Under the pieces are notes generated by a model that saw only the letters and a list, made by a program, of their open reading frames with translations, was not told the DNA's origin and made no database searches. From a virus, in the IMG/VR virus record IMGVR_UViG_3300032086_003797, positions 62,001 through 126,000 of that record: 64,000 nt of DNA; one strand, 5' to 3'. This document shows positions 1-64,000 of the stretch, one piece after another. A program made the translations under genes and the position numbers. The first letter of the stretch is position 1, and each line of letters starts with the position of its first letter.

Positions 1-1
1 T

Positions 2-517
2 AGTTGGTGGGATTTAGTTATACGGATGCACGTTGAAATAGCAGGCGACTACAATCTGACAGGGGATCAATACAATCAGATTAGAGAGATGATGAAAGCT
101 GAGAAAGCTAAAAGATGGCCTAGAGAGATGGCACCAGTAGCGGACAAAAATATAAAAGCCAAACTTGATAAGTTCAAGGCACTCTTCAAGCCCAACACAG
201 ACAAGTCCGATTATAGCGAGGCGCTCCATATTATTGCTGGCATGGCAAAACTAGCACAGCAGGCGGTCAACAATGCGCAGGGTAAAGACGGAGAAAAGAT
301 CTTTACAAACTTTGCTAAAGCGATGTATAATAGATTACCTTTAGTACAGATCTACGCAAAGAGGGGAGCTTATGTGGCAGATGGCGATACAGGCGTAAAG
401 TCGGGACCATTAGATATCATCTACCCAGCTAAGTTTGATGGCGAGATCCGAGTTGACGGCGGCAAGAACTACTTTGCTACTGGCAACAAAGGCAAGATGA
501 CCATTAAGATCCCATAG
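2..517 (+). CDS. Unrecognised protein, 5' end cut by window edge
   Basis: The frame is open to the left edge, so this is probably the C-terminal part of a longer protein. An internal ATG at 26 has no convincing ribosome site. The visible part is rich in Lys and Ala helices (residues 1-110 from that ATG) and ends in a Gly-rich, beta-looking tail (GEIRVDGGKNYFATGNKGK). I do not recognise a family. It lies 13 bases before the Mom-like gene. Confidence 0.6.
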   Translation, partial: SWWDLVIRMHVEIAGDYNLTGDQYNQIREMMKAEKAKRWPREMAPVADKNIKAKLDKFKALFKPNTDKSDYSEALHIIAGMAKLAQQAVNNAQGKDGEKIFTNFAKAMYNRLPLVQIYAKRGAYVADGDTGVKSGPLDIIYPAKFDGEIRVDGGKNYFATGNKGKMTIKIP

Positions 518-530
518 AAAGTGAGGCTCG

Positions 531-3072
<2,542 letters not shown>

Positions 3073-3103
3073 AAACTAGTTACTAATAGTTCCATAAAAC
3101 TAC

Positions 3104-3135
3104 AAAGCCCAGCGTCTGCCTGGGCTTTATTTTTT
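3104..3135 (+). terminator. Rho-independent terminator after groEL
   Basis: A perfect 9-bp stem, AAAGCCCAG with CTGGGCTTT, a 7-base loop and a following T run end the Mom/groEL transcript. Confidence 0.85.
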
Positions 3136-3154
3136 TCAAAGAGGTGGTAGCACT

Positions 3155-3613
3155 ATGAGTGATGAAATTCTAAAACTATTATTAGAGAAGCTAGAAAAGG
3201 TTGAACATAAAGTAGTTAACTCCCCTGCGATGAACGGCGGCTTTGACAAGCTGTTGTCTGAGGTCGACCACATTAAGCAATCTCAAACTGAAGTATTAGA
3301 GTCCGTCCGTGGCATTAAGCAAAGCCTTTACGAGCCCGACTCTGGATTATACAGTCGAGTCAAAGGTCTGGAGACAGAATCAGCCAGACGCTGGCAGTTT
3401 ATCAAAGAGGCTAAGCCAGCCCTGGAATTCTCCAAGGAGCTTACAGTCTGGAAGGTTAGAGCGGATAAGGATCTGGAAGAGGTCGAGCGTTTACACCTTG
3501 AGGTGTCTAAGCTTCAAGATTGGAAAGACGGTATGCAGAAAGTTATTTGGCTCCTAGCCACCGCCGCAGGCGGGCTGTGGATCAAGAACTTGGCAGACCT
3601 AATGATGAAATGA
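3155..3613 (+). CDS. Coiled-coil protein with C-terminal membrane anchor
   Basis: The 152-residue product has two long predicted heptad stretches (about 1-60 and 70-125) and one C-terminal hydrophobic segment, VIWLLATAAGGLWI. This tail-anchored layout suggests an oligomeric inner-membrane protein. It is the first gene after the groEL terminator, has an AGAGGTGG ribosome site, and overlaps the next gene by ATGA. With the three following membrane proteins it could belong to a lysis or envelope-modifying cassette, but no holin or spanin signature proves this. Confidence 0.75.
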   Translation: MSDEILKLLLEKLEKVEHKVVNSPAMNGGFDKLLSEVDHIKQSQTEVLESVRGIKQSLYEPDSGLYSRVKGLETESARRWQFIKEAKPALEFSKELTVWKVRADKDLEEVERLHLEVSKLQDWKDGMQKVIWLLATAAGGLWIKNLADLMMK

Positions 3614-3744
3614 TTGGCTTTATCGTAGGGGCGATTATGTTTTCTATTGCCACCATTTATTATCGTATTAAATGGAAGCAGTGCAAAGCAGAGAAAAACA
3701 GAATACTTAAAAACTCTTGGCAATGGCAAGACTGGGGGGAATAA
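3610..3744 (+). CDS. 44-residue single-span membrane protein
   Basis: A short frame starts at the ATGA overlap with the upstream gene. It has an N-terminal hydrophobic helix (GFIVGAIMFSIATIYY) and then a basic, Lys/Arg-rich tail predicted to face the cytoplasm. Function is not recognisable. Tight coupling to both neighbours supports translation. Confidence 0.6.
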   Translation: MIGFIVGAIMFSIATIYYRIKWKQCKAEKNRILKNSWQWQDWGE

Positions 3745-3745
3745 A

Positions 3746-4105
3746 ATGAAAAGCTGGAAACCTATCTTTATTGAGAACAGCAAAGTGCCTGTTTGGTTAT
3801 CATACCTTGCACCAATAAACATTGGTGCCATAACTCTTTTCTTCTTGGTATTTAGCCGAGGGGAGATGGGCAAAAGACTGAAGCGCCACGAGACAATCCA
3901 CTTCCAGCAGATGCTAGAGACATTGGTCATTGGCTTCTTGTTTTTGTATCTCTGGGATTATGCCAGGGGATACATCAAATACAAAGATGGTGCAAAAGCC
4001 TACCGCTGCATAAGAGCAGAACAAGAAGCATATAATAATGACGGCACAGCAGGATATCTACAAAAAAGAAAAAGATATCAGTGGATACGAAAGTATGCTG
4101 CATGA
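3746..4105 (+). CDS. Membrane protein with HExxH zinc motif
   Basis: The 119-residue protein has two hydrophobic spans (about 15-34 and 57-74) and a metal-site pattern, RHETIHFQQ, between them. Downstream EQEAYNND could supply a third ligand. Similar short membrane proteins with HExxHxxQQ and a later ExEAY exist in Bacteroidetes and phages, of unknown role. It starts one base after the preceding stop. It may be a membrane gluzincin-like peptidase; activity is an inference from the motif. Confidence 0.65.
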   Translation: MKSWKPIFIENSKVPVWLSYLAPINIGAITLFFLVFSRGEMGKRLKRHETIHFQQMLETLVIGFLFLYLWDYARGYIKYKDGAKAYRCIRAEQEAYNNDGTAGYLQKRKRYQWIRKYAA

Positions 4106-4122
4106 ACCAAGGAGCGCCTAGC

Positions 4123-4464
4123 ATGAACCATCAAGGACTTGCAGATGAATTAGTTAAGTTAGCAGAGCATCTTGTGGGTGGCTATGGTATATTGTTTTTC
4201 GTAGCGTTTGTCACTTTTATGTTTAGGGACTTCGTTACGAACTTTGCAGCGGGTCTAAGATTTATGTTTGGGTCCGACTTTGACGTTGATGACCTAGTAT
4301 GGATTGATGGTAAAAAGAAAGCAAGAATCATGCGCCAGACCCCAGTAAAGACAGTGTTCCATCTACTGGAGACAGATAGAAAGCTTGTTGTTCCCAACAT
4401 AGACCTCTATAAATTAAAGATAGAGAAGGCACTCCCAGGTGCAAATGATGGGAGAGACATCTAG
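4123..4464 (+). CDS. Mini MscS-like membrane protein
   Basis: The 113-residue protein has one membrane helix (YGILFFVAFVTFMF) followed by a segment resembling the MscS beta-domain: FDVDDLVWIDGKKKARI, then a conserved-looking LVVPNIDLYK. Full MscS channels have three helices and a large vestibule, so this is a reduced form. The start at 4123 follows AAGGAG by 8 bases and is preferred to upstream starts. It might alter host osmotic gating or membrane integrity; that is a guess. Confidence 0.6.
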   Translation: MNHQGLADELVKLAEHLVGGYGILFFVAFVTFMFRDFVTNFAAGLRFMFGSDFDVDDLVWIDGKKKARIMRQTPVKTVFHLLETDRKLVVPNIDLYKLKIEKALPGANDGRDI

Positions 4465-4465
4465 A

Positions 4466-4537
4466 ATGCGTGTGAGCACAATTGAAATGATGGTATTGCT
4501 TGCGTTGGCTGTATTGGCTGGCGTAATTTTTTTATAA
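4466..4537 (+). CDS. 23-residue hydrophobic peptide
   Basis: The peptide is almost wholly one membrane helix (IEMMVLLALAVLAGVIFL) with an Arg at residue 2. GGAGAG lies 9 bases upstream and it follows the MscS-like gene by one base. It is the last gene before promoter cassette 1. It resembles phage micro-holin or regulatory peptides only in size and composition. Confidence 0.45.
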   Translation: MRVSTIEMMVLLALAVLAGVIFL

Positions 4538-4544
4538 TATTTCC

Positions 4545-4593
4545 TTGACCAATGCCTGATGTGTGGTATTATAAATTGTAAGGGAGACAAATA
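4545..4593 (+). promoter_or_regulatory. Promoter/leader cassette 1
   Basis: A -35 box TTGACC, a 16-base spacer and TGG-TATTAT, followed by AAATTGTAAGGGAGA. The start of transcription would fall just before the AAGGGAGA ribosome site, giving a leader of about 15 bases. The same layout recurs at 15649, 20974, 22180, 29755 and 30545. Confidence 0.85.
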
Positions 4594-5217
4594 ATGAGTT
4601 ACTGGTCCCAAATGTACCGCCGCCCTCAACGAGCAGAGCGCCTTGAGCTTGAGAACGGCGAGGCTCGCTTCGAGTCCTTGATGGCTAGGAAGCTATCGCA
4701 AGGAGACCGCAAGTTCGCTGAGTCTCTCAAGAGTCAGTTTGAGGATGGCGGCAAGCTGTCTCCCAAGCAGATTGAGTGTGTTGAGCGTATGGAGCAACGC
4801 TACTCTGATGAGTCTGTGTTGAAGCGTGAGCAGTGGGCTCAGTCCTACAAGGCTGACCACCGTGAGACCGCTATCATCGTGGCTCGCTACTATCGCACCA
4901 CTCAGTACTTCCGAGATCTTGCCAGCAAGATTCTCTTAGACGAGGAATTTATTCCTACCGAGCGCCAGTTCATCGCCATGACCAAAAACAAGTATGCTAA
5001 GAAGGCTATTGCCACTGCGACCGAACCGCCAGCTTTCCCTGTTGGTTCGCTCTGCAAGATCCGTGCTAACGCTAGCCTGGTACATCAACGTGAGTTACAC
5101 AACCAAGTTGCGCTTGTTATGGATAATCATCCTATCGGTCTCCACGCTAAGTCAACCTTGCTTGTGAACGGTATCCAAGTCAAGCTAGAGGATCGCTGCT
5201 TGAAAGTAGCGAAATAA
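4594..5217 (+). CDS. Unrecognised 207-residue basic protein, cassette-driven
   Basis: The first gene behind cassette 1. Residues 1-130 are charged and helical (many Arg, Glu, Lys). Residues 145-207 look beta-rich and begin FPVGSLCKI, a variant of the G(D/S)LV motif shared by many small proteins here. Arginine codons are mostly CGC/CGT, unlike the AGA-rich neighbours, suggesting high expression. It is followed by an untranslated gap before the phosphomannomutase gene. No known function. Confidence 0.75.
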   Translation: MSYWSQMYRRPQRAERLELENGEARFESLMARKLSQGDRKFAESLKSQFEDGGKLSPKQIECVERMEQRYSDESVLKREQWAQSYKADHRETAIIVARYYRTTQYFRDLASKILLDEEFIPTERQFIAMTKNKYAKKAIATATEPPAFPVGSLCKIRANASLVHQRELHNQVALVMDNHPIGLHAKSTLLVNGIQVKLEDRCLKVAK

Positions 5218-5282
5218 TAAATTATACAGTCAGGGTGATAATATGGTAAAACAGTATACATAATATTGAAGAGGTTATTCTA

Positions 5283-6056
5283 TTGAATCCAAAAGCATAC
5301 ATATTTGATATGGACGGGACCTTAACTGAGTCCCGCCGTCATATAGTGAGTGCAACGGCGGACGCCTTACGAAGCTTGATGCCAGCAAAACTATACTTAG
5401 TTACGGGCTCCGACTTTAGCAAGGTTGCAGAGCAGCTTGATAACGATCTAATCCTTGGCACGTTTGAGCGCATATACGCATGTAATGGCACTAGGGTTTG
5501 GAACTGCAACTTGGATATGGACGATGAAACTGGGGCTCTTGAACCAGAGTTGATCCACAAAGTAAGCTTGACAGATCATTACTCACAAGCAGACCTCAAT
5601 CACATTACCACTACGCTTTTAAAAATGGCGGCAGATAACCACACAAAGTTTAAGACGGGTACGTTTGTCGAGTGGCGAGATCCCCTGATCAACTTCTCTC
5701 TGATTGGTAGGAACTGTACTCTTGAGCAGCGAGATGATTACGCCAAGTGGGACAGTAAATCAGGTGAAAGAGATAAAGCAATTGAGCAACTTGAGAAGAC
5801 CTTCCAGGGCTGGGGACTATCCTTCAGGAAGGGCGGACAGATCTCTATCGACATCACCCGTAAGGGCTGGGATAAGTCCTACGCTTTCAGGAACATGCAT
5901 GAGAAGCCAGAGGAGTGTGTGTTCTTTGGGGATCGTATCGACGGGAACGGAAATGACAGCGATATAGCTGTTTTATGTAAAACATATCACGAAGTATCTG
6001 GACCGCAGGAAACGGTTGAGATTATAAAATCAGTATACAACAAAGGGAGAAAATAA
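5283..6056 (+). CDS. Phosphomannomutase, eukaryotic (HAD) type
   Basis: The 257-residue enzyme matches the alpha-PMM family (PMM1/PMM2), which interconverts mannose-6-phosphate and mannose-1-phosphate for GDP-mannose synthesis. Visible: HAD nucleophile motif DMDGT (9-13), GSDF (42-45), cap region NFSLIGRNC (137-145), GGQISID (184-190), GWDKSYA (195-201) and the acidic FFGDRIDGNGNDSDIA (214-229). The length is typical. It starts at TTG with a GAGG box upstream and sits far from the sugar island at 46-64 kb. This HAD type is common in eukaryotes and uncommon in bacteria, where alpha-D-phosphohexomutases usually do the job. A relaxed sugar specificity is possible. Confidence 0.9.
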   Translation: MNPKAYIFDMDGTLTESRRHIVSATADALRSLMPAKLYLVTGSDFSKVAEQLDNDLILGTFERIYACNGTRVWNCNLDMDDETGALEPELIHKVSLTDHYSQADLNHITTTLLKMAADNHTKFKTGTFVEWRDPLINFSLIGRNCTLEQRDDYAKWDSKSGERDKAIEQLEKTFQGWGLSFRKGGQISIDITRKGWDKSYAFRNMHEKPEECVFFGDRIDGNGNDSDIAVLCKTYHEVSGPQETVEIIKSVYNKGRK

Positions 6057-6058
6057 GT

Positions 6059-6463
6059 ATGCGTGCAAATATTAACTTGAATATCCACATCGATCAAGTG
6101 AAAACTTTATCAAGAAGTATGCTAGCCAATGAAGGTCAGCGGTTAATGCATTTGGTCAACGGGTACACTGAAAGTGTCTTAAAGCCACTTGATGACGGTG
6201 ATCTGGGAGAGGTTTTGGGGAACCTCGATGAACTTAGAGAGCACTTGGCAGATATTGATATAATGCTAGCCCAAGCAGGGAACATCCTAAGCGGCTATCA
6301 CCACCGTGATGAATCTGAAGTTGCAGTTGAAACTAGCAGGCTCAAGTCAAGCATTGAATCTAGACTGGCAGAAGCAGAAAAGTTTAATAGTTTTCTGGAA
6401 AAGATTTCAGACCAAGTAGTGGAAGAAGGACCTGCGGAGAACCTTGATGATGGCGAAGACTAA
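6059..6463 (+). CDS. Unrecognised acidic helical protein
   Basis: The 134-residue product is mostly amphipathic helix with an acidic end (AENLDDGED). It starts two bases after the phosphomannomutase stop and overlaps the next gene. No motif recognised. Confidence 0.7.
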   Translation: MRANINLNIHIDQVKTLSRSMLANEGQRLMHLVNGYTESVLKPLDDGDLGEVLGNLDELREHLADIDIMLAQAGNILSGYHHRDESEVAVETSRLKSSIESRLAEAEKFNSFLEKISDQVVEEGPAENLDDGED

Positions 6464-6677
6464 TATTAGTAGCTTCCTGACTCAAGGCGACTTGGTTTAT
6501 CTACCCGCTAAAACATCGCTAACAAAATATGATTCAGCGGGCGTAGCGAATACTTTTTGCTATCTGAAGGAGCCAAGAGATGTTGTCTATAACCGTGGTC
6601 TCGGGCTCGGCAGGGTAGAGATTTTGTATGAAGGGGAACTTTGGTGCGTGCAGGAAGAAAGCTGTTTCATGCCATGA
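6447..6677 (+). CDS. Small GDLV-motif protein
   Basis: About 76 residues, beginning with GDLVYLPAK and continuing as a likely small beta-barrel (SH3/KOW-like). It belongs to a set of about a dozen such proteins in the window. The ATG at 6447 or 6450 follows GGAGA. It overlaps genes on both sides, ending in ATGA. Function unknown. Confidence 0.6.
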   Translation: MMAKTNISSFLTQGDLVYLPAKTSLTKYDSAGVANTFCYLKEPRDVVYNRGLGLGRVEILYEGELWCVQEESCFMP

Positions 6678-7630
6678 AGATAACTAAGCCAAACACTTGG
6701 CTGAATCTTTATGATTTCTATGCCACGAACCATCTAATTCCAATTGACTTTTGGTATGATTCAGATCAGCCTGGAGGACCATACAATAATCCTTTTTATG
6801 AGCCTGTGACGAATCGAAGGTTCAATCAGGTGTCAGCCAAGAAGGCTAATCCTGCCAGGGTCCGACTGATATTTTTGCGAACCCTACTTGCTGATGAGCC
6901 AGGGTATAAAAGGTTGTGTCACAAAGATGGCAGACCAGTATGGGCTTATGATCTAAAGTACGAAGGCGTCAAGCCATCTCAGGGCAGGACGCTATCCTTC
7001 AATCTCAAGGGGGAATCAAAGCGGTTTGTGGTTAGCGAGAGGCATACACTCTTCTTAGAGGATGATCAGTATATCAATCCAAACCACCACTTTTTTATGC
7101 TTAGTCATAGATTGGCTTTCTCTTGTTTTGGTAATCCGTTTGTTGCTGATAGATGCCTTAAATTGATGTATCAGAAATGCGACACGTCTGAAACAGAAAA
7201 GGAATTTATGAAGCGAGTCCAAGAAGATTCTCAAATAAAGATTGGCTCTTTGGTAGAAGTTAGGATGGGGCTGTTCGCTCCTGATTTTAAGTATCGCAAG
7301 AATCTCCTGATTACTATGGCAGAAAAATATTGTGATAAAATAGGATATGAGGAGTCACACCCCGAGCGGGCTAAATTACTCCGACTGCTGAAAGGGTCGT
7401 CAACTTTTCACGGCATCTCAGAAACCCAAGAGCCGTCATATATAGAGTTTGTCAATTGGTGCAGGGATAGCAACGAGTGCATATTTCCGTTAGGGCTGGT
7501 ACTGAGGAAAGACCCAGTGCCTAAAAAGCTTTCGTCCAATGGTCGGGAGTCTTACACAGTAAAATTTGGTGATTTAGTATATGAGGAACTTCACCCTATA
7601 CAAATGGAGGTTGTAAAAAACAATGTATAA
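6674..7630 (+). CDS. Unrecognised 318-residue protein with two GSLV/GDLV segments
   Basis: The start at 6674 is chosen for the ATGA overlap; a GTG at 6641 is the alternative. The protein contains IKIGSLVEVRMG near residue 195 and VKFGDLVYEEL near the C-terminus, both like the small beta-barrel family here. The rest is aromatic and mixed alpha/beta with no family I recognise. It is translationally coupled to glutaredoxin. Confidence 0.7.
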   Translation: MKITKPNTWLNLYDFYATNHLIPIDFWYDSDQPGGPYNNPFYEPVTNRRFNQVSAKKANPARVRLIFLRTLLADEPGYKRLCHKDGRPVWAYDLKYEGVKPSQGRTLSFNLKGESKRFVVSERHTLFLEDDQYINPNHHFFMLSHRLAFSCFGNPFVADRCLKLMYQKCDTSETEKEFMKRVQEDSQIKIGSLVEVRMGLFAPDFKYRKNLLITMAEKYCDKIGYEESHPERAKLLRLLKGSSTFHGISETQEPSYIEFVNWCRDSNECIFPLGLVLRKDPVPKKLSSNGRESYTVKFGDLVYEELHPIQMEVVKNNV

Positions 7631-7877
7631 TGTAGTAGCAAAAGCAACGTGTCCCTATTGTGTGTCAGCAATAGAGTTACTAAAAGAGAATGGCTTATCT
7701 TATCAAGTAGTGTCGGTTGATGGAAACCCTGAACTTTTACAGGAGATGAAGTCTAATTACAATTGGCAGACAGTACCGATTATTACTGAAGTAACCCCAA
7801 GGGGAACTAGGTTTATTGGTGGCTATACGGATCTTCGAGAACACCTCAAGACTGGGAAGACGCTGCTAAGGGGATGA
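7623..7877 (+). CDS. Glutaredoxin
   Basis: The 84-residue thioredoxin-fold protein has the dithiol site CPYC (9-12 of KATCPYC), the cis-Pro motif TVP and the GG-YTDL glutathione-binding end. It would reduce disulfides, most likely supplying electrons to a ribonucleotide reductase encoded elsewhere or by the host. It overlaps the previous gene by 8 bases. Confidence 0.92.
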   Translation: MYNVVAKATCPYCVSAIELLKENGLSYQVVSVDGNPELLQEMKSNYNWQTVPIITEVTPRGTRFIGGYTDLREHLKTGKTLLRG

Positions 7878-7878
7878 T

Positions 7879-8217
7879 TTGTCAGAAGGTAAGAAATATG
7901 GTCTTAAGATCAACACTGTAATTACGAGCATCGAATACTTGTCGCAGATAAGAGACTATGCTGAATCTATTATCCTAAACTTTGAAGAAGACGAAGAATT
8001 TTACACAAAAGAAATGCTCAGAGATCTGTGTGCATTCGTGACTGCTGTCACGGGTCAGATAGAATGGGTGATGGATGATATAGTGCCTAGGGCACCAAAG
8101 GATGGCGTAGTACCAGTAAGCTCGGAGGATATTGATACCATGAAGCTTTACAGTGAGATGGTTAACAACAGGCTGACTAAATTAAAAAAGTATCATATTT
8201 CTTTCAAGGAGCATTAA
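7879..8217 (+). CDS. Unrecognised helical protein
   Basis: The 112-residue product starts at TTG after AAGGGGAT, one base after glutaredoxin. It is helical and acidic, with no motif I recognise. Confidence 0.65.
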   Translation: MSEGKKYGLKINTVITSIEYLSQIRDYAESIILNFEEDEEFYTKEMLRDLCAFVTAVTGQIEWVMDDIVPRAPKDGVVPVSSEDIDTMKLYSEMVNNRLTKLKKYHISFKEH

Positions 8218-8220
8218 CAA

Positions 8221-8334
8221 ATGTTGAATAATCTATTACAATATAGGCACACCGCAGTCAATGCAGCTTTAGGGTTTGTGTTCTTGGGTGTGATCACAGC
8301 TAGGCTAATCATAGAACGACTTGGGGATAGGTAG
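8221..8334 (+). CDS. 37-residue membrane peptide
   Basis: A strong AAGGAG lies upstream of the ATG. The peptide has one hydrophobic helix (NAALGFVFLGVITARLII) and a charged tail. It fits exactly between its neighbours. Confidence 0.55.
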   Translation: MLNNLLQYRHTAVNAALGFVFLGVITARLIIERLGDR

Positions 8335-8336
8335 TA

Positions 8337-8579
8337 TTGTATACTAAATCAGAGCTAGCTTTTATTAGGAGCATGTTGGCTGGCGACAGTTGTCAACAGG
8401 CTCAGTCTAATGTGGCTAGGCTTGGCTTACCTGCGCTTACGAAACAAACACTAGCAGTCTGGCAAAACATATACCTACCAGTATTACGAAAAAACAGATT
8501 TTACGCAACCAGCGTCGCCTCAGGCACAATGTCTATGAGCGACGTAATCACTAGCATCAATAAAAGGATGAAAGGTTAG
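8337..8579 (+). CDS. Unrecognised 80-residue protein
   Basis: A TTG start follows the preceding stop by two bases. The protein is basic, with a helix-turn-like stretch (PALTKQTLAVWQN), so DNA binding is possible but unproven. Confidence 0.6.
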   Translation: MYTKSELAFIRSMLAGDSCQQAQSNVARLGLPALTKQTLAVWQNIYLPVLRKNRFYATSVASGTMSMSDVITSINKRMKG

Positions 8580-8584
8580 AGATA

Positions 8585-8944
8585 ATGAATGAAGAAAAGT
8601 CTTGGTTCAAATCATTTTGCGAAAGCAACCGTCTACGCTATCGGCTAGCAGAGGACTCGCACGCCGTCGCTGTATCTTCTGGAAAGTGGAAGAACGATCA
8701 ATTCTTCGACGGCTTCGGCAAGGGCATTGTTGGCATCTTTGTGCAAAGAGATACAAAGACACAATATACATATTTGAAGAAGCGCCTGATCGATAAATTT
8801 GGTTGCGAGGTAACTCAAGATGGGGAAACTGAAGGGTGCTTTACAGTAGAAGCCTGGCAAGCTATGCCCATTGCTAAACACTTGAGAATTACCATGCACA
8901 AGGCTAGAGTATCCAACCCTAAGTGGCTGCATAAAGATGAATAG
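8585..8944 (+). CDS. Unrecognised 119-residue basic protein
   Basis: Rich in Lys, Phe and Trp, with no known motif. It overlaps the next gene by 8 bases. AGGTTAGAG lies before the ATG. Confidence 0.65.
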   Translation: MNEEKSWFKSFCESNRLRYRLAEDSHAVAVSSGKWKNDQFFDGFGKGIVGIFVQRDTKTQYTYLKKRLIDKFGCEVTQDGETEGCFTVEAWQAMPIAKHLRITMHKARVSNPKWLHKDE

Positions 8945-9149
8945 TCCGCTGAAACCAAGCCTATCTAAAGATGATATTGCATTTGTTGGGCAATTGTTGC
9001 TCAAAAACTCTCAGACAGACATAGATAAATTAGTAGGTTCTTTAGCGGTTCAACTAGCCCACTGCCACCAGCAACGGGATATGCATCGCTATCTTAACCC
9101 AATATTTTTCTTAGCTGGGCTTCTTATAGGATATTATATCGGAGCCTAA
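8937..9149 (+). CDS. 70-residue tail-anchored membrane protein
   Basis: A soluble helical part is followed by a C-terminal hydrophobic helix, PIFFLAGLLIGYYIGA. Function unknown. Confidence 0.65.
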   Translation: MNSPLKPSLSKDDIAFVGQLLLKNSQTDIDKLVGSLAVQLAHCHQQRDMHRYLNPIFFLAGLLIGYYIGA

Positions 9150-9159
9150 AGGGGGTTCG

Positions 9160-9609
9160 GTGGAAGCCAAAGTTGCTTTCTATAAAGGAGAAGGACAGTG
9201 GCACAATCGCTTCATAAGGTATTGGACTAAGAGTAAATATTCACACGCCGAACTAATAATAGACAAAGAGTGCTACACCATAGAGCCATTCAGCTTAGAA
9301 GGTGTCAGAAAAACAGAATGCGATTATAGTGAAGCCGAGTGGGATTTTATATCATTTGAGATTACGGATGAGCAAAAAGAAATATTCAATAATTTCTTTA
9401 ACAAAACAAAGGGACAAGGATATGATTGGGTTGGAATGTTGGTAAGCCAAGCGTTACCAAACTATTTTGTCAAGTGTGTAAGCAAGTGGTACTGCTCCGA
9501 GTGGATTATCTACGCCTTGCGTCTAACTAATATTATCGGACCAGTATATGAACTATCCGATTTATCACCAAGTAAACTACATCAGCTTCTAACGGAGGAG
9601 AAAAGATGA
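9160..9609 (+). CDS. Permuted papain-like (YiiX/NlpC-type) enzyme
   Basis: The 149-residue protein matches a phage family of circularly permuted NlpC/P60-like enzymes. The catalytic His lies in SHAELII (about 27-33), YDWVGM follows, and the Cys is in KWYCSEWI (about 107-114). Such enzymes cleave amide or ester bonds; the substrate is unknown. The GTG start follows AAAGGGGG, and the next gene begins in its stop codon. Confidence 0.8.
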   Translation: MEAKVAFYKGEGQWHNRFIRYWTKSKYSHAELIIDKECYTIEPFSLEGVRKTECDYSEAEWDFISFEITDEQKEIFNNFFNKTKGQGYDWVGMLVSQALPNYFVKCVSKWYCSEWIIYALRLTNIIGPVYELSDLSPSKLHQLLTEEKR

Positions 9610-9887
9610 CGCTATCTGATGAACAAATTTATTATAACCTGCCGAGCCATACTAAAGAGGCTGTTGGCTTATCGGATCGATATTGGGATTTAACGCTGCA
9701 ACAGAGATCCTTTGTGAGTGATTTGATTGAAACTTGCGCTGCACAGTTTAAGGACCATATCCTTATGGATAAAGAAGTTTACACGGATCTGCTCTCGGAT
9801 TCCTTGGCTCAGATCAAAGATGCGGCTGAAGATATTGATCAGGTCAGAAATCGCATCAATAGTTTTAATGAAGTAGATAATGTCTAG
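9606..9887 (+). CDS. Unrecognised helical protein
   Basis: A 93-residue acidic helical protein with overlapping start and stop codons on both sides. No motif recognised. Confidence 0.65.
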   Translation: MTLSDEQIYYNLPSHTKEAVGLSDRYWDLTLQQRSFVSDLIETCAAQFKDHILMDKEVYTDLLSDSLAQIKDAAEDIDQVRNRINSFNEVDNV

Positions 9888-10251
9888 AATGCAGTTTGCT
9901 GTAGGCGACCTAGTGTTTTGTGCAGACCAGCCCTCTGAAGAGGAGAGGTTTGTCATGTGCTCTTATGGACCAGACCACTGGGTTAACCAGACATCGAATC
10001 GCCCCTTCCTTCAGCCAGAACTTAAATCGCTAAAGAGCATTGTTGATCCTGTGTTACACAATTACAAGCACTACTATGGCACCACGGGGATAATTACTAG
10101 AGCCAAAGCGCCGAAAGGCAAGGATTCAAAAGGAATATATGAGATTTTTATCGAGGGTACAAAGTATATCGCACAAGATTATGTGCTTCATCGGCATATG
10201 ACGACTGACCCCCTAAAAGCGGTCCCCGTACTGAGCCATCACCATATCTAG
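9880..10251 (+). CDS. GDLV-motif small protein
   Basis: The 123-residue protein starts MSRMQFAVGDLVFC and then looks beta-rich, like the other G(D/S)LV proteins here. Its 3' end overlaps the convergent J-protein gene by about 39 bases. Confidence 0.65.
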   Translation: MSRMQFAVGDLVFCADQPSEEERFVMCSYGPDHWVNQTSNRPFLQPELKSLKSIVDPVLHNYKHYYGTTGIITRAKAPKGKDSKGIYEIFIEGTKYIAQDYVLHRHMTTDPLKAVPVLSHHHI

Positions 10252-10872
10252 TAGTCTTTGTTTTTCCTCGTCGTTATTCGCCATGAACCACAGATAACCA
10301 AGCGTAGTTTGCTTAGAGTTTATTGATTGTTCCATCTCTTTTATAGATTGCTCCAGGGATATGTTCTCAGCCTCCAGCAAATATTCTGGCACTTCAATAT
10401 TATATTTCATGCATAGTGAAACAAGTTCTGCTAAATTATTATTATCATATGCTTCCCTGGCTCTAAAAAAATCCTCTACGTTTTCATTTGAATTGGTTTT
10501 GTCTGGGTGTGTTTTGTCTATTAGTTTCCTAAAAAGCTTTTTTGCATTGGGGTCTTTTGGTGCGGCTTTAGATTGGCTTGTCTCTACATCTTCGCCATCG
10601 TCCAGATCATCTGCGAACCCAAACGGGTCACCATCGCTATTAACCTCTGTAGAAATTGGACCACCCGATTCTCCTTCCTCATCCTCGTCTTGGGGTCCGT
10701 ACCCACTATGTATGCCCCGTGACTCCATTAGCTTTTTCCAGAGTTCAGACGTTTTCATCTCTCTGTCGCCCGTAGCGCAGCAGTCTTCTACATGTTGCTC
10801 TTCGCTTTTGACCCAGCTATACTTTGATCTGAGTCTTTTGTTTTTCATCTTGGATCTCTTATCATTAGCCAT
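10213..10872 (-). CDS. J-domain co-chaperone (only minus-strand gene)
   Basis: The product has a basic N-terminus, a long acidic linker (EDEEGESGG, FADDLDDGED) and then a J-domain with the diagnostic THPDKTN and a following AREAY helix. J-domains stimulate Hsp70 ATPase, so it probably recruits host DnaK. Two starts are possible: ATG at 10872 has no ribosome site and sits at a TATAAT box, while ATG at 10848 has a weak AAGAGA upstream. It is the only convincing gene on the minus strand in 64 kb. Confidence 0.8.
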   Translation of the reverse strand: MANDKRSKMKNKRLRSKYSWVKSEEQHVEDCCATGDREMKTSELWKKLMESRGIHSGYGPQDEDEEGESGGPISTEVNSDGDPFGFADDLDDGEDVETSQSKAAPKDPNAKKLFRKLIDKTHPDKTNSNENVEDFFRAREAYDNNNLAELVSLCMKYNIEVPEYLLEAENISLEQSIKEMEQSINSKQTTLGYLWFMANNDEEKQRLLDMVMAQYGDRF

Positions 10873-10920
10873 ATTATAAATAGCTATACAATACAATGAA
10901 AGTGTGTTATTAATAGAATC
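10873..10920. promoter_or_regulatory. Divergent promoter region
   Basis: A 48-base AT-rich gap between divergent genes. It has a minus-strand TATAAT (10873-10878) and a plus-strand TATTAA (10908-10913). Both lie so close to the annotated ATGs that the transcripts would be nearly leaderless. Confidence 0.45.
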
Positions 10921-11235
10921 ATGAGTGAAGAAAATAAAAAGACACCACCCAGGAAGAGCCGACTGCGAGCAAAGAAAGGCTCGCACAAATTGACAGAGCG
11001 CCAAGTGGAGATGATCAGGTCGCAGAAAGGCAAGATGAGCGTGCGAGAAATAGCGAAGTGGTTTGCCAAGAAGAACCATTATCAAATTAAAATCAGTCCG
11101 TCATTGGTGCAAGGAATATTGAGTGGCAAGATGCATAAGAAAGAAGATAAGGTTTCAATCTATGATTTGATTAACGAAGATGTCTCCGAAGAAGAGCTTG
11201 AGAATATGGACCCAAAGAAAGTGAAATATGATTAG
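10921..11235 (+). CDS. Putative helix-turn-helix DNA-binding protein
   Basis: A basic 104-residue protein. The stretch LTERQVEMIRSQKGKMSVRE, followed by IAKWFAKK and a SPSLVQGILSG helix, reads like a homeodomain/resolvase-type helix-turn-helix. It is divergent from the J-protein gene and might regulate that region. There is no clear ribosome site before the ATG. Confidence 0.55.
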   Translation: MSEENKKTPPRKSRLRAKKGSHKLTERQVEMIRSQKGKMSVREIAKWFAKKNHYQIKISPSLVQGILSGKMHKKEDKVSIYDLINEDVSEEELENMDPKKVKYD

Positions 11236-11500
11236 TATTGTTTTGGCAACAGTTTTAGCTACAAACCTGGCAGCGCCAAGCTATAGCAAGCGACCTTACA
11301 TGGACAAGCCCCAAGTGAAGCGCCACGCTAACCAGATAACAAATTATCTTAAGAGGACAGACCCACGAGTGCTTCGTGAGGTCCTTCGTCAAATGAAGTG
11401 GGCTCCGATTAAAAAGCGCAAGCGAACAAAAGCCAGCACATTCGATGATTGGTATTTTGATATGATGTATGACTTCGGTGGGATTCCCAAAGTAAAATAA
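11228..11500 (+). CDS. Small basic exported or membrane-anchored protein
   Basis: 90 residues with a hydrophobic N-terminus (ISIVLATVLATNLAAPS) like a signal peptide cut after Ala, then a basic body. It overlaps the previous gene by 8 bases. Function unknown. Confidence 0.6.
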   Translation: MISIVLATVLATNLAAPSYSKRPYMDKPQVKRHANQITNYLKRTDPRVLREVLRQMKWAPIKKRKRTKASTFDDWYFDMMYDFGGIPKVK

Positions 11501-11514
11501 TAAGGATATTAGAT

Positions 11515-11769
11515 TTGAGCGCAAAGTTAAAAGTAGAAGTTGGCGACGTCGATTACAGTGAGTTATCAGAAACATTAAAGTTCACTGTCGTGTTGAACAA
11601 AACCGCAATTGATTGCATCATGGAGACGCTGTTTACCAGCAGGGACATGATCACTAACGAGGAGGTCGCCTTGGCGGCAGCCGATGCCCTGCAAAGGGGG
11701 ATTGCCATGGATATTACAAGAGGCGGCATGAGGTCGCCAGTTATCAACCCATTTGAAGAGGACGGCTGA
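11515..11769 (+). CDS. Unrecognised 84-residue protein
   Basis: A TTG start follows AAGGAT. The protein is mixed alpha/beta with an acidic end. Its stop overlaps the next start (TGATG). Confidence 0.6.
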   Translation: MSAKLKVEVGDVDYSELSETLKFTVVLNKTAIDCIMETLFTSRDMITNEEVALAAADALQRGIAMDITRGGMRSPVINPFEEDG

Positions 11770-12038
11770 TGAAGAAAATCATCCACGTCAACCAACACGT
11801 CATCAGGCGCAACACAAAGCATGGAACTGATGAGCCAGTATTGACGGTAAAAACATATAAAGAAAATAATTATGCCCACGAGGCTATAATCAAAACAAAA
11901 GATGGTGTAGAATTAGGTAGGGTCATCTATAGTCCACACAAGCCACTGAGTTGTGGAGCGAGAGTATGGATTGAGACTGATACTGAAACTGCTGATGTTG
12001 AATTAATTGTCAGAGAAGGAGAAACAAATGACACTTGA
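11769..12038 (+). CDS. Conserved phage/bacterial protein with KPLSCGARVW motif
   Basis: The 89-residue protein has the pattern KKIIHVNQHVIRRN near its start and PHKPLSCGARVWIET near its end. I recall this combination from a conserved hypothetical family in phages and bacteria without known function. It appears all-beta. Confidence 0.65.
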   Translation: MKKIIHVNQHVIRRNTKHGTDEPVLTVKTYKENNYAHEAIIKTKDGVELGRVIYSPHKPLSCGARVWIETDTETADVELIVREGETNDT

Positions 12039-13263
12039 GACCGCAACACAACTAAGCGCAGAGGCAATGAAGGCGGTCAAAAACGCCCAGCAATCGCCTC
12101 TCATTGAGGCAGAAAATGAAGCGTTACGCCAAGCAAAGGCAGCATCGTTTCTTAATCCTCATGATGATAAGGACCAGCGAGCAACTCTTTTCCCGCCTGC
12201 TCCTCCAGGTAAAACATATCGTCGTATTATCAAGGCATTCCATCAGTTAAAGTACTCGCAACTTACTGATAAGAATAATCGACATGCTGATGTAGATGAG
12301 AAGCACTGTCGAGAGGTTTTGCAGCCCTTGCTAGAGCGGGCTGGGCAAATTAACTATCCGATTATGGGCAGAGCTAAGTCCCCAGTATCGTTTTATACGG
12401 ACCATGGTCATAACCGAGGTTGGTCCTCTAACGATCTATGGCCTGGCAGACTATTGCCGTTTTTAGAGCTTTTTCCTGATGTGTATGAGGTCACCACCGA
12501 TTCTACTGGTCAGGAGATTTATACTGCCATCTCCACCCCCGAAGGAAGCCTAGGAGAATACCTTTCCGAGGTCCGATGTAACCCTAGTCAGGTAAATAAG
12601 ATTTATACTATATTTTGTGCTGTCGAGCATTTGAAAGAGTCTTTTCAGCGTGATCCATCATTCCACGGGCGAAACCCCTCAAGGCAGTTCCCAGATCGAA
12701 CGGGCGGAACCTTTGATGATATCATGGACTTGCTCCACCCAGAGCAGTTCCTATACAAGGGCACCCGCACTCAGATTTACAATAGGTGGAAGCAGGGCGC
12801 TCCAACCTCATCTACGATTGCCCAGACTCAGGGTTCCCGAACGAACGAACTGGCGAAGCTAGGATGGGATCAAGGCTTGATCCCTGGGAAAAACGGACAG
12901 ATGTCTGAATATAATCGGGAGACTTTCAAAATTTGGGAGTGGTACGATGTAAAGAACAATGCTTATTTGGGTATGACTACAAGCAATGGTAATAAGTTCA
13001 AGGAAAAGATTTTCCTGAATTGCATTGAAGCACATTGTGCAAACAGAAGTCTTCAGTCCAACGACATCAACCTTCTGTTTGTGATCGATAAACCTAGTCA
13101 TGTTCTGGCTAACCTAGAGACACAAAGAGATAATCAGGTCAGTGAGATTAGAAGAGTTAACGCCATGCTAAAAACGCTTGGAATCAAGCTGCGCATTAAA
13201 ACGGTAAGGTTTGTGAAGCAGCTAAAAGATACTAATGACATTGGTCGCACTGTGATTGTATGA
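12028..13263 (+). CDS. Unrecognised 411-residue protein
   Basis: ATG at 12028 is preferred over 12007 because GAAGGAG precedes it. The body has helical ends and a central Gly/Asp/His-rich segment (YTDHGHNRGW, about residue 120). The C-terminal 100 residues (LLFVIDKPSHVLANLETQR and after) are alpha/beta. It overlaps the RNase H-like gene by ATGA, hinting at a nucleic-acid role. Confidence 0.7.
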   Translation: MTLETATQLSAEAMKAVKNAQQSPLIEAENEALRQAKAASFLNPHDDKDQRATLFPPAPPGKTYRRIIKAFHQLKYSQLTDKNNRHADVDEKHCREVLQPLLERAGQINYPIMGRAKSPVSFYTDHGHNRGWSSNDLWPGRLLPFLELFPDVYEVTTDSTGQEIYTAISTPEGSLGEYLSEVRCNPSQVNKIYTIFCAVEHLKESFQRDPSFHGRNPSRQFPDRTGGTFDDIMDLLHPEQFLYKGTRTQIYNRWKQGAPTSSTIAQTQGSRTNELAKLGWDQGLIPGKNGQMSEYNRETFKIWEWYDVKNNAYLGMTTSNGNKFKEKIFLNCIEAHCANRSLQSNDINLLFVIDKPSHVLANLETQRDNQVSEIRRVNAMLKTLGIKLRIKTVRFVKQLKDTNDIGRTVIV

Positions 13264-13742
13264 GAGAAAAGATGGGGAATAAGCGACTCCCAACTGGCGG
13301 GAAGTGGAGATTTCTTGGCGGCAGACTAGTGCCATGCCTGAGAACAACTCTAGAGAAAACTAGCGCAACAGACAAATATACGTTCCATGTCGGCACGGAT
13401 AGCAAGCCGTTTACTGAGTATACAATTGTCAGCACAGCCATATGTCTGCGCCAAAAAGGCTCTGGAGTCTTAGTGGCTTATCGGAGGGTGAAAGTTGATA
13501 ACTTCAAATCATTAGCAGAGAGACTACTGTTTGAGACAACCGAGTCAATTGCAGTTGCGCAGATGATAGAGGGAATCACTGGCAGATCACCATTGGTACA
13601 CGCAGATGTTAATATTAAGGATGAGGCTGAGAGTAGTAAGATGCTAACAACCGTCGAGGGCATGATCAAAGGCATGGGTTTCAGTGCTGTCTGCAAGCCA
13701 AACGCCTGGGCAGCCGATATTGCAGACATGTTTACGAGATAG
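13260..13742 (+). CDS. RNase H-like protein, DUF458/YkuK family
   Basis: The 160-residue protein matches the YkuK family: FHVGTDSK with an acidic residue (about 42-49), LAERLLFETTESI, VHADVNIKDEAESSKM and KPNAWAADIADMFTR at the end. The spaced acidic residues fit an RNase H fold, so it may cut RNA or structured DNA. Family members are not well characterised. Confidence 0.75.
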   Translation: MREKMGNKRLPTGGKWRFLGGRLVPCLRTTLEKTSATDKYTFHVGTDSKPFTEYTIVSTAICLRQKGSGVLVAYRRVKVDNFKSLAERLLFETTESIAVAQMIEGITGRSPLVHADVNIKDEAESSKMLTTVEGMIKGMGFSAVCKPNAWAADIADMFTR

Positions 13743-13749
13743 AGAATAT

Positions 13750-14493
13750 ATGATTGATTTAAAACATGCAGATTGTTTAGAGTATCTTCGCACACTCGAT
13801 GATGAATCAGCCGACCTTGTTGTGGTTGACCCTCCTTACTTTGAGATCGTCAAAGACGCCTGGGATAACCAGTGGGGCTCCGAGCAAGAGTACCTAGATT
13901 GGTGCAAGGCTTGGACGGAGGAGTGCTTCCGTGTCATGAAGCCAGGTGCCTGCTTTTATGTTTGGGGCACAACTAAGACAGACACATTTCTAAGATATAA
14001 GCTGAATGTTCTCAACGAGATACCAGATGCTCATTATCAAAACTGGATCATTTGGGCTTATGACTGGGGTGGCAGAACAAAGAAGAAGTTCCCCCGCAAG
14101 CATGAAGATATTCTAATGTACTCCAAAGGCAAGGAGTTCCCATTTCATGCTGATGACATTCGAGTGCCCTACAAAATGAAAAAGAATATCCGTGCCACCG
14201 CTAGTAACAATCCACTAGGCAAGATCCCAACTGATGTGTGGACTAAGAACAACCATACCACAAGCAAAGAATATGCAGGCTGGCACACTACCCAGAAACC
14301 CATCTCATTGCTAGAGAGAATCATAAAAGCTCATACACAACCTGGCGATACTGTGGTAGACTGTTTTAGCGGCTCGGGATCAACGATGATTGCCTGTTCA
14401 AATACTGGTCGATCGTTTAGGGGTTGTGAGTTTGATGAAGAATATATTAATAAATCCCTCGAAAGGTTAGAGGTTCTATGCAAGACGAAGTAA
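13750..14493 (+). CDS. Solo DNA adenine/cytosine-N4 methyltransferase
   Basis: The 247-residue enzyme has the catalytic motif DPPY (about 27-30) near the start and the SAM-binding motif VVDCFSGSGSTMIAC (about 200-214) near the end, the order seen in beta-class amino-methyltransferases. It has no partner endonuclease. It may protect phage DNA or mark regulatory sites. It overlaps a second methyltransferase gene. The target base and sequence cannot be read from the protein. Confidence 0.9.
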   Translation: MIDLKHADCLEYLRTLDDESADLVVVDPPYFEIVKDAWDNQWGSEQEYLDWCKAWTEECFRVMKPGACFYVWGTTKTDTFLRYKLNVLNEIPDAHYQNWIIWAYDWGGRTKKKFPRKHEDILMYSKGKEFPFHADDIRVPYKMKKNIRATASNNPLGKIPTDVWTKNNHTTSKEYAGWHTTQKPISLLERIIKAHTQPGDTVVDCFSGSGSTMIACSNTGRSFRGCEFDEEYINKSLERLEVLCKTK

Positions 14494-15047
14494 AGAAGTA
14501 TCAAATCATTTATGCTGATCCGCCTTGGGATTATAAGGGGCAGCTTCAGCATACAGGACAAGGCGGCAAGGACTCTGGCGGAGCTACAAAGCACTACGGC
14601 TGCATGAAACTGGCAGACCTAAAGAAGCTTGATGTTCCAAGCTTATGCGATGAGGATTGTCTTATGTTCATGTGGGCGACGAGCCCGCACCTTGACCAAG
14701 CGATTGAGCTACTGAAGGCTTGGGGGTTCTCCTGGGCAACTGTGGGGTTTGTCTGGGATAAGCAAAAGGTCAACCCAGGGTTTTACACCATGAGCCAAGT
14801 CGAGCTTTGCTTGATTGGTAAGCGAGGCAAGATCCCAAAACCACGAGGTGCCCGCAACATTCGGCAGATGGTCTCAGTGATGAGGGGGAAACACAGCGCC
14901 AAGCCAGAGGAAGTAAGAAAGAGAATTGAAGAGATGTTCCCAGAACAAGCCAAGTTAGAAATGTTTGCCAGAGCCGCCGCCGATGGCTGGGACGTGCATG
15001 GCAATGAAATTGAAGCAGATGTGGAGTTAGATTTTGTCAGTCAATGA
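14478..15047 (+). CDS. MT-A70 family adenine-N6 methyltransferase
   Basis: The 189-residue protein has YADPPWDY (12-19) and the MT-A70-typical CLMFMWATSPHLDQA and GKRGKIP, which places it in the METTL/Ime4-like family active on DNA or RNA adenine. It overlaps the preceding methyltransferase by 16 bases, so the two are co-expressed. Confidence 0.88.
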   Translation: MQDEVKKYQIIYADPPWDYKGQLQHTGQGGKDSGGATKHYGCMKLADLKKLDVPSLCDEDCLMFMWATSPHLDQAIELLKAWGFSWATVGFVWDKQKVNPGFYTMSQVELCLIGKRGKIPKPRGARNIRQMVSVMRGKHSAKPEEVRKRIEEMFPEQAKLEMFARAAADGWDVHGNEIEADVELDFVSQ

Positions 15048-15135
15048 CCAAAGTAATTTATTTAATGTTAGTGATGAATGTTATGATTGCGGGTGTGACT
15101 TAAAACCAGCCTGCGCAGACCGACCAGGGAATAAA

Positions 15136-15618
15136 ATGAAAGTAGAGAAAAAGAATATGCAAGTAAGAGTACAACGAGTTCATGAAAATGCTAAGATGCC
15201 AGTGAGGGCCCACAGCACTGATGCGGGTATGGACTTGTTCTTTTGCCCGACGCCAAAGCCTGAGCTAGATTCTCAGATTGAGACCGTGCTACCGTTTGGT
15301 TCATCCGTAATCCCAACTGGGTTAAAGATCGAAGTTCCTGAGGGTTACATGCTGGAGATCAAGAACAAGTCAGGTATTGCTAGTAAGCGTGGCTTGCTTG
15401 TGGGTGCTTGCGTTGTTGACCGAGGGTATACTGGTGAGATCTTCGTGAACCTCCACAACGTTACCCACCGCAACCAGACTCTCCACGACGGCGACAAGAT
15501 TGCCCAGGCGGTCTTCGTAAAGGTTGAAACAAATATCAGCCTGGTAGAATCAGATAATATTTATGACGACGACACAAGCAGAGGTGATGGCGCACTAGGC
15601 TCAACGGGCGACAGGTAA
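15136..15618 (+). CDS. dut: dUTP diphosphatase
   Basis: The 160-residue trimeric dUTPase has all five motifs: TDAGMDL, NKSGIASKRGL, VVDRGYTGEIF, GDKIAQAVF and C-terminal RGDGALGSTG. It turns dUTP into dUMP, keeping uracil out of phage DNA. ATG at 15136 has AGGGA 5 bases upstream. The same frame continues upstream to TTG 15034 and would add a Cys-rich leader (CYDCGCDLKPAC) that could be a zinc-binding extension. Confidence 0.92.
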   Translation: MKVEKKNMQVRVQRVHENAKMPVRAHSTDAGMDLFFCPTPKPELDSQIETVLPFGSSVIPTGLKIEVPEGYMLEIKNKSGIASKRGLLVGACVVDRGYTGEIFVNLHNVTHRNQTLHDGDKIAQAVFVKVETNISLVESDNIYDDDTSRGDGALGSTGDR

Positions 15619-15648
15619 AATAATAATAAAATATATTTGCCAGTTTCC

Positions 15649-15698
15649 TTGACGTATCCCCTATCCGTGGTAATATAAATTGTAAGGGAGATACAGAT
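15649..15698 (+). promoter_or_regulatory. Promoter/leader cassette 2
   Basis: TTGACG, a 16-base spacer, then TAATATAAATTG and TAAGGGAGA before the ATG. Same architecture as cassette 1. Confidence 0.85.
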
Positions 15699-16601
15699 AT
15701 GGGTTATCGCACTAATCAATGTCAACACTGTGGTCAATACGGACACAACCGTCGTGGCTGCCCACAAATCAAAGAAGCCCACGCCAGAGTTGAGAGCCTT
15801 GCCGAGAAGTACGGCATTGAGCGTTTGGAAGATGAGCTTGCCTACGCTTCCACTCAGTGGATCAGCAGAATCAACGAGGCTGCCAAGATTCAAGACGCCG
15901 ATGAGGATGAAATCTCCTGGCGTGACCGCTGGCTCTGGGAAGAGGTTGAAGAGCGCAAGATTGCTCAGGCTCGCAAGAACAAGCGTGGTCGTCGCTGCGG
16001 TTTCTGCGGTGCTCACGGTCACAACGCTCGAACCTGCCCAACTAAAAAGGAACATCGTGTCCAAGCTGATCGAGTTCAGGGTCTTGCCCATCGTGTAGTA
16101 GCGGCGGTTCTTGAGAAGGCTGGGATTGTCCCAGGGGCTGTAGTTGGGGTTCGGGAGTGGGATTACAAAGCTGAGGAATACCGTATGGCTCCAGCCCTTG
16201 TCAGTCACATCGAGTGGGATGCGATTGCCAAGCCTGGCTATAAAACGCCGCAAGGCATTCCAAACATCTTTGAGGACTGGTTCTCCAAGCCAATGATTCG
16301 GGTTCAGACGCCCAATGGCTCGGGGCTAATAAGAATCCCTTACTCTCTCAAGCAGTGCCCAGAGTACCACTGGTACGAAGGCAGGGAAGATCATAACTCT
16401 TCGATGATCAGCCCATATCTTGCGGGTGAGGTAAACAAGAGTCAAGGCTGGAAGGGTGACGACATCTCACTGATCGACCCAGAGCATTGCAGTAAGATCC
16501 AGCGTTGGTCATCCGTTTCTTGGTGCGCCGATGAGGAGCTTACTCCTGTCATTGAAAAGCTCATCGCAGAGGTCGGTCTTGCTATGAACGATATCTTATA
16601 A
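15699..16601 (+). CDS. Double CCHC zinc-knuckle protein
   Basis: The 300-residue protein has two zinc knuckles, CQHCGQYGHNRRGC (8-21) and CGFCGAHGHNARTC (about 100-113). They flank a charged helical linker and are followed by a beta-rich C-terminal region that starts PGAVVGVREWD. CCHC knuckles bind single-stranded RNA or DNA. It is cassette-driven and uses CGT/CGC arginine codons, so strong expression is likely. Confidence 0.8.
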   Translation: MGYRTNQCQHCGQYGHNRRGCPQIKEAHARVESLAEKYGIERLEDELAYASTQWISRINEAAKIQDADEDEISWRDRWLWEEVEERKIAQARKNKRGRRCGFCGAHGHNARTCPTKKEHRVQADRVQGLAHRVVAAVLEKAGIVPGAVVGVREWDYKAEEYRMAPALVSHIEWDAIAKPGYKTPQGIPNIFEDWFSKPMIRVQTPNGSGLIRIPYSLKQCPEYHWYEGREDHNSSMISPYLAGEVNKSQGWKGDDISLIDPEHCSKIQRWSSVSWCADEELTPVIEKLIAEVGLAMNDIL

Positions 16602-16612
16602 AGGAGAAGAAA

Positions 16613-16843
16613 ATGGGTTGGGCTACTAAGATTGATAAAACAATCACAAGCTTTGAAGAGACAACAGGCAGGATTCAAGATGCCATGGACTGGGCGGAGA
16701 AGGCACGAGACTATGCACATGAATATGACAAGGGCTGCACAGCTTATGTTGACATGTACAAAGCCCATGCTGCATTAGAAGCCTTGAAGAGTATAGTCGA
16801 GAAAGCATCTAATGATTTAGCTAAGGATATGTTTGGAGATTGA
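16613..16843 (+). CDS. Unrecognised helical protein
   Basis: 76 residues, entirely helical and acidic, with AAAGGAG before the ATG. It probably shares the cassette 2 transcript. Confidence 0.65.
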   Translation: MGWATKIDKTITSFEETTGRIQDAMDWAEKARDYAHEYDKGCTAYVDMYKAHAALEALKSIVEKASNDLAKDMFGD

Positions 16844-16861
16844 GTTTTTTACAATAAAATA

Positions 16862-16923
16862 GCTAAACACTTGCTTGAATATAATATATATTAGATAAAG
16901 AATAACCATTAGGAGGTTACAAC
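16862..16923 (+). promoter_or_regulatory. Tentative promoter and strong leader of histone-like gene
   Basis: An AT-rich stretch has TTGCTT (16871-16876) and overlapping TATAAT-like boxes. The leader ACCATTAGGAGGTTACA follows. An almost identical leader, with one added A, precedes the second histone-like gene at 27436. Confidence 0.5.
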
Positions 16924-17100
16924 ATGAATAACATTTTAAATAACTGGTCTGAAATCAAAGAGCTTATTGATATGCTAGAGGTTGATATGGGCAAGACTGC
17001 TGGAGGCAACAAAGCCGCTGGCGTTCGTGTCCGCAAAGAGCTTCGCAGACTCAAGACACTAACTTCAGGATTAGTCAAAGAGACTTTGAACAAGGAATGA
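16924..17100 (+). CDS. Hc1-like histone H1-type protein
   Basis: The 58-residue basic protein matches the Hc1 family of small bacterial histone H1-like proteins. The N-terminal helix reads WSEIKELIDMLEVDMGK, followed by the diagnostic GNKAAGVRVRKELRRLK. Hc1 proteins condense DNA in chlamydiae and occur in many Bacteroidetes. It may compact phage or host DNA. The AGGAGG box is very strong. It overlaps the next gene by ATGA. Confidence 0.75.
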   Translation: MNNILNNWSEIKELIDMLEVDMGKTAGGNKAAGVRVRKELRRLKTLTSGLVKETLNKE

Positions 17101-17231
17101 AATTGCTGTTAGCAAGATTATACTTCTGGTTAGCAAGAGTTTTGTTGTCCCGTGGTTTGCTCGCTGGACAATGGTTTCAAAACAAAGGCATCTTGATGCT
17201 CGCTAAGATCGGAATAAAAAAGAATGGATAG
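17097..17231 (+). CDS. 44-residue basic amphipathic peptide
   Basis: It starts in the histone-like stop codon. The peptide is Leu/Arg-rich (LLLARLYFWLARVLLSRG) and probably membrane-associated. It overlaps the next gene. Confidence 0.5.
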   Translation: MKLLLARLYFWLARVLLSRGLLAGQWFQNKGILMLAKIGIKKNG

Positions 17232-17358
17232 TATGGTTGGGTTGGCATATGCGGCTGTTGCAGTTGGCACTAGCGTGGTGACTGTGATGGCGCTTGAAAA
17301 GATGACTCAGGCAATCGGCAACAAAAGATTTAAAAGAAAGGTCAATAGAAGACTGTGA
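17224..17358 (+). CDS. 44-residue single-span membrane peptide
   Basis: A hydrophobic N-terminal helix (GLAYAAVAVGTSVVTVMAL) is followed by a basic tail. It is part of a run of overlapping micro-genes. Confidence 0.5.
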   Translation: MDSMVGLAYAAVAVGTSVVTVMALEKMTQAIGNKRFKRKVNRRL

Positions 17359-17453
17359 CTATTCATGATTTCATTGAGGTCGGCTTAGTTTCAGTTCTTT
17401 TACTCCTAACTTTTTGGATAGGATACGAATTCGGTGCGAACAAGAATGAATAA
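17355..17453 (+). CDS. 32-residue membrane peptide
   Basis: The GTG start overlaps the upstream stop. One membrane helix (GLVSVLLLLTFWIGYEFG). Confidence 0.45.
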   Translation: MTIHDFIEVGLVSVLLLLTFWIGYEFGANKNE

Positions 17454-17658
17454 AAAGAAGTACCTTTACGTCTGTCAAACAGAGGATGGTCGCAACAATA
17501 AACTGTTAGAAAAGTGCGGGTTCCGATATGCATTCACAGAAATCGGTAACTGGAATTGTCCAAAGTGTGGAGCGAAGCTAGACCTAGAAGGTACGTCTGG
17601 CAAAACTGTCTCCGAAATACTCTCAGAAGGCTTCAGGGAAGAGAAAAAAGGTAAATAA
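17446..17658 (+). CDS. Small zinc-ribbon-like protein
   Basis: The 70-residue protein has a Cys at residue 9, another in EKCGF and a clear CPKCG pair near residue 45, suggesting a zinc ribbon. It overlaps genes on both sides by one or a few bases. Confidence 0.6.
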   Translation: MNKKKYLYVCQTEDGRNNKLLEKCGFRYAFTEIGNWNCPKCGAKLDLEGTSGKTVSEILSEGFREEKKGK

Positions 17659-18092
17659 TGAAAAGGTTTACTCTAATTGACATCGTTACCATGCTGGGTA
17701 TTGCATCATCTATTTTATTAGTATTGATGTTCGCCTCGGGATGCTCTATGAAATTCTATAAGGAGACACCAGAGGATACTCGCAAATGCTGCGAGCGGGT
17801 CAACTTACACACCGAAGAGATGGATAAGTTTGGGCGTTACTGCAAGGTAGCTGTGTTCCTCTCTAAGAGCGAAAACATGGCAGTCGGCGCAGGCGTCAAG
17901 AAAGGTGCGCAAGAGGCGGTAAGGATTTGTAAGTTTGTTTTCCAGGTTGAGACTGACAAGGATTTGATTTCAGCTTCAGATGCTCAACATTATTATAAGG
18001 TTCGCAGCTACGTTGTCGATAACCCTATTCAGAAGGGTTGGCGCATGAAGCTAGATTGTGACCCAGCAGAAATTTATTGTGAGGAGTTTTAA
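17658..18092 (+). CDS. Lipoprotein
   Basis: The 144-residue protein has a signal helix (IVTMLGIASSILLVLMFASGC) ending in a lipobox ASGC, so the Cys at about 29 would be lipidated. The mature part has six further Cys, suggesting disulfides in the periplasm. It may be a superinfection-exclusion or lysis-control lipoprotein; only position and signal support that. Confidence 0.7.
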   Translation: MKRFTLIDIVTMLGIASSILLVLMFASGCSMKFYKETPEDTRKCCERVNLHTEEMDKFGRYCKVAVFLSKSENMAVGAGVKKGAQEAVRICKFVFQVETDKDLISASDAQHYYKVRSYVVDNPIQKGWRMKLDCDPAEIYCEEF

Positions 18093-18093
18093 G

Positions 18094-18795
18094 ATGAGTA
18101 GCAACGAACAGGGTTTTGCCTATGAGACAACGGTCATTGAGGCTTTGAAGGCGGCAGGAATCGCAGGCGACATTCAGGAGGGCGCAGGCGCATCGGCAAC
18201 ACTTGCCGACGCAGATTTTTTTGTCGGCGGTAAAAAATATTTATTAGAAGTGAAGCAGGATTCCCACGCACAGATGGGAGGCACCTCTGTACGCTATGAT
18301 AACGGCAGCTTTGAGATGGTGAGTGAAGCCGTAGATGGCAATACGGCAGATCTAATCATCTCAGCACTAGGTCAAAAGGTAGAAGCCATTGAACGTTTCC
18401 TAGCTGCTATTGGGGCAGAGAAATTTCCTACCACTTGTGACAAGTACACTTGGACAGAAGCAAAGAAAAAAGGATTATTAAAACCTATCAACGCTAAAAT
18501 CAAAGAGGATGTTTCTTTCATTATCGACCACTACAAGAAGAAAGGTATCCACTACATGCAGATTGGTGGAGCAGGCTTATTCTATTTGGATGAGAACCCA
18601 GCGGACCTACCCGTACCCAAGCTCGAAGGTGAGATTGACATCGAGTTACGAGCGGGGCGCAGTGGCTCTTCATTAAACGCCGCAGGCGTCCGCCGAGTCA
18701 GCGGTTTGTTGCGAGCCCAGGCACGACTAAAGTTCAAGGGCAAGTCGCCGATTAGCTTGGACTCACCCAGTGGGATTGCTCAGTTGAAGAGATGA
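18094..18795 (+). CDS. PD-(D/E)xK nuclease-like protein
   Basis: The start at 18094 is closest to the previous stop, with GAGG upstream. Residues 40-60 read DADFFVGGKKYLLEVKQD, a D...ExK pattern typical of the restriction-endonuclease-like fold. The remaining 170 residues are unknown. It may be a DNA-repair or host-DNA-degrading nuclease. The loose consensus makes the call moderate. Confidence 0.55.
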   Translation: MSSNEQGFAYETTVIEALKAAGIAGDIQEGAGASATLADADFFVGGKKYLLEVKQDSHAQMGGTSVRYDNGSFEMVSEAVDGNTADLIISALGQKVEAIERFLAAIGAEKFPTTCDKYTWTEAKKKGLLKPINAKIKEDVSFIIDHYKKKGIHYMQIGGAGLFYLDENPADLPVPKLEGEIDIELRAGRSGSSLNAAGVRRVSGLLRAQARLKFKGKSPISLDSPSGIAQLKR

Positions 18796-18953
18796 AGAAG
18801 TCAGAGTTAATCAGGTTGATCCGCTACCAGTTGAACAGTGGCGATCACCCAGGCACAGAAGTTGTGCTCGATCTACTCGATCAGCTTATCAGCCAGGGCG
18901 GAGCAACATTGGGCGACGTAACAAAAATAAAAGAACTAATCTTAGAGGAATAA
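18792..18953 (+). CDS. 53-residue helical protein
   Basis: It overlaps the nuclease-like gene by ATGA. Amphipathic helix, no motif. Confidence 0.55.
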   Translation: MKKSELIRLIRYQLNSGDHPGTEVVLDLLDQLISQGGATLGDVTKIKELILEE

Positions 18954-18956
18954 TAA

Positions 18957-19094
18957 ATGCTATACACGCTAAAGGTAGTAGCAACCATGATCGTAGCCTT
19001 TGCAGGAGGTATAGTATTAAACAGGTTGCTTTATAGATTCTTCGATTGGTTCTTAGATCTTATAGAAAGTTTTGATGAAGAGAACAGGCACTAA
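18957..19094 (+). CDS. 45-residue membrane protein
   Basis: One hydrophobic helix (VVATMIVAFAGGIVL) and a charged tail. Its last base is the first base of the next gene. Confidence 0.5.
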   Translation: MLYTLKVVATMIVAFAGGIVLNRLLYRFFDWFLDLIESFDEENRH

Positions 19095-19282
19095 TGCATA
19101 AGCGATATGATAGATACCCAGCATGGACCGACGCCCTAGCAGAACATAAGAGATGGAGCAACAGAGGCAAGTCTTGGACCAAAGAGTATATGAGATTATA
19201 CAAACGAGCCACACAAGAACAAGCAGAAGAGGAGTGGTACAACAGGCCACCCGATTCATATCATAAACCACAGGAGTATTAG
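19094..19282 (+). CDS. Small basic Trp-rich protein
   Basis: 62 residues with five Trp and many Arg/Lys/Glu. It sits between a membrane peptide and the HNH gene. Function unknown. Confidence 0.6.
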   Translation: MHKRYDRYPAWTDALAEHKRWSNRGKSWTKEYMRLYKRATQEQAEEEWYNRPPDSYHKPQEY

Positions 19283-19286
19283 TAGC

Positions 19287-19985
19287 ATGTCACGATTTGG
19301 AAAAACAGCAGGTGGTAACCGACGCAGGCACCCTCTTCGACAAGACGATTGGCAAGATCCCAAGACCTATGTGGCTAGGCGACTTGTGGTAGAAGCCAGG
19401 AACTACGACAAGAACAGTGATTCTATGAAGACGGTCGCCGATCGTTTCAGGTGGGCAGCCGACGCTTGGATAAGCAGTGGCTATAGCGACGATGAGCTAC
19501 AAACACATCTTTGTAACTATTGTGGCGAAGAGAAGCCATTCTATGATTATTATTCTAAAAGCGAAATAAGGTGCAAAGAGTGTCAACCTAAAAGACAATC
19601 GGTTCCTATCAATACTCCCGAGCGAATCAGGAAGAGGATCGCCACCGCTTACGTTATCACCATCAAGCACGAATTGGGCAAGGGAAACAATAAATATATC
19701 TCTAATCCCATTCCTATTGTATGGGACGAGATAGAGAAACACTTGGGATACAACAAGGAAGATCTACTAAGGCATTTAGAGAGCAGGTTTGAGCCTTGGA
19801 TGGATTGGAGTTGTTGGGGGCGCACCAGAAAAAATCAAGATGGTAAGTGTTGGGAGATCGATCATATCAAACCCAGGAGCACTTACGAATACACAGGAAT
19901 CAACACACCAGAGTTCAAAGAGATTTGGAGCTTGGGGAATATTAGACCATTATCTCGCAAAGAGAACACAGCAAAGGGAGCATAA
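19287..19985 (+). CDS. HNH endonuclease-like protein
   Basis: The 232-residue protein has a zinc-ribbon (CNYCGEEKPF and CKEC, about 71-96) and a C-terminal HNH core (EIDHIKPRSTY, then WSLGNIRPLSRKEN, about 192-228). This architecture is common in phage homing or packaging-associated endonucleases. It sits in line with its neighbours, and nothing here shows a homing insertion. Confidence 0.8.
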   Translation: MSRFGKTAGGNRRRHPLRQDDWQDPKTYVARRLVVEARNYDKNSDSMKTVADRFRWAADAWISSGYSDDELQTHLCNYCGEEKPFYDYYSKSEIRCKECQPKRQSVPINTPERIRKRIATAYVITIKHELGKGNNKYISNPIPIVWDEIEKHLGYNKEDLLRHLESRFEPWMDWSCWGRTRKNQDGKCWEIDHIKPRSTYEYTGINTPEFKEIWSLGNIRPLSRKENTAKGA

Positions 19986-19991
19986 GGAGTT

Positions 19992-20192
19992 ATGACAAGT
20001 TACCATGTAGACAAGAAGCTCGACCAGTTGACCGAGAGATTCTCAGAAGAGATCAACAAGGTCATCGCAGGCTTTGGTCATGAGTTAGAATACTTTCAAG
20101 ACAGAGTAGAACGCCTTGAGAAAAACCACAAGCGGACCCAAATGAAGCTAGGATTCCTAAGCCTCGTGGTTCTGCTAAGTTTCATCCTATAA
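19992..20192 (+). CDS. Coiled-coil protein with C-terminal membrane helix
   Basis: 66 residues. A heptad helix ends in LGFLSLVVLLSFIL. AAGGAG precedes the ATG. Confidence 0.6.
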   Translation: MTSYHVDKKLDQLTERFSEEINKVIAGFGHELEYFQDRVERLEKNHKRTQMKLGFLSLVVLLSFIL

Positions 20193-20212
20193 GCAGCGGG
20201 CGACAAATAATA

Positions 20213-20629
20213 ATGTTTGAATTAGAAAACCCCAATAAAGAAGAAATGATAGAACACATCTATAAGATTGCAGATGAGTATATCCAGAAGAGCATAGATG
20301 ATCCTAATGGAGAGTTAGCTTATCAAGAAACAGAATGGAGAACCCCAGGTAACTGGTTTGCTTCTATCGAGGATATCGAAGGTTGGGTTAAGTTGATCAC
20401 TTCGCATAACAACTTCTATGGTTATGTTACAAGAGAGTTATATAAGTTAGGCTTCTATGATGAAATAGGTAATGAATACAGTGGTAGTGCTTTCAGCCGA
20501 ATGTGGCATGGCAGAGAAGGACTTGCTGCCAAGGGTGAGTACGGAGTGACCGATGTGCCTATTAATCAATTGAGGATACAACGGAACAAGAAAAGAAGAG
20601 CCGCCAGGGGCAGCACCTTTCGTGTTTAG
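20213..20629 (+). CDS. Unrecognised 138-residue protein
   Basis: It has an acidic N-terminal half, aromatic residues in the middle, and a very basic end (NKKRRAARGST). It is the last gene before a 396-base non-coding stretch. Confidence 0.65.
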   Translation: MFELENPNKEEMIEHIYKIADEYIQKSIDDPNGELAYQETEWRTPGNWFASIEDIEGWVKLITSHNNFYGYVTRELYKLGFYDEIGNEYSGSAFSRMWHGREGLAAKGEYGVTDVPINQLRIQRNKKRRAARGSTFRV

Positions 20630-21025
20630 TAACTTTGCCTAATATTTGTGCATAGTTGTGTTTAGGAGTGACAATAAATGGGCGTTTTTTTTCAAGTTGA
20701 CAGCAAAGTCATAGGGGTGCCTACTTTTTGTGCAAAAGGATTGCTTATTAATTGTGCAAAAATAAGGTTTTGATTATAAAATAGGCACAGTGTGACATTA
20801 TTGTCATAGTGACCTTGGAGGTGCGAAGAGACCTAATACATAGATGATGTAAAGTCGTCAAGAAGATTATTTAGCAGGCTAAAGGGAATAAACTCTCATT
20901 ATACACCATATACTATTGGTTGTTAAAGCAGGTTTTCGCAGGAGAAAAAAGTGAAAAAAGTTTAGCAGTTTCCTTGACTCCCAGCGTATACATGGTAATA
21001 TAAGATGTAAGGGAGAGAGATTGAT
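20630..21025 (+). other. 396-base regulatory/non-coding region
   Basis: It holds three TTGTGCA repeats (20646, 20728, 20752). The last acts as a -35 box (TTGTGC) 17 bases before TATAAA (20775-20780). Just downstream is an inverted repeat TGACA-TTAT-TGTCA (20793-20806), then short hairpins (AGGT/ACCT at about 20819, TTTAG/CTAAA at about 20870). A possible 31-residue frame at 20678-20773 has AGGAG upstream, but its peptide is unlike anything known. Promoter cassette 3 ends the region. It could encode a small RNA or carry an operator. Confidence 0.5.
20974..21025 (+). promoter_or_regulatory. Promoter/leader cassette 3
   Basis: TTGACT, a 16-base spacer and TAATAT, then AAGATGTAAGGGAGAG. It differs from the other cassettes only by AAGATG in place of AAATTG. 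Confidence 0.85.
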
Positions 21026-22078
21026 ATGAGTGTAGACTTCAAAACCTTTGTGAACTTAGCGCCTGCGGTATCTGCCGCTCGCCTGCCTGTCCTGCTTCGT
21101 GGTCGCCACGGTGTTGGTAAAAGCCAGGTTGTTTACCAGATTGCTAAGAACATGGAGCTTCCAGTTGTGGAGCGCCGTGCTTCCCAAATGACCGAGGGTG
21201 ACTTGGTTGGCTTGCCCAGCATTGAGGGCAATCGCACCAGCTTCAATCCGCCAGACTGGTTCAAACAGGCTTGTGAAGAGCCCGTTGTCCTGTTTCTGGA
21301 CGAAGTTGACCGTGCCACCTTGGAAGTTCGCCAAGGTATCTTTGAGTTGACGGACAGTCGGAAGCTCAATGGGCACTACCTTCACGCTGATACGCTTGTG
21401 TTCGCTGCCATCAACGGTGGTGAGCACGGTGAGCAGTACCAAGTCAATGAGATGGACCCAGCGGAACTTGACCGTTGGTCAGTCTGGGACATTGAGCCTA
21501 CGGTTGAGGACTGGTTGTCCTGGGCTAAGGGCAATGTTGACTCCCTGGTTTGGGACTTCATCAACCAAAACCGTGATCACCTTGAGCACAACGGTGACAT
21601 CGAGCCCAACAAGCGGTACCCTAGCCGTCGTAGTTGGGATCGGCTGAACCAAGTGTTGGCAAAAGCTGACCTTCTGGAGTCCCCAGGTCCCCAGATGTTC
21701 GCCCTTGCTCAGTCCTTCGTGGGCTTCGAGGCTGCTGTCTCCTTCAATGACTTCGCTGCCAACTATGAGCGGCAGGTTACGGTTCAACAGTTGCTTGCTG
21801 GTGAGCGTGTGGAAGCCCTAGCTGGGTTCTCCCTAAATGATAACTGCGCTTTGATCGAGAAGCTTGACGCTTCTGGTGCGCTCAAAGAAGAAGACCTTAG
21901 CGAGGAACAGGTTGTGAACCTGGCTAAGTATTTCGTAACCCTTCCTAGCGAAGCTGCCATGAAGCTGTGGCAAGTTGTCGCTCGGATGCCACAACCCAAA
22001 GTGAAGCTGTTTCATGCTGCTGAGCTTGCTGACGGTGAATCCGTCGCTGGGTACCTGGCAAAGATCTTGGGAGCCTAA
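21026..22078 (+). CDS. MoxR-type AAA+ ATPase
   Basis: The 350-residue AAA+ protein has Walker A GRHGVGKS (26-33), Walker B VVLFLDEVD (87-95) and an arginine-rich sensor region. Placement next to a VWA protein is the hallmark of MoxR/RavA/CbbQ-type remodelling chaperones, which use ATP to activate or insert partners. All Arg codons sampled are CGN. It is cassette-driven and ends at a terminator, so the ATPase forms its own transcript. Confidence 0.85.
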   Translation: MSVDFKTFVNLAPAVSAARLPVLLRGRHGVGKSQVVYQIAKNMELPVVERRASQMTEGDLVGLPSIEGNRTSFNPPDWFKQACEEPVVLFLDEVDRATLEVRQGIFELTDSRKLNGHYLHADTLVFAAINGGEHGEQYQVNEMDPAELDRWSVWDIEPTVEDWLSWAKGNVDSLVWDFINQNRDHLEHNGDIEPNKRYPSRRSWDRLNQVLAKADLLESPGPQMFALAQSFVGFEAAVSFNDFAANYERQVTVQQLLAGERVEALAGFSLNDNCALIEKLDASGALKEEDLSEEQVVNLAKYFVTLPSEAAMKLWQVVARMPQPKVKLFHAAELADGESVAGYLAKILGA

Positions 22079-22116
22079 TCTCTACCCTTACACAACCAAG
22101 GTTCCTTTGAGATCGG

Positions 22117-22152
22117 CAGAGCCCACCGAAGTAATGGTGGGCTTCTGTTTTT
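22117..22152 (+). terminator. Rho-independent terminator after MoxR gene
   Basis: A GCCCACC/GGTGGGC stem extended by CAG/CTG with one bulge, then a T-rich tail. Confidence 0.8.
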
Positions 22153-22179
22153 AAAGGGCAAATAAATATAGTAGTTTAC

Positions 22180-22228
22180 TTGACAGGTAGCCATAGTGTG
22201 GTACTATAAATTGTAAGGAAGAGATGAA
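22180..22228 (+). promoter_or_regulatory. Promoter/leader cassette 4
   Basis: TTGACA, a 16-base spacer and TACTATAAATTG, then TAAGGAAGAG before the ATG. Confidence 0.85.
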
Positions 22229-23461
22229 ATGAGTTTTGATCTAAAACTACATGCTTATCGCTTACTGCTCAAAGAGCCTTTCTTTGCTGCTCTAAGTCGT
22301 AAGATTGAAAAGAAGGAAAACTATGGTATCCCTACTGCGGGTGTCAGAGTCAATCCTGAGAATGGTCACTTTGAGATGGCTTACAACCCAGACTTCTTTG
22401 AAGGTCTGAGTGATGTAGAAAAAGCTGGCGTACTCAAGCATGAGTTCTATCACTTGATCTTTGATCATGTTACCAGTCGTAAGCCAGAAGGCGTGCCACA
22501 CAAGAAGTGGAACATCGCTGCTGACCTGGCTATCAATAGCCACTTGGTTGGCGAGCTACCTGACAACTGCTGTATGCCTGGTGTCGCTCCCTTTGAAGAC
22601 ATGCCCAAGGGTGAGTCTGCTGAGTGGTACTTAGCCAACATGCCTGAGGACAAAGAGTCTGAGGGTGAGGGTGAAGGTAGCGGTGATGGCGCTGAGGGCG
22701 AGGGTGAGTCAGGAGAAGGTGGCGACTCTGGCGGGCAAGAAGAAAATAATGATAACGGCTCTGCTAGCCCTGGTAACTTTGATGATCACTCTGGCTGGGA
22801 AGAAGCTGCCAGTAGTGAGGTAGCCCAGATGGCTAAGGAGCGACTCAAGAACGCCATCAAAGAAGCTGCCCAAGAAGCTGCTCAAGCTTCAGGAGGCTGG
22901 GGCTCAGTGTCAGGTGAGGTACGCAAAGAGATCATGAAGCGCCTTGAGACCAAGGTAGACTGGCGCAAGGTCCTTCGCTACTTCATCAAGACCAGCCAGC
23001 GTGCCAGCAAGAGCAGCACGGTAAAGCGGATTGATAAGCGTTACCCCTACATCCATCCAGGCAAGAAGGTACGGCGGCAAGCTAAGATTGCAATTGCCAT
23101 CGATCAGTCTGGTAGTGTTAGTGATGAGATGCTAGAAGCTTTCTTTGCTGAGTTGAATAACCTGGCTAAGCTTGCTGAGTTCACCGTGGTACCCTTCGAT
23201 ACCCAGGTCGATCAGGATAAGGTCTACGTCTGGAAGAAAGGCAAGAGCCAAAAGGCTGAGCGTGTGATGTGTGGCGGTACCTGCTTTGATGCTCCAACCG
23301 AATGGGCTAACAACAACAGCGTGGATGGCATCATTATCCTAACGGATATGGAAGCCCCCAAGCCCAAGCGGTGCAAGGCGCAGCGGATGTGGCTAACGGA
23401 TGCTCGGGGTGCTAGCCGTCCCTACTTCCAAACCAATGAGCGAGTGATCGCCGTAGACTAA
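22229..23461 (+). CDS. VWA domain protein with metallopeptidase-like N-domain (DUF2201 type)
   Basis: Residues 1-130 carry a zinc-protease-like motif, LKHEFYHLIFDH (HExxH at 71-75). Residues 138-185 are an acidic Gly/Glu/Ser linker. The C-terminal third is a von Willebrand A domain with the MIDAS signature DQSGSVSDEML and later TDMEAP. Proteins of this layout pair with MoxR ATPases. It probably acts as the metal-dependent adaptor or effector of the preceding AAA+ protein, perhaps remodelling a host complex. It has its own cassette and CGN-rich codon use. Confidence 0.85.
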   Translation: MSFDLKLHAYRLLLKEPFFAALSRKIEKKENYGIPTAGVRVNPENGHFEMAYNPDFFEGLSDVEKAGVLKHEFYHLIFDHVTSRKPEGVPHKKWNIAADLAINSHLVGELPDNCCMPGVAPFEDMPKGESAEWYLANMPEDKESEGEGEGSGDGAEGEGESGEGGDSGGQEENNDNGSASPGNFDDHSGWEEAASSEVAQMAKERLKNAIKEAAQEAAQASGGWGSVSGEVRKEIMKRLETKVDWRKVLRYFIKTSQRASKSSTVKRIDKRYPYIHPGKKVRRQAKIAIAIDQSGSVSDEMLEAFFAELNNLAKLAEFTVVPFDTQVDQDKVYVWKKGKSQKAERVMCGGTCFDAPTEWANNNSVDGIIILTDMEAPKPKRCKAQRMWLTDARGASRPYFQTNERVIAVD

Positions 23462-23498
23462 TTGACACCTTGAAATAAAGCGACAGGAGATTGACGCT

Positions 23499-23723
23499 AT
23501 GAAAGATACAGAGGACCTCTTCGTGCTGGACAAGTTTGGCGGGGAGATAAACATTAATAACTTACCAGAGGTAGTAGCCCATGCTAATGCTAAGTGGGCT
23601 AACCTGCATCCTGCCTTAGACCAAGCCTACCAACAGCTTATGATCAATGAAGCCTTCTGGTGTTACCCTCATCACTATGAGTTCAGTAAGCTACCCCATT
23701 GGCATCAGCTAGGTATTGCTTGA
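23499..23723 (+). CDS. Unrecognised 74-residue protein
   Basis: AGGAGA precedes the ATG. The protein is rich in His, Trp and Tyr (CYPHHYEFSKLPHWHQ). Its end overlaps the next promoter. Confidence 0.6.
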   Translation: MKDTEDLFVLDKFGGEININNLPEVVAHANAKWANLHPALDQAYQQLMINEAFWCYPHHYEFSKLPHWHQLGIA

Positions 23724-23753
23724 CAGGCTGCTGTAGTATGCTATAATAGGTAA
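23720..23753 (+). promoter_or_regulatory. Consensus promoter TTGACA-N16-TATAAT
   Basis: Perfect sigma70 hexamers (23720-23725 and 23742-23747) with the same 16-base spacing as the cassettes. The sequence after the -10 box is AGGTAAGG instead of AAATTGTAAGG. Confidence 0.8.
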
Positions 23754-23840
23754 GGTGCTATGGGTGGCCCCCACCCCCCTGGGGTACCCATGGGCCCCCT
23801 CCCTACGGGTATTATGTAGGTGGGTACTGGGGAGGGTATA
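23754..23840 (+). other. GC-rich self-complementary leader
   Basis: An unusual run of C and G tracts in an AT-rich genome. ATGGGT (23760-23765) can pair with ACCCAT (23786-23791), and CCCTCCC (23797-23803) with GGGAGGG (23830-23836). It would form the 5' end of the transcript from the promoter just upstream. It may be a stabilising leader, a small RNA or a protein-binding site. Confidence 0.5.
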
Positions 23841-23865
23841 TAAGCCGCCTAAGGACGTTAACGAC

Positions 23866-23949
23866 GTGTATGAAAATTTTGTAGAATTTAGAAAACTTGA
23901 AAAATTGCAAATTAAAAAATTGAGACTTTTTGGAAAAGAAAATGACTAA
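23866..23949 (+). CDS. Possible 27-residue basic peptide
   Basis: A GTG start 10 bases after AAGGA gives a Lys/Leu-rich helix. The frame is open further upstream through the GC-rich leader, but that part looks non-coding. It overlaps the next gene by 8 bases. Confidence 0.35.
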   Translation: MYENFVEFRKLEKLQIKKLRLFGKEND

Positions 23950-24109
23950 CTTAGAACTAGAACAATTCGTAAGAGCGTTCCTAACATTAGAGCGTGCAGT
24001 AACAGCCCTGTACTCTTTGACAACAGATATAAAAGAAAGAGTCGACCTCCTGGAGGATAAGCTCGATCTAATGGATAAAAGTATTCTAAAACCAGATGGT
24101 ATTCAATAA
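23942..24109 (+). CDS. 55-residue coiled-coil protein
   Basis: Continuous heptad pattern (LTTDIKERVDLLEDKLDLMD). No other motif. Confidence 0.55.
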   Translation: MTNLELEQFVRAFLTLERAVTALYSLTTDIKERVDLLEDKLDLMDKSILKPDGIQ

Positions 24110-24118
24110 GGAGGCACC

Positions 24119-24286
24119 ATGGACTTGGTAGATAAGATTATGACGTATGAAGCTGGTGGGCTAGATGATGCAGAGGTTGTCGAGCTATACCAAGAGCTAC
24201 ACGATACAGGCATCCTATGGGAGCTACAGGGGCACTACGGTCGACGTGCGTCCCTAATGCTGCAAGAGGGGATGATCGGGCAATGA
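24119..24286 (+). CDS. Small conserved phage protein (DUF7417-like)
   Basis: The 55-residue protein follows the pattern DLVDKIMTYEAGGLDD...ELYQELHDTG...LQGHYGR that I recall from a very common small phage protein without known function. GGAGGCACC precedes the ATG. Confidence 0.7.
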   Translation: MDLVDKIMTYEAGGLDDAEVVELYQELHDTGILWELQGHYGRRASLMLQEGMIGQ

Positions 24287-24480
24287 GTATCCAGCTAGGC
24301 AGCTTAGTAAAAATAAGCGTGCCCCTGATGGCAGGTGACGCACCAGAGTTGCAAGGCATCTTGGTTGAGATTAAACCTATGCAGACAGAAATAAATAAAG
24401 GTAAACATCTTTGCAGAATCATGCTAAATGAAGGTGGCGAAGAATACTGTTTGCTAACAGACTTGAAATTGGTAAAATGA
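24283..24480 (+). CDS. GSLV-motif small protein
   Basis: 65 residues beginning MSIQLGSLVKIS, then beta strands with an acidic loop. The ATGA overlap sets the start. First of five consecutive or near-consecutive members of this family. Confidence 0.65.
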   Translation: MSIQLGSLVKISVPLMAGDAPELQGILVEIKPMQTEINKGKHLCRIMLNEGGEEYCLLTDLKLVK

Positions 24481-24683
24481 TAATGGGCATTGGTTCCTTA
24501 GTACAACAAACAATCCGTGGCGGGCTCCATAGCGGTCAAGTCGTCTCATCGACTTTAGGTTTGATTGTAAATGAACTTAAAGAACCAGGCGCACTACCAC
24601 AGTTCAAAGTGGATTGGTTCAAGGGACCTGACCGAGGTAAGCAGCTTTGGTATTACAAGCATGATTTAAAGGAGGCTGAATGA
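24477..24683 (+). CDS. GSLV-motif small protein
   Basis: 68 residues beginning MIMGIGSLVQQT, with a Trp-rich end (KVDWFKGPDRGKQLWYY). ATGA overlap with the previous gene and TGAGC overlap with the next. Confidence 0.65.
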   Translation: MIMGIGSLVQQTIRGGLHSGQVVSSTLGLIVNELKEPGALPQFKVDWFKGPDRGKQLWYYKHDLKEAE

Positions 24684-25063
24684 GCCAAGATAATATTGTA
24701 ACGTTAGAGAACCCTGGTTGGGACTACAAGTATGTAGCAAAAATCGGGGAAGACCATCACTTCTACTTAGCTAAGCTGACGAGGGAGAGTTTCATCCAGC
24801 TTTGGCAAGCGTGTAATAGCGTGGAGCAGTTCAAGGCGTCGTATGAAGCCATGGGGGGTGGGACATGTCGCCTCCCGCACGAGGGTGCAACACCTGTCCC
24901 AGTGGAGTCCGTACACAAAATCCAGTATACGGTAGATGTGCTTAGGAAAAAGAATATCACCCTAAAGGACTACGATGCGAATGATCCCGCCGAAGAAGCC
25001 ATGTGGGGAGACTTACGGAGGCTAGCGAGTGCCCACTCAAGGCGACAAGTTCAAGGTAGGTGA
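24680..25063 (+). CDS. Unrecognised 127-residue protein
   Basis: Mixed alpha/beta and acidic, with no GSLV motif. It is embedded among GSLV-family genes and overlaps the next one by 35 bases. Confidence 0.6.
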   Translation: MSQDNIVTLENPGWDYKYVAKIGEDHHFYLAKLTRESFIQLWQACNSVEQFKASYEAMGGGTCRLPHEGATPVPVESVHKIQYTVDVLRKKNITLKDYDANDPAEEAMWGDLRRLASAHSRRQVQGR

Positions 25064-25244
25064 CCTTGTAAAGTTTCCGCCTAATCATCTACTGGGTGGT
25101 GTCGGGGGTAATCTCTACATTGTCGTAAGGCAGCACGAGGGCGGCTTTATATATGTGCATAACGCCTGCCCCAAAGAGTACGGCAATACGGAGGCAATGC
25201 TTTATCATGAGGATGACTTTGTGCTCTACTCGACGGCACCATAA
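25029..25244 (+). CDS. GDLV-motif small protein
   Basis: 71 residues with KFKVGDLVKFPP, followed by LYIVVRQHEGGFIYV, a regular beta pattern. The GTG start lies inside the previous gene. Confidence 0.6.
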   Translation: MPTQGDKFKVGDLVKFPPNHLLGGVGGNLYIVVRQHEGGFIYVHNACPKEYGNTEAMLYHEDDFVLYSTAP

Positions 25245-25348
25245 GCTTGAAAACACTTGTTGCGTTTCTATTGCAAAAAATACTTGGACTACGGTAGTCC
25301 TGCCTATGTGCCTGCAAAGAGTAATATTTATCAAAGGTAGCCGTTTAA

Positions 25349-25522
25349 GTGAGAACTATAAGAAAAAAAGAAGTGACCAAGGGGGCTGCCGTAGCCTACC
25401 TACTATATGGAAGGACACCACAGTGGATCAAACTCACAAAAAGCGCAGGACGCCTGCGATCGCCTAACGCCGACGTTAAGACAAAAGTTAATAAAAAAAA
25501 TTACGGAAACTTCTATTGGTGA
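25349..25522 (+). CDS. Possible 57-residue basic protein
   Basis: A GTG-started frame follows an in-frame stop and has AAAGG 11 bases upstream. The product is protein-like (GAAVAYLLYGRTPQWIKLTK) and basic. It overlaps the next frame by 116 bases. A further short frame (25257-25340, 27 residues, no ribosome site) lies in the gap before it. Confidence 0.4.
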   Translation: MRTIRKKEVTKGAAVAYLLYGRTPQWIKLTKSAGRLRSPNADVKTKVNKKNYGNFYW

Positions 25523-25841
25523 CCTGGTGGAATCTAAGTTTGTTATTTATGGACCTGCGTTTACGATGGACGGCTATGAAGCTTCCTATGGGTCTGGACC
25601 TGGGCATCAAGGGATCGGTACTAGCTCACAAAAAATTTACGCCGACTTGTTGGATGAGATTTATGCTGGTACGAGCGTTAGTGTCGAGAGGGGTACCCTG
25701 GGTATCGTGATCGGCATGACAACTTTTAACGTGCATGTGCATTGGCTACCTAAAGGACCTAAGTGGTGGATATTTCCCGAGGAATATAATATTGTCTCAA
25801 AAAATAAAGAGGATACCTTTAGGATCTCTGGTTCGCATTAA
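25407..25841 (+). CDS. GDLV-motif protein, start uncertain
   Basis: The GDLVESKFVIYG motif lies 39 residues into the longest frame, and the part after it resembles the family. ATG at 25407 has no ribosome site and overlaps the 57-residue frame. A non-standard or downstream start nearer the motif, where other members begin, is plausible. Confidence 0.5.
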   Translation: MEGHHSGSNSQKAQDACDRLTPTLRQKLIKKITETSIGDLVESKFVIYGPAFTMDGYEASYGSGPGHQGIGTSSQKIYADLLDEIYAGTSVSVERGTLGIVIGMTTFNVHVHWLPKGPKWWIFPEEYNIVSKNKEDTFRISGSH

Positions 25842-26034
25842 GCACTACGCCGACTTTGATGAGCAAGAAGATCTTTATATTGTGGTAGGTTTGGAGCCTA
25901 TGAGCCCATACGAGCTAAATAGCCATAGGGCAGAGCATTATACATTTTGTTATGTTTTAGCGCCTGCTGGTGACCCTGATGATTTTAAAAAATATCATTA
26001 TCATAATGAGCTAATTGTGGTATCATCAAGTTAG
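25792..26034 (+). CDS. GSLV-motif small protein
   Basis: The TTG at 25792 has GAGGAA 7 bases upstream and is preferred to the longer GTG frame. 80 residues beginning MSQKIKRIPLGSLVRIKHY, then LYIVVGLEP as in the 25029 protein. Confidence 0.6.
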   Translation: MSQKIKRIPLGSLVRIKHYADFDEQEDLYIVVGLEPMSPYELNSHRAEHYTFCYVLAPAGDPDDFKKYHYHNELIVVSSS

Positions 26035-26045
26035 GAGATAACTGT

Positions 26046-26168
26046 ATGACTGAATCGATTGTAATGGGGCTGCTTGCGTTTATAGCCTGGGTTGGGTTTA
26101 GTACGGTGATTACATTTGTTATTGCGTCGGCTTTCTTTGGACTGCCGAATAAAAAGGAGAAGCGTTAG
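26046..26168 (+). CDS. 40-residue membrane protein
   Basis: AGGAGATA precedes the ATG. One long hydrophobic segment (VMGLLAFIAWVGFSTVITFV) with a basic tail. Its last base is the first of the Smr gene. Confidence 0.55.
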   Translation: MTESIVMGLLAFIAWVGFSTVITFVIASAFFGLPNKKEKR

Positions 26169-26425
26169 TGAATAAGCTAGACCTACATGGCACACCTCAT
26201 GATGAGGTAAAAAATTTAACGGCGAGCTTTATCGAAAAAAATCTGCGGCGAGCGAGTATTCTTGAGGTCGTCACTGGACATAGTAACACCATGAGGGATA
26301 TCGTGCTGGACGTCCTGACTCAATATAATCTTGAGTGGTATCTCGGTACTGGAAATCTTGAGGGGTCAATCAAAGTGATCGTGGATGACTACTCGGAGTA
26401 TTATGATGACTATATTGATAATTAA
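26168..26425 (+). CDS. Smr-domain nuclease-like protein
   Basis: The 85-residue protein is a stand-alone Smr domain: LDLHGTPHDEV (4-14), EVVTGHS (33-39), MRDIVLDVL and a final beta strand. Smr domains nick branched DNA or cleave RNA on stalled ribosomes. The GTG start overlaps the previous stop. Confidence 0.85.
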   Translation: MNKLDLHGTPHDEVKNLTASFIEKNLRRASILEVVTGHSNTMRDIVLDVLTQYNLEWYLGTGNLEGSIKVIVDDYSEYYDDYIDN

Positions 26426-26741
26426 TATTTTGTTGGCGAGTCCGCAAATCGAATGTCCCCGAGTCCTGCCTGGAAGTGAGACACCGCTGCCTGCTGGTGT
26501 TAGCCTGTCACGAGAGGATGAACTACTACAACGTGTAGCTTGTTTTTGTAGTCGAGTGATGGAACAAGAGCGCACTTGCTTAGAAAGAGCTTTCACTCGG
26601 CAGGCTAGGGAGCGGTGCAAGGAAACAACTGCTGCTTGGGTTAGACAAAATCTGGCGCTGCCTCGCAACTGGGTCGAGGCTGGTGGTGTAGCGCCTCCAC
26701 CAAACCGATCGATGCCAAGAAATATTAGGGTGGTATATTGA
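26406..26741 (+). CDS. Secreted Cys-containing protein
   Basis: The start at 26406 lies 7 bases after GGAG. The N-terminus (TILIINILLAS) is a short signal peptide. The mature protein has four or five Cys and many Arg/Glu, suggesting a disulfide-bonded periplasmic protein. It is coupled to the PilX-like gene. Confidence 0.55.
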   Translation: MTILIINILLASPQIECPRVLPGSETPLPAGVSLSREDELLQRVACFCSRVMEQERTCLERAFTRQARERCKETTAAWVRQNLALPRNWVEAGGVAPPPNRSMPRNIRVVY

Positions 26742-27157
26742 GGAAAGGATTTACTTTAGTATTAGCAGTCTCTATGGGTATGCTTCTCACTGGGCTGGCG
26801 ATTATGCTTTTTCAATCCGTCAATCTGGATATGATGATTGCTGGTAACAAACGTAGATACAACCAGGCATCGTTTGCGGCGCAAAGTGGTATGAATCATT
26901 TTGCCGCTTTGCAGTTCAATTATGATCAGCTAAAAAATTTAGCGGGGAATAATCTGGAACTAAACCTGATCCGTGAAGCAATAGATGATAAACATAGTTA
27001 TGAGGTTTCTATCAAGTTCTGTTGCGGTCGTCTTGGGGAGGTATTACAGCCTGGACAATATTATGTTCAGAGCACTGGTTGGTATAAGAGAAATACTAAC
27101 CACGAGTCTTCTGCAACGTATCAAAGTTTTTATTCTCTTGACAATAATGATTTTTAA
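26738..27157 (+). CDS. PilX-like type IV pilin protein
   Basis: The 139-residue protein begins RKGFTLVLAVSMGMLLTGLA, a prepilin-type leader with cleavage expected between Gly and Phe. It then has AGNKRRYNQASFAAQSGMNHF, very like the PilX N-terminal domain. The conserved Glu at mature position 5 is absent. PilX is a minor pilin that helps assemble type IV pili. In a phage it may interfere with, or be incorporated into, host pili. Confidence 0.7.
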   Translation: MRKGFTLVLAVSMGMLLTGLAIMLFQSVNLDMMIAGNKRRYNQASFAAQSGMNHFAALQFNYDQLKNLAGNNLELNLIREAIDDKHSYEVSIKFCCGRLGEVLQPGQYYVQSTGWYKRNTNHESSATYQSFYSLDNNDF

Positions 27158-27207
27158 GGTATAACTATTATAAGGGGTCATAAACTTTAGCATGAGGAAA
27201 TTCCATC

Positions 27208-27399
27208 ATGAAAATTTATCCATTCTTACCCACCGAACAACGTCGCAAGGAACGTCATAAAGAATTAGAATTAGAGCTACCAGTACCACAACACAGCGAG
27301 ATATATGAAGAGGCTACCACAGCACCAACAGGTTCTGACCGTGGCGTTTGCATTATCGATATGAATGAAGATATGACTGGTGGCGTGATTATAGACTAA
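27208..27399 (+). CDS. Unrecognised 63-residue acidic protein
   Basis: AGGAAA precedes the ATG. The N-terminal part is Glu/Arg-rich and the end is hydrophobic (GVCIIDMNEDMTGGVIID). Confidence 0.55.
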   Translation: MKIYPFLPTEQRRKERHKELELELPVPQHSEIYEEATTAPTGSDRGVCIIDMNEDMTGGVIID

Positions 27400-27403
27400 G
27401 AGC

Positions 27404-27435
27404 ATTTAACAAAACCATTAAGGAGGTTACATAAA
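27404..27435 (+). promoter_or_regulatory. Leader shared with the Hc1-like gene
   Basis: ACCATTAAGGAGGTTACA upstream of the ATG matches the leader at 16905-16921, apart from one inserted A. Confidence 0.6.
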
Positions 27436-27897
27436 ATGGCTAAGAGAAGAAAAAGAAGACGAATAGCATTTCTGAATCGAATGAAGGATATGATGAATGA
27501 AGATCCTTCATTACCACTGGATCGTGCTAAGACACTAACTGAGGTTGAAGTCAAGAATGCGCTCCGTGTTGCGGATGCAAAAGCACGACATGATAAAGAA
27601 GAGCATCATAGAGTATTCGAGGAAACGTTATTCGGTAAGAATACTACTACCACACCCGTAAAGGAAACAACGACGGTAACTCCTGTAGAAGCCAAAGCAA
27701 CACCCGTGAAAACGGAGACAGTGACTACTACTGCTACTAAGCCAGTGGTTACCAAGGCGACCACGACTACTGTTACTGAAAAAGCTACAGCAGTTACCAC
27801 CAAAACAACCACCACAGCTAAGACTACAGCCAAAGCTAGAACAGCCAGTAAGTCTAAAAAGCGAACCACTACCAAGAGTAGAAAGAAGAAGGCTTAA
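27436..27897 (+). CDS. Histone H1-like Lys/Thr/Ala-rich protein
   Basis: A 153-residue basic protein. It starts MAKRRKRRR, has a helical first half to about residue 65, and then a low-complexity tail of Thr, Lys, Ala, Val and Pro ending TTTKSRKKKA. This matches the unstructured tails of H1-like bacterial and phage proteins that condense nucleic acid. The very strong AGGAGG leader suggests abundant product. Confidence 0.7.
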   Translation: MAKRRKRRRIAFLNRMKDMMNEDPSLPLDRAKTLTEVEVKNALRVADAKARHDKEEHHRVFEETLFGKNTTTTPVKETTTVTPVEAKATPVKTETVTTTATKPVVTKATTTTVTEKATAVTTKTTTTAKTTAKARTASKSKKRTTTKSRKKKA

Positions 27898-28218
27898 ATG
27901 TCCAACCCCTTCAAAGAGATCTTAGGTGATATTATAGATAAGCTCAAAGAAGAGCGTCCAAAGCACGCTTTGCCATATGGTACTTGGGTGAAACATTATA
28001 AAGATCCTACTCTTTGGGGGGTTGTGACAGAGGCGCATGATGCAACAGGAGAAAATCTTGCTGGTGAGAAGACATGTAGTTACATGGTTTACTGGCTAAA
28101 TAATGGAAAGTCTAAAGGAAAGAAAAGTAAGATGTTTAAGACAACTATTGAAAATGACTTTTCTCTGATTGTTCAATTTGACGAAGATGGTAAACCATTT
28201 TTGTTTGAAGATGTGTAG
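27898..28218 (+). CDS. Small beta-rich protein related to the GDLV set
   Basis: The 106-residue protein has LPYGTWVKHYKDPTLWGVV, positioned like the G(D/S)LV motif, and a Lys/Gly-rich loop. It begins directly after the histone-like stop codon. Confidence 0.6.
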   Translation: MSNPFKEILGDIIDKLKEERPKHALPYGTWVKHYKDPTLWGVVTEAHDATGENLAGEKTCSYMVYWLNNGKSKGKKSKMFKTTIENDFSLIVQFDEDGKPFLFEDV

Positions 28219-28224
28219 GGTATT

Positions 28225-28419
28225 ATGAGTGGTACCTATTCTTACTCTACTGGTTGGTATTCTATTAGCCCTGCTTTTGCCTGGTGGAACTTTGATGCTC
28301 ATCGTGTGGCTGCGATCAAAGCACGCAGAGAAGCAGCGAGAATTGCTGAAGAAGATAAACAACAAAAGAAAATTAACTCTGCAAAAATTGCAGAAGGAAC
28401 AATATCGGTATATGCGTAG
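28225..28419 (+). CDS. Overlapping 64-residue frame A
   Basis: The ATG lies 4 bases after AGGG. The product is Trp/Tyr-rich and then a basic coiled coil (IKARREAARIAEEDKQQKK). It is overlapped almost fully by frame B starting 4 bases later. Only one may be real. Confidence 0.35.
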   Translation: MSGTYSYSTGWYSISPAFAWWNFDAHRVAAIKARREAARIAEEDKQQKKINSAKIAEGTISVYA

Positions 28420-28447
28420 TAAGCATTCAAGAAAGGAAAATAAATGA
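28229..28447 (+). CDS. 72-residue membrane-anchored coiled coil (frame B)
   Basis: The GTG lies 8 bases after AGGG. It has a strong membrane helix (ILTLLVGILLALLLPGG) then a basic coiled coil. It ends in ATGA overlap with the next gene, which supports it over frame A. Confidence 0.55.
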   Translation: MVPILTLLVGILLALLLPGGTLMLIVWLRSKHAEKQRELLKKINNKRKLTLQKLQKEQYRYMRSKHSRKENK

Positions 28448-28605
28448 ACTGCTTTCAAATCGAAGTCCGTGGTGCAACCTTTACAATCTGGGCTCCTACC
28501 CTCCGTGAGGCATTAGAAACCTTCATGATTGATATGGATATCTATGAAGTACCCAAGCAGTTGAGTGCTTTTGATATGCCTAGTAATATTCCAGCAGGCT
28601 TCTAA
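28444..28605 (+). CDS. Unrecognised 53-residue protein
   Basis: ATGA-coupled to frame B, with AAAGGAAA upstream. Beta-alpha-like, no motif. Confidence 0.55.
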   Translation: MNCFQIEVRGATFTIWAPTLREALETFMIDMDIYEVPKQLSAFDMPSNIPAGF

Positions 28606-28614
28606 TTACCAACG

Positions 28615-29085
28615 ATGTTTTGGTTAATTCTATCTTTATCATTCCCGTCGTATTTTACGGCTCAACAGACTTCCATGGCTCATACAATTATTGAGAAGAC
28701 TAGGCATGTTGGGGATGATCCATATTTGCTTGTTGCAACAGCATGGGTAGAATCTAGACTAAATCCTTTCAGTATATCCAAGACTAATGACTATGGTCTA
28801 TTCCAGATCAACTGGACATTCTGGGGCAGAGAGTGGGGATATAAAGACAGAAAAACATTCTATAAAGATATGTCCAACCCTTACCATGCAACTGTTGCAG
28901 CGATGGTTGTCTTGAAAGAAATGAGAAGATACAAAACATGCCAAGGATTAAATCTTCCTGCTTGTTATAATGGTGGACCAGGGTGGAAAGTTTCAAAGAA
29001 CAAAGATAAAATATTAGCTTACGCCAACAAGGTCAATCGACTAAGAATATATTATAAAAAAAGATTCCCTAACTGGAGCAAATAA
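28615..29085 (+). CDS. Lysozyme-like (SLT) transglycosylase
   Basis: The 156-residue protein has a hydrophobic signal (FWLILSLSFPSYFTA) and a GH23-like core. The catalytic Glu lies in TAWVESRLNPF (about 42-52), NDYGLFQIN follows (58-66), and LPACYNGGPGW comes near the end. It would cut peptidoglycan, either as a secreted endolysin or during entry or exit. It is the last gene before a structured leader and a virion-like gene. Confidence 0.85.
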   Translation: MFWLILSLSFPSYFTAQQTSMAHTIIEKTRHVGDDPYLLVATAWVESRLNPFSISKTNDYGLFQINWTFWGREWGYKDRKTFYKDMSNPYHATVAAMVVLKEMRRYKTCQGLNLPACYNGGPGWKVSKNKDKILAYANKVNRLRIYYKKRFPNWSK

Positions 29086-29110
29086 ATTTAACATTTGTAC
29101 AAGCAACGTG

Positions 29111-29182
29111 CTATCTATAGTAAGCCCGACACACAACCATAATGAGGAAACTTACGCCTCGTGTCGGAAGCATGTAAGATAG
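29111..29182 (+). promoter_or_regulatory. Structured 5' leader of virion-like gene
   Basis: Three nested stems: CTATCT (29111) with AGATAG (29177), CCGACAC (29126) with GTGTCGG (29161), and GAGG (29144) with CCTC (29157). The outer stem touches the AGGAGG ribosome site, so folding could control translation or protect the mRNA end. Confidence 0.45.
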
Positions 29183-29191
29183 GAGGATATT

Positions 29192-29674
29192 ATGGTAAAG
29201 TCAGTTTTCAGTGACAAAAAAGGTTTGGTTCAGAGTGCGGGATCTGGGGTTACAATTCAAAATTCACTCTCTGTGACGGGTCAAGTCGGGATGACGGGTG
29301 CAATTTCGGTACAATCAACACCACTTTTTGGTGGAGGTTTATCAGTCGGAGCACAGGCTGTTACAGCAGCAGGGTCTAACCAGGGCGATGCGGCAGCTAT
29401 TAGTGCCACAGGTGGTGCAATGGTTGTAGTTACTGGTGCAGATAACACCAAAGCTGTTCTCTTGCCATCTTTAGCTTCTGTTGGGGCTGGGAATATTTAT
29501 TTCATCCAGAACTCCTCAGGTAACACCTTAGAGGTATTTCCTTCATCGGGTGACAAGGTTTCACCTGCGGCTGATGATGCTGCAATTACTGTTGCTGCAA
29601 ATTCAATGCTGGTTTGTATCGCAGCCGATGCAACCCAATGGTTTGGATTCGAGCCTACTGTTGTCGGTGCCTGA
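29192..29674 (+). CDS. Virion/fibre-like protein
   Basis: The 160-residue protein is Gly/Ala/Ser/Thr/Val-rich, with the pattern IYFIQNSSGNTLEVFPSSGD and AITVAANSM typical of phage appendage or decoration domains. It has an AGGAGG start and is the first gene of the probable late region, closed by a terminator. Confidence 0.7.
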   Translation: MVKSVFSDKKGLVQSAGSGVTIQNSLSVTGQVGMTGAISVQSTPLFGGGLSVGAQAVTAAGSNQGDAAAISATGGAMVVVTGADNTKAVLLPSLASVGAGNIYFIQNSSGNTLEVFPSSGDKVSPAADDAAITVAANSMLVCIAADATQWFGFEPTVVGA

Positions 29675-29703
29675 TAGGTAACTTACAGCTTTGGCTAAGA
29701 GAA

Positions 29704-29733
29704 AGGCACTCCTTCGGGGGTGTCTTTTTTTTA
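29704..29733 (+). terminator. Rho-independent terminator
   Basis: AGGCACTCC pairs with GGGGTGTCT (with G-T pairs) across TTCG, then eight T. Confidence 0.8.
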
Positions 29734-29754
29734 TCTTTTTTATTTTTGATTTCC

Positions 29755-29804
29755 TTGACATATAGCCGTGCTATGGTATTATAAATTGTAAGGGAGATAG
29801 AGTT
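29755..29804 (+). promoter_or_regulatory. Promoter/leader cassette 5
   Basis: TTGACA, a 16-base spacer and TATTATAAATTG, then TAAGGGAGA before the ATG. It lies directly after the terminator. Confidence 0.88.
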
Positions 29805-30260
29805 ATGAAGTTAGAGAATGCTATCAAAAGAATCAACAAGCGTGCCAGCATCGTTGGTCGTGAGGTTGAGATCGATCGTCGTGATCGCAAAGTTTATGTT
29901 CGCTTTGAAGATGCTGTGAGCGAGCTTTCATTTTGGGTCAATAGTGATGGTCACATCAGTTCTCCTCATATTCGCCGTTATAATGACCATAGCGATATTA
30001 TGGTAGATTACTTCGCTGGTTATCATCTCGATAATCTCAAGCAAGCACTTGATTCGCTGGCTCCATTGCCACCGAAGTACGAAGTCGGCTCTCTTGTTCA
30101 GTTCAAGAACAGTAAGCGTAATCAGCGTTGGAAGCTGGCGGGCAAGGTTGCCTTGGTGATCCAAGCTGAGTCTGGCGGTAACTACAAGGTTCAGTACCCA
30201 GGTAGCGAAGATCGTTACAATCCTTTCTACTCCGAGCGTGATTTAGAGTTGGCGGCATAA
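29805..30260 (+). CDS. Cassette-driven GSLV-motif protein
   Basis: The 151-residue protein has a charged alpha/beta N-terminal domain (1-88), then a C-terminal barrel-like domain, YEVGSLVQFKNSKRN...VALVIQAESGGNYKVQYPG. This two-domain layout is like the cassette 1 gene. Mostly CGT/CGC arginine codons. Directly followed by another GDLV gene. Confidence 0.72.
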   Translation: MKLENAIKRINKRASIVGREVEIDRRDRKVYVRFEDAVSELSFWVNSDGHISSPHIRRYNDHSDIMVDYFAGYHLDNLKQALDSLAPLPPKYEVGSLVQFKNSKRNQRWKLAGKVALVIQAESGGNYKVQYPGSEDRYNPFYSERDLELAA

Positions 30261-30536
30261 ATGAGAAGCAAAGAAATCTTAGAAGAAATCAAAGCACGAT
30301 GCCCCATCAAGCTTGGGGATCTTGTGATGGCAGGTGGCAACTTTGACGACGCAGGCAACAAAGCAGTTCCTGTTATGTGCTTGGTGGAAAGTCTATCACC
30401 AGCTAACGACGATGCTTTTGATCGGGCCTACGAAGGTGCTGAAGATCACTTGATGTTTCGGCTGCAACCAGTAGGCGTTAAAGAGTCTAATATCGGATTG
30501 TTTGTTGACTACGCATGTAATCTAGAAAAAGTTTAA
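30261..30536 (+). CDS. GDLV-motif protein
   Basis: 91 residues with IKLGDLVMAGG and an acidic loop. It begins immediately after the previous stop, so it shares the cassette 5 transcript. Confidence 0.68.
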   Translation: MRSKEILEEIKARCPIKLGDLVMAGGNFDDAGNKAVPVMCLVESLSPANDDAFDRAYEGAEDHLMFRLQPVGVKESNIGLFVDYACNLEKV

Positions 30537-30544
30537 ATATTTGC

Positions 30545-30592
30545 TTGACACTTTGATATAGTGTGGTATTATAAATTGTAAGGGAGAGAGAA
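30545..30592 (+). promoter_or_regulatory. Promoter/leader cassette 6
   Basis: TTGACA, a 16-base spacer, TATTATAAATTG and TAAGGGAGAG. Confidence 0.88.
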
Positions 30593-30784
30593 ATGATTCA
30601 AGTAGGTTCCAAAGTTAGTCACCGTTTTCACCCGCTTTACCACAACAGTATTGGTAAAGTCATTAGCCTTGAGGGTCACCAGTTTGATGGTCACCAGATG
30701 GTCGTTGTGGATTGGGGTGTAAGTAAAAAAAGCATGTACCCCATCCAACATCACCACGCAGAAGCATTACGAAAGGAAGCATAA
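30593..30784 (+). CDS. Cassette-driven small barrel-like protein
   Basis: 63 residues beginning MIQVGSKVSHRF, then GKVISLEGHQFDGHQMVVVDW, a KOW/SH3-like layout. His-rich end. Confidence 0.68.
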   Translation: MIQVGSKVSHRFHPLYHNSIGKVISLEGHQFDGHQMVVVDWGVSKKSMYPIQHHHAEALRKEA

Positions 30785-31098
30785 TGGCTATTGCAAATCC
30801 CGAAGTTGAGTTTCACCTGCAAGACTTTATTGGTCAGTGTGTTGAGATTATCAGTGAGCACTACAGTTCTAAGTTGCCAAACTTGGAGGTTCCCGAAGTC
30901 AAAATCAAAGAGGGTGGCAAGTATTACAAAATCTTTAAGCAGCAGGGCGAATACAACTCACACGTTTGGTTCTTCGTCAGCAAAGAGGACGGCTTTATTT
31001 GGAAGCCTGCTTCTTGGAAAGCTCCTGCTCGCAACTTCCCTCGTGGAAATATTCTTGAAGACAAAGCAAAAGACGTCATTGGCGTCTACGGAATCTAG
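30784..31098 (+). CDS. Unrecognised 104-residue protein
   Basis: Its first base is the last base of the previous gene. Beta-rich with conserved-looking WFFVSKEDGFIWKPASW. It uses CGT/CGC arginine codons, so it probably belongs to the cassette 6 operon. Confidence 0.65.
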   Translation: MAIANPEVEFHLQDFIGQCVEIISEHYSSKLPNLEVPEVKIKEGGKYYKIFKQQGEYNSHVWFFVSKEDGFIWKPASWKAPARNFPRGNILEDKAKDVIGVYGI

Positions 31099-31104
31099 GA
31101 GGAA

Positions 31105-31377
31105 ATGATGGATTACGAATTAAGAGAATTCGATGAGGATATTTTTATCCAATGGTTTACAGAGGAGGCTCGTAATGGTAGGATGCCACCAGAGCGAATG
31201 CAAGAACCCAATTGGGGAGTGAGTCCTGAGTTTCTCATCAACTCTTCTTTTGATGCGATCGCAGCCGACCGAGCAAAATGGCTGCAACCATTGATGTTCT
31301 TGGCAGGCATTAGCGTTGGTATGATTGGCGGAGCACTTTTGAGTTTAGAATATCCTATTTATTGGCTAACATTATAA
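31105..31377 (+). CDS. 90-residue protein with C-terminal membrane helix
   Basis: AGGAGG precedes the ATG. An acidic N-terminal half is followed by the hydrophobic stretch LMFLAGISVGMIGGALLSL. Confidence 0.65.
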   Translation: MMDYELREFDEDIFIQWFTEEARNGRMPPERMQEPNWGVSPEFLINSSFDAIAADRAKWLQPLMFLAGISVGMIGGALLSLEYPIYWLTL

Positions 31378-31397
31378 GCCCGTAGGAGGTAAACCCC

Positions 31398-31427
31398 ATG
31401 AAGAAAAAATACACACGTCGAAGATAA
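31398..31427 (+). CDS. Nine-residue Arg-rich leader peptide MKKKYTRRR
   Basis: A perfect AGGAGGT box lies 7 bases before the ATG of a nine-codon frame ending CGT CGA AGA stop. Three successive Arg codons, the last AGA, lie upstream of structured RNA and tRNA-Arg(UCU). This is the layout of an attenuation leader, but regulation is an inference. Confidence 0.5.
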   Translation: MKKKYTRRR

Positions 31428-31431
31428 GTGT

Positions 31432-31590
31432 TAGGGGTCAACCCGACCGATCTGGCAGGAAGCATAAAGAGCCAGCGTCCCTACCTTCAGTAACCACATA
31501 CCTTTTGAAGAGTTGCGTGTGGAAAACGGTTTGTAGGGTCAGATACACATGGAACAGGAGCCCCAGACGTACTTGGGCGAAAACTCTTCA
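31432..31590 (+). ncRNA. Candidate structured RNA upstream of tRNA-Arg
   Basis: Domain 1 nests TAGGG (31432) with CCCTA (31479), and CTGGC (31452) with GCCAG (31471). Domain 2 is closed by a 9-bp stem, TGAAGAGTT (31506) with AACTCTTCA (31582), and contains GCCC/GGGC. No known RNA family is recognised. No terminator lies between it and the tRNA, so it may be part of the tRNA precursor leader. Confidence 0.4.
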
Positions 31591-31595
31591 CATAT

Positions 31596-31672
31596 GGTCC
31601 AGTAGCTCAGTTGGATAGAGCAACGGTCTTCTAAACCGTGGGTCGCAGGTTCAAATCCTGCCTGGATCACCA
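31596..31672 (+). tRNA. tRNA-Arg (anticodon UCU)
   Basis: A full cloverleaf of 77 bases. Acceptor GGTCCAG/CTGGATC, D-arm AGCTCAGTTGGATAGAGC, anticodon loop CTTCTAA, T-arm GCAGGTTCAAATCCTGC, encoded CCA. It reads AGA and AGG, codons used heavily outside the cassette-driven genes. Confidence 0.95.
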
Positions 31673-31684
31673 AGGAGTTTTGAG

Positions 31685-32287
31685 ATGTTGAAAGTATTAG
31701 GGAAGTTGCCGAGGGAGTTAGTGGTCGCTGTTAGTGGTGGTCCTGATTCTATGGCTATTTTAGATTTCCTTAATAATAATCATAAGGTGACAGCATATTA
31801 TTTTGATCATGGCACAACATTCGGAGAAGAGGCGTACCATTTCCTTAAGAGCTACTGCGCAAGTAGAAAAATCCCATTTGTAACCAGCGTTTTATCAGAA
31901 TCTCGTCCAAGCGGCAAGTCACTTGAGGAACATTGGCGGGATGAACGCTATAAACGATTTCACGACTATAACCTACCCATCGTAACTGGGCATAATTTAG
32001 ACGATGTTATTGAATGGTTCCTGTTCTCATCTGTGCATGGTAAAGGAAAAGTTATTCCTTATCAAAATAAAAATGTTATCCGTCCTTTCCTATCTACCTC
32101 GAAGCAAAGCTTGATTGACTGGTGTACAAGAAAAGGTATTCCGTTTCTGACTGACCCTGGTAATAGTAACAGAAAATTTATGAGAAGTATTATCAGACAC
32201 GACATGATGCCTATCGTAGAAGAAATTAACCCAGGTATTCAAAAAACATTTAAAAAAATTGTAGAAAGCAGGTATAATAACATCTAA
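31685..32287 (+). CDS. tilS: tRNA(Ile)-lysidine synthetase, short form
   Basis: The 200-residue PP-loop enzyme has SGGPDSM (17-23), TGHNLDDVIEWFLF, IRPFL and IPFLTDPGNSNRKFMRSIIRH, all TilS signatures. TilS converts C34 of tRNA-Ile(CAU) to lysidine so that it reads AUA. The C-terminal domains of longer bacterial forms are absent. It lies between tRNA-Arg and the CAU tRNA, its likely substrate. A candidate ribosome site, AAGGAG, spans the tRNA 3' end and the spacer. Confidence 0.9.
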   Translation: MLKVLGKLPRELVVAVSGGPDSMAILDFLNNNHKVTAYYFDHGTTFGEEAYHFLKSYCASRKIPFVTSVLSESRPSGKSLEEHWRDERYKRFHDYNLPIVTGHNLDDVIEWFLFSSVHGKGKVIPYQNKNVIRPFLSTSKQSLIDWCTRKGIPFLTDPGNSNRKFMRSIIRHDMMPIVEEINPGIQKTFKKIVESRYNNI

Positions 32288-32296
32288 CAGCACTGT

Positions 32297-32373
32297 GGTC
32301 CACTAGCTCAATTGGTTAGAGCAACTGACTCATAATCAGTAGGTTCGAGGTTCGATCCCTCGGTGGACTACCA
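32297..32373 (+). tRNA. tRNA with CAU anticodon, probably tRNA-Ile2
   Basis: A 77-base cloverleaf with anticodon loop CTCATAA and encoded CCA. C4-G69 and C5-G68 in the acceptor stem agree with the known TilS identity pairs, and the anticodon stem lacks the three G-C pairs of initiator tRNA. Adjacent tilS supports Ile (AUA) over elongator Met. Confidence 0.9.
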
Positions 32374-32374
32374 T

Positions 32375-32450
32375 GCCCGAATGGCTCAATTGGTAGAGCA
32401 GCGGTTTTGTAAACCGAAGGTTGTAGGTTCAAGTCCTACTTTGGGCACCA
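32375..32450 (+). tRNA. tRNA-Thr (anticodon UGU)
   Basis: A 76-base cloverleaf one base after the previous tRNA. Acceptor GCCCGAA/TTTGGGC, anticodon loop TTTGTAA, T-arm GTAGGTTCAAGTCCTAC, encoded CCA. It reads ACA. Confidence 0.93.
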
Positions 32451-32458
32451 AGAACAAT

Positions 32459-32487
32459 AAGCTCCCGAAAGGGGGCTTTTTTGTTTT
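32459..32487 (+). terminator. Rho-independent terminator after tRNA cluster
   Basis: AAGCTCCC pairs with GGGGGCTT across a GAAA-type loop, then T-rich. Confidence 0.85.
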
Positions 32488-32541
32488 ATATGCAGTCTAT
32501 TTATTTTGTATGCCTAATATAATAATACAGGACTTCTTTAT

Positions 32542-33405
32542 ATGACTGCTAAATTAGTTATCGGAAATGTAGACTTATTTCCCTTCAATGGTGATGCTGC
32601 TGTAACAGGCAACCTTGAAGTAAGTGGAGTATTAAACCTTTCAGAAGTTACTAGCGTTCCTGGCGCTCCTGCTTCTGGTACAGTGAAAATGTTCATGTCT
32701 GGTAATCAAATGTTTGCCAAGTTTCCAGACAGCACTTTAGTAAACATGTCAAGCTCTGGTCCAAATGTGACTAACGCTTCTGATAATAGGCTTATCACCT
32801 CAGTAGATTCGGATTCTTTTAACGGAGAAGCAAACCTAACCTTCGATGGCACAGATTTAGAACTTACAGGTGCTCTAAACGTATCAGGCAATATACTAGT
32901 ATCTAACGACGTCACAACAGGATCTCAAGCAGGACCTGGGAGCTTCTTAGCATTAGACGCAAATAATAAGATAATATTGACAGAGGGCGGCGGCTCAGTA
33001 ACAATAGCGAATGATGCTAACAACAGGATTACTACTGCTGGTGGCGATGGCTCTATCAACGGTGAGGCAAACTTAACCTTTGATGGCAACAAGCTTGTTA
33101 TCAATGCTGGTTTGGTTCTAAATAGAAGAGCTATTACCTCGACCGTCACGGCTTCGGAGACAGATTATTATCTTGCTATTAGGGCTGCTGATGATTTGGA
33201 TATTAGGCTGCCCGATGCATCCAGCTTAACAGAGGGACAAACGTTTGTATTGAAAGATGAACTAGGCACGTCTCCGTCGCATAATGTCGCTATCTCCGCA
33301 TCAGGTGTTCAAACAATTGATGGTAAGAATTTTATTCTTTTGAACTCCCCTTTTGCTGCTATCCACCTATATACAAATGGTAGCAATGGTTATTTTATAT
33401 ACTAA
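32542..33405 (+). CDS. Tail-fibre-like structural protein
   Basis: A 287-residue Asn/Ser/Gly/Thr-rich protein. Two related segments contain GEANLTFDGT (about residues 95-104) and GEANLTFDGN (about 174-183). The C-terminal domain ends in FAAIHLYTNGSNGYFIY. Such repeats and beta composition are typical of phage fibres and appendages. First of several consecutive fibre-like genes. Confidence 0.7.
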   Translation: MTAKLVIGNVDLFPFNGDAAVTGNLEVSGVLNLSEVTSVPGAPASGTVKMFMSGNQMFAKFPDSTLVNMSSSGPNVTNASDNRLITSVDSDSFNGEANLTFDGTDLELTGALNVSGNILVSNDVTTGSQAGPGSFLALDANNKIILTEGGGSVTIANDANNRITTAGGDGSINGEANLTFDGNKLVINAGLVLNRRAITSTVTASETDYYLAIRAADDLDIRLPDASSLTEGQTFVLKDELGTSPSHNVAISASGVQTIDGKNFILLNSPFAAIHLYTNGSNGYFIY

Positions 33406-33552
33406 CCAAAATAGGTTCTGATATAACAACACATTATAGGTTATCATGGTTACATGAACTGATTAGCGTACCCAAACAACGCTGACAAAATTAGTTTATA
33501 AAAATGTTTTTTAGATAATAAGTTTTTCTCATTTCTTAGGAGGAAAATATAA
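33406..33552 (+). other. 147-base spacer with hairpin
   Basis: No gene. One imperfect hairpin, TTAGCG with CGCTGA (about 33463-33485), lies in an AT-rich stretch. It ends in a strong TTAGGAGG ribosome site for the next gene. A promoter is not clear. Confidence 0.4.
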
Positions 33553-35913
33553 ATGGCTTATAAATTTCAATCAGGACTCGCTCGCCTCGGCGGCGAAGTC
33601 CACATGGATTCAGCCCTATTAGTTTCTGGTTCAGTCAACTTGGCAGACAAGTCGCTACCCATAGCAGACTTGGATGTCAATGAAGGAACCAATTTAGGTC
33701 CAAATGCAGCACACACGGATGAGCTTATCATTCATGATGCTGATGCGGACGCTACTAAAAAGATTAGAGTTGTCGATCTTGGACAATATCTATCAGGTTC
33801 AGATCCAACTTTCTTGCAGGTCAACCAAGCAACACAGGCAGCTTCTGGTTCATTCAGAGTTGTTGGTCACAGCATCTCTGGTAGTGCTGCTCTAGAAGTT
33901 GTTGGACAAAGTTTCTTACAGGGTAAAGTCAATGCATCTGGTGCTATTGAAGCCGAAGGCTCCATTACTGCTGGATCTAGCTTTATCATTGGTAGTGCTG
34001 ATCTCAATGAAGCTGATATGGAGAAGTTGGATGGTATCACTAATGGTACTGTTGCGGCCTCCAAGGCTGTCGTTGTAAATGCTACTAAAGATGCTACTAG
34101 CTTCAACAGCTTAACTGCTGTTGCTGTTACTGGTTCGGTCAGCGTTAGCTCACCATCAGGTTCAATCACCGATCTTTTTGTTGGTGATGATCTAGAGGTT
34201 AAAGGCAATTTGATTAGTCATGCTGCTAATACCGCTCATGGTGTTGCTACTCACCATGCTAATGTTAACGTCACTGGTACGATTGGTGCAACTCACGTTG
34301 TTGCAACAGGTCTATCTGCTTCGGCTGCCGTCTCTGGTCTTACTCTAGACATTGAGTCTACTGCAAATGTTGCAGGTGTTCTCACTGCTGGCGGTCTTAC
34401 CGTTGGTAGTGCTGAGATGAACGAAGCTGACCTTGAGAAGCTTGACGGTATCACTAATGGTACTGTTGCAGCTAACAAGGCTGTCGTTGTAGATGGTAAC
34501 AAGGATGCAGGTGGTTTCCGTAACATCACTGCTGTGCAAATCGGTCATGCAGATGATGCTGATTTGTTGACATTGGCTGATGGCAAGCTCACCATTAAGG
34601 GTGACGTGGATATCCAAGGTGCCTTCAACCGTATCACCACCAACGCAACAGAATTGGCTGTTGAAGATGTTCGCATCATCATTGGTAGTGGTTCAGCAGG
34701 TGCTTCGCAGCTAGACGGCGGTGGTATCTTCTTCGGAAGTCCTGGCGCTGGTAAAGCAATTGCAGAAATTGCTTTCAATGATGCTGCTGAAGATGAATTG
34801 ATCTTTGCTTTCTCTGGTAGTGAAGCAATGAAGATTGACTCTGGTGGTGATCTTACTGTTCAGGGTGATGGTACAGTCGAAGGTGCATTGTCTGGTGCTG
34901 CTGGTACATTTGATGCACTAGCTGGTACAAGCTTGGCACTTCAAGGTGGTGGCATTAGTGCTGCTGGTAATGTTGCTGGCGTTGGAACTATTGGTGCCAG
35001 CGGTCTTGCATCGCTTGATGGCGGGATCAATGTTAACGATGATTTCACTGTTGATGCTAATGGTGCAGTTGTTGCTGTTGGTGTTAATGCTGGTGGTGCT
35101 GTTACTGGGGTCACAAACTTTTCAGGCTCTGGTGGAATGTCGATAGGTTCTGTTACTGCTGGAATATTGGGTGACGGTGTATTGGCAATAGCAAGTGGTT
35201 CGATTACCTCATTGGTTGGCATGTCTGGCTCTGGTCAGGCAGCCTTCGGTTCAGTTAATGGTGAGCTTCTTACAGATGGAAATCTCATTATTGCTAGTGG
35301 TACTATCAGCCAGGCGGTCAATATGTCTGGTTCAGGTGCGCTCAACATGGGCTCAATGATAGGTGAATTGATTAGTGATGGTACTGTTACTATAGCTAGT
35401 GGTGCCATTGGTAGTGCAGCTAGCGTTGGGACTGTTGCATTAGCAGTTAGTCAAACGGGTACTCTTGCTCGTGTCAAACCAACGTCGATGCAATATAATC
35501 TTGCCAGCTTCGGTTCGGGCTCAGGTCCACAAGAAGTAGCAGGTCTGGCATCTGGTATGCTTCACCTTCTAACAGCATCCGCTGCCACCCAAACGACGTT
35601 TGGTGGTATCCCAGAGGGCGCTGGGGCAATGTTTACAGGCACTCTCCAGGTTGGATCTCCAGCCTCATTCGCAACAGTCACCATGACTGGTTCAGAATGT
35701 GTTAAACTGTTTGTGCCTAACCTTGCGACAAGTGATGCAGGATATACTGTTTCAATTAAGAAACAGGGTCTTGGCGAAGGTCAGTTGGTCCTAACCGCAT
35801 CTGCTGCTGCTGGTAATGTTGCGTTTGATGGTGTCCTAACGGAACTAACACTATCATCCCCAATGGCTGCTGTCAACTTGGTGTGGACTGGAGTTGGCTA
35901 CAACATCTACTAA
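33553..35913 (+). CDS. Large repetitive tail-fibre protein
   Basis: The 786-residue protein is low in charged and Cys residues and rich in Ala, Gly, Ser, Thr and Val. The motif EKLDGITNGTVAA appears twice (copies 138 residues apart). A Gly/Ser block with three units like MSGSG...GSVNGELL...IASGTI lies at about 518-620. The C-terminal beta domain ends in MAAVNLVWTGVGYNIY, like the end of the previous fibre. It probably forms a trimeric appendage that contacts the host. Confidence 0.8.
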   Translation: MAYKFQSGLARLGGEVHMDSALLVSGSVNLADKSLPIADLDVNEGTNLGPNAAHTDELIIHDADADATKKIRVVDLGQYLSGSDPTFLQVNQATQAASGSFRVVGHSISGSAALEVVGQSFLQGKVNASGAIEAEGSITAGSSFIIGSADLNEADMEKLDGITNGTVAASKAVVVNATKDATSFNSLTAVAVTGSVSVSSPSGSITDLFVGDDLEVKGNLISHAANTAHGVATHHANVNVTGTIGATHVVATGLSASAAVSGLTLDIESTANVAGVLTAGGLTVGSAEMNEADLEKLDGITNGTVAANKAVVVDGNKDAGGFRNITAVQIGHADDADLLTLADGKLTIKGDVDIQGAFNRITTNATELAVEDVRIIIGSGSAGASQLDGGGIFFGSPGAGKAIAEIAFNDAAEDELIFAFSGSEAMKIDSGGDLTVQGDGTVEGALSGAAGTFDALAGTSLALQGGGISAAGNVAGVGTIGASGLASLDGGINVNDDFTVDANGAVVAVGVNAGGAVTGVTNFSGSGGMSIGSVTAGILGDGVLAIASGSITSLVGMSGSGQAAFGSVNGELLTDGNLIIASGTISQAVNMSGSGALNMGSMIGELISDGTVTIASGAIGSAASVGTVALAVSQTGTLARVKPTSMQYNLASFGSGSGPQEVAGLASGMLHLLTASAATQTTFGGIPEGAGAMFTGTLQVGSPASFATVTMTGSECVKLFVPNLATSDAGYTVSIKKQGLGEGQLVLTASAAAGNVAFDGVLTELTLSSPMAAVNLVWTGVGYNIY
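33991..34509 (+). repeat. In-gene direct repeat, 414-base period
   Basis: Copies at 33991-34095 and 34405-34509 are in register. They are highly similar, including an identical run coding ITNGTVAA with silent differences. They encode the fibre LDGITNGTVAA unit. Confidence 0.7.
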
Positions 35914-35948
35914 TATTTTGTAGAAGGTTATATAAAGTTTGCTACCTC

Positions 35949-35978
35949 AAAGGGGACACTTCGGTGTCCCCTTTGTTT
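35949..35978 (+). terminator. Rho-independent terminator after fibre gene
   Basis: A perfect 11-bp stem, AAAGGGGACAC with GTGTCCCCTTT, a TTCG loop and a T-rich tail. Confidence 0.92.
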
Positions 35979-36013
35979 TATGTGAAACTACTTATAAAGC
36001 AGAGGGTTTTATA

Positions 36014-37072
36014 ATGGCATATAAATGGAGTGTAGGTCAAGGCGAGCAAGGAGATATTGTTTACTCCTCTGATCTTGATCAAGACACAAAAATAGACTTT
36101 GAAGAAGATGTAATAAAATTAGTAGCCAATGGTACAGAATATGTGACTGTCACCACTGGTAGCACTAATATTGAATTAGCTGGTGATGTTAGTATTGATG
36201 GTGCTGTTGTTTTCAACGAATCAAGCGCAGATAAAGATTTCCGAGTAGAAAGCAATAATGCCGAAAATATGTTTTTTATTGACGGCGCTAACAATCGTAT
36301 TGGTGTTGGTACTAACCAGCCGCTTTTTTCATTTGATATCCAAGAGCGAACAGGTGTTGAAGCATGTATTCGCCTAAAAGGTTCTGCTGATGTTGGAATC
36401 AGATTAGCCGCTGACAGTGATAACTCAGGAGAGAATGACAACCCATATATTGATTGGTATCAAGACGGGCAGAACTCCAATTCTAGAGCAAATCGCCTGG
36501 CTAGTATTGCTATGGAGGGTGACGCAAATGCTTCATTTACCGATTCTCTTGCAAACGCTTTCTTCCTTAATGCTCACTGTCCTAACGCTGCTGGTGCCCG
36601 TCCGTTTCAAATAGCAACTGATCAAACCAATGGCACTAATAAAGCCCGCATCACTATCGAGGGTAGCAATGGTTATGTTGGTGTTCATACAAATAGTCCA
36701 TCAACCGAGATGGAAGTTATAGGAACAACCAAGTCAGACTTTTTTGCAACCGATGTAACAGAACAAGATCTTGGTAGTGGAACCAGTAGCACCCTTTCTA
36801 CAACTTCAGGTCTTGTGCTATTAGATGCAGATTCTATCAATGGCACTGAAATAGGTGGACAAGAAATGCATATATTGACATTTCCAACACCCAGTGTTTC
36901 TGGTCAGAGACTTACAATCATTGCAAAAAATGCCAGTACTAATAATACTATGATTATGCCATCAGGATTAATAAGTGGATCATTTAGTGGATTAGCAGAT
37001 TCAATGGGTGTATCTGTTCTGTCGTTTGTTTGGGTTAGCGTGAGCGGACATGCCGCCTGGTATCAAGTATAA
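36014..37072 (+). CDS. Fibre/virion-like protein
   Basis: The start at 36014 is preferred to a frame beginning inside the terminator. The 352-residue protein contains NRIGVGTNQPLFSFDIQ and YVGVHTNSPSTEMEV, two copies of the fibre motif (I/V)G(V/I)xTxxPxxxxxV. A Ser/Thr-rich C-terminal domain resembles the ends of the other fibres. Its stop overlaps the next start. Confidence 0.75.
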   Translation: MAYKWSVGQGEQGDIVYSSDLDQDTKIDFEEDVIKLVANGTEYVTVTTGSTNIELAGDVSIDGAVVFNESSADKDFRVESNNAENMFFIDGANNRIGVGTNQPLFSFDIQERTGVEACIRLKGSADVGIRLAADSDNSGENDNPYIDWYQDGQNSNSRANRLASIAMEGDANASFTDSLANAFFLNAHCPNAAGARPFQIATDQTNGTNKARITIEGSNGYVGVHTNSPSTEMEVIGTTKSDFFATDVTEQDLGSGTSSTLSTTSGLVLLDADSINGTEIGGQEMHILTFPTPSVSGQRLTIIAKNASTNNTMIMPSGLISGSFSGLADSMGVSVLSFVWVSVSGHAAWYQV

Positions 37073-38019
37073 TGTCAGTCGATCTAATCGATAGTTTGAT
37101 AGCTAGCGGCAGCCTACCAAGAGCCATAGGTATGGTCGACGGCGGCGGTGTAATCACCAGAATACAAGATATAAAAGAAGAATTTGATGAAGGTGTATGT
37201 GGACCTATCCCAACCCGTGTTACCGCTTTCGGCGCTGGCGGTCTCAAGCAACCTCCTAGAAATGCAGCTTATGTAGTACAGGAGGGCGGCGTTGTTCCCT
37301 CTGGAGTCGATGAGGTAAGAGAGAATAAGGTAAGAAGATTTACTGGTGGTCCTGCACCAATGCCAAACGAGAAACTATTACACTTGATTGCTGAGGATCT
37401 TAGTTTTGACGTAACAGACGAATCTCCGATTACGGTTTCGTGGGCTGATAGCAGCGGTCAATGCGAAAATATCATAGCGCCAGATGTAGATGCAAGTCCA
37501 AATTATAATAAGCATTTACTTAACGGATTTTCAACAATAGAATTTGATGATGAGCGAGCATATTTTGAATGCAACTCGCCGCCTGATGCTTTGAAATCCC
37601 TAAAGCATAAATCACTTTATATTGTTATGAAATATTCTGTTGATGATATGGAAGATTCACCTGATGTTAATGACTTTGGTGATGTAGATTCTCATAGTAT
37701 GGCTGTATCAGCTAGCTCAACACATAACAATATCATAAAGGATAAGTTTTGTGCTTATGCTATTAAAATTGACGACAATGTATCTTTCTATAGGGCAACA
37801 TCAAATGATATCGGATCTTTTACTTCTAACTTAGTTTCTAGTGAAACTGATCAAGGTGACGATTTCGCTATAATACCAGTTACAGATGGACAATTTATAA
37901 CAAGCCCGCAAGTTGCTGAAATTATTATTTACAACAACTGTCATGATGGAACGCAGATTGGGAGCGTACTGAAATATCTATTTTGTAAATACGCTTTATT
38001 ATCCACCGCTGAAGTATAA
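37072..38019 (+). CDS. LamG/lectin-like virion protein
   Basis: The 315-residue protein has a concanavalin-like C-terminal domain (about 105-310). It ends with the typical PQVAEIIIYNNC...VLKYLFCKYALL strand-helix signature. It is probably a carbohydrate-binding appendage component. Confidence 0.7.
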   Translation: MSVDLIDSLIASGSLPRAIGMVDGGGVITRIQDIKEEFDEGVCGPIPTRVTAFGAGGLKQPPRNAAYVVQEGGVVPSGVDEVRENKVRRFTGGPAPMPNEKLLHLIAEDLSFDVTDESPITVSWADSSGQCENIIAPDVDASPNYNKHLLNGFSTIEFDDERAYFECNSPPDALKSLKHKSLYIVMKYSVDDMEDSPDVNDFGDVDSHSMAVSASSTHNNIIKDKFCAYAIKIDDNVSFYRATSNDIGSFTSNLVSSETDQGDDFAIIPVTDGQFITSPQVAEIIIYNNCHDGTQIGSVLKYLFCKYALLSTAEV

Positions 38020-38060
38020 AAACATACAACATATTTTATGGAGACTATTTAATAACGACT

Positions 38061-39131
38061 ATGGCTAAAAAGAAACATCAAATTGTATTTAACTATCCAC
38101 CACCTTTTCCGCACGACGGCGATGCGGAGATCAATGGTAATTTAGAAGCTAATAATGCTAGCTTGAAAAATATTAAGGCGTCTACTTTGGGCGCAATTTC
38201 AGTCTGTGGTGAAACAGTGATTGCAACCGATAGGATGACAACTAAATCTATTTCGATATGTGATGATACAGGCTTTGCAGATGGTCATTCCAAATTGCAT
38301 GTTGATGGCTGTATCTCACTATCTCCTATTAGTGAGGTGCCAGAAGGTAGAACTTTCAAGAATGGCTACTTGTTTGACAAAGATGGTAATCTGCACTATA
38401 AAAGGCTAGATGATACCGTTGTGATTTTATCTGAATGTATTACAATGTTAGAATCAGACGGTAAGGGAACTAAGTTATTCACAGATGATGGAAAAAAACT
38501 AAAAACTATTACAGCTAAAGATGGCATCGATGTATCTGAAGGTCCCGATAATATACAGATCTCTTTAGCAAATCAAGTCGATTCCGCTGCTAACTTAGGA
38601 TCTGTAGGTGAAGGTGTTTTTTCGGCTGTCAATGGTAGAACCGCTTTATTCAAAAAAATAGCAGGTGGCGAAAATATAGAGCTTGGCTCGTCTGGTAAAA
38701 CAATTACTGTCTCGTATTCAGGCAGAGGGTTTATCAGACTCATGTCATCTGAACTTGTGAGGGATAAAAAACAGTACTCCAATGTTATATGGAGCACTCA
38801 AGGTGGGTACAGTAATGCACACGTTGATATTAAACCAAATAGCAAAAACCCCTATGCTGGTATAAACTTACAAATAACTAATTTAAGAGAAGGTCAAGAA
38901 TATACTCTTTATGTTACTAATAAAAGTAGAAAAGTTTGTAGACCTTTCTCTGATATGGTGGTATACTATGGATATGGTAATGTTGTAACAGATAAAAAAG
39001 CCTCTAAAATAATAGGGGTAGAAGATATAAAAATTGGACCAAATGAAGTAGGTATTGTCAAGATGGTTTCTACTATTGAGGATAGCGCACCATGGTCATT
39101 TTATATCGATAAAGTTAGCAAGCTAATATAA
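38061..39131 (+). CDS. Fibre-like protein
   Basis: A 356-residue protein. It has NGNLEANNASLKNI-type repeats in the first third and ITAKDGIDVSEGPDNIQISLA in the middle, a fibre hinge motif, with a beta C-terminal domain. It probably belongs to the same appendage. Confidence 0.68.
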   Translation: MAKKKHQIVFNYPPPFPHDGDAEINGNLEANNASLKNIKASTLGAISVCGETVIATDRMTTKSISICDDTGFADGHSKLHVDGCISLSPISEVPEGRTFKNGYLFDKDGNLHYKRLDDTVVILSECITMLESDGKGTKLFTDDGKKLKTITAKDGIDVSEGPDNIQISLANQVDSAANLGSVGEGVFSAVNGRTALFKKIAGGENIELGSSGKTITVSYSGRGFIRLMSSELVRDKKQYSNVIWSTQGGYSNAHVDIKPNSKNPYAGINLQITNLREGQEYTLYVTNKSRKVCRPFSDMVVYYGYGNVVTDKKASKIIGVEDIKIGPNEVGIVKMVSTIEDSAPWSFYIDKVSKLI

Positions 39132-39141
39132 GGAGAACAAA

Positions 39142-39402
39142 ATGGGTAGCTTTGTAAAATGGCAGGGTAGATTAATAGAGGCGATTATTGATAATAATCA
39201 AGATGTAATCGATTATTGCAAGAAGATATTTCCTAAGAATGAAGAAGGTAACCCTGGTGTCTTATACGAGGAAACCGTTGCAAATGCTAAGGTTGAACTT
39301 GAAAAAAGAAAACTAAAAAGAAAGAGCAAAACTCCCAAAAAAACGTCTAATACCAAACCTAGGAGCAGGAAAAAAAATGAGCCTACTAAACAAGATAACT
39401 AA
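39142..39402 (+). CDS. Small protein with very basic tail
   Basis: 86 residues. The N-terminal 55 are helical and acidic; the last 30 are Lys/Arg/Ser/Thr-rich. AGGAG precedes the ATG. It may bind nucleic acid or be a virion-internal protein. Confidence 0.6.
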   Translation: MGSFVKWQGRLIEAIIDNNQDVIDYCKKIFPKNEEGNPGVLYEETVANAKVELEKRKLKRKSKTPKKTSNTKPRSRKKNEPTKQDN

Positions 39403-39634
39403 AAGTTTCTTGCTAAATGAGGACTTTAGTGCTAGCAACTATTCGTATTCATTACAAGCTATAGAAGATAATCTAAAATCTATTAGAGTTTCCTCTAAGA
39501 AAGACAAAAATCGTATATCTCTAGCTTTGGAGCAGACAAGAAAAATGAAGTCTCACCTCCGTAGGCTTGAGGAGAAAATTAACCACTTAGAAGAGCAGCT
39601 TCAGGTTTTAAACGAGGATTCAGGAGATAAGTAA
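39377..39634 (+). CDS. Coiled-coil protein
   Basis: 85 residues with a continuous coiled coil at the end (MKSHLRRLEEKINHLEEQLQ). It overlaps both neighbours. Possibly structural. Confidence 0.62.
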   Translation: MSLLNKITKSFLLNEDFSASNYSYSLQAIEDNLKSIRVSSKKDKNRISLALEQTRKMKSHLRRLEEKINHLEEQLQVLNEDSGDK

Positions 39635-41649
39635 TGGGTGGTGTAGGCGGACACTTGAATCATCTTTATGATGATAGAAGTATGACTTTTGATAAGATGA
39701 TGGATATCATCGATGCCGCAAGTCAAGGAAAACTCCAAGCTGAGGAAAAAGTTGATGGACAAAATTTGTTCATCTCCTGGTCTGAGGAAAGACAGATATC
39801 TCTAGCCGCTAGAAATAAAGGAAATCTCAAACAAGGGGGCATGGACGCTGCTGGGTTAGCTACTAAATTTGCAGGTCGAGGACCTATCGAGAAAGCTTAT
39901 AATGAAGCATTTGACACATTCGATGCCGCTGTCAAAAGTATCAGCCCTGAAGATAGGGTAAAGATATTTGGTCAAGATGCTACAAAGTGGTATAACATTG
40001 AAGTTATGTCCCCAGAGAATCCCAATGTTATTCTTTATGATAAGAAGATACTAAAGATCCATTCGGACGGTCACAAGATCCTTGATGATAATAAAGCACC
40101 ACAAAATTATGATGCTGCTAGTGATGGATCTCTTCAGACATTAGATGCCAACCTAAAGAAGATGCAAGACGCTGCGAAGGGTAAAGAATTTGAAATAGCT
40201 AGAAAGGCAACACTAAAGCTAAAAGCATTGTCATCTGATAAAGCAGCAACTAGAGCTAAAACCGAGATCAATAATGCTCTTTCGTCAATCGGATTGAATA
40301 GTGATGTCTCGGTTGAGGGTTACCTCAGAAAGAGGTTATCCAATATCCTAGATGAGCAGGCTAAAGAATTACCAGAGGAAAAAAGGTCTGGTATGGTTGC
40401 TCGTATTCTGCGTTTAGAAGGTTTCCCTAATCTAACTAAGATCAAGAAGGGGTTGACACCAGAACAGAAAGAGACTGTTAGTCAGATGTCTGAGCCTGTT
40501 ATTGTCAAGCAAATGATGGCTAATGCTATTCAACCTATCGAATTAGCTATCCATGAGTTTGCTGTGGAAGTACTAAAGACAGTTCAAAGTGTTTTTATCT
40601 TAGATCCCCGAGAAGAAGTTAACAGATTACGATCAGTTCTATCCAAAACTGTGACTGACCTTGAAGCTATGGCTACCGATGGTTCTATTTCGGCAGAAGA
40701 AATGGACGCTGTTAGAATCCAACTTCGGAAGATTGGCGGCTTAGATCGTGTAACCACTAGTGCTGAGGGTTTAGTATTTGTAGTGGATGGTATGCTTTAT
40801 AAGTTCACTGGTAACTTCGCTCCTATCAATCAAGTGTTAGGTATATTGAAATATGGTAGGATCAAAACAAATGTTGCAAAAGAAAACATTCTTAGAAATT
40901 TCGATAACATTATAACTGAAGTCATCGAAACTGTTAATGAAGCAGACCCTAACGGTAAAAGAGTTGCATTTGTCCCAGGGGCATTTAAGCCTCCCCATGC
41001 TGGTCATTACCTTGGTGCTAAATCATTTGCTGAGATGGAAGACATCGATGAGGTTAGAGTACTTATCTCACCTAGCACTCGTGATGGTATCACAGTAAAT
41101 CAGTCTAAGAAAATCTGGGAATTATATATAAAGAATGACCCTGATAAGAATGTAAAGAAAATAAATCTAATTGTTCCACCCGCATCCCCAGTCAGGTATG
41201 TATACGATATGATTGAAGATAAAAAACAATTCAAGCCTGGTGATTCACTGGTGCTTGGTCAGGGTGAAAAAGAAAGCGGGAAGGCTGCTGAAAAGTTAGC
41301 TTCATTTGCAGAGCGAAAAAATCCTGGTGTTAATGTTGAATACGTTAAAACAAAGATGTATGCAAGTGGTGTCACAGGTACCCAGATGCGGGAGCTAGTA
41401 TTAGCTAACAATGAAAAGGAATTCAAAAAACATTTACCAGACTTTATCCGCAAAAATGATGATCTAGCAGACCAAGCTTGGAGTATAGCTACTGGAGTAA
41501 ATGAGTTACAAATGATCGATGATGCTATCGATGAAATGGTGACCACACATTCTGTTGGTGGATATGGGGCTCCTTTGGGCATATATACTAGCAGTAAAAA
41601 CTCAAAAAGAAAAAAGAAGAAAAAGACAACTAAATCAAAACGGAGATAG
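39634..41649 (+). CDS. Two-headed nucleotidyltransferase: KxDG ligase-like plus HxGH cytidylyltransferase-like
   Basis: The 671-residue protein has two enzyme-like ends. Residues 1-60 carry AEEKVDGQNLFISW, the KxDG nucleophile motif of the RNA/DNA ligase superfamily; LVFVVDGMLYKF at about 390 may be the later ligase motif. Residues 450-610 carry FVPGAFKPPHAGHYLGA, the HxGH motif of NMNAT/cytidylyltransferases. The end is a Lys-rich tail. Related KxDG proteins in T4-like cyanophages lie in structural regions. The substrate is unknown: end-joining of RNA or a nucleotide-transfer role in NAD or tRNA repair are possible. Confidence 0.7.
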   Translation: MGGVGGHLNHLYDDRSMTFDKMMDIIDAASQGKLQAEEKVDGQNLFISWSEERQISLAARNKGNLKQGGMDAAGLATKFAGRGPIEKAYNEAFDTFDAAVKSISPEDRVKIFGQDATKWYNIEVMSPENPNVILYDKKILKIHSDGHKILDDNKAPQNYDAASDGSLQTLDANLKKMQDAAKGKEFEIARKATLKLKALSSDKAATRAKTEINNALSSIGLNSDVSVEGYLRKRLSNILDEQAKELPEEKRSGMVARILRLEGFPNLTKIKKGLTPEQKETVSQMSEPVIVKQMMANAIQPIELAIHEFAVEVLKTVQSVFILDPREEVNRLRSVLSKTVTDLEAMATDGSISAEEMDAVRIQLRKIGGLDRVTTSAEGLVFVVDGMLYKFTGNFAPINQVLGILKYGRIKTNVAKENILRNFDNIITEVIETVNEADPNGKRVAFVPGAFKPPHAGHYLGAKSFAEMEDIDEVRVLISPSTRDGITVNQSKKIWELYIKNDPDKNVKKINLIVPPASPVRYVYDMIEDKKQFKPGDSLVLGQGEKESGKAAEKLASFAERKNPGVNVEYVKTKMYASGVTGTQMRELVLANNEKEFKKHLPDFIRKNDDLADQAWSIATGVNELQMIDDAIDEMVTTHSVGGYGAPLGIYTSSKNSKRKKKKKTTKSKRR

Positions 41650-41656
41650 TTATAGT

Positions 41657-42472
41657 ATGACTCATATTGATAGAAACAAATTAATTGGTGAGCAAATATT
41701 GCGCAAACATATTCGCAAAAAGCTTATCGAAAGAAAAAATAGACTAACTGAGCAAGAGGACAAATTCCGTTCTTTGGTTAAAAAATTGTTATCCGAGGTA
41801 GAGACAGATGAAACCTCAACTAGATCTACTGGGATTAACGTGCTGGCAGATCTGCTGAAACGAATTGTTCCTATCTTAGAAGATTCTTATATGATGCTAA
41901 CAACCAGCGCCGAGCAGAGGAATTCTTTTCGCAATCATATTATTGCAGCAGCTAAAAATAGTTTAGTTCCTGTAGATGCTGGTAAAAACGCTGCTAATGA
42001 AAACGTAGTATATGATCTTACTCAGCTTCTTGAAAAAGTTCAAGTAACTCTGGACGATGATGCTGAAGGTGATGGAACAGAACAAATTGCTGGTGATTTT
42101 ATCGATATTGAACCTGCTGAAGAAGATGTGCTGGATGATTTTGGTATTTCTGGTGAGGATGCTACAGGAAGAAACTTTGCACAAAAGACATTTGAAAGAA
42201 TTGAAACTCAAATTGTAGATCACTATGAAATGTTAGCTGACCCTGAGGATAAAGATGTTTTCAGAGAATACTTGCTAACCAACCTCATGTTGTATTTTGA
42301 TAAGTTCGAGGATTCTCTAGCAGTTGATCCAGGTGAAGAGACTACTCCTGAATATGAAGAGGAGAAAGCTGAGTCTGATGCCGAAACTGATCCAGTCGAT
42401 GATGCAGCAGATGATGCAGCCGAAGACTTAGGTGATGATGAAGAAGAAGGCGAAGAGCCACCACCAGCGTAA
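41657..42472 (+). CDS. Acidic conserved large-phage structural-type protein
   Basis: ATG at 41657 is preferred to a longer frame inside the previous gene. The 271-residue protein has a basic N-terminus, then TGINVLADLLKRIVPILEDSYMML and RNSFRNHIIAAAKNSL, a pattern I recall from large myophage structural-region proteins of unknown role. It ends in a long Asp/Glu-rich tail. It is the last gene before the tmRNA. Confidence 0.7.
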   Translation: MTHIDRNKLIGEQILRKHIRKKLIERKNRLTEQEDKFRSLVKKLLSEVETDETSTRSTGINVLADLLKRIVPILEDSYMMLTTSAEQRNSFRNHIIAAAKNSLVPVDAGKNAANENVVYDLTQLLEKVQVTLDDDAEGDGTEQIAGDFIDIEPAEEDVLDDFGISGEDATGRNFAQKTFERIETQIVDHYEMLADPEDKDVFREYLLTNLMLYFDKFEDSLAVDPGEETTPEYEEEKAESDAETDPVDDAADDAAEDLGDDEEEGEEPPPA

Positions 42473-42549
42473 AATAAATTTAACGCTTTCCTAGCCTCAG
42501 GTATAATGAGCCTACTTAGCCTTTAAACTTATAAAAAAAGCTTATTGCC

Positions 42550-42585
42550 TTTACAATAATTAATTTTAAGTATATACTGTTAACA
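42550..42585 (+). promoter_or_regulatory. tmRNA promoter
   Basis: TTTACA (42550-42555), a 17-base spacer and TATACT (42573-42578), placed so that transcription starts just upstream of the mature 5' end. Another TATAAT at 42502 has no clear -35 partner. Confidence 0.7.
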
Positions 42586-42589
42586 TGAT

Positions 42590-42912
42590 GGGGGTAAACG
42601 GTATCGATTGATAGGGAAATAGAAAAGGTGCAAGGGTGAGGGAAGCGTGGCTCACTAAAAACGCTTAACTTCTAATCGCAAACGACGATTTTCAACTAGC
42701 ACAAGCAGCTTAATAACCTGACTTGACTTGAGGCGACGGCAGCCAAAAAACAGAAAGCCGTATTGTGTCTTGTAAGTGCTTTTGATTATCTCAGCCATAA
42801 TAAGATGATCTAGTCAAGTGGTCTGTCCGACGATAAAAACAGTTCTAACCTTGTGAATGACCTCTCTGTGGAACTAGGCAAGACGGGAGTTCGATTCTCC
42901 CTACCTCCACCA
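42590..42912 (+). ncRNA. ssrA: tmRNA
   Basis: A 323-base tmRNA. The 5' GGGGGTA pairs with 3' TACCTCC to form the acceptor stem, followed by encoded ACCA. The T-arm reads GGGAGTTCGATTCTCCC. The tag frame at 42678-42713 starts at GCA and encodes ANDDFQLAQAA followed by TAA TAA, close to the bacterial ANDENYALAA. It would rescue stalled ribosomes and mark products for proteases. Confidence 0.95.
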
Positions 42913-42940
42913 GCCGCCCTTCGGGGCGGCTTTTGTTTTT
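42913..42940 (+). terminator. Rho-independent terminator of tmRNA
   Basis: GCCGCCC pairs with GGGCGGC across TTCG, then a T tract. It abuts the CCA end. Confidence 0.9.
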
Positions 42941-42971
42941 GTACAACTACTTATAACGAGAAGAGGTTTAT

Positions 42972-44273
42972 ATGAAAACTATAGTTATCGATACCAACGT
43001 GTATCTTACCGATGTAAGGGCTTTGTACTCTTTTGGTCAACACAATATTGCAATCCCAACCATAGTGTTAGATGAGATTGACAAACATAAGCACAGACAA
43101 GATACAGCAGGTCTCAACGCTCGGACAATGAATCGAGTATTAGATTCCCTCAGAGCTAAAGGGAGTTTATTTGTAGGAGTGCAAATAGATGACAACTTAG
43201 GTAAGGTTTTCGCTGCGCAGTATGACCCAAGATATATGCCAGTTGGGATGAATTCAGGAGACTCAGATAATAAAATAATTTGTACTGCTCTTAGACTGAA
43301 GATGGAAGGTCGTGAGGTAGTAGTGGTGTCTCGTGACGTTAATATGCGTGTTAAATGTGATGCGTTTGGTGTGGTAGCATATGACTATCAGCCTGCTCAG
43401 GTTGTAGAATCGGTTGACAGACTCTATAGCGGCAAAGTTACATTAGAGGTACCGCCAGAAACTATTGACAAATTTTATCAACAAGGAGAGGTCGAGGCTC
43501 CTGAAGGTGTCAAATTATATCCTAATCAATTTGTTACCTTGAAGGCTCACGATGACGATAGCAAATCCGCAATAACAAGGTATATGGATGAGCATACACC
43601 CTTACAAAAGATCAACGCATATAAGAGGATTTGGGGACTGTCCCCAAGAAATACAGAACAAAAGTTTGCAATGGACTTGCTATTTGATAGAAGTGTTGAT
43701 ATAATATCCTTGACAGGGAAAGCAGGAACTGGTAAAACACTTATAGCAGCGGCATGTGGATTAGAACAAGTTATTAATAGCACAGCAGCTAAAGGTGGAT
43801 ATGATCGATTGATTGTCACCAGACCAGTGCAGCCAATGGGGAGAGACATTGGGTTTTTGCCTGGGACTTTAGAAGAAAAGATGATGCCTTGGATTGCCCC
43901 ACTGAAGGATAACTTAGAATATTTATTTGGTAATCGCATGGCTTTGGAAGAACAGATGGACCAAGGGACAGTGGAAATCGAAGCGATGACTTATATCCGT
44001 GGTCGTTCAATTGCCAATGCATTTATAATTGTAGATGAAGCACAAAATTTAACATCTCATGAATTAAAGACTATAATAACAAGAGTTGGAGATGGTACTA
44101 AATTAGTATTGACAGGTGATGTAGAACAGATAGACAATTCTTACGTTGATTCAGTCTCCAATGGACTAACCCATGCGGTAGAGAAATTTAAAGAGTATTC
44201 AATTGCAGGACATGTTACATTGAAAAAAGGGGAGAGAAGTAGGCTAGCAGGTATTGCTGCTGAAATATTATAA
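42972..44273 (+). CDS. phoH: PIN-PhoH protein
   Basis: The 433-residue protein joins an N-terminal PIN nuclease domain (DTNVYLTD at 7-14, LDEIDKHK, SGDSDNKI with the acidic site) to a PhoH ATPase (Walker A TGKAGTGKT near 250, VTRPVQPMG, Walker B FIIVDEAQNL). This PhoH2-like layout acts as an RNA helicase/nuclease in bacteria. PhoH is common in marine phages. It shares its last base with the next start and leads an operon with the zincin and Cas4-like genes. Confidence 0.93.
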   Translation: MKTIVIDTNVYLTDVRALYSFGQHNIAIPTIVLDEIDKHKHRQDTAGLNARTMNRVLDSLRAKGSLFVGVQIDDNLGKVFAAQYDPRYMPVGMNSGDSDNKIICTALRLKMEGREVVVVSRDVNMRVKCDAFGVVAYDYQPAQVVESVDRLYSGKVTLEVPPETIDKFYQQGEVEAPEGVKLYPNQFVTLKAHDDDSKSAITRYMDEHTPLQKINAYKRIWGLSPRNTEQKFAMDLLFDRSVDIISLTGKAGTGKTLIAAACGLEQVINSTAAKGGYDRLIVTRPVQPMGRDIGFLPGTLEEKMMPWIAPLKDNLEYLFGNRMALEEQMDQGTVEIEAMTYIRGRSIANAFIIVDEAQNLTSHELKTIITRVGDGTKLVLTGDVEQIDNSYVDSVSNGLTHAVEKFKEYSIAGHVTLKKGERSRLAGIAAEIL

Positions 44274-44965
44274 TGAGTACAGAAAACTATATTCGTAAAA
44301 CATCCAATGTTATTAGAGAAAGCATGTCTATCAATCAAGTGGGTATCGATATCGGCGCAGACATACCAAATGACATAAACCTATCTAAGGTATTAATTAC
44401 TCTCAAAGGTTCTGTACCAAGTGCATATTTTAAGAAGCTGGAAGGCATCAAGGTAGTTGACTTAGAAGAGTTCGACAGAAGAAATATTAGCGCAAAGTAT
44501 TCATCAGGCGATCATATTCTATATGTTAGTGCTAAGCGACAAGATGACAATGCTGATATGTTGGATGATCTAATACACGAGATAGGACATCATGCCGAAT
44601 ACCTATATGACGATTTTATATATGGCGATAATATTATCAGAGATGAGTTTGAAATGAAACGAATGGAACTACGATTTGAGGTTGCTGCCGATGGTTATGA
44701 TTACACTCAATTTGATTTCAAAGATACAGCCTACAATCCAGATTTTGATACATTCTTATACAAGAGGATTGGCAAAGAAAAAATTAAGATGATGACTGCT
44801 GGCATGTTTGTTAGACCATACCAAGCCATGTCACTGCGTGAATATTTTGCAGTCGGGTTTGAGCAATATTATCTTGGTAATCATAAAACTTTACATCGTG
44901 ACTGTCCTGTGTTATATAAAAGACTAGAAGAGCTAGACTCAGAAGCCAGAAAAGAAAGTAGATAA
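44273..44965 (+). CDS. Zincin-type metalloprotease-like protein
   Basis: The 230-residue protein has HEIGHH (about 103-108) as zinc-binding site and LREYFAVGFEQYYLG (about 185-199) as the likely third-ligand and tail motif, as in lethal-factor-like peptidases of phages. A protease acting on a host or virion protein is likely; the substrate is unknown. Confidence 0.75.
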   Translation: MSTENYIRKTSNVIRESMSINQVGIDIGADIPNDINLSKVLITLKGSVPSAYFKKLEGIKVVDLEEFDRRNISAKYSSGDHILYVSAKRQDDNADMLDDLIHEIGHHAEYLYDDFIYGDNIIRDEFEMKRMELRFEVAADGYDYTQFDFKDTAYNPDFDTFLYKRIGKEKIKMMTAGMFVRPYQAMSLREYFAVGFEQYYLGNHKTLHRDCPVLYKRLEELDSEARKESR

Positions 44966-45796
44966 GTGAAAAAACACATCTCTTATTCCGAGTGGAAGGA
45001 CTGGTCCATCTGTCCTTATTATCATAAATTAGTACATATTGATAAGCTCAAAGGCTTTGAGGGCAATATCTACACAGCTTTCGGAAAAGCTCTGCACGAG
45101 ACGATTGAAGTTGATATCGTAAAAGATAAGGTAGGTAACATTGATGAAATGGTTAGAAACTTCCAGTCCATTCTTAAGAAAGAAATAAAGAGCTTACCTG
45201 AAGAAGAAAAAAAGCGCATACTATCAGACTTTGATATCAAGTCTTGGTTATCTCAAGGAACTGAAATTGTCAAAGAAGTATATTCTGCTCTGACAGAAAG
45301 GTTTGGCGACTACGGCATTGGCTGGGAAGTATTAGCGGCTGAAGAGAAACTTTATGAGGATGTAAACTATTTTGACACAAAGAAGAAGTTCAAAGGGTTC
45401 ATTGATCTTGTGGTGTATAACAAACATGATGAAAAAATATACCTGATTGATTGGAAGACTACTTCGTGGGGATGGAATAGTAAAAAGAAATCAGATTCAA
45501 CCTTGGCATATCAGCTAGCGTTTTATAAGTATTTCTATTCACAAAAGTATGAAGTGGATATGAAAGATGTAGAAACCTATTTTGTGCTACTAAAAAGGAC
45601 TGCCAAGGTTGGAAAGAAGGTAGAATTTGTTAGAGTTACCACTGGTCCTAAAAGAATCGAAAATGCTCTTAACACTTTGAAGAAAGCCATCTATAATATA
45701 GATCGAGGCAATTATATCAAGAATAAACTAAACTGTACAAACTGTCAGAAGAGGTTTGGAAACTGCACGTTTTACAATACAGAGTATTGTCCATAG
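44966..45796 (+). CDS. Cas4/RecB-like PD-(D/E)xK exonuclease
   Basis: The 276-residue protein has the RecB-type N-terminal motif SYSEWKDWSICPYYHK, the nuclease core GFIDLVVY...YLIDWKTT (about 140-165), QLAFYKYFY (motif after the core), and three to four C-terminal Cys (CTNCQKRFGNC...C). With the early Cys these could bind a 4Fe-4S cluster as in Cas4/AddB. No CRISPR array is present. A role in recombination or end processing is likely. Confidence 0.85.
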   Translation: MKKHISYSEWKDWSICPYYHKLVHIDKLKGFEGNIYTAFGKALHETIEVDIVKDKVGNIDEMVRNFQSILKKEIKSLPEEEKKRILSDFDIKSWLSQGTEIVKEVYSALTERFGDYGIGWEVLAAEEKLYEDVNYFDTKKKFKGFIDLVVYNKHDEKIYLIDWKTTSWGWNSKKKSDSTLAYQLAFYKYFYSQKYEVDMKDVETYFVLLKRTAKVGKKVEFVRVTTGPKRIENALNTLKKAIYNIDRGNYIKNKLNCTNCQKRFGNCTFYNTEYCP

Positions 45797-45808
45797 GAGG
45801 AACAAGAC

Positions 45809-47065
45809 TTGGCAGATAAAAAAATAAAAATACTAACCCTGAGTGACCATCCGCTCTTACCATCAGGGGTAGCTACGCAGACAAAGTATATCATCGAGGC
45901 TTTGTTAAAAACTGGTAAGTTTTCTATCCTGTCTTTGGGCGGCGCTGTAAAGCATAATAATTACAACCCCACTAAGACTGAAGAGTATGGGGACGATTGG
46001 GTGATCATACCAGTGGATGGTTATGGTACTCCCGATCATATCAGAAGTATCCTGCATAATGAAAAGATCGATATGATTTATTTCATGACAGATCCACGTT
46101 TCTATGGGTGGTTGTGGGAGATGGAGGATGAAATACGACCTCTAGTACCTATGGTCTACTATCATGTATGGGATAATAAACCATATCCAACCTTCAACAA
46201 AAGATGGTACGAGTCTACGGATGTGATAGCTACTATATCAAAAGTAACAAGTGATATAGTACAGACAGTTTCTCCAGACGTGGAAGAACATTATATTCCT
46301 CATGCAGTCGATGAGAAAATATTTAGAAAACTTAAAGATGAAGAAATAGCAATTGTAAGAGCTAACAACCCACTAACTAAGGGTAAGTTTGTAGCTTCCT
46401 GGGTTAATAGAAACGCTAGAAGAAAACAGAGTGGCACACTTTTATTCTGGTGGAAAGAATTCTGCGATCGAGTTGGGCATGATAAAGCAGTATTAGTAAT
46501 GCATACGGACCTAAGAGATCCACATGGTCAACCACTAGATGTATTAGCGGGACATCTTGGACTTGATAAGGGACAAGTGATGTTTTCAACAGAAAAGATT
46601 GCACCTGAACACTTATCAACAATTTATAATATGGCAGATGTTGCCATCAATATATCTGATGCTGAGGGATTCGGCTTAGGAACTCTAGAAGCATTATCAT
46701 GTGAGACCCCAATTATTGTTAATATGACAGGCGGCTTACAAGAGCAGGTTACAGATGGTAAGGAATGGTTTGGTGTAGGTATTGAACCTGCATCTAAGGC
46801 TATCATTGGTTCTCCGCAGGTTCCATGGATATACGAAGATAGGATGAACAAGGATGATTTTGTGAATGCCCTAGAAAAAATGTATAATATGACACATGAA
46901 GAACGCCAAGAGTTAGGCAAAAAAGGTGCCGCTCATGTAAAGAAAAATTATGGGTTTGATAAATTTCAAAAACGCTGGGTTGATCTTATGTTAGATATAC
47001 ATGAAAGACATGGCTCGTGGGATACGAGAAAAGGATATAAAGCTTGGGAGGTAATAGACCTGTGA
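45809..47065 (+). CDS. GT4-family glycosyltransferase
   Basis: The 418-residue protein has a GT-B fold layout: the N-terminal TLSDHPLLPSGVATQTKYI, and a C-terminal donor site NISDAEGFGLGTLEALSCETPIIV with the E-x7-E motif. The TTG start follows AGGAGG. First gene of the sugar island. Confidence 0.88.
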   Translation: MADKKIKILTLSDHPLLPSGVATQTKYIIEALLKTGKFSILSLGGAVKHNNYNPTKTEEYGDDWVIIPVDGYGTPDHIRSILHNEKIDMIYFMTDPRFYGWLWEMEDEIRPLVPMVYYHVWDNKPYPTFNKRWYESTDVIATISKVTSDIVQTVSPDVEEHYIPHAVDEKIFRKLKDEEIAIVRANNPLTKGKFVASWVNRNARRKQSGTLLFWWKEFCDRVGHDKAVLVMHTDLRDPHGQPLDVLAGHLGLDKGQVMFSTEKIAPEHLSTIYNMADVAINISDAEGFGLGTLEALSCETPIIVNMTGGLQEQVTDGKEWFGVGIEPASKAIIGSPQVPWIYEDRMNKDDFVNALEKMYNMTHEERQELGKKGAAHVKKNYGFDKFQKRWVDLMLDIHERHGSWDTRKGYKAWEVIDL

Positions 47066-48315
47066 AAAAAGTATTTGTTAGAGCGCCAGTACTGACAAGA
47101 AGTGGGTATGGCGAACACGCTAGGATGATTGTAGATGCATTATCAACCAGACCAGAGTTATTTGATATATATTTAGAACCAATCAATTGGGGTAATACCC
47201 CATGGATCACAGATCACGATCATAGAAGGAAATATTATGATTTCCTCACCAGAAAGAAACAAACCTACCAGGGACCGTTCGATCTATCAGTGCAAGTATC
47301 CATACCTCCAGAGTTCAAAAAATATGCTACTAAAAATATCGGCATCACAGCAGGCATAGAGACTGATCGAGTTTCCCCTAGTTGGATCAACTTTGCAAAT
47401 CAAATGGATTTAATGATCGTAACTTCCAAACATGCACAAGATGGCTTTATGAGAAATGATGTTCAGGCACAAATGCCTAATGGTCATAAAGTCCCACTCA
47501 AGTACAACGTGAATACAAAGGTAATTAATTACCCTGTAAAATATACAGAACCAGAAGACTTATCAGAATCGCTTCAGTTACCTAATGATTTCAACTTCCT
47601 TACAATTTCACAGTGGGGTCCGAGGAAGAATTTACCTGCATTGGTTAAATGGTTTGTTGAAGAATTTCATGATGAGGGTGTAGGCTTAGTGGTAAAAACA
47701 AATAAAGCTAAAAACTGCCTGTCTGACAGGATGGTATGCACTGACATGATGAAGAGTATTCTAAAGTCATTCCCAGATAAGAAATGTAGTGTACATCTTT
47801 TACATGGAAGTATGACAGAGGAAGAGATTCATGGTATTTATCTACACCCTAAAATCAAAGCATATGTTACTACAACACATGGCGAAGGTTATGGACTGCC
47901 TTTGTTTGAGGCAGCATACAGTGGAATGCCGATAGCAGCACCAGGCTGGTCGGGTCAAATGGATTTCTTATGTATCGATAAAAAGAAAAAGAATGGCAAG
48001 TCAAGTAGGCAAACTATGTTTGAAAAGATCGGTTATGATTTAGCTCCTATTCAACAAGAGGCAGTTTGGGAAAATGTTCTTGAGAAAGATAGTCAGTGGT
48101 GCTACCCAAAAGAGCATAAAACAAAATCTGCTATGAGGAAGCTGTATACAAATTATAGTGCTAAGAAGAACACAGCCAATGTATTGAAAGAATCCTTATT
48201 TGAGACACATTCAGAAGAAATAATCCAAAAGAAAGTAGTGGATGCAATTTTAGACGTCTGTCCTGATACTAGCAAGGGTTGGCAGTCTGAAATAGCTGAA
48301 GTTGGTACGTTATAA
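47062..48315 (+). CDS. GT4-family glycosyltransferase
   Basis: The GTG start overlaps the previous stop, 10 bases after GGAGG. 417 residues with APVLTRSGYGEHARMI near the start and THGEGYGLPLFEAAYSGMPIAAPG near residue 280, the E-x7-E donor motif. Confidence 0.87.
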   Translation: MKKVFVRAPVLTRSGYGEHARMIVDALSTRPELFDIYLEPINWGNTPWITDHDHRRKYYDFLTRKKQTYQGPFDLSVQVSIPPEFKKYATKNIGITAGIETDRVSPSWINFANQMDLMIVTSKHAQDGFMRNDVQAQMPNGHKVPLKYNVNTKVINYPVKYTEPEDLSESLQLPNDFNFLTISQWGPRKNLPALVKWFVEEFHDEGVGLVVKTNKAKNCLSDRMVCTDMMKSILKSFPDKKCSVHLLHGSMTEEEIHGIYLHPKIKAYVTTTHGEGYGLPLFEAAYSGMPIAAPGWSGQMDFLCIDKKKKNGKSSRQTMFEKIGYDLAPIQQEAVWENVLEKDSQWCYPKEHKTKSAMRKLYTNYSAKKNTANVLKESLFETHSEEIIQKKVVDAILDVCPDTSKGWQSEIAEVGTL

Positions 48316-49958
48316 TGAATTTTATTTTTATAGCAGACGTCTTTGCAGATGAAATACCAGGCGGCGGTGAGCTTGTTAATGATCTTGTGTGCCAAGGTCT
48401 AGAGAATAGGGGTCACCATGTTAGGAAAGTTAGATCAGAAAATCTAACGCCAGTGGATCTAGAGAACGCCATTATGAATGGGCAGTGTGTTATATTAGCT
48501 AATCACCTATTAGTATCAGACAGATGTAAGCAAATGCTTCGAGATTTATCAATGAACAGTAATAAATTTCGTTTTATAATATATGAACATGATCATAAAT
48601 ATATTGAAGGCAGAGATCCATCTAAATATGAAAACTTTACTGCACCTGACCCAACACACATAAATGGTCCAGGTCTGTACGCTACTGCTAAGGTATTATG
48701 CCAAAGTAAAATTCATAAAGACGTATTACAAAGAAATATTTCTGTAGCAGATGCGGTTAATCTTGAATGCTCTATTTGGAGTGATAATTTTATTGAGGCT
48801 GCGGAGAACTTAAAAATTGTAAAGACAAAATCTGCGGCAATATTGAAGTCTACAAACCCAACTAAAAACCAAATTGCAGCAGAAATGTATTGCAGAAGCA
48901 ATAATATTGAGTATGATTTAGTTGCTGCGGATAACCCAGTAGAACTTCTCAAGGTATTATCTCAATATGAGAAGTTTGTATTTTTCCCAGCGGTGCTGGA
49001 GACATTCTGTCGAACCATAGTAGAAGCAAAATTAGCTGGGTGCAAGATCATTACAAACCCAAAACTTCTTGGGGTCGCAAGTGAGGAATGGTTTACTAGC
49101 GGCACTAGAGAAGATATAATAAACAAAATGAAGGGCTCGCTTGATAATACATTAGATATAATAGAAAACACTTTTAAAGAAGCCAGTTTACGGCATGAAA
49201 CTCCTGAAGCTCTGGGCTCTGACATAACAGTAATTCTCAATTCTTATCGCCGCCCATATAATTTAGAGAAACAGATAAAGGCAATCAGGGAACAGTCTGC
49301 TCCACCAAAAGAAATATGGTTATGGATCAATGATCATGAAGATAACAGAGATTTTGATCATACTAAATTAGACGTTGATAGAATATTCCACAATAATCAC
49401 AATTGGAAGTTTTACGGTCGATTTGCAGCGGCACTTCTAGCAGATACAGAGTTTATTGCTATCTTCGATGATGACACAATACCAGGCAGTGATTGGTTTT
49501 CATGTTGCTACAAATCGTTTGCCCACAGGCAAGCTATTCTTGGTAGTGCAGGGGTGGTGCTAAATAGTTCTGAGTCATACGCTGATCATGACCGAGTTGG
49601 CTGGCCTAGCCAAAATAAGGATATGGAAAGAGTTGACTTAGTAGGTCATGCTTGGTTCTTCAAAAGAGATTGGTTACAATATTTATGGAGAGAAAAGCCA
49701 TATACTTGGGACAACGGAGAAGATATACAATTTTCATATCTAGCGCAAAAATATGGAGGTATTGAAACATATGTACCTCCTCATCCCCCAGGTATGCCAC
49801 ATTTACATGGGTCAATTTTAGGTAATGAACTAGGGATTGATGACAAGGCGACATCAACAAACAGTGCAGTCTCTCATGAGCAATTCTTTAGCGAGAGAGA
49901 CCGCTGCGTCAAAAACGCTATCCAAGGTGGATGGGCGACAGTTAGGAACCTAAAGTGA
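48315..49958 (+). CDS. Fused GT-B and GT-A glycosyltransferase
   Basis: The 547-residue protein has an N-terminal GT4-like half (about 1-290, with PGGGELVNDLV and FPAVLETFCRTIVEAKLAG). The C-terminal GT2/GT64-like half (about 298-547) has SDITVILNSYRRPYNLEKQ and the DxD site AIFDDDTIPGSDWF. It could add two successive sugars. Confidence 0.83.
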   Translation: MNFIFIADVFADEIPGGGELVNDLVCQGLENRGHHVRKVRSENLTPVDLENAIMNGQCVILANHLLVSDRCKQMLRDLSMNSNKFRFIIYEHDHKYIEGRDPSKYENFTAPDPTHINGPGLYATAKVLCQSKIHKDVLQRNISVADAVNLECSIWSDNFIEAAENLKIVKTKSAAILKSTNPTKNQIAAEMYCRSNNIEYDLVAADNPVELLKVLSQYEKFVFFPAVLETFCRTIVEAKLAGCKIITNPKLLGVASEEWFTSGTREDIINKMKGSLDNTLDIIENTFKEASLRHETPEALGSDITVILNSYRRPYNLEKQIKAIREQSAPPKEIWLWINDHEDNRDFDHTKLDVDRIFHNNHNWKFYGRFAAALLADTEFIAIFDDDTIPGSDWFSCCYKSFAHRQAILGSAGVVLNSSESYADHDRVGWPSQNKDMERVDLVGHAWFFKRDWLQYLWREKPYTWDNGEDIQFSYLAQKYGGIETYVPPHPPGMPHLHGSILGNELGIDDKATSTNSAVSHEQFFSERDRCVKNAIQGGWATVRNLK

Positions 49959-50743
49959 AAGATTTTAAGCAAGAGTTTGATAAATTCAAGTCAAAGATAG
50001 AATCGGGAGAAAACTTTGCATTTGCTAGGTTTTCAGATGGTGAAATGTTCATCATGCAAAATCAAACAGTTGTTTTAGCCCCTGGTTATTTTGTTACGGG
50101 TGATCGTATTGGGCACAACATATACACTAAAGAAGAGCAGAAAGAATTCCTACCAAATAAACATCAGTTCCACCGTGAAAAGCTTATTGAAAGCTTTCAA
50201 TACAAAGCTGATAACTATTACAAAGGGATTTGTACTAAAACAGATGTCGGAGAAGAAAATTTCAAGTGGCAGATGGATCTCCATGGAGAAGGATATGAAA
50301 AAAACCTTACATTTGCTAATGTGTTCATAAACTCAAATTACCCCAGGTATGTAGAGGAAGTGGTCCCACTGTTTAAAAATAGGGATATTATTTATGTTGT
50401 CAATGAGTTGGCGGATTTATCTGGCTTGCCTTTCAAGGTAAAGAAAGAATTTCGTATAGGAAGCAACTGCATGGTTGACAATTATGATACAGTAGAGCAA
50501 GTCAAAGAATATATCGAAAAGAATAATGTCAAGGACCATATTATTCTTTGTTCAGCCGCTAGTTTAAGCAACTTTATAATACATCAATGTTTTATGGAGA
50601 ATCAGAACAATACATTCTTAGACACTGGCAGTGCTCTGAATCCTTACCAAAATTTGGAAGGCTGGCGCTTTACTAGAGGGTATCTAACCTCATATTGGAT
50701 GAAGAGTGATAGTCAGTATGGAAATCAAGTTGATGAGTGGTAA
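49955..50743 (+). CDS. GT-D-type glycosyltransferase-like protein
   Basis: 262 residues with FAFARFSDGEMF (about 21-32), like the DGE motif of GT-D fold enzymes, and later CSAASLSNFIIHQ. The GTG start overlaps the previous stop. Confidence 0.65.
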   Translation: MKDFKQEFDKFKSKIESGENFAFARFSDGEMFIMQNQTVVLAPGYFVTGDRIGHNIYTKEEQKEFLPNKHQFHREKLIESFQYKADNYYKGICTKTDVGEENFKWQMDLHGEGYEKNLTFANVFINSNYPRYVEEVVPLFKNRDIIYVVNELADLSGLPFKVKKEFRIGSNCMVDNYDTVEQVKEYIEKNNVKDHIILCSAASLSNFIIHQCFMENQNNTFLDTGSALNPYQNLEGWRFTRGYLTSYWMKSDSQYGNQVDEW

Positions 50744-51146
50744 ATTAAGAGTTGCTATTTGTAAAACAGAACACTGGGAATTCATTCGTAATCTACGGAA
50801 CCATCCTGATGTTAAACAAGGGTTTATACAACAAGAAGAAATCCTCCCAGCAACACATAAAAAGTATATGAAGCAACATTCTCGAAACTATTGGGTTTTG
50901 CTGAAGGATAATATACCTGTTGGGTTTGTTGGCAGTATTGAAGGTGATATAAGAGTAGCTGTACTGCCTGAGGAAAGTGGGAATGGTTACGGTAAAATAC
51001 TTATTAATCATGTAATGGAACAAAAGCCATATTCACATGCTAAGGTTAAGATTGCAAATGATGCTAGTCTTAAACTATTCGAGTCATGCGGCTTTAAAAA
51101 GAGATATTATATTTTGGAAAAAGAAGATGAAACAGAATCCATATGA
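50733..51146 (+). CDS. GNAT N-acetyltransferase
   Basis: 137 residues. It has WEFIRNLRNHPDV, WVLLKDNIPVGFVG and EESGNGYGKILINHVM (the acetyl-CoA loop), then ANDASLKLFESCGF. Resembles PseH/RimJ-like acetyltransferases. It probably acetylates the amino sugar made by the next enzyme. The start could also be at 50718. Confidence 0.8.
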   Translation: MSGKLRVAICKTEHWEFIRNLRNHPDVKQGFIQQEEILPATHKKYMKQHSRNYWVLLKDNIPVGFVGSIEGDIRVAVLPEESGNGYGKILINHVMEQKPYSHAKVKIANDASLKLFESCGFKKRYYILEKEDETESI

Positions 51147-51747
51147 AGTAGTAAAGATGTTTGAGCAATCGGTAGCTGATTATACAGGAGCACCTTATGC
51201 GGTATCATTAGACTCCTGTACTAATGCCTTGTTTTTGTGTTGTATGTTTGAGGGCGTCAACGGTAAAGAAGTAACAATACCTAGACAAACTTATCTATCA
51301 GTACCGCAATCCATTATGCACGCTGGTGGAGAGGTGGTATTTGAAGACCTGCGTTGGCAAGGAATCTATCAGTTGAAACCATTCCCAATCTTTGATGCAG
51401 CTAAAAGATTTACTTCGGATATGTATAGACCTGGCACGCATATGTGTTTATCTTTTCATATTAAAAAGCACCTTAAGATCAGTAAAGGTGGGATGATCCT
51501 TACAGACAGCAAAGAAATGGCAGATTGGGCTAGAGAAGCTAGATATGAAGGTCGAAGTGAAGGAGTGAGGTATCAAGACGATGATATTAAGATGTTAGGG
51601 TGGAATATGTATATGACTCCGCAACAAGCGACACACGGCTTAACTCTGATGCAAAACTTCCCAAGGATAAATCCAGATATCCCAGAATCACCACCATATA
51701 GAGACTTAACAGAATTTACTTTATTTAAGGATTGTAAGACAAAATGA
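51127..51747 (+). CDS. Compact DegT/DnrJ/EryC1-type aminotransferase
   Basis: 206 residues. It has the N-terminal PYAVSLDSCTNALFLC, the loop IPRQTYLSVPQ, FDAAKRF, and the PLP-Lys region CLSFHIKKHLKISKGGM. Typical sugar aminotransferases are near 370-400 residues; this one lacks the usual C-terminal small domain. It may act in a complex or be reduced. It overlaps the acetyltransferase gene by 20 bases. Confidence 0.75.
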   Translation: MKQNPYEVVKMFEQSVADYTGAPYAVSLDSCTNALFLCCMFEGVNGKEVTIPRQTYLSVPQSIMHAGGEVVFEDLRWQGIYQLKPFPIFDAAKRFTSDMYRPGTHMCLSFHIKKHLKISKGGMILTDSKEMADWAREARYEGRSEGVRYQDDDIKMLGWNMYMTPQQATHGLTLMQNFPRINPDIPESPPYRDLTEFTLFKDCKTK

Positions 51748-52574
51748 AAATTGCACTATGTTTCCATGGCTACTTTATAAACAGCGGCGGTGATAATGCT
51801 GCCTTTGCTTCTTGGGAATACCTAAAAAGAAAAGTGATAAACAATAATAATGTAGATGTATTTTTTCACTGTTGGGAACAAGGCGACAGCGTAAAAAAAA
51901 TGATACACCATATGTATGATCCTGTCAAGATAGAATATGATAAGCAGAAAGATTTCAAAGAAGAAATGGAATCTATGGATCAATCTTGGTTTGATGACGG
52001 CTTTGACCGCAGCGGAACAATGTATAAGAGCAATTCAATATTCCAAACCTTTAGTTTTCTATACTCCCGTAAAAGAGTCCTTGAATTGAAGTCCGAGCAC
52101 GAGAGTGAAAACAACTTTACATATGATGCGGTAATATTAGCCAGGACGGATATAGGCACTAGGGGCAAAGAACACCCACAGACATATTATGTAACTAATC
52201 TTAATTTTGATCCAACCTCTGACATGAATAGACTTCACGCTGCTTATTGGAATCAGATGAACTGGGGATATGCTGACCACTGGTTTTATTCTAATAGTAA
52301 AAACATGGACCTAGTTGGCACTGCATATGATAAAATCCAGACCTATTATAAACCAGGTAGTGATTATTATAAATCTATTACAGAAGGCTGGTTTGATAGT
52401 AATGCAGAGGATGAATTTAGCAACGAGCAGGAAAAGCCAAAAGATTATCGAACAGATAAGTTAGTTAAATTTGACAAATGGCAATGTATCGATAATCATA
52501 AATTTTATAAATGGTTTTTTAATGACATCGGATTATATGATAAAACTAAGTTCGTTGATATAACAGGTGAATGA
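51744..52574 (+). CDS. WavE-like glycosyltransferase candidate
   Basis: 276 residues. IALCFHGYFIN at the start and FTYDAVILARTDIG in the middle resemble the LPS-core WavE-like proteins also encoded at 56201 and 59163. Sugar donor and acceptor unknown. Confidence 0.55.
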   Translation: MKIALCFHGYFINSGGDNAAFASWEYLKRKVINNNNVDVFFHCWEQGDSVKKMIHHMYDPVKIEYDKQKDFKEEMESMDQSWFDDGFDRSGTMYKSNSIFQTFSFLYSRKRVLELKSEHESENNFTYDAVILARTDIGTRGKEHPQTYYVTNLNFDPTSDMNRLHAAYWNQMNWGYADHWFYSNSKNMDLVGTAYDKIQTYYKPGSDYYKSITEGWFDSNAEDEFSNEQEKPKDYRTDKLVKFDKWQCIDNHKFYKWFFNDIGLYDKTKFVDITGE

Positions 52575-52575
52575 T

Positions 52576-53310
52576 ATGAAAAGCACAGCTATTATCATGT
52601 ATTCGCATAGCGATTATAGTGATATATGGGAAATGTTTACAAGTCAGGTTGACAAATATTTCAAAGACATAAAAAGATACGCATTTATCGATAAAGATGT
52701 AAATAAAATTTTACCTGATCATTGGGAGCAGGTCTGCTATAACGAAGAGGAACAATATGATAGAAGAGTGCAGTCTTGCCTTACAAGTGTAAAAGAGGAA
52801 TATTGCATTTTCCATCACGAAGATATGGTCCTATTTGATACTCCAGACTACGCCAAGTTGGAAAAATGTAAATCAATTTTAGAGGATGAAGATATAAGTT
52901 ATATAAAACTTATAAAAGGTGGGTTATATAGTGATCACCATCAAGACATACAGTTCAACAACTATGATGGGATTTATTTATTAGAACATAGCACTAGCTT
53001 TATGTTTGCAGTCCAACCATCTTTATGGAGAACCGAAGACTTACTTGAGGTATATTCAGAGACAGATATTGATAAAATACATGAATTTGAAGTAATGGCA
53101 TCTCAGGTGTGCAAACAATTTAACATTGATGGTCTTTACGCATATAATGGTGAAAAGAAACGTGGCATGTTTCATTGGGATTCAAGCATCTACCCTTATG
53201 TTGCTACAGCAATCGTGAAGGGTAAGTGGAACATTTCAGAATATGAGAAAGAGATGACTCTTTTACTAGAACAGTACAATATTGAAAAAGAGGATAGAGG
53301 GTTTGTATGA
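52576..53310 (+). CDS. Unrecognised sugar-island protein
   Basis: 244 residues, alpha/beta, with EEYCIFHHEDMVLFD and SSIYPYVATAIVKGKW. The FHHEDM segment resembles a DxD-type sugar-binding site, so a glycosyltransferase is likely but not proven. Confidence 0.55.
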   Translation: MKSTAIIMYSHSDYSDIWEMFTSQVDKYFKDIKRYAFIDKDVNKILPDHWEQVCYNEEEQYDRRVQSCLTSVKEEYCIFHHEDMVLFDTPDYAKLEKCKSILEDEDISYIKLIKGGLYSDHHQDIQFNNYDGIYLLEHSTSFMFAVQPSLWRTEDLLEVYSETDIDKIHEFEVMASQVCKQFNIDGLYAYNGEKKRGMFHWDSSIYPYVATAIVKGKWNISEYEKEMTLLLEQYNIEKEDRGFV

Positions 53311-53843
53311 TTGAGTTAGTTATATTAGATATCGACGGAGTTCTAACGGATGGTCGAAAATATTACGGACTAGATGGTATGCCATTTGCAAAGACATATT
53401 GTGATAAGGATTTTACTGCGATCAAGCGCCTTCGTGGTGCAGGGGTAAATGTCTGCTTTCTGTCTGGGGACGATACTGTCAATCAAGCTATGGCAAAAAA
53501 TCGAAACATTGATTTCTTTTATGCCCGTGGAAAAGATAAAGCAGATTTTATTGAGGAGTTTCAAAAAAAATATAATACATCCCCACAAAACATGGCATAC
53601 ATTGGCGATGACTTATTTGATAGTAGCATATTGAAAGCTGTAACATACCCATTTTGCCCTGCCGACGCATGTGGAGAAGTGAAGAAAATTTGTACATCTG
53701 CTTATGGTTATCATAATATCCTGCGAAGTAATGGCGGCTGCAATGTTATTATGGAAATGGTTGAGGTATTACTTGAACGTGGACTAATAAATGACTGCAC
53801 TATGGAAGATATAGAAGCACTTGACAAAAAAGAAAAGTTTTGA
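53307..53843 (+). CDS. KdsC-like HAD phosphatase
   Basis: 178 residues. ILDIDGVLTDGRKYY (7-21) is the C0-type HAD motif of KDO-8-phosphate phosphatases, with GDDLFDSSIL for metal binding. It would remove phosphate from a sugar acid or heptose phosphate. It overlaps the kinase gene by 23 bases. Confidence 0.85.
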   Translation: MIELVILDIDGVLTDGRKYYGLDGMPFAKTYCDKDFTAIKRLRGAGVNVCFLSGDDTVNQAMAKNRNIDFFYARGKDKADFIEEFQKKYNTSPQNMAYIGDDLFDSSILKAVTYPFCPADACGEVKKICTSAYGYHNILRSNGGCNVIMEMVEVLLERGLINDCTMEDIEALDKKEKF

Positions 53844-54699
53844 TTTCTGTATAGTAGGTAATATATTCCTAGATACAGTACAAGTAACTAATTCGTTCCA
53901 AGTTGGCACATCTAACTTGGGGACATCGAAAAGAACTGCCCTTGGTGGTGTTATGAACACAGCGAGAAGCCTGTGTAAAATAAATAATCATTGTAAAGTA
54001 TTTGTTTCTACAGTGGTAGGTAATGACGACCAGGGTAGGTATATCTTAGATAAACTACAAGATTTTAAAAATGAAAACAGTAACTTCGATTACCATGCAA
54101 CTCGTGTCGATGCCGCCACGACAAGTGCGCTTATAATATGTGAAGCCGACAAACAGATAAGAAGCAGTATAGTGAATTGGGGTGCTTGTAAGACAAGTTC
54201 TGATTTTTATTTACCTGAATCGAGATGGTACCACTTCATGTACCTGGACACTTTATTAGCTGTCAATAAAAATATGTTTACACAAATATCAGAAGAGAGT
54301 ATAATATCGGCAGACTTTTGTTTAGCTACTCACACTGCCAAGGAAAGAAATAGGATAATGGACTTGATAAAGAATATGAATTTTGTTATAACCTCAGAAG
54401 ATAGTGCAACAAGCATTACGGGCGAACAATATGAGATCTATTCAGCGATGACGCTAGGCGAAGCAGTTGGCTCAGCAGCAATTGTGCATAGCCCAAGAGG
54501 CAGTTTTGTTAGTGCTCAAGGAAATGATTTCATGGTCAACAGCGACTATATAAATGACGTGAAACTCGATGTACTAGGTGCGGGCGACGCATTTGCAGCA
54601 GGATTCATGCATGATACTCAGAAAAACCCAAACAATATAAAAGAAAATGTCCAGTATGCACACACTTATGCAACTAATTTTATTCAGGGGGATAAGTGA
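53821..54699 (+). CDS. PfkB-family sugar kinase
   Basis: 292 residues. GGVMNTARSL near 40 is the sugar-binding motif; DVLGAGDAFAAGF near 260 is the anion-hole and catalytic Asp motif. HldE/RfaE-type heptose kinases belong to this family, but substrate specificity cannot be read from sequence alone. Confidence 0.88.
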   Translation: MTKKKSFDFCIVGNIFLDTVQVTNSFQVGTSNLGTSKRTALGGVMNTARSLCKINNHCKVFVSTVVGNDDQGRYILDKLQDFKNENSNFDYHATRVDAATTSALIICEADKQIRSSIVNWGACKTSSDFYLPESRWYHFMYLDTLLAVNKNMFTQISEESIISADFCLATHTAKERNRIMDLIKNMNFVITSEDSATSITGEQYEIYSAMTLGEAVGSAAIVHSPRGSFVSAQGNDFMVNSDYINDVKLDVLGAGDAFAAGFMHDTQKNPNNIKENVQYAHTYATNFIQGDK

Positions 54700-55031
54700 T
54701 GGATTTATATGCATCAACATGGAAATATTTTTCCGCATTTGAAAATAAAGATTTAGATACATTATGTGATCTGTATAGCAATACTGTGTCCTTAATAGAT
54801 TGGGATGTTGAATGCCATAGTGCGGAGAAAGTCCTACAAGCAAATGAGAGTTTATTTAGCAGTGTTGAAAACATCAAGGTTGACATTACACGTTGCTCGG
54901 TTGATAAGATGTTGTTGACCGCTACAGCAGAAATTATTATTACACTGGACGGAGAAGAGATAATAGTAGCAGATATCATCACGTTCGGTCAAGATGGAAA
55001 AATAAAAAATATTAGAGCCTATAAGGGGTAA
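54699..55031 (+). CDS. NTF2/SnoaL-like small protein
   Basis: 110 residues. WKYFSAFENKDLDTLCDLY and the C-terminal VADIITFGQDGKIKNIRAYKG are typical of NTF2-like folds, often isomerases or dehydratases acting on small molecules. It may help the sugar pathway. Confidence 0.7.
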   Translation: MDLYASTWKYFSAFENKDLDTLCDLYSNTVSLIDWDVECHSAEKVLQANESLFSSVENIKVDITRCSVDKMLLTATAEIIITLDGEEIIVADIITFGQDGKIKNIRAYKG

Positions 55032-55034
55032 AAA

Positions 55035-56201
55035 ATGACAAAGAAATATAATGTATTGTTGCCTGTCGCAGGGCGAGCACAAAGATTTTTAGATAAGGGC
55101 TATACTATGCCCAAGCCGCTAATCATGGCAAATACCAGGCATGTTATTGATTGGGCTATGGATGCATTCAAGGCAGATGACTGCAATCTTATTTTTGCAG
55201 TTCGTCTAGATCATATTCACAACTTCTCAATCGATCAAATATTGAGGGATAAATTTGGTGAAGATGTAAAAATTGTTATTGTTGACCATATCACAGATGG
55301 ATCAGTGTCTACTTGCTTATTAGCTAGAGAATATATTGACAATGATTTGCCTTTGTTTATTTATACACCTGATGTATATTACGAAAACCAGTTTGACCCA
55401 GCCTCTGTACCAGAAGAGATGGATGGATATCTGTTGACATTCAAAGCAAATAGTCCAGCACACAGTTATGTTGAAATGAATGAGGATGGTTATGCAACCA
55501 GAACAGCAGAGAAAGAAGTGATTAGTCAGAACGCTGCTGTTGGTGTTTACTATTATAAAACTGGTAAGATGTTCATTCAATATGCAGAAGAAATGATCGA
55601 AGCGAATATTCGTGTAAAGAATGAGTTCTATATCTGCCCAATGTACAACCTTATGATCCGAGATGGCGCTAAGGTTGGTATCCATCAAGTAGAGAAGATG
55701 CATGTTCTGGGAACCCCACAAGAGTTGGAATTCTTTGTAAACCATGTAGCACCAAGGTTTGGGCAGAAGCCCGTAGCTATTGCTTGTGACCATTCAGGGT
55801 TTGAAGCTAAAGAGATGGCTAGGAGAGTGTTAGAAGCTAATGGCGTTCCTTATGTTGATTTTGGAACTTATGTAAACCAAAGCTGCGACTACAACGACTA
55901 TGTGTCACAAGCTATTAGAGCAATCCAGAATAACATCTGTGACTTTGGTATTGGATTTTGCCGCACAGGTCAGGGCGTAAATATATTAGCTAGTAATATG
56001 AATGGCACTATTGCGGCTTTAGTATTTGACGAGTATACAGCCGAACATGCAATGACTCATAACTGTGCTAACTGGTTTTCAGTACCGAGCAAATATGTTA
56101 GTGAATCTACGTTCGATAGGATGGTAAAGCTATGGAAGACCTCATCATTTGATGGTGGACGCCACATGACTAGAATGAGCAAAACACTAGGAACGAAATA
56201 A
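55035..56201 (+). CDS. Sugar nucleotidyltransferase fused to RpiB-like isomerase
   Basis: 388 residues. Residues 1-240 are a sugar NTP-transferase: LLPVAGRAQRF, MPKPLI, FIYTPDVYYEN and KNEFYICP. Residues 245-388 are an RpiB/LacAB-type phosphopentose isomerase: VAIACDHSGFEAKE, VDFGTYVNQSCDYNDYVSQA, GIGFCRTGQGVNI with the catalytic Cys in GFCRTGQG. It would couple ribose-5-P/ribulose-5-P (or related) isomerisation with activation to a nucleotide sugar. Confidence 0.85.
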   Translation: MTKKYNVLLPVAGRAQRFLDKGYTMPKPLIMANTRHVIDWAMDAFKADDCNLIFAVRLDHIHNFSIDQILRDKFGEDVKIVIVDHITDGSVSTCLLAREYIDNDLPLFIYTPDVYYENQFDPASVPEEMDGYLLTFKANSPAHSYVEMNEDGYATRTAEKEVISQNAAVGVYYYKTGKMFIQYAEEMIEANIRVKNEFYICPMYNLMIRDGAKVGIHQVEKMHVLGTPQELEFFVNHVAPRFGQKPVAIACDHSGFEAKEMARRVLEANGVPYVDFGTYVNQSCDYNDYVSQAIRAIQNNICDFGIGFCRTGQGVNILASNMNGTIAALVFDEYTAEHAMTHNCANWFSVPSKYVSESTFDRMVKLWKTSSFDGGRHMTRMSKTLGTK

Positions 56202-57151
56202 TGCCTGAGTACAAGGACCCAATACAAGGAGGTATCACTACCATAATACAGGGACCAATAAATGATGTGTCTCTCAAAAATATTCCTCAGTACCTCCGAA
56301 ATGGTCCTGTTGTGATACATGCATGGGATTACAATCAACAAATACCGCATTGGCGCAACTCTGAAAATTATAACAGTATATTATCACAAATAAAGGATTT
56401 TTATGGCGATCGGGTAAAAATAGTTTTGTGCCCTGTGCCACAGGAATCTAAAAATATCAAAGATATACACTCTGATCGCTGGGCTGACTGGGCGCTACAA
56501 TTTGCTAACAAGACATTCCATTTTGCAATGTATGGGATTAGTGACGCACTAAAACACGTTGAGACAGAATATGTGTTAAGAACAAGAAGCGATGAAGCGT
56601 ATTCAAACGTTGATTTATTCATAGAAGCATTATGCAGAGACCCAAAGAAATTTGTTATGGGTAATATTTTCGCTGCACCTATGAAAAATCAAGAATTTCA
56701 TATTGGTGATCACATCTATGCCTGCAAGTCAGAAGATTTATATCATGCAACTAATCAGCTAGCATCTTTTTACTATGGTTATAATAAAGATCCAAAATGG
56801 TTTTATTTCCAACGACCAATCGGTTTTGAGCAGGTATTAGCATATTCTTGGATGGACTGTACTGGCATCGACATGTCACTACCCTTACGTCCAGAAAATA
56901 TTGAATCCTTGCCGCCTATGAGAAGAGCTTCCCCAGAGCTTCGGAATTTTATCTTATCGAACAGTGTACAATCAGACATAAAAAATAGAGAAATAAGAAA
57001 GCAGGTCGCACATGATTATTTTCATGTGATAGATATCAATAAAGCACGCCCCTTTAGGGCTCGCTGGAATCATTGTGGTAAAACCTTTATAGATCAATTT
57101 CAAAATCCGCACGGGGTCTATAATACAGGAGATATGTTAGATGGATATTAG
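56201..57151 (+). CDS. WavE-type LPS glycosyltransferase-like protein
   Basis: 316 residues. TTIIQGPIND near the start, VETEYVLRTRSDEAYSN (about 122-138) and FHIGDHIYACK are signatures of WavE-like LPS-core enzymes. A paralogue lies at 59163. Confidence 0.72.
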   Translation: MPEYKDPIQGGITTIIQGPINDVSLKNIPQYLRNGPVVIHAWDYNQQIPHWRNSENYNSILSQIKDFYGDRVKIVLCPVPQESKNIKDIHSDRWADWALQFANKTFHFAMYGISDALKHVETEYVLRTRSDEAYSNVDLFIEALCRDPKKFVMGNIFAAPMKNQEFHIGDHIYACKSEDLYHATNQLASFYYGYNKDPKWFYFQRPIGFEQVLAYSWMDCTGIDMSLPLRPENIESLPPMRRASPELRNFILSNSVQSDIKNREIRKQVAHDYFHVIDINKARPFRARWNHCGKTFIDQFQNPHGVYNTGDMLDGY

Positions 57152-57170
57152 AAATAAGGAGACATGCTAA

Positions 57171-57827
57171 ATGAATACGCCTAATAGAGATATAAATTTA
57201 CATCAAAGACTATTAAAACTTTTATACGATCATAATGAAGAGCATGTTGGAAGCTGCTTTACTTGTGTGGATATAATTGATAATATTTTTAAAAACAAAA
57301 ACGAAGATGATATATTTGTACTGTCAAATGGACATGCAGCATATGCTTTATATGTCGTATTAGAGAAATATTATGACCATATTGATGCTGACGCATTAGT
57401 AGAGAAACATGGTGGTCACCCTAACTGGGATGAGGATAATCACATCTATGTATCAACTGGCAGTTTAGGCTCGGGTATTGTTATTGCAGTAGGTAGAGCA
57501 TTAGCAAATCGCAACCGTAAAGTTCATGTTATGGTTAGTGATGGAGAATGTGCTGAAGGTTCCGTATGGGAAGCATTGCGATATGTAGAAGAATATAATG
57601 TTGACAATATGGAAGTTTATGTTAACGCAAACGGCTGGGCATGTTATGATCCCGTAGATGTGGAATACTTAGAGCGACGTTGTAAAGCTTTTTTGCCAAG
57701 GATTCATTTTCATAAAACCGATGTCAACTCATATTTCCCATTTTTGAAAGATCTTGATGCACACTATTGCAAGCTTTCAGCGGAAGATTATAAACTAGGT
57801 ACGGAGATGTTGAATAATGAGCGTTAG
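57171..57827 (+). CDS. Transketolase N-terminal half (TPP-binding)
   Basis: 218 residues. It has EEHVGSCFTCVDI, LSNGHAAYALY, STGSLGSGI and the TPP motif VSDGECAEGSVWEALRY. It is the PP domain of a split transketolase. Together with the next protein it would move two-carbon units between sugar phosphates, giving sedoheptulose-7-P or pentose-P. Confidence 0.88.
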   Translation: MNTPNRDINLHQRLLKLLYDHNEEHVGSCFTCVDIIDNIFKNKNEDDIFVLSNGHAAYALYVVLEKYYDHIDADALVEKHGGHPNWDEDNHIYVSTGSLGSGIVIAVGRALANRNRKVHVMVSDGECAEGSVWEALRYVEEYNVDNMEVYVNANGWACYDPVDVEYLERRCKAFLPRIHFHKTDVNSYFPFLKDLDAHYCKLSAEDYKLGTEMLNNER

Positions 57828-58299
57828 AAAAACATTTGTCAGTTTACTACATGAAGAAATGAAACAGAACGACAATATTGTATTTGTTGTTGGTGATTTG
57901 GGATACGGACACTTTGATGAGATCCGAGAAGAGTTCCCAGACAGGGTTATCAACCCAGGGGCGGCAGAACAGTTAATGATGGGGATGAGTATTGGCTTAG
58001 CTCAGGAGGGCAAGCTTGTAGTATGTTATTCAATGACGCCATTCACATTATATCGACCATTTGAATTTATTAGAAACTATGTTGACTATGAGAAGATTCC
58101 AGTCAAATTAATTGGTGCGGGTAGGGATAAAGATTATCTTTGGTTAGGCTGGTCACATTGGGCGACTGATGACAAGGAACATCTTAGCGGCTTCAAGAAT
58201 ATTGAAAAGCACTGGCCTGAAGACCCCGAAGATATGAAACGCTTATTTAAAGGTATCATGTATAACGGGAAACCAACTTATGTGAATTTGTCAAGGTAA
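57817..58299 (+). CDS. Transketolase Pyr-domain half
   Basis: 160 residues. It has NIVFVVGDLGYG, RVINPGAAEQLMMGMSIGLA with the catalytic Glu, and YSMTPFTLYRPFEFIRN. It lacks the usual third domain. It overlaps the N-terminal half by 11 bases, so the two are made in equal amount. Confidence 0.88.
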   Translation: MSVRKTFVSLLHEEMKQNDNIVFVVGDLGYGHFDEIREEFPDRVINPGAAEQLMMGMSIGLAQEGKLVVCYSMTPFTLYRPFEFIRNYVDYEKIPVKLIGAGRDKDYLWLGWSHWATDDKEHLSGFKNIEKHWPEDPEDMKRLFKGIMYNGKPTYVNLSR

Positions 58300-58306
58300 G
58301 ATTATA

Positions 58307-59173
58307 GTGTCAAATTTAAACTTAGGAGAAATTGAAATAAAGCGAACTATTTTCAAACCTCTACATTACTGGCCTATATACCAAGAGTTATTTGAGAAGA
58401 TAAATAAATCGCATGACAAAAAAGAAACTCTTAAAATATTTGAAATAGGCATAGCTGATGGCGGATCTATTGAAATGTGGTATAAGATATGTAAACAATT
58501 AGGTATAGATGTTAGCATAACAGCTATTGATGTCAGGCTATCTGATAAACTTCGTAATAATATACAACAAGTCACAACTAACGATGGGAGTGTGCTTCTT
58601 GAGCCCTGCAATTCAAATTCTATTGAACACATAAATGCCATTTTGGGAGATAATAAATTTGATCTTATTATTGATGACGGAAGTCACCAATCAGACGATA
58701 TAACCAAGTCGTTTCACAATTTGTTTATTGACAGGCTAAAGGATGGTGGTATATATATAATAGAAGACCTACATTCTCACTATTGGCAAAAACAAGCAGA
58801 GGCGAGTGATTCTGCCTCTAATTTGATTCGTGCCTTAATGGATGCACAAAACTTCTGGTCGCTCACTAAAGGTGTTGCAAGATACAAGGTAGCTGAGAGA
58901 TATTTTGACAAGATAAATAAAATAGAGACATATGACAGTATCGTGTTGATCCATAAAGGTAAAACCTATAGAGATAGGAGCCAGTATGAAAAGCTTGGTG
59001 CCGCTGAAGACAGATATTGTTATTTAGGCTGTCCAATTGGATCTCCAGATGGTAGTATTATAAGATACGGTAGGGTAAGTAATAATTTAAATTCACAGAT
59101 AAAACTCAAAACAGCACTAACGGAAGAATACAGTTTGTTGTTTGACAGAGGGGTAAGCAAAGATGAATATTGA
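58307..59173 (+). CDS. SAM-dependent sugar O-methyltransferase-like protein
   Basis: 288 residues. IFEIGIADGGSIEMW (44-58) is motif I, and LIIDDGSHQSDD is like macrocin-type O-methyltransferases (TylF). It probably methylates a sugar hydroxyl of the glycan. Confidence 0.78.
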   Translation: MSNLNLGEIEIKRTIFKPLHYWPIYQELFEKINKSHDKKETLKIFEIGIADGGSIEMWYKICKQLGIDVSITAIDVRLSDKLRNNIQQVTTNDGSVLLEPCNSNSIEHINAILGDNKFDLIIDDGSHQSDDITKSFHNLFIDRLKDGGIYIIEDLHSHYWQKQAEASDSASNLIRALMDAQNFWSLTKGVARYKVAERYFDKINKIETYDSIVLIHKGKTYRDRSQYEKLGAAEDRYCYLGCPIGSPDGSIIRYGRVSNNLNSQIKLKTALTEEYSLLFDRGVSKDEY

Positions 59174-59945
59174 TCTGATCATCCAAGGACCCGTTCATGG
59201 TAATAATGCCTTCTTATCGAAAATGGATAATTTGTGCAAGCAATTTAACAAAGTTATAATTTCTACATGGGACCATGAAGATTCAGCCGCTTGGGTAGAA
59301 AAGTTATCAGGTTATAACAATGTGGTAATAACCTCGCAGAAGCTACCTGACCGCCCTGGTCTTAAGGGACCGTACAGGGGGATTGCTACAGGGTCCACAT
59401 TTTATTGGGCTTGCTTATCAACATATAACGGACTAAAAGAATCATCAGCAGAATATGTGGTCAAGATGCGCTCAGATGAATATTATGAAGATTTTACAGC
59501 TTTCAAGTTAGAACTAAAAAAAGCAAACCACAAGTTTGTCTGTGGTAATATATTTTATAAAAGATGGTATAGGAGTTCCCCTTATCATATTGGAGATCAT
59601 GTATATGCTTGTAAAAGAGAGGGTCTACAGAATGGTCTAAAAATGGTGCTGGACTATTATAACCATGTTGAATGGCACAAAGAAATAGAATATAAAGAAG
59701 ATATATCACAAGACCTGACCTGTGCCGAGATTGTCTTAGCGCACACTTTTCTAATCGGATCAGGGATACCTAGAATCGAATGGTTCGCCGTGGGGGCGAC
59801 GCTCCAGACAGCCCCTGCATTTGATAAATATTTCAAAGTTATTGATATTAATAAATTAGGAGAATATGTTGCTCGATGGGAGGGTAGCAATATTACATTT
59901 AGACATGATACATCCCCATTTATACATTCTCATTATGACAGGTAA
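59163..59945 (+). CDS. WavE-type glycosyltransferase-like protein
   Basis: 260 residues. IDLIIQGPVHG at the start, AEYVVKMRSDEYYE, YHIGDHVYACK, and VIDINKLGEYVARW at the end match the protein at 56201, so the two are paralogues with different acceptors. Confidence 0.72.
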   Translation: MNIDLIIQGPVHGNNAFLSKMDNLCKQFNKVIISTWDHEDSAAWVEKLSGYNNVVITSQKLPDRPGLKGPYRGIATGSTFYWACLSTYNGLKESSAEYVVKMRSDEYYEDFTAFKLELKKANHKFVCGNIFYKRWYRSSPYHIGDHVYACKREGLQNGLKMVLDYYNHVEWHKEIEYKEDISQDLTCAEIVLAHTFLIGSGIPRIEWFAVGATLQTAPAFDKYFKVIDINKLGEYVARWEGSNITFRHDTSPFIHSHYDR

Positions 59946-59948
59946 AGC

Positions 59949-60587
59949 ATGTTTATAGACGACAAAAGAAAAATAATATTTGTACACAACCCAAAAGCAG
60001 CAGGGTCTTCAATTCATATACTGCTTAAGGATTTGTATGAACTTAGAGACACCGATAGGCACGACCCAGAACCACACATACACCACATGAGTTACCAACA
60101 AATCCTAAATTTAAAACCTGAATACTATGGATACTATTCATTTGCTGCTGTTAGAAATCCTTGGGCTAGATTATTATCAGGCTATATGGATTTTGTACAA
60201 AATAGAAAACATGAGTACTCTGGTTTGATACGATATGATGAGCCATTATTATCTGAGTATAAGGATTTTAAAGATTTTGTTATGAGGATTGGCGAAGGCA
60301 AATGGATAAACGATGTTCATTTCCTCCCTCAGCATGTTTATACTCATGCAGAAGATAAAGTTGTCGATATGATCCTAAGGGTAGAAAATATCAATATGGA
60401 TATTCAAGCACTTATGAATAAAATAGGATTTAAGTATTACCAGCACTTATTCGGCGCTCATTGGCAGAGACACAGATCCACTAAGCACGGACATTATACA
60501 GAGTATTACGACGAACAAAGTGCAGCTAAAGTAGTTGAATTATATGCAAAAGACATAGAGCTATTTGGGTATCAATATGGAGAATAA
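59949..60587 (+). CDS. Sulfotransferase (PAPS-dependent)
   Basis: 212 residues. HNPKAAGSSI (15-24) is the 5'-phosphosulfate-binding loop and AVRNPWARLLSGY (about 67-79) is the 3'-phosphate-binding motif of Golgi-type sulfotransferases (sulfotransferase family 2). It would sulfate the glycan using PAPS from the CysC fusion at 63 kb. Confidence 0.87.
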   Translation: MFIDDKRKIIFVHNPKAAGSSIHILLKDLYELRDTDRHDPEPHIHHMSYQQILNLKPEYYGYYSFAAVRNPWARLLSGYMDFVQNRKHEYSGLIRYDEPLLSEYKDFKDFVMRIGEGKWINDVHFLPQHVYTHAEDKVVDMILRVENINMDIQALMNKIGFKYYQHLFGAHWQRHRSTKHGHYTEYYDEQSAAKVVELYAKDIELFGYQYGE

Positions 60588-61452
60588 GTGCATAGTATCG
60601 CAAATACATATTCCTGATCATGACCCTCAAGGTAGTTTAGGGTTTCTAGCTAAGCAGGAGATAATTGATACAAACATACAAAGCTTAAGAAGAAACAATC
60701 CAGATGCATACATAATTTTAGTTGGTCATGGACATGAGCCTTATGACTCTACTAAAGATGTTTGTGATAAATTTATTTGGGAAGACTTGCACCCAATCGA
60801 CGGTGGCGGCACGGTAATAGGGATGCCAGCCCAATATAAGTCTGTATCGCTAGGAATAGAACACGCAAAAGAAAAAGGCTTTGATTATTGTTTGAAAACT
60901 AGAGGTGACTCTATAATAGCAAAACAAGATATTATATCATACTGCCACGACATAATAAAATCAGAAGATAAGATGATTCTCCTAACCCAGCAAACTGGCA
61001 AGGAACTATACAAATTTGGCGATTGTTTTATGTATGGAGAAATAGACCTATTGAGTTCTATATGGGATGCAGCCAACCCCCCGTTTCATGCCGATGGCTT
61101 AAGGCACACAGGCATATCGTTTGTAAAGCATTTCTCTGGTAAGGTTCCTCCTATACCATATAACCCACAAGCAATACTTTATGAAGATAAAAACTGGACA
61201 GATCTTTTGAAAGAATATTGTTCGTTTAGGGACATTGGTGAAATAGGGTTCTGTGATCTTAGGTGGAATTATAACCAGATGCAGCAAAATTGGAAAAACA
61301 ATAAACAACAAATATTAGACCTTGAATACGACTTTGAAGAAATATACTGGGGTCGAAGTAATGGATGGCACAACTTCAATAGTATGGGTCAGGTAGTAAG
61401 TCATGGTGGTATGTGTCACTGGGCATATACTCAAGCGGAGTTTTATAAATAA
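60577..61452 (+). CDS. WavE/GT-like protein
   Basis: 291 residues. GFDYCLKTRGDSIIAK is a degenerate form of the EYVxRxRSDE motif in the WavE-like proteins. The start at 60577 lies inside the sulfotransferase gene. Likely a glycosyltransferase. Confidence 0.58.
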   Translation: MENKCIVSQIHIPDHDPQGSLGFLAKQEIIDTNIQSLRRNNPDAYIILVGHGHEPYDSTKDVCDKFIWEDLHPIDGGGTVIGMPAQYKSVSLGIEHAKEKGFDYCLKTRGDSIIAKQDIISYCHDIIKSEDKMILLTQQTGKELYKFGDCFMYGEIDLLSSIWDAANPPFHADGLRHTGISFVKHFSGKVPPIPYNPQAILYEDKNWTDLLKEYCSFRDIGEIGFCDLRWNYNQMQQNWKNNKQQILDLEYDFEEIYWGRSNGWHNFNSMGQVVSHGGMCHWAYTQAEFYK

Positions 61453-61453
61453 A

Positions 61454-61891
61454 ATGTTATTGATTTCACATAGAGGTAACTTGTTCGGACCTAATGAGGT
61501 TGGAGAAAATAATCCTAAAAAGATAGCTGAGTTAATTGATCGAGGTATCCATGTGGAGATCGATGTCTGGTCTATCGATAATAAAATGTACCTAGGGCAC
61601 GATAAGCCGACACATTTTGTTACCACTGATTTTTTATTACATCCAAATTTATGGTGTCATGCTAAGAACATTGAAGCACTAGAACATCTCTTAAACGTAG
61701 GGGCGCACTGCTTTTGGCACGAAACAGATTCTTACACTGTGACAAGTGATAAAATTATTTGGACATTTCCAGGTAAACAACTTACCCCAAGATCTGTTAT
61801 AGTATGTCACTCGGAAGAAGAAACCGAGGCAGTTATGAAAACAAACGCATATGGCGTCTGTAGTGATTATGTGGGGTATTACAACAAATGA
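61454..61891 (+). CDS. GDPD-like phosphodiesterase-family protein
   Basis: 145 residues. LISHRGNLFGP (3-13), HVEIDVWSIDNKMYLGHD and WCHAKNIEAL match short GDPD-like proteins that occur in polysaccharide islands. It may cut a glycerophosphate-type bond, but short versions may not be catalytic. Confidence 0.75.
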   Translation: MLLISHRGNLFGPNEVGENNPKKIAELIDRGIHVEIDVWSIDNKMYLGHDKPTHFVTTDFLLHPNLWCHAKNIEALEHLLNVGAHCFWHETDSYTVTSDKIIWTFPGKQLTPRSVIVCHSEEETEAVMKTNAYGVCSDYVGYYNK

Positions 61892-62841
61892 AGATAGTAG
61901 CAGTAACAGGGTGCATGGGGCTGATAGGCTCCCATGTTACAAGTGAACTACTCCAGCGTGGTTATCTTGTATTGGGAATTGATAAGCTGACTTATGCAGC
62001 CAACAGTGAGGCAATGCAGACCTTCAACGACTTGCCTGGTTTCACTTTTTTGCAAAAAGATATTTGTGAGTTGGAATCTATACCTGATTGCGATTATGTT
62101 ATCAATCTGGCGGCAGAATCGCACGTTGGCAATAGTATCATTGACGGTACAGACTTTATTAGTACGAACATTAGCGGTGTGCAAAACTTGCTCAAGATTA
62201 TTCAAAATAAGCCAAGCAATGTTTGTGAGAGACCTGTGCTCCTTCACTTTAGCACCGACGAAGTATATGGAGATCTAGAGGAGGGCTCATTTACAGAAGA
62301 TAGCTCTCTAAATCCCAGCAACCCTTACTCGGCTACCAAAGCGGCAGCAGATCATTTGATAAAGTCTTGGAGCAGGACATATGGAACAGAGTATGTCATT
62401 GTCCGTCCAACAAATAACTATGGGATATTTCAATACCCAGAAAAACTTATCCCTCTATCAGTAAAGTTATTGCAAAGAGGTAAAAAAATTAGACTCCACA
62501 ATAAAGGCGAGCCTACAAGAAACTGGCTTCACGCTGCTGATACCGCAAATGCGATTATCACTATTATGGAGTCGGGTGTAAAAAATGAAATTTTCAATAT
62601 ATCTGGTGGTTTTGAACAGAAGAATATTGATACAGTAAAGAAAGTGATAGACTGTTACTTTGAGGAAAAAGTAGAAGATTATGACCAATACCTTGACTTC
62701 TCACATGAGCGTGAAGGACAAGATGTTAGATATTCGGTAGATGACAGCAAGTTAAGAAACCTAGGCTGGTCACCAAGGTTTGATTTTGATGAAGAAATAA
62801 AACATATTGTAAAATATTACAAGAAGACATTCGTATGGTAG
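61888..62841 (+). CDS. RmlB-like nucleotide-sugar 4,6-dehydratase
   Basis: 317 residues. It has a GxxGxxG-like start (TGCMGLIGSH), FSTDEVYGDLEEG (the RmlB T-D-E catalytic triad region), PYSATKAAADHL (YxxxK) and RPTNNYGIFQYPEKLIP. It acts on dTDP- or other NDP-sugars to give 4-keto-6-deoxy sugars, the substrate for the aminotransferase. Confidence 0.9.
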   Translation: MKIVAVTGCMGLIGSHVTSELLQRGYLVLGIDKLTYAANSEAMQTFNDLPGFTFLQKDICELESIPDCDYVINLAAESHVGNSIIDGTDFISTNISGVQNLLKIIQNKPSNVCERPVLLHFSTDEVYGDLEEGSFTEDSSLNPSNPYSATKAAADHLIKSWSRTYGTEYVIVRPTNNYGIFQYPEKLIPLSVKLLQRGKKIRLHNKGEPTRNWLHAADTANAIITIMESGVKNEIFNISGGFEQKNIDTVKKVIDCYFEEKVEDYDQYLDFSHEREGQDVRYSVDDSKLRNLGWSPRFDFDEEIKHIVKYYKKTFVW

Positions 62842-63041
62842 CAAAGAAAAGACACTTAGCAAAGGCGCTTAGCTGGCGAGCCGTTGGAACAATAGATACC
62901 ATGCTATTGGGTTGGCTCATATCGGGTGATCCTATGGTTGGGGTTAAAATTGGCGCAGTCGAATTGGTAACAAAAATATTTTTATATTATGCACACGAAA
63001 GAGCATGGTATAAATTCTCTAAGTTTGGGGTAAGAAAATGA
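62835..63041 (+). CDS. DUF2061 membrane protein
   Basis: 68 residues. [23 protein letters not shown]...[20 protein letters not shown] is the DUF2061 pattern, which often lies beside or is fused to APS kinase. It has two membrane helices. It may help sulfate handling. Confidence 0.82.
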
Positions 63042-63985
63042 CAAACAATTTACACTTTCATAATGCAACAGTATCAACCGAAGAGAAGGTACAAAAAAAC
63101 AAACATAAGCCCGCTGTATTATGGTTTACAGGTCTTTCAGGTTCAGGTAAATCTACTTTAGCAAATGCAGTAGAAGTATTGCTATTCCGAAAAGGATACC
63201 AGACACACACCTTAGATGGTGACAACGTTAGGATGGGACTCAATAGTGACCTCGGGTTCTCCCCAGAGGATAGAAAGGAAAACATCCGAAGGATTTCGGA
63301 GGTAGCTAATCTGTTGAGACAATCTGGCACAATAGTGTGCACAGCATTTATTTCACCATACCGCAAGAGTAGAAAATTTGCAAGAGAAATAATTGGAAAA
63401 GACTTTATAGAGATATATGTAAAAGCTCCATTAGAAACGTGTGAGGCTAGAGACCCTAAGGGATTATACAAAAAAGCTCGAAGCGGCGAAATCCCTAATT
63501 TTACTGGGATTAGTGCTCCCTATGAAGAGCCTAGAAGTCCAGAAATCATTGTGAACACAGCAGAGTTTAGCGTAGAAGAATGTGCTAATCACATTGTTGA
63601 GCACCTAGAGGAGAGTGGCTATTTTTCTACTATAAATGAAGTCAACGTACTGGACAAAAAAAGAACTATTGCGATTGATTTCGATGGTGTGATACATAGA
63701 TACAGTCAGGGCTTCAAGGGTCTAATGAATGCCTATGATGATCCAATGGATGGTGCAGAAGCAGCATTTGAGGTACTGAAAGGCGCAGGTAAAAGGCTGG
63801 TTATCTTGTCTTCCCGCCCATCTTCAGTAATAGAAAGCTGGCTAGAAGAAAGAGGCTTAAAGAAATACTTTGATGAAGTATCCAATTTTAAGATTCCAGC
63901 TAACACATATATCGATGATCGAGCATATAAATTTAGAAATTGGACAGATACAGTTAGAGATCTACTAGAAGGGGAAGATCGATGA
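63038..63985 (+). CDS. cysC: APS kinase fused to HAD-like domain
   Basis: 315 residues. Residues 25-200 are APS kinase: P-loop [60 protein letters not shown]. Residues 208-315 are a HAD-like phosphatase: [29 protein letters not shown]. The kinase makes PAPS for the sulfotransferase. The HAD tail may remove a phosphate, for instance from PAP; this is a guess. Confidence 0.9.
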
Positions 63986-64000
63986 ATAATAGAAGAGCAA
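63982..64000 (+). CDS. Start of next gene, cut by window edge
   Basis: An ATG overlaps the previous stop (ATGA) and reads MNNRRA to the edge. Only the reading frame and coupling support it. Confidence 0.35.

What the first reader, a model, noticed from the sequence alone, without database searches (positions are those of the whole stretch)
26406..27157. PilX-like pilin and a secreted Cys protein in a phage
A prepilin-type N-terminus followed by the PilX AGNKR-AFAAQSG pattern is strong, yet the mature Glu5 is missing. The upstream coupled gene encodes a signal-peptide protein. The pair could block or alter host type IV pili, perhaps excluding rival phages.
Basis: partly seen in the sequence, partly recalled or inferred. 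Interest (0 to 1): 0.62.

Follow-up and report, generated by a model that had tools for sequence, protein, structure and literature searches.

The report
Phage-encoded pilus-tip pilin with partner
A group of apparently marine T4-like viruses of bacteria carries a conserved, always-linked pair of genes, one for a look-alike of the protein that starts and tips bacterial type IV pili and one for a small secreted cysteine-rich partner, which suggests that these viruses tamper with their host's pili by supplying a pilus part of their own.

Summary
Confirmed. Window 26738-27157 encodes a 139-aa PilX-type prepilin: short basic leader before Gly(-1), PilX_N match (E 2.9e-5), predicted pilin fold. Window 26406-26741 encodes a secreted protein with conserved cysteines, overlapping the pilin gene by 4 bases. 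The record is a 174.6-kb T4-like phage contig. The missing Glu5 is not an anomaly: PilX and GspK, the filament-tip subunits, both lack it. The pair is a stable phage module, found in 22 further phage contigs down to about 30% identity; the Cys gene lies directly upstream in all 22 and overlaps in 21. Both genes are under purifying selection and diverge together. No relative turned up among isolated phages or in two pattern scans of about 85,000 bacterial genomes. Best explanation: host prepilin peptidase processes the pilin, which enters the priming/tip complex of a host type IV filament with the Cys protein as dedicated partner or cap, blocking or re-tipping the pilus. The tip-pilin class is well supported; the effect on pili, superinfection exclusion and a Myxococcota-like host are inference. 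Known phage anti-pilus proteins (Tip, Aqs1, PfsE) target PilB or PilC and none known to me is a pilin: a new variant of a known kind.

The parts
26046..26168 (+). 40-aa single-TM peptide ending in the motif 'VIASAFFG'; accessory member of the cluster in part of the clade
   Evidence: Sequence. Similar '(A/S)AFFG' peptides lie within 0.8 kb upstream of the pilin in 10 of 23 contigs including the window, and not in the most distant ones.
26168..26425 (+). 85-aa Smr-domain-like protein (LDLHG motif); accessory, clade-specific; overlaps the Cys gene
   Evidence: Pfam Smr PF01713 E 4.7e-4, below the family cut-off. Smr-like gene in 8 of 23 contigs, all in the closer relatives.
26395..26398 (+). Shine-Dalgarno-like GGAG for the Cys gene
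   Evidence: Sequence, 7 bases before ATG 26406; by inspection.
26406..26741 (+). Secreted Cys protein, 111 aa (118 aa from ATG 26385). N-terminal signal sequence, conserved Cys24-Pro, Cys53-x-Cys55, Cys65, Cys78 (numbering from 26385), predicted helical hairpin
   Evidence: Alignments A2/A3. No Pfam, PHROG, NCBIfam or solved-structure relative. AF2 pLDDT 68.5.
26738..26741 (+). Stop/start overlap TTGA: the TTG start of the pilin overlaps the TGA stop of the Cys gene (translational coupling)
   Evidence: Sequence. The two genes overlap in the window and in 21 of 22 relatives.
26738..26749 (+). Prepilin leader peptide MRKG; predicted prepilin peptidase cleavage after Gly4
   Evidence: Gly4 invariant and preceded by K or R in 15 diverse members.
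26750..27157 (+). Mature PilX-type tip pilin (135 aa plus stop codon): FTLVL..., no Glu5, AGNKRR motif, SGMNHF, four-stranded C-terminal sheet
   Evidence: PilX_N match, AF2 model, family alignment.

Best explanation
The two genes are a phage host-takeover module aimed at a host type IV filament, most likely the type IV pilus. Steps supported by sequence: a prepilin with a short basic leader and Gly(-1), a PilX-type alpha1 helix without Glu5, a pilin fold, and a coupled secreted Cys partner kept with it. Steps inferred: after infection the host prepilin peptidase processes the pilin. As a tip-class subunit it competes with host PilX for the minor-pilin priming complex. The Cys protein, exported to the periplasm, binds the phage pilin and acts as its cap or partner, in the place PilY1 takes on host PilX. 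The result is a host pilus that cannot be primed or that carries a phage-specified tip. The most likely benefit is loss or change of a pilus receptor or of pilus behaviour during infection (superinfection exclusion or behavioural control).
For: PilX_N match and pilin fold. Invariant leader Gly and absence of Glu5 in every member, as in PilX and GspK, with PilX modelled at the tip and bound to PilY1 (PMC7541494). Distant member L127 matches the GspK N-terminus (E 1.7e-4). The Cys gene is immediately upstream in all 22 relatives and overlaps in 21. The two proteins diverge together beyond the PhoH control (partial r 0.87). Purifying selection on both. The phage carries no other recognisable class-III prepilin, so the pilin would depend on host machinery. 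Overlapping minor-pilin genes are also how V. cholerae couples fimT-pilW-pilX-pilV (PMC13249403). Phage proteins that switch off pili to exclude superinfection are known (PMC8764522 and PMC11436027).
Against: The host is unknown, so the presence of a type IV pilus there is not shown. Overexpressing the whole minor-pilin set raised pilus dynamics in V. cholerae (PMC13249403), so extra minor pilin need not block. The PilX_N score straddles the cut-off, and Foldseek gives no significant PDB match (best pilin-type hit is a chain of the T2SS pseudopilin complex EpsI-EpsJ, E 0.14, prob 0.82). Nothing here shows that the two proteins bind each other. A lytic transglycosylase lies about 1.5 kb downstream, so a role in lysis is not excluded.
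Confidence: 0.45

Rival explanations
1. Envelope or lysis role: the pair is an inner-membrane-anchored protein plus a periplasmic partner that helps breach the envelope, an unusual spanin-like or piston-like device working with the nearby transglycosylase.
For: A lytic transglycosylase lies at 28615-29085. Overlapping small secreted genes recall Rz/Rz1. L109 has a lipoprotein-like ORF inserted between the two genes. Pilin-bearing relatives carry other secreted lipoproteins and proteases.
Against: The conserved features are prepilin features (leader Gly, PilX AGN motif, pilin fold), which a spanin does not need. The Cys protein has no lipobox. The transglycosylase is not next to the module in the distant loci read closely (L123, L127, L128).
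Confidence: 0.15
2. Re-tipping rather than blocking: the pair forms a working alternative pilus tip, so that infected cells display a phage-specified adhesin that changes attachment or aggregation.
For: In M. xanthus PilX sits at the tip and binds PilY1, and different PilY1/minor-pilin sets are thought to give tips with different properties (PMC7541494). GspK has a large insertion proposed to cap the filament; PilX lacks it and another capping mechanism has to be postulated (PMC7248040). The phage pilin (139 aa) also lacks it but has a partner protein.
Against: The Cys protein is small (about 110 aa), with no adhesin or PilY1 similarity found. No precedent known to me.
Confidence: 0.2
3. The target is a type II secretion or other type IV-filament system: the pilin replaces GspK at the pseudopilus tip.
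For: NCBIfam GspK N-terminus matches (L127 E 1.7e-4, L128 E 0.09, window E 0.06). Same tip class. Weak fold similarity to the EpsI-EpsJ pseudopilin complex.
Against: All GspK matches are far below the family cut-off (130 bits) and cover only the N-terminus. The large GspK insertion is absent. PilX_N scores better for the window protein.
Confidence: 0.12
4. A neutral remnant of a host pilin gene picked up by the phage.
For: PilX_N similarity.
Against: Intact and under purifying selection (dN/dS 0.12), conserved in 23 contigs with its partner, and no relative found in the two genome scans.
Confidence: 0.02

Closest known systems
PilX / PilX_N (PF14341) core minor pilin of type IVa pili (P. aeruginosa, M. 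xanthus)
   Same: Short basic leader and Gly(-1), no Glu5, alpha1 with the AGN-type motif, C-terminal sheet; would sit at the filament tip.
   Different: Phage-encoded, short (139 aa), no other recognisable prepilin in the phage, and paired with a small Cys protein of no known family; PilX_N score at the cut-off.
GspK, tip pseudopilin of type II secretion
   Same: Lacks Glu5; tip class; N-terminal profile similarity in some members.
   Different: Lacks GspK's large insertion; 139 aa against a 307-position GspK model; scores far below the family cut-off.
Phage anti-type-IV-pilus proteins: D3112 Gp05 (Tip), DMS3 Aqs1, Pf PfsE
   Same: Small phage proteins that change host pili; proposed same outcome.
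   Different: Those act on the cytoplasmic ATPase PilB or the platform protein PilC (PMC11436027, PMC8764522); none known to me is a pilin or uses a tip-subunit mimic.
PilY1/PilC tip adhesin bound to PilX
   Same: Functional analogy only: a secreted partner of the tip pilin.
   Different: The Cys protein is far smaller and no PilY1 or vWA domain was found in it.

Membership tests
PilX-class (PilX_N, PF14341) tip pilin | Match to the PilX_N profile above its curated cut-off | tested here: inconclusive
   24.4 bits (cut-off 25.5) in hmmscan, 26.2 bits in the six-frame search; relative G002 28.3 bits. It straddles the cut-off; 5 of 13 members match at E < 1.
PilX-class (PilX_N, PF14341) tip pilin | Prepilin leader: short, basic, ending in Gly before a hydrophobic residue | tested here: met
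   MRKG|F; the Gly is invariant in 15 diverse members and the residue before it is always K or R.
PilX-class (PilX_N, PF14341) tip pilin | No Glu5 in the mature protein (stated for PilX and GspK in PMC7541494) | tested here: met
   Mature residue 5 is Leu in the window; never Glu in any member.
PilX-class (PilX_N, PF14341) tip pilin | Pilin fold: long alpha1 packed on a C-terminal antiparallel sheet | tested here: met
   AF2 pLDDT 84.6, helix 2-58 plus four strands. Foldseek support is weak (EpsI-EpsJ complex chain, E 0.14).
PilX-class (PilX_N, PF14341) tip pilin | Cleavage by prepilin peptidase and incorporation into the priming/tip complex | not testable with these tools
   Needs an experiment.
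Host pilX orthologue (gene within a fimU-pilV-pilW-pilX-pilY1 operon) | Neighbouring minor-pilin genes | tested here: not met
   No N_methyl prepilin elsewhere in the 174.6-kb record; not filed as an orthologue of host pilX.
GspK (T2SS) | Full-length GspK with large insertion | tested here: not met
   12.9 bits against a cut-off of 130; 139 aa.
Phage pilus-inhibiting superinfection-exclusion proteins | Shown to reduce pili and phage adsorption | not testable with these tools
   Functional class; no experiment available.
Two-component spanin (Rz/Rz1) | Outer-membrane lipoprotein partner with lipobox | tested here: not met
   No lipobox before Cys24 (residues QIE|C, QID|C, NIT|C and similar) in the alignments; by inspection.

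The most novel reading that the evidence does not exclude
These phages make their own pilus-tip complex: a phage tip pilin with a dedicated secreted cap that displaces host PilX/PilY1, so that the infected cell's type IV pili are re-tipped or sealed by viral proteins. To my knowledge this would be the first virus-encoded type IV filament tip.
Probability: 0.25. Interest if true: 0.85.

Novelty: new variant of a known kind. Interest (0 to 1): 0.6.

Why it matters
Known phage control of type IV pili works through small inhibitors of the motor or platform (PilB, PilC). A conserved phage-encoded tip pilin with an obligate-looking partner would be a different strategy, substitution of the filament's initiating subunit, and would give a natural dominant-acting probe for an open question: how PilX-class pilins, which lack GspK's capping insertion, start and cap type IV pili. 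It also defines two protein families with no relatives found in current phage family libraries.

Tried and rejected
Single-protein search of viral contigs with the pilin found nothing; relatives were reached through PhoH-bearing relatives and then by profile. No match of either protein in INPHARED. Scans of 84,980 bacterial and archaeal genomes with the Cys alignment and the pilin alignment found no relative; these rely on short conserved patterns, so distant host pilins would be missed. Fold comparison of the pilin against PDB and viral models gave no significant hit, and the Cys protein gave nothing useful. PHROGs, Pfam and NCBIfam gave nothing for the Cys protein. Rejected: decayed gene (purifying selection); GspK orthologue (size and score); o-spanin (no lipobox). 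Host inference through a lipoprotein search of plasmids failed.

Full report
OBSERVATION. The pilin gene runs 26738-27157 with a TTG start whose last two bases are the first two of the TGA stop of the gene before it. The Cys gene is best started at ATG 26406 (GGAG 7 bases upstream; in-frame ATGs also at 26385 and 26403) and ends at 26741. The window is bases 62001-126000 of a 174,625-bp IMG/VR record. The record holds a T4-type terminase (PF03237) and a tail sheath; the terminase is 41-44% identical to those of Microcystis phage Mel-JY01, the Flavobacterium phages 'immuto' and an uncultured phage. It is a T4-like myovirus without close cultured relatives.

THE PILIN. The N-terminus is MRKG|FTLVLAVSMGMLLTGLAIMLFQSVNLDMMIAGNKRRYNQASFAAQSGMNHF. 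Pfam PilX_N matches residues 3-52 over 50 of 51 profile positions, E 2.9e-5, 24.4 bits against a cut-off of 25.5. In the six-frame search the score is 26.2 bits, over the cut-off. Five of 13 relatives match, and the nearest relative scores 28.3 bits. AlphaFold2 on 13 sequences predicts one long helix (2-58), a short helix and a four-stranded antiparallel sheet, pLDDT 84.6, which is the pilin architecture. Foldseek gives no significant PDB match; the best pilin-type hit is a chain of the T2SS minor pseudopilin complex EpsI-EpsJ (2ret_E, E 0.14, prob 0.82), so fold support rests on the architecture and not on a hit.

GLU5. Every member of the family lacks it. A study of M. xanthus pili states that GspK, like PilX, lacks Glu5, places PilX at the top of the minor-pilin complex and shows it associated with PilY1 (PMC7541494). 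A review lists PilX as the equivalent of the tip subunit GspK, says GspK's large insertion may cap the filament, and notes that PilX lacks that insertion so that another capping mechanism has to be postulated (PMC7248040). The missing Glu5 therefore points to the tip class.

THE PARTNER. The Cys protein has an N-terminal signal sequence and conserved Cys24, Cys53, Cys65 and Cys78 across 15 diverse members, with Cys55 nearly invariant (His in L127), plus conserved Trp85. There is no lipobox. No Pfam, PHROG, NCBIfam or PDB relative was found. The model is a helical hairpin of low confidence (pLDDT 68.5).

A STABLE PHAGE MODULE. The PhoH gene reached a clade of related phage contigs; 14 of 50 records carry the pilin by protein search, one of them a weak edge fragment. 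Profile scans gave 22 contigs for the pilin and 16 for the Cys protein, down to 29-32% identity in L123, L127 and L128, where the surrounding genes read are different. With a profile of each family, the window and all 22 relatives have the Cys gene directly upstream, and the genes overlap in 22 of these 23. The exception, L109, has a small lipoprotein-like ORF in between. dN/dS against the nearest relative is 0.12 (pilin) and 0.086 (Cys). Across 12 phages the pilin and Cys distances correlate at 0.91, and at 0.87 after removing the PhoH distances (permutation p 2e-4). Linked inheritance as a unit would also produce this, so it shows a kept unit and not binding. An Smr-like gene and a 40-50-aa TM peptide with an 'AFFG' motif lie upstream in part of the clade (8 and 10 of 23), so the core is two genes.

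NOT FOUND IN BACTERIA OR CULTURED PHAGES. Two pattern-based scans of 84,980 genomes found no relative of either protein, and INPHARED tblastn found none. The phage record has no other N_methyl prepilin.

HOST. Unknown. Two secreted proteins of this phage carry the MopE metal-binding repeat (PF11617), one with a vWA domain, and one has an acidic 'DAGTD' linker. From general knowledge such linkers and EICDGxDNDCDG repeats are typical of Myxococcota and allied groups, but the repeat also occurs elsewhere and no literature here settled it. The repeat occurs in 19 of 22 pilin-bearing records and 1 of 9 related pilin-free records (Fisher p 1.7e-4; the three exceptions are 16-, 48- and 73-kb contigs; records are related to each other, so the p-value is indicative only). 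This suggests that the module tracks a particular host type. Bradymonabacteria, relatives of myxobacteria, have complete type IV pili that are thought to be used in predation (PMC7460792), so such a host would have the target. Marine origin is assumed from recalled IMG sample numbers and was not tested.

MECHANISM. Shown: a PilX-type prepilin without Glu5, and a coupled secreted partner, kept together. Inferred: host prepilin peptidase cleaves it; it enters the host minor-pilin priming complex in place of host PilX; the Cys protein caps or partners it. The outcome is either a block of pilus priming or a changed tip. Phage proteins that disable pili and exclude other phages are known, but they act on PilB or PilC (PMC8764522, PMC11436027). 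Caution: overexpressing the full minor-pilin set in V. cholerae raises pilus dynamics (PMC13249403), so a single extra tip pilin could block, re-tip or stimulate. A lysis role is the main different-kind rival, because a transglycosylase lies at 28615-29085 and relatives carry other envelope proteins; the prepilin-specific conservation argues against it.

VERDICT. Observation confirmed; interpretation partly supported; conserved, uncharacterised phage module; a new variant of a known kind (phage control of type IV pili), with the tip-pilin strategy as the new element.

Noticed in passing
window 31685-32373; L168:966-1693: A TilS-like (tRNA-Ile lysidine synthase, PP-loop) gene lies directly before a tRNA with CAT anticodon whose loop (CTCATAA) looks like tRNA-Ile2; the same arrangement is in relative G053. 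The phage may bring both the tRNA and the enzyme that changes its decoding.
   Followed up: partly
L004:13150-15210, L008:225-3841 (outside the window): A dozen proteins begin with near-identical N-termini, either MKKLLTEWRKYLKE or MKITKxQLRxIIKEE, reminiscent of T4 capsid-targeting sequences of internal proteins injected with the DNA. In relatives a gene downstream of the pilin ('VHGYxKPE', about 275 aa) has a similar start.
   Followed up: partly
L004:4767-6041 minus strand; L164:13246-15354; L165:3318-5363; L166:6666-7907; L168:5488-6744: Lipoprotein with MopE metal-binding repeats and a vWA domain; the repeat is found in 19 of 22 pilin-bearing phage records and 1 of 9 related pilin-free ones. 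It could mark the host or work with the pilin (PilY1 also has a vWA domain).
   Followed up: partly
L004:8206-9006 and L004:6852-7748 (outside the window): Phage-encoded M50 (RseP-like) site-2 protease and a trypsin-like secreted protease close together.
   Followed up: no
L123:6496-8397: In a distant relative a full-length FtsH-like protease gene directly follows the pilin module.
   Followed up: no
L128:7195-7611 and 7621-8331: A c-type cytochrome gene and a DUF3108 gene near the pilin module in a 280-kb phage record.
   Followed up: no
L109 / L090: Only here a lipoprotein-like ORF (128 aa, LSGC lipobox) sits between the Cys gene and the pilin gene.
   Followed up: no
window 42590-42912 and 1480-3072: Phage tmRNA gene (tag ANDDFQLAQAA) and a GroEL gene about 40% identical to other phage GroELs.
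   Followed up: partly
window 24217-30784 and relatives: Many small proteins of 60-100 aa that share a 'GDLV' SH3-like start, apparently a large paralogous family.
   Followed up: no
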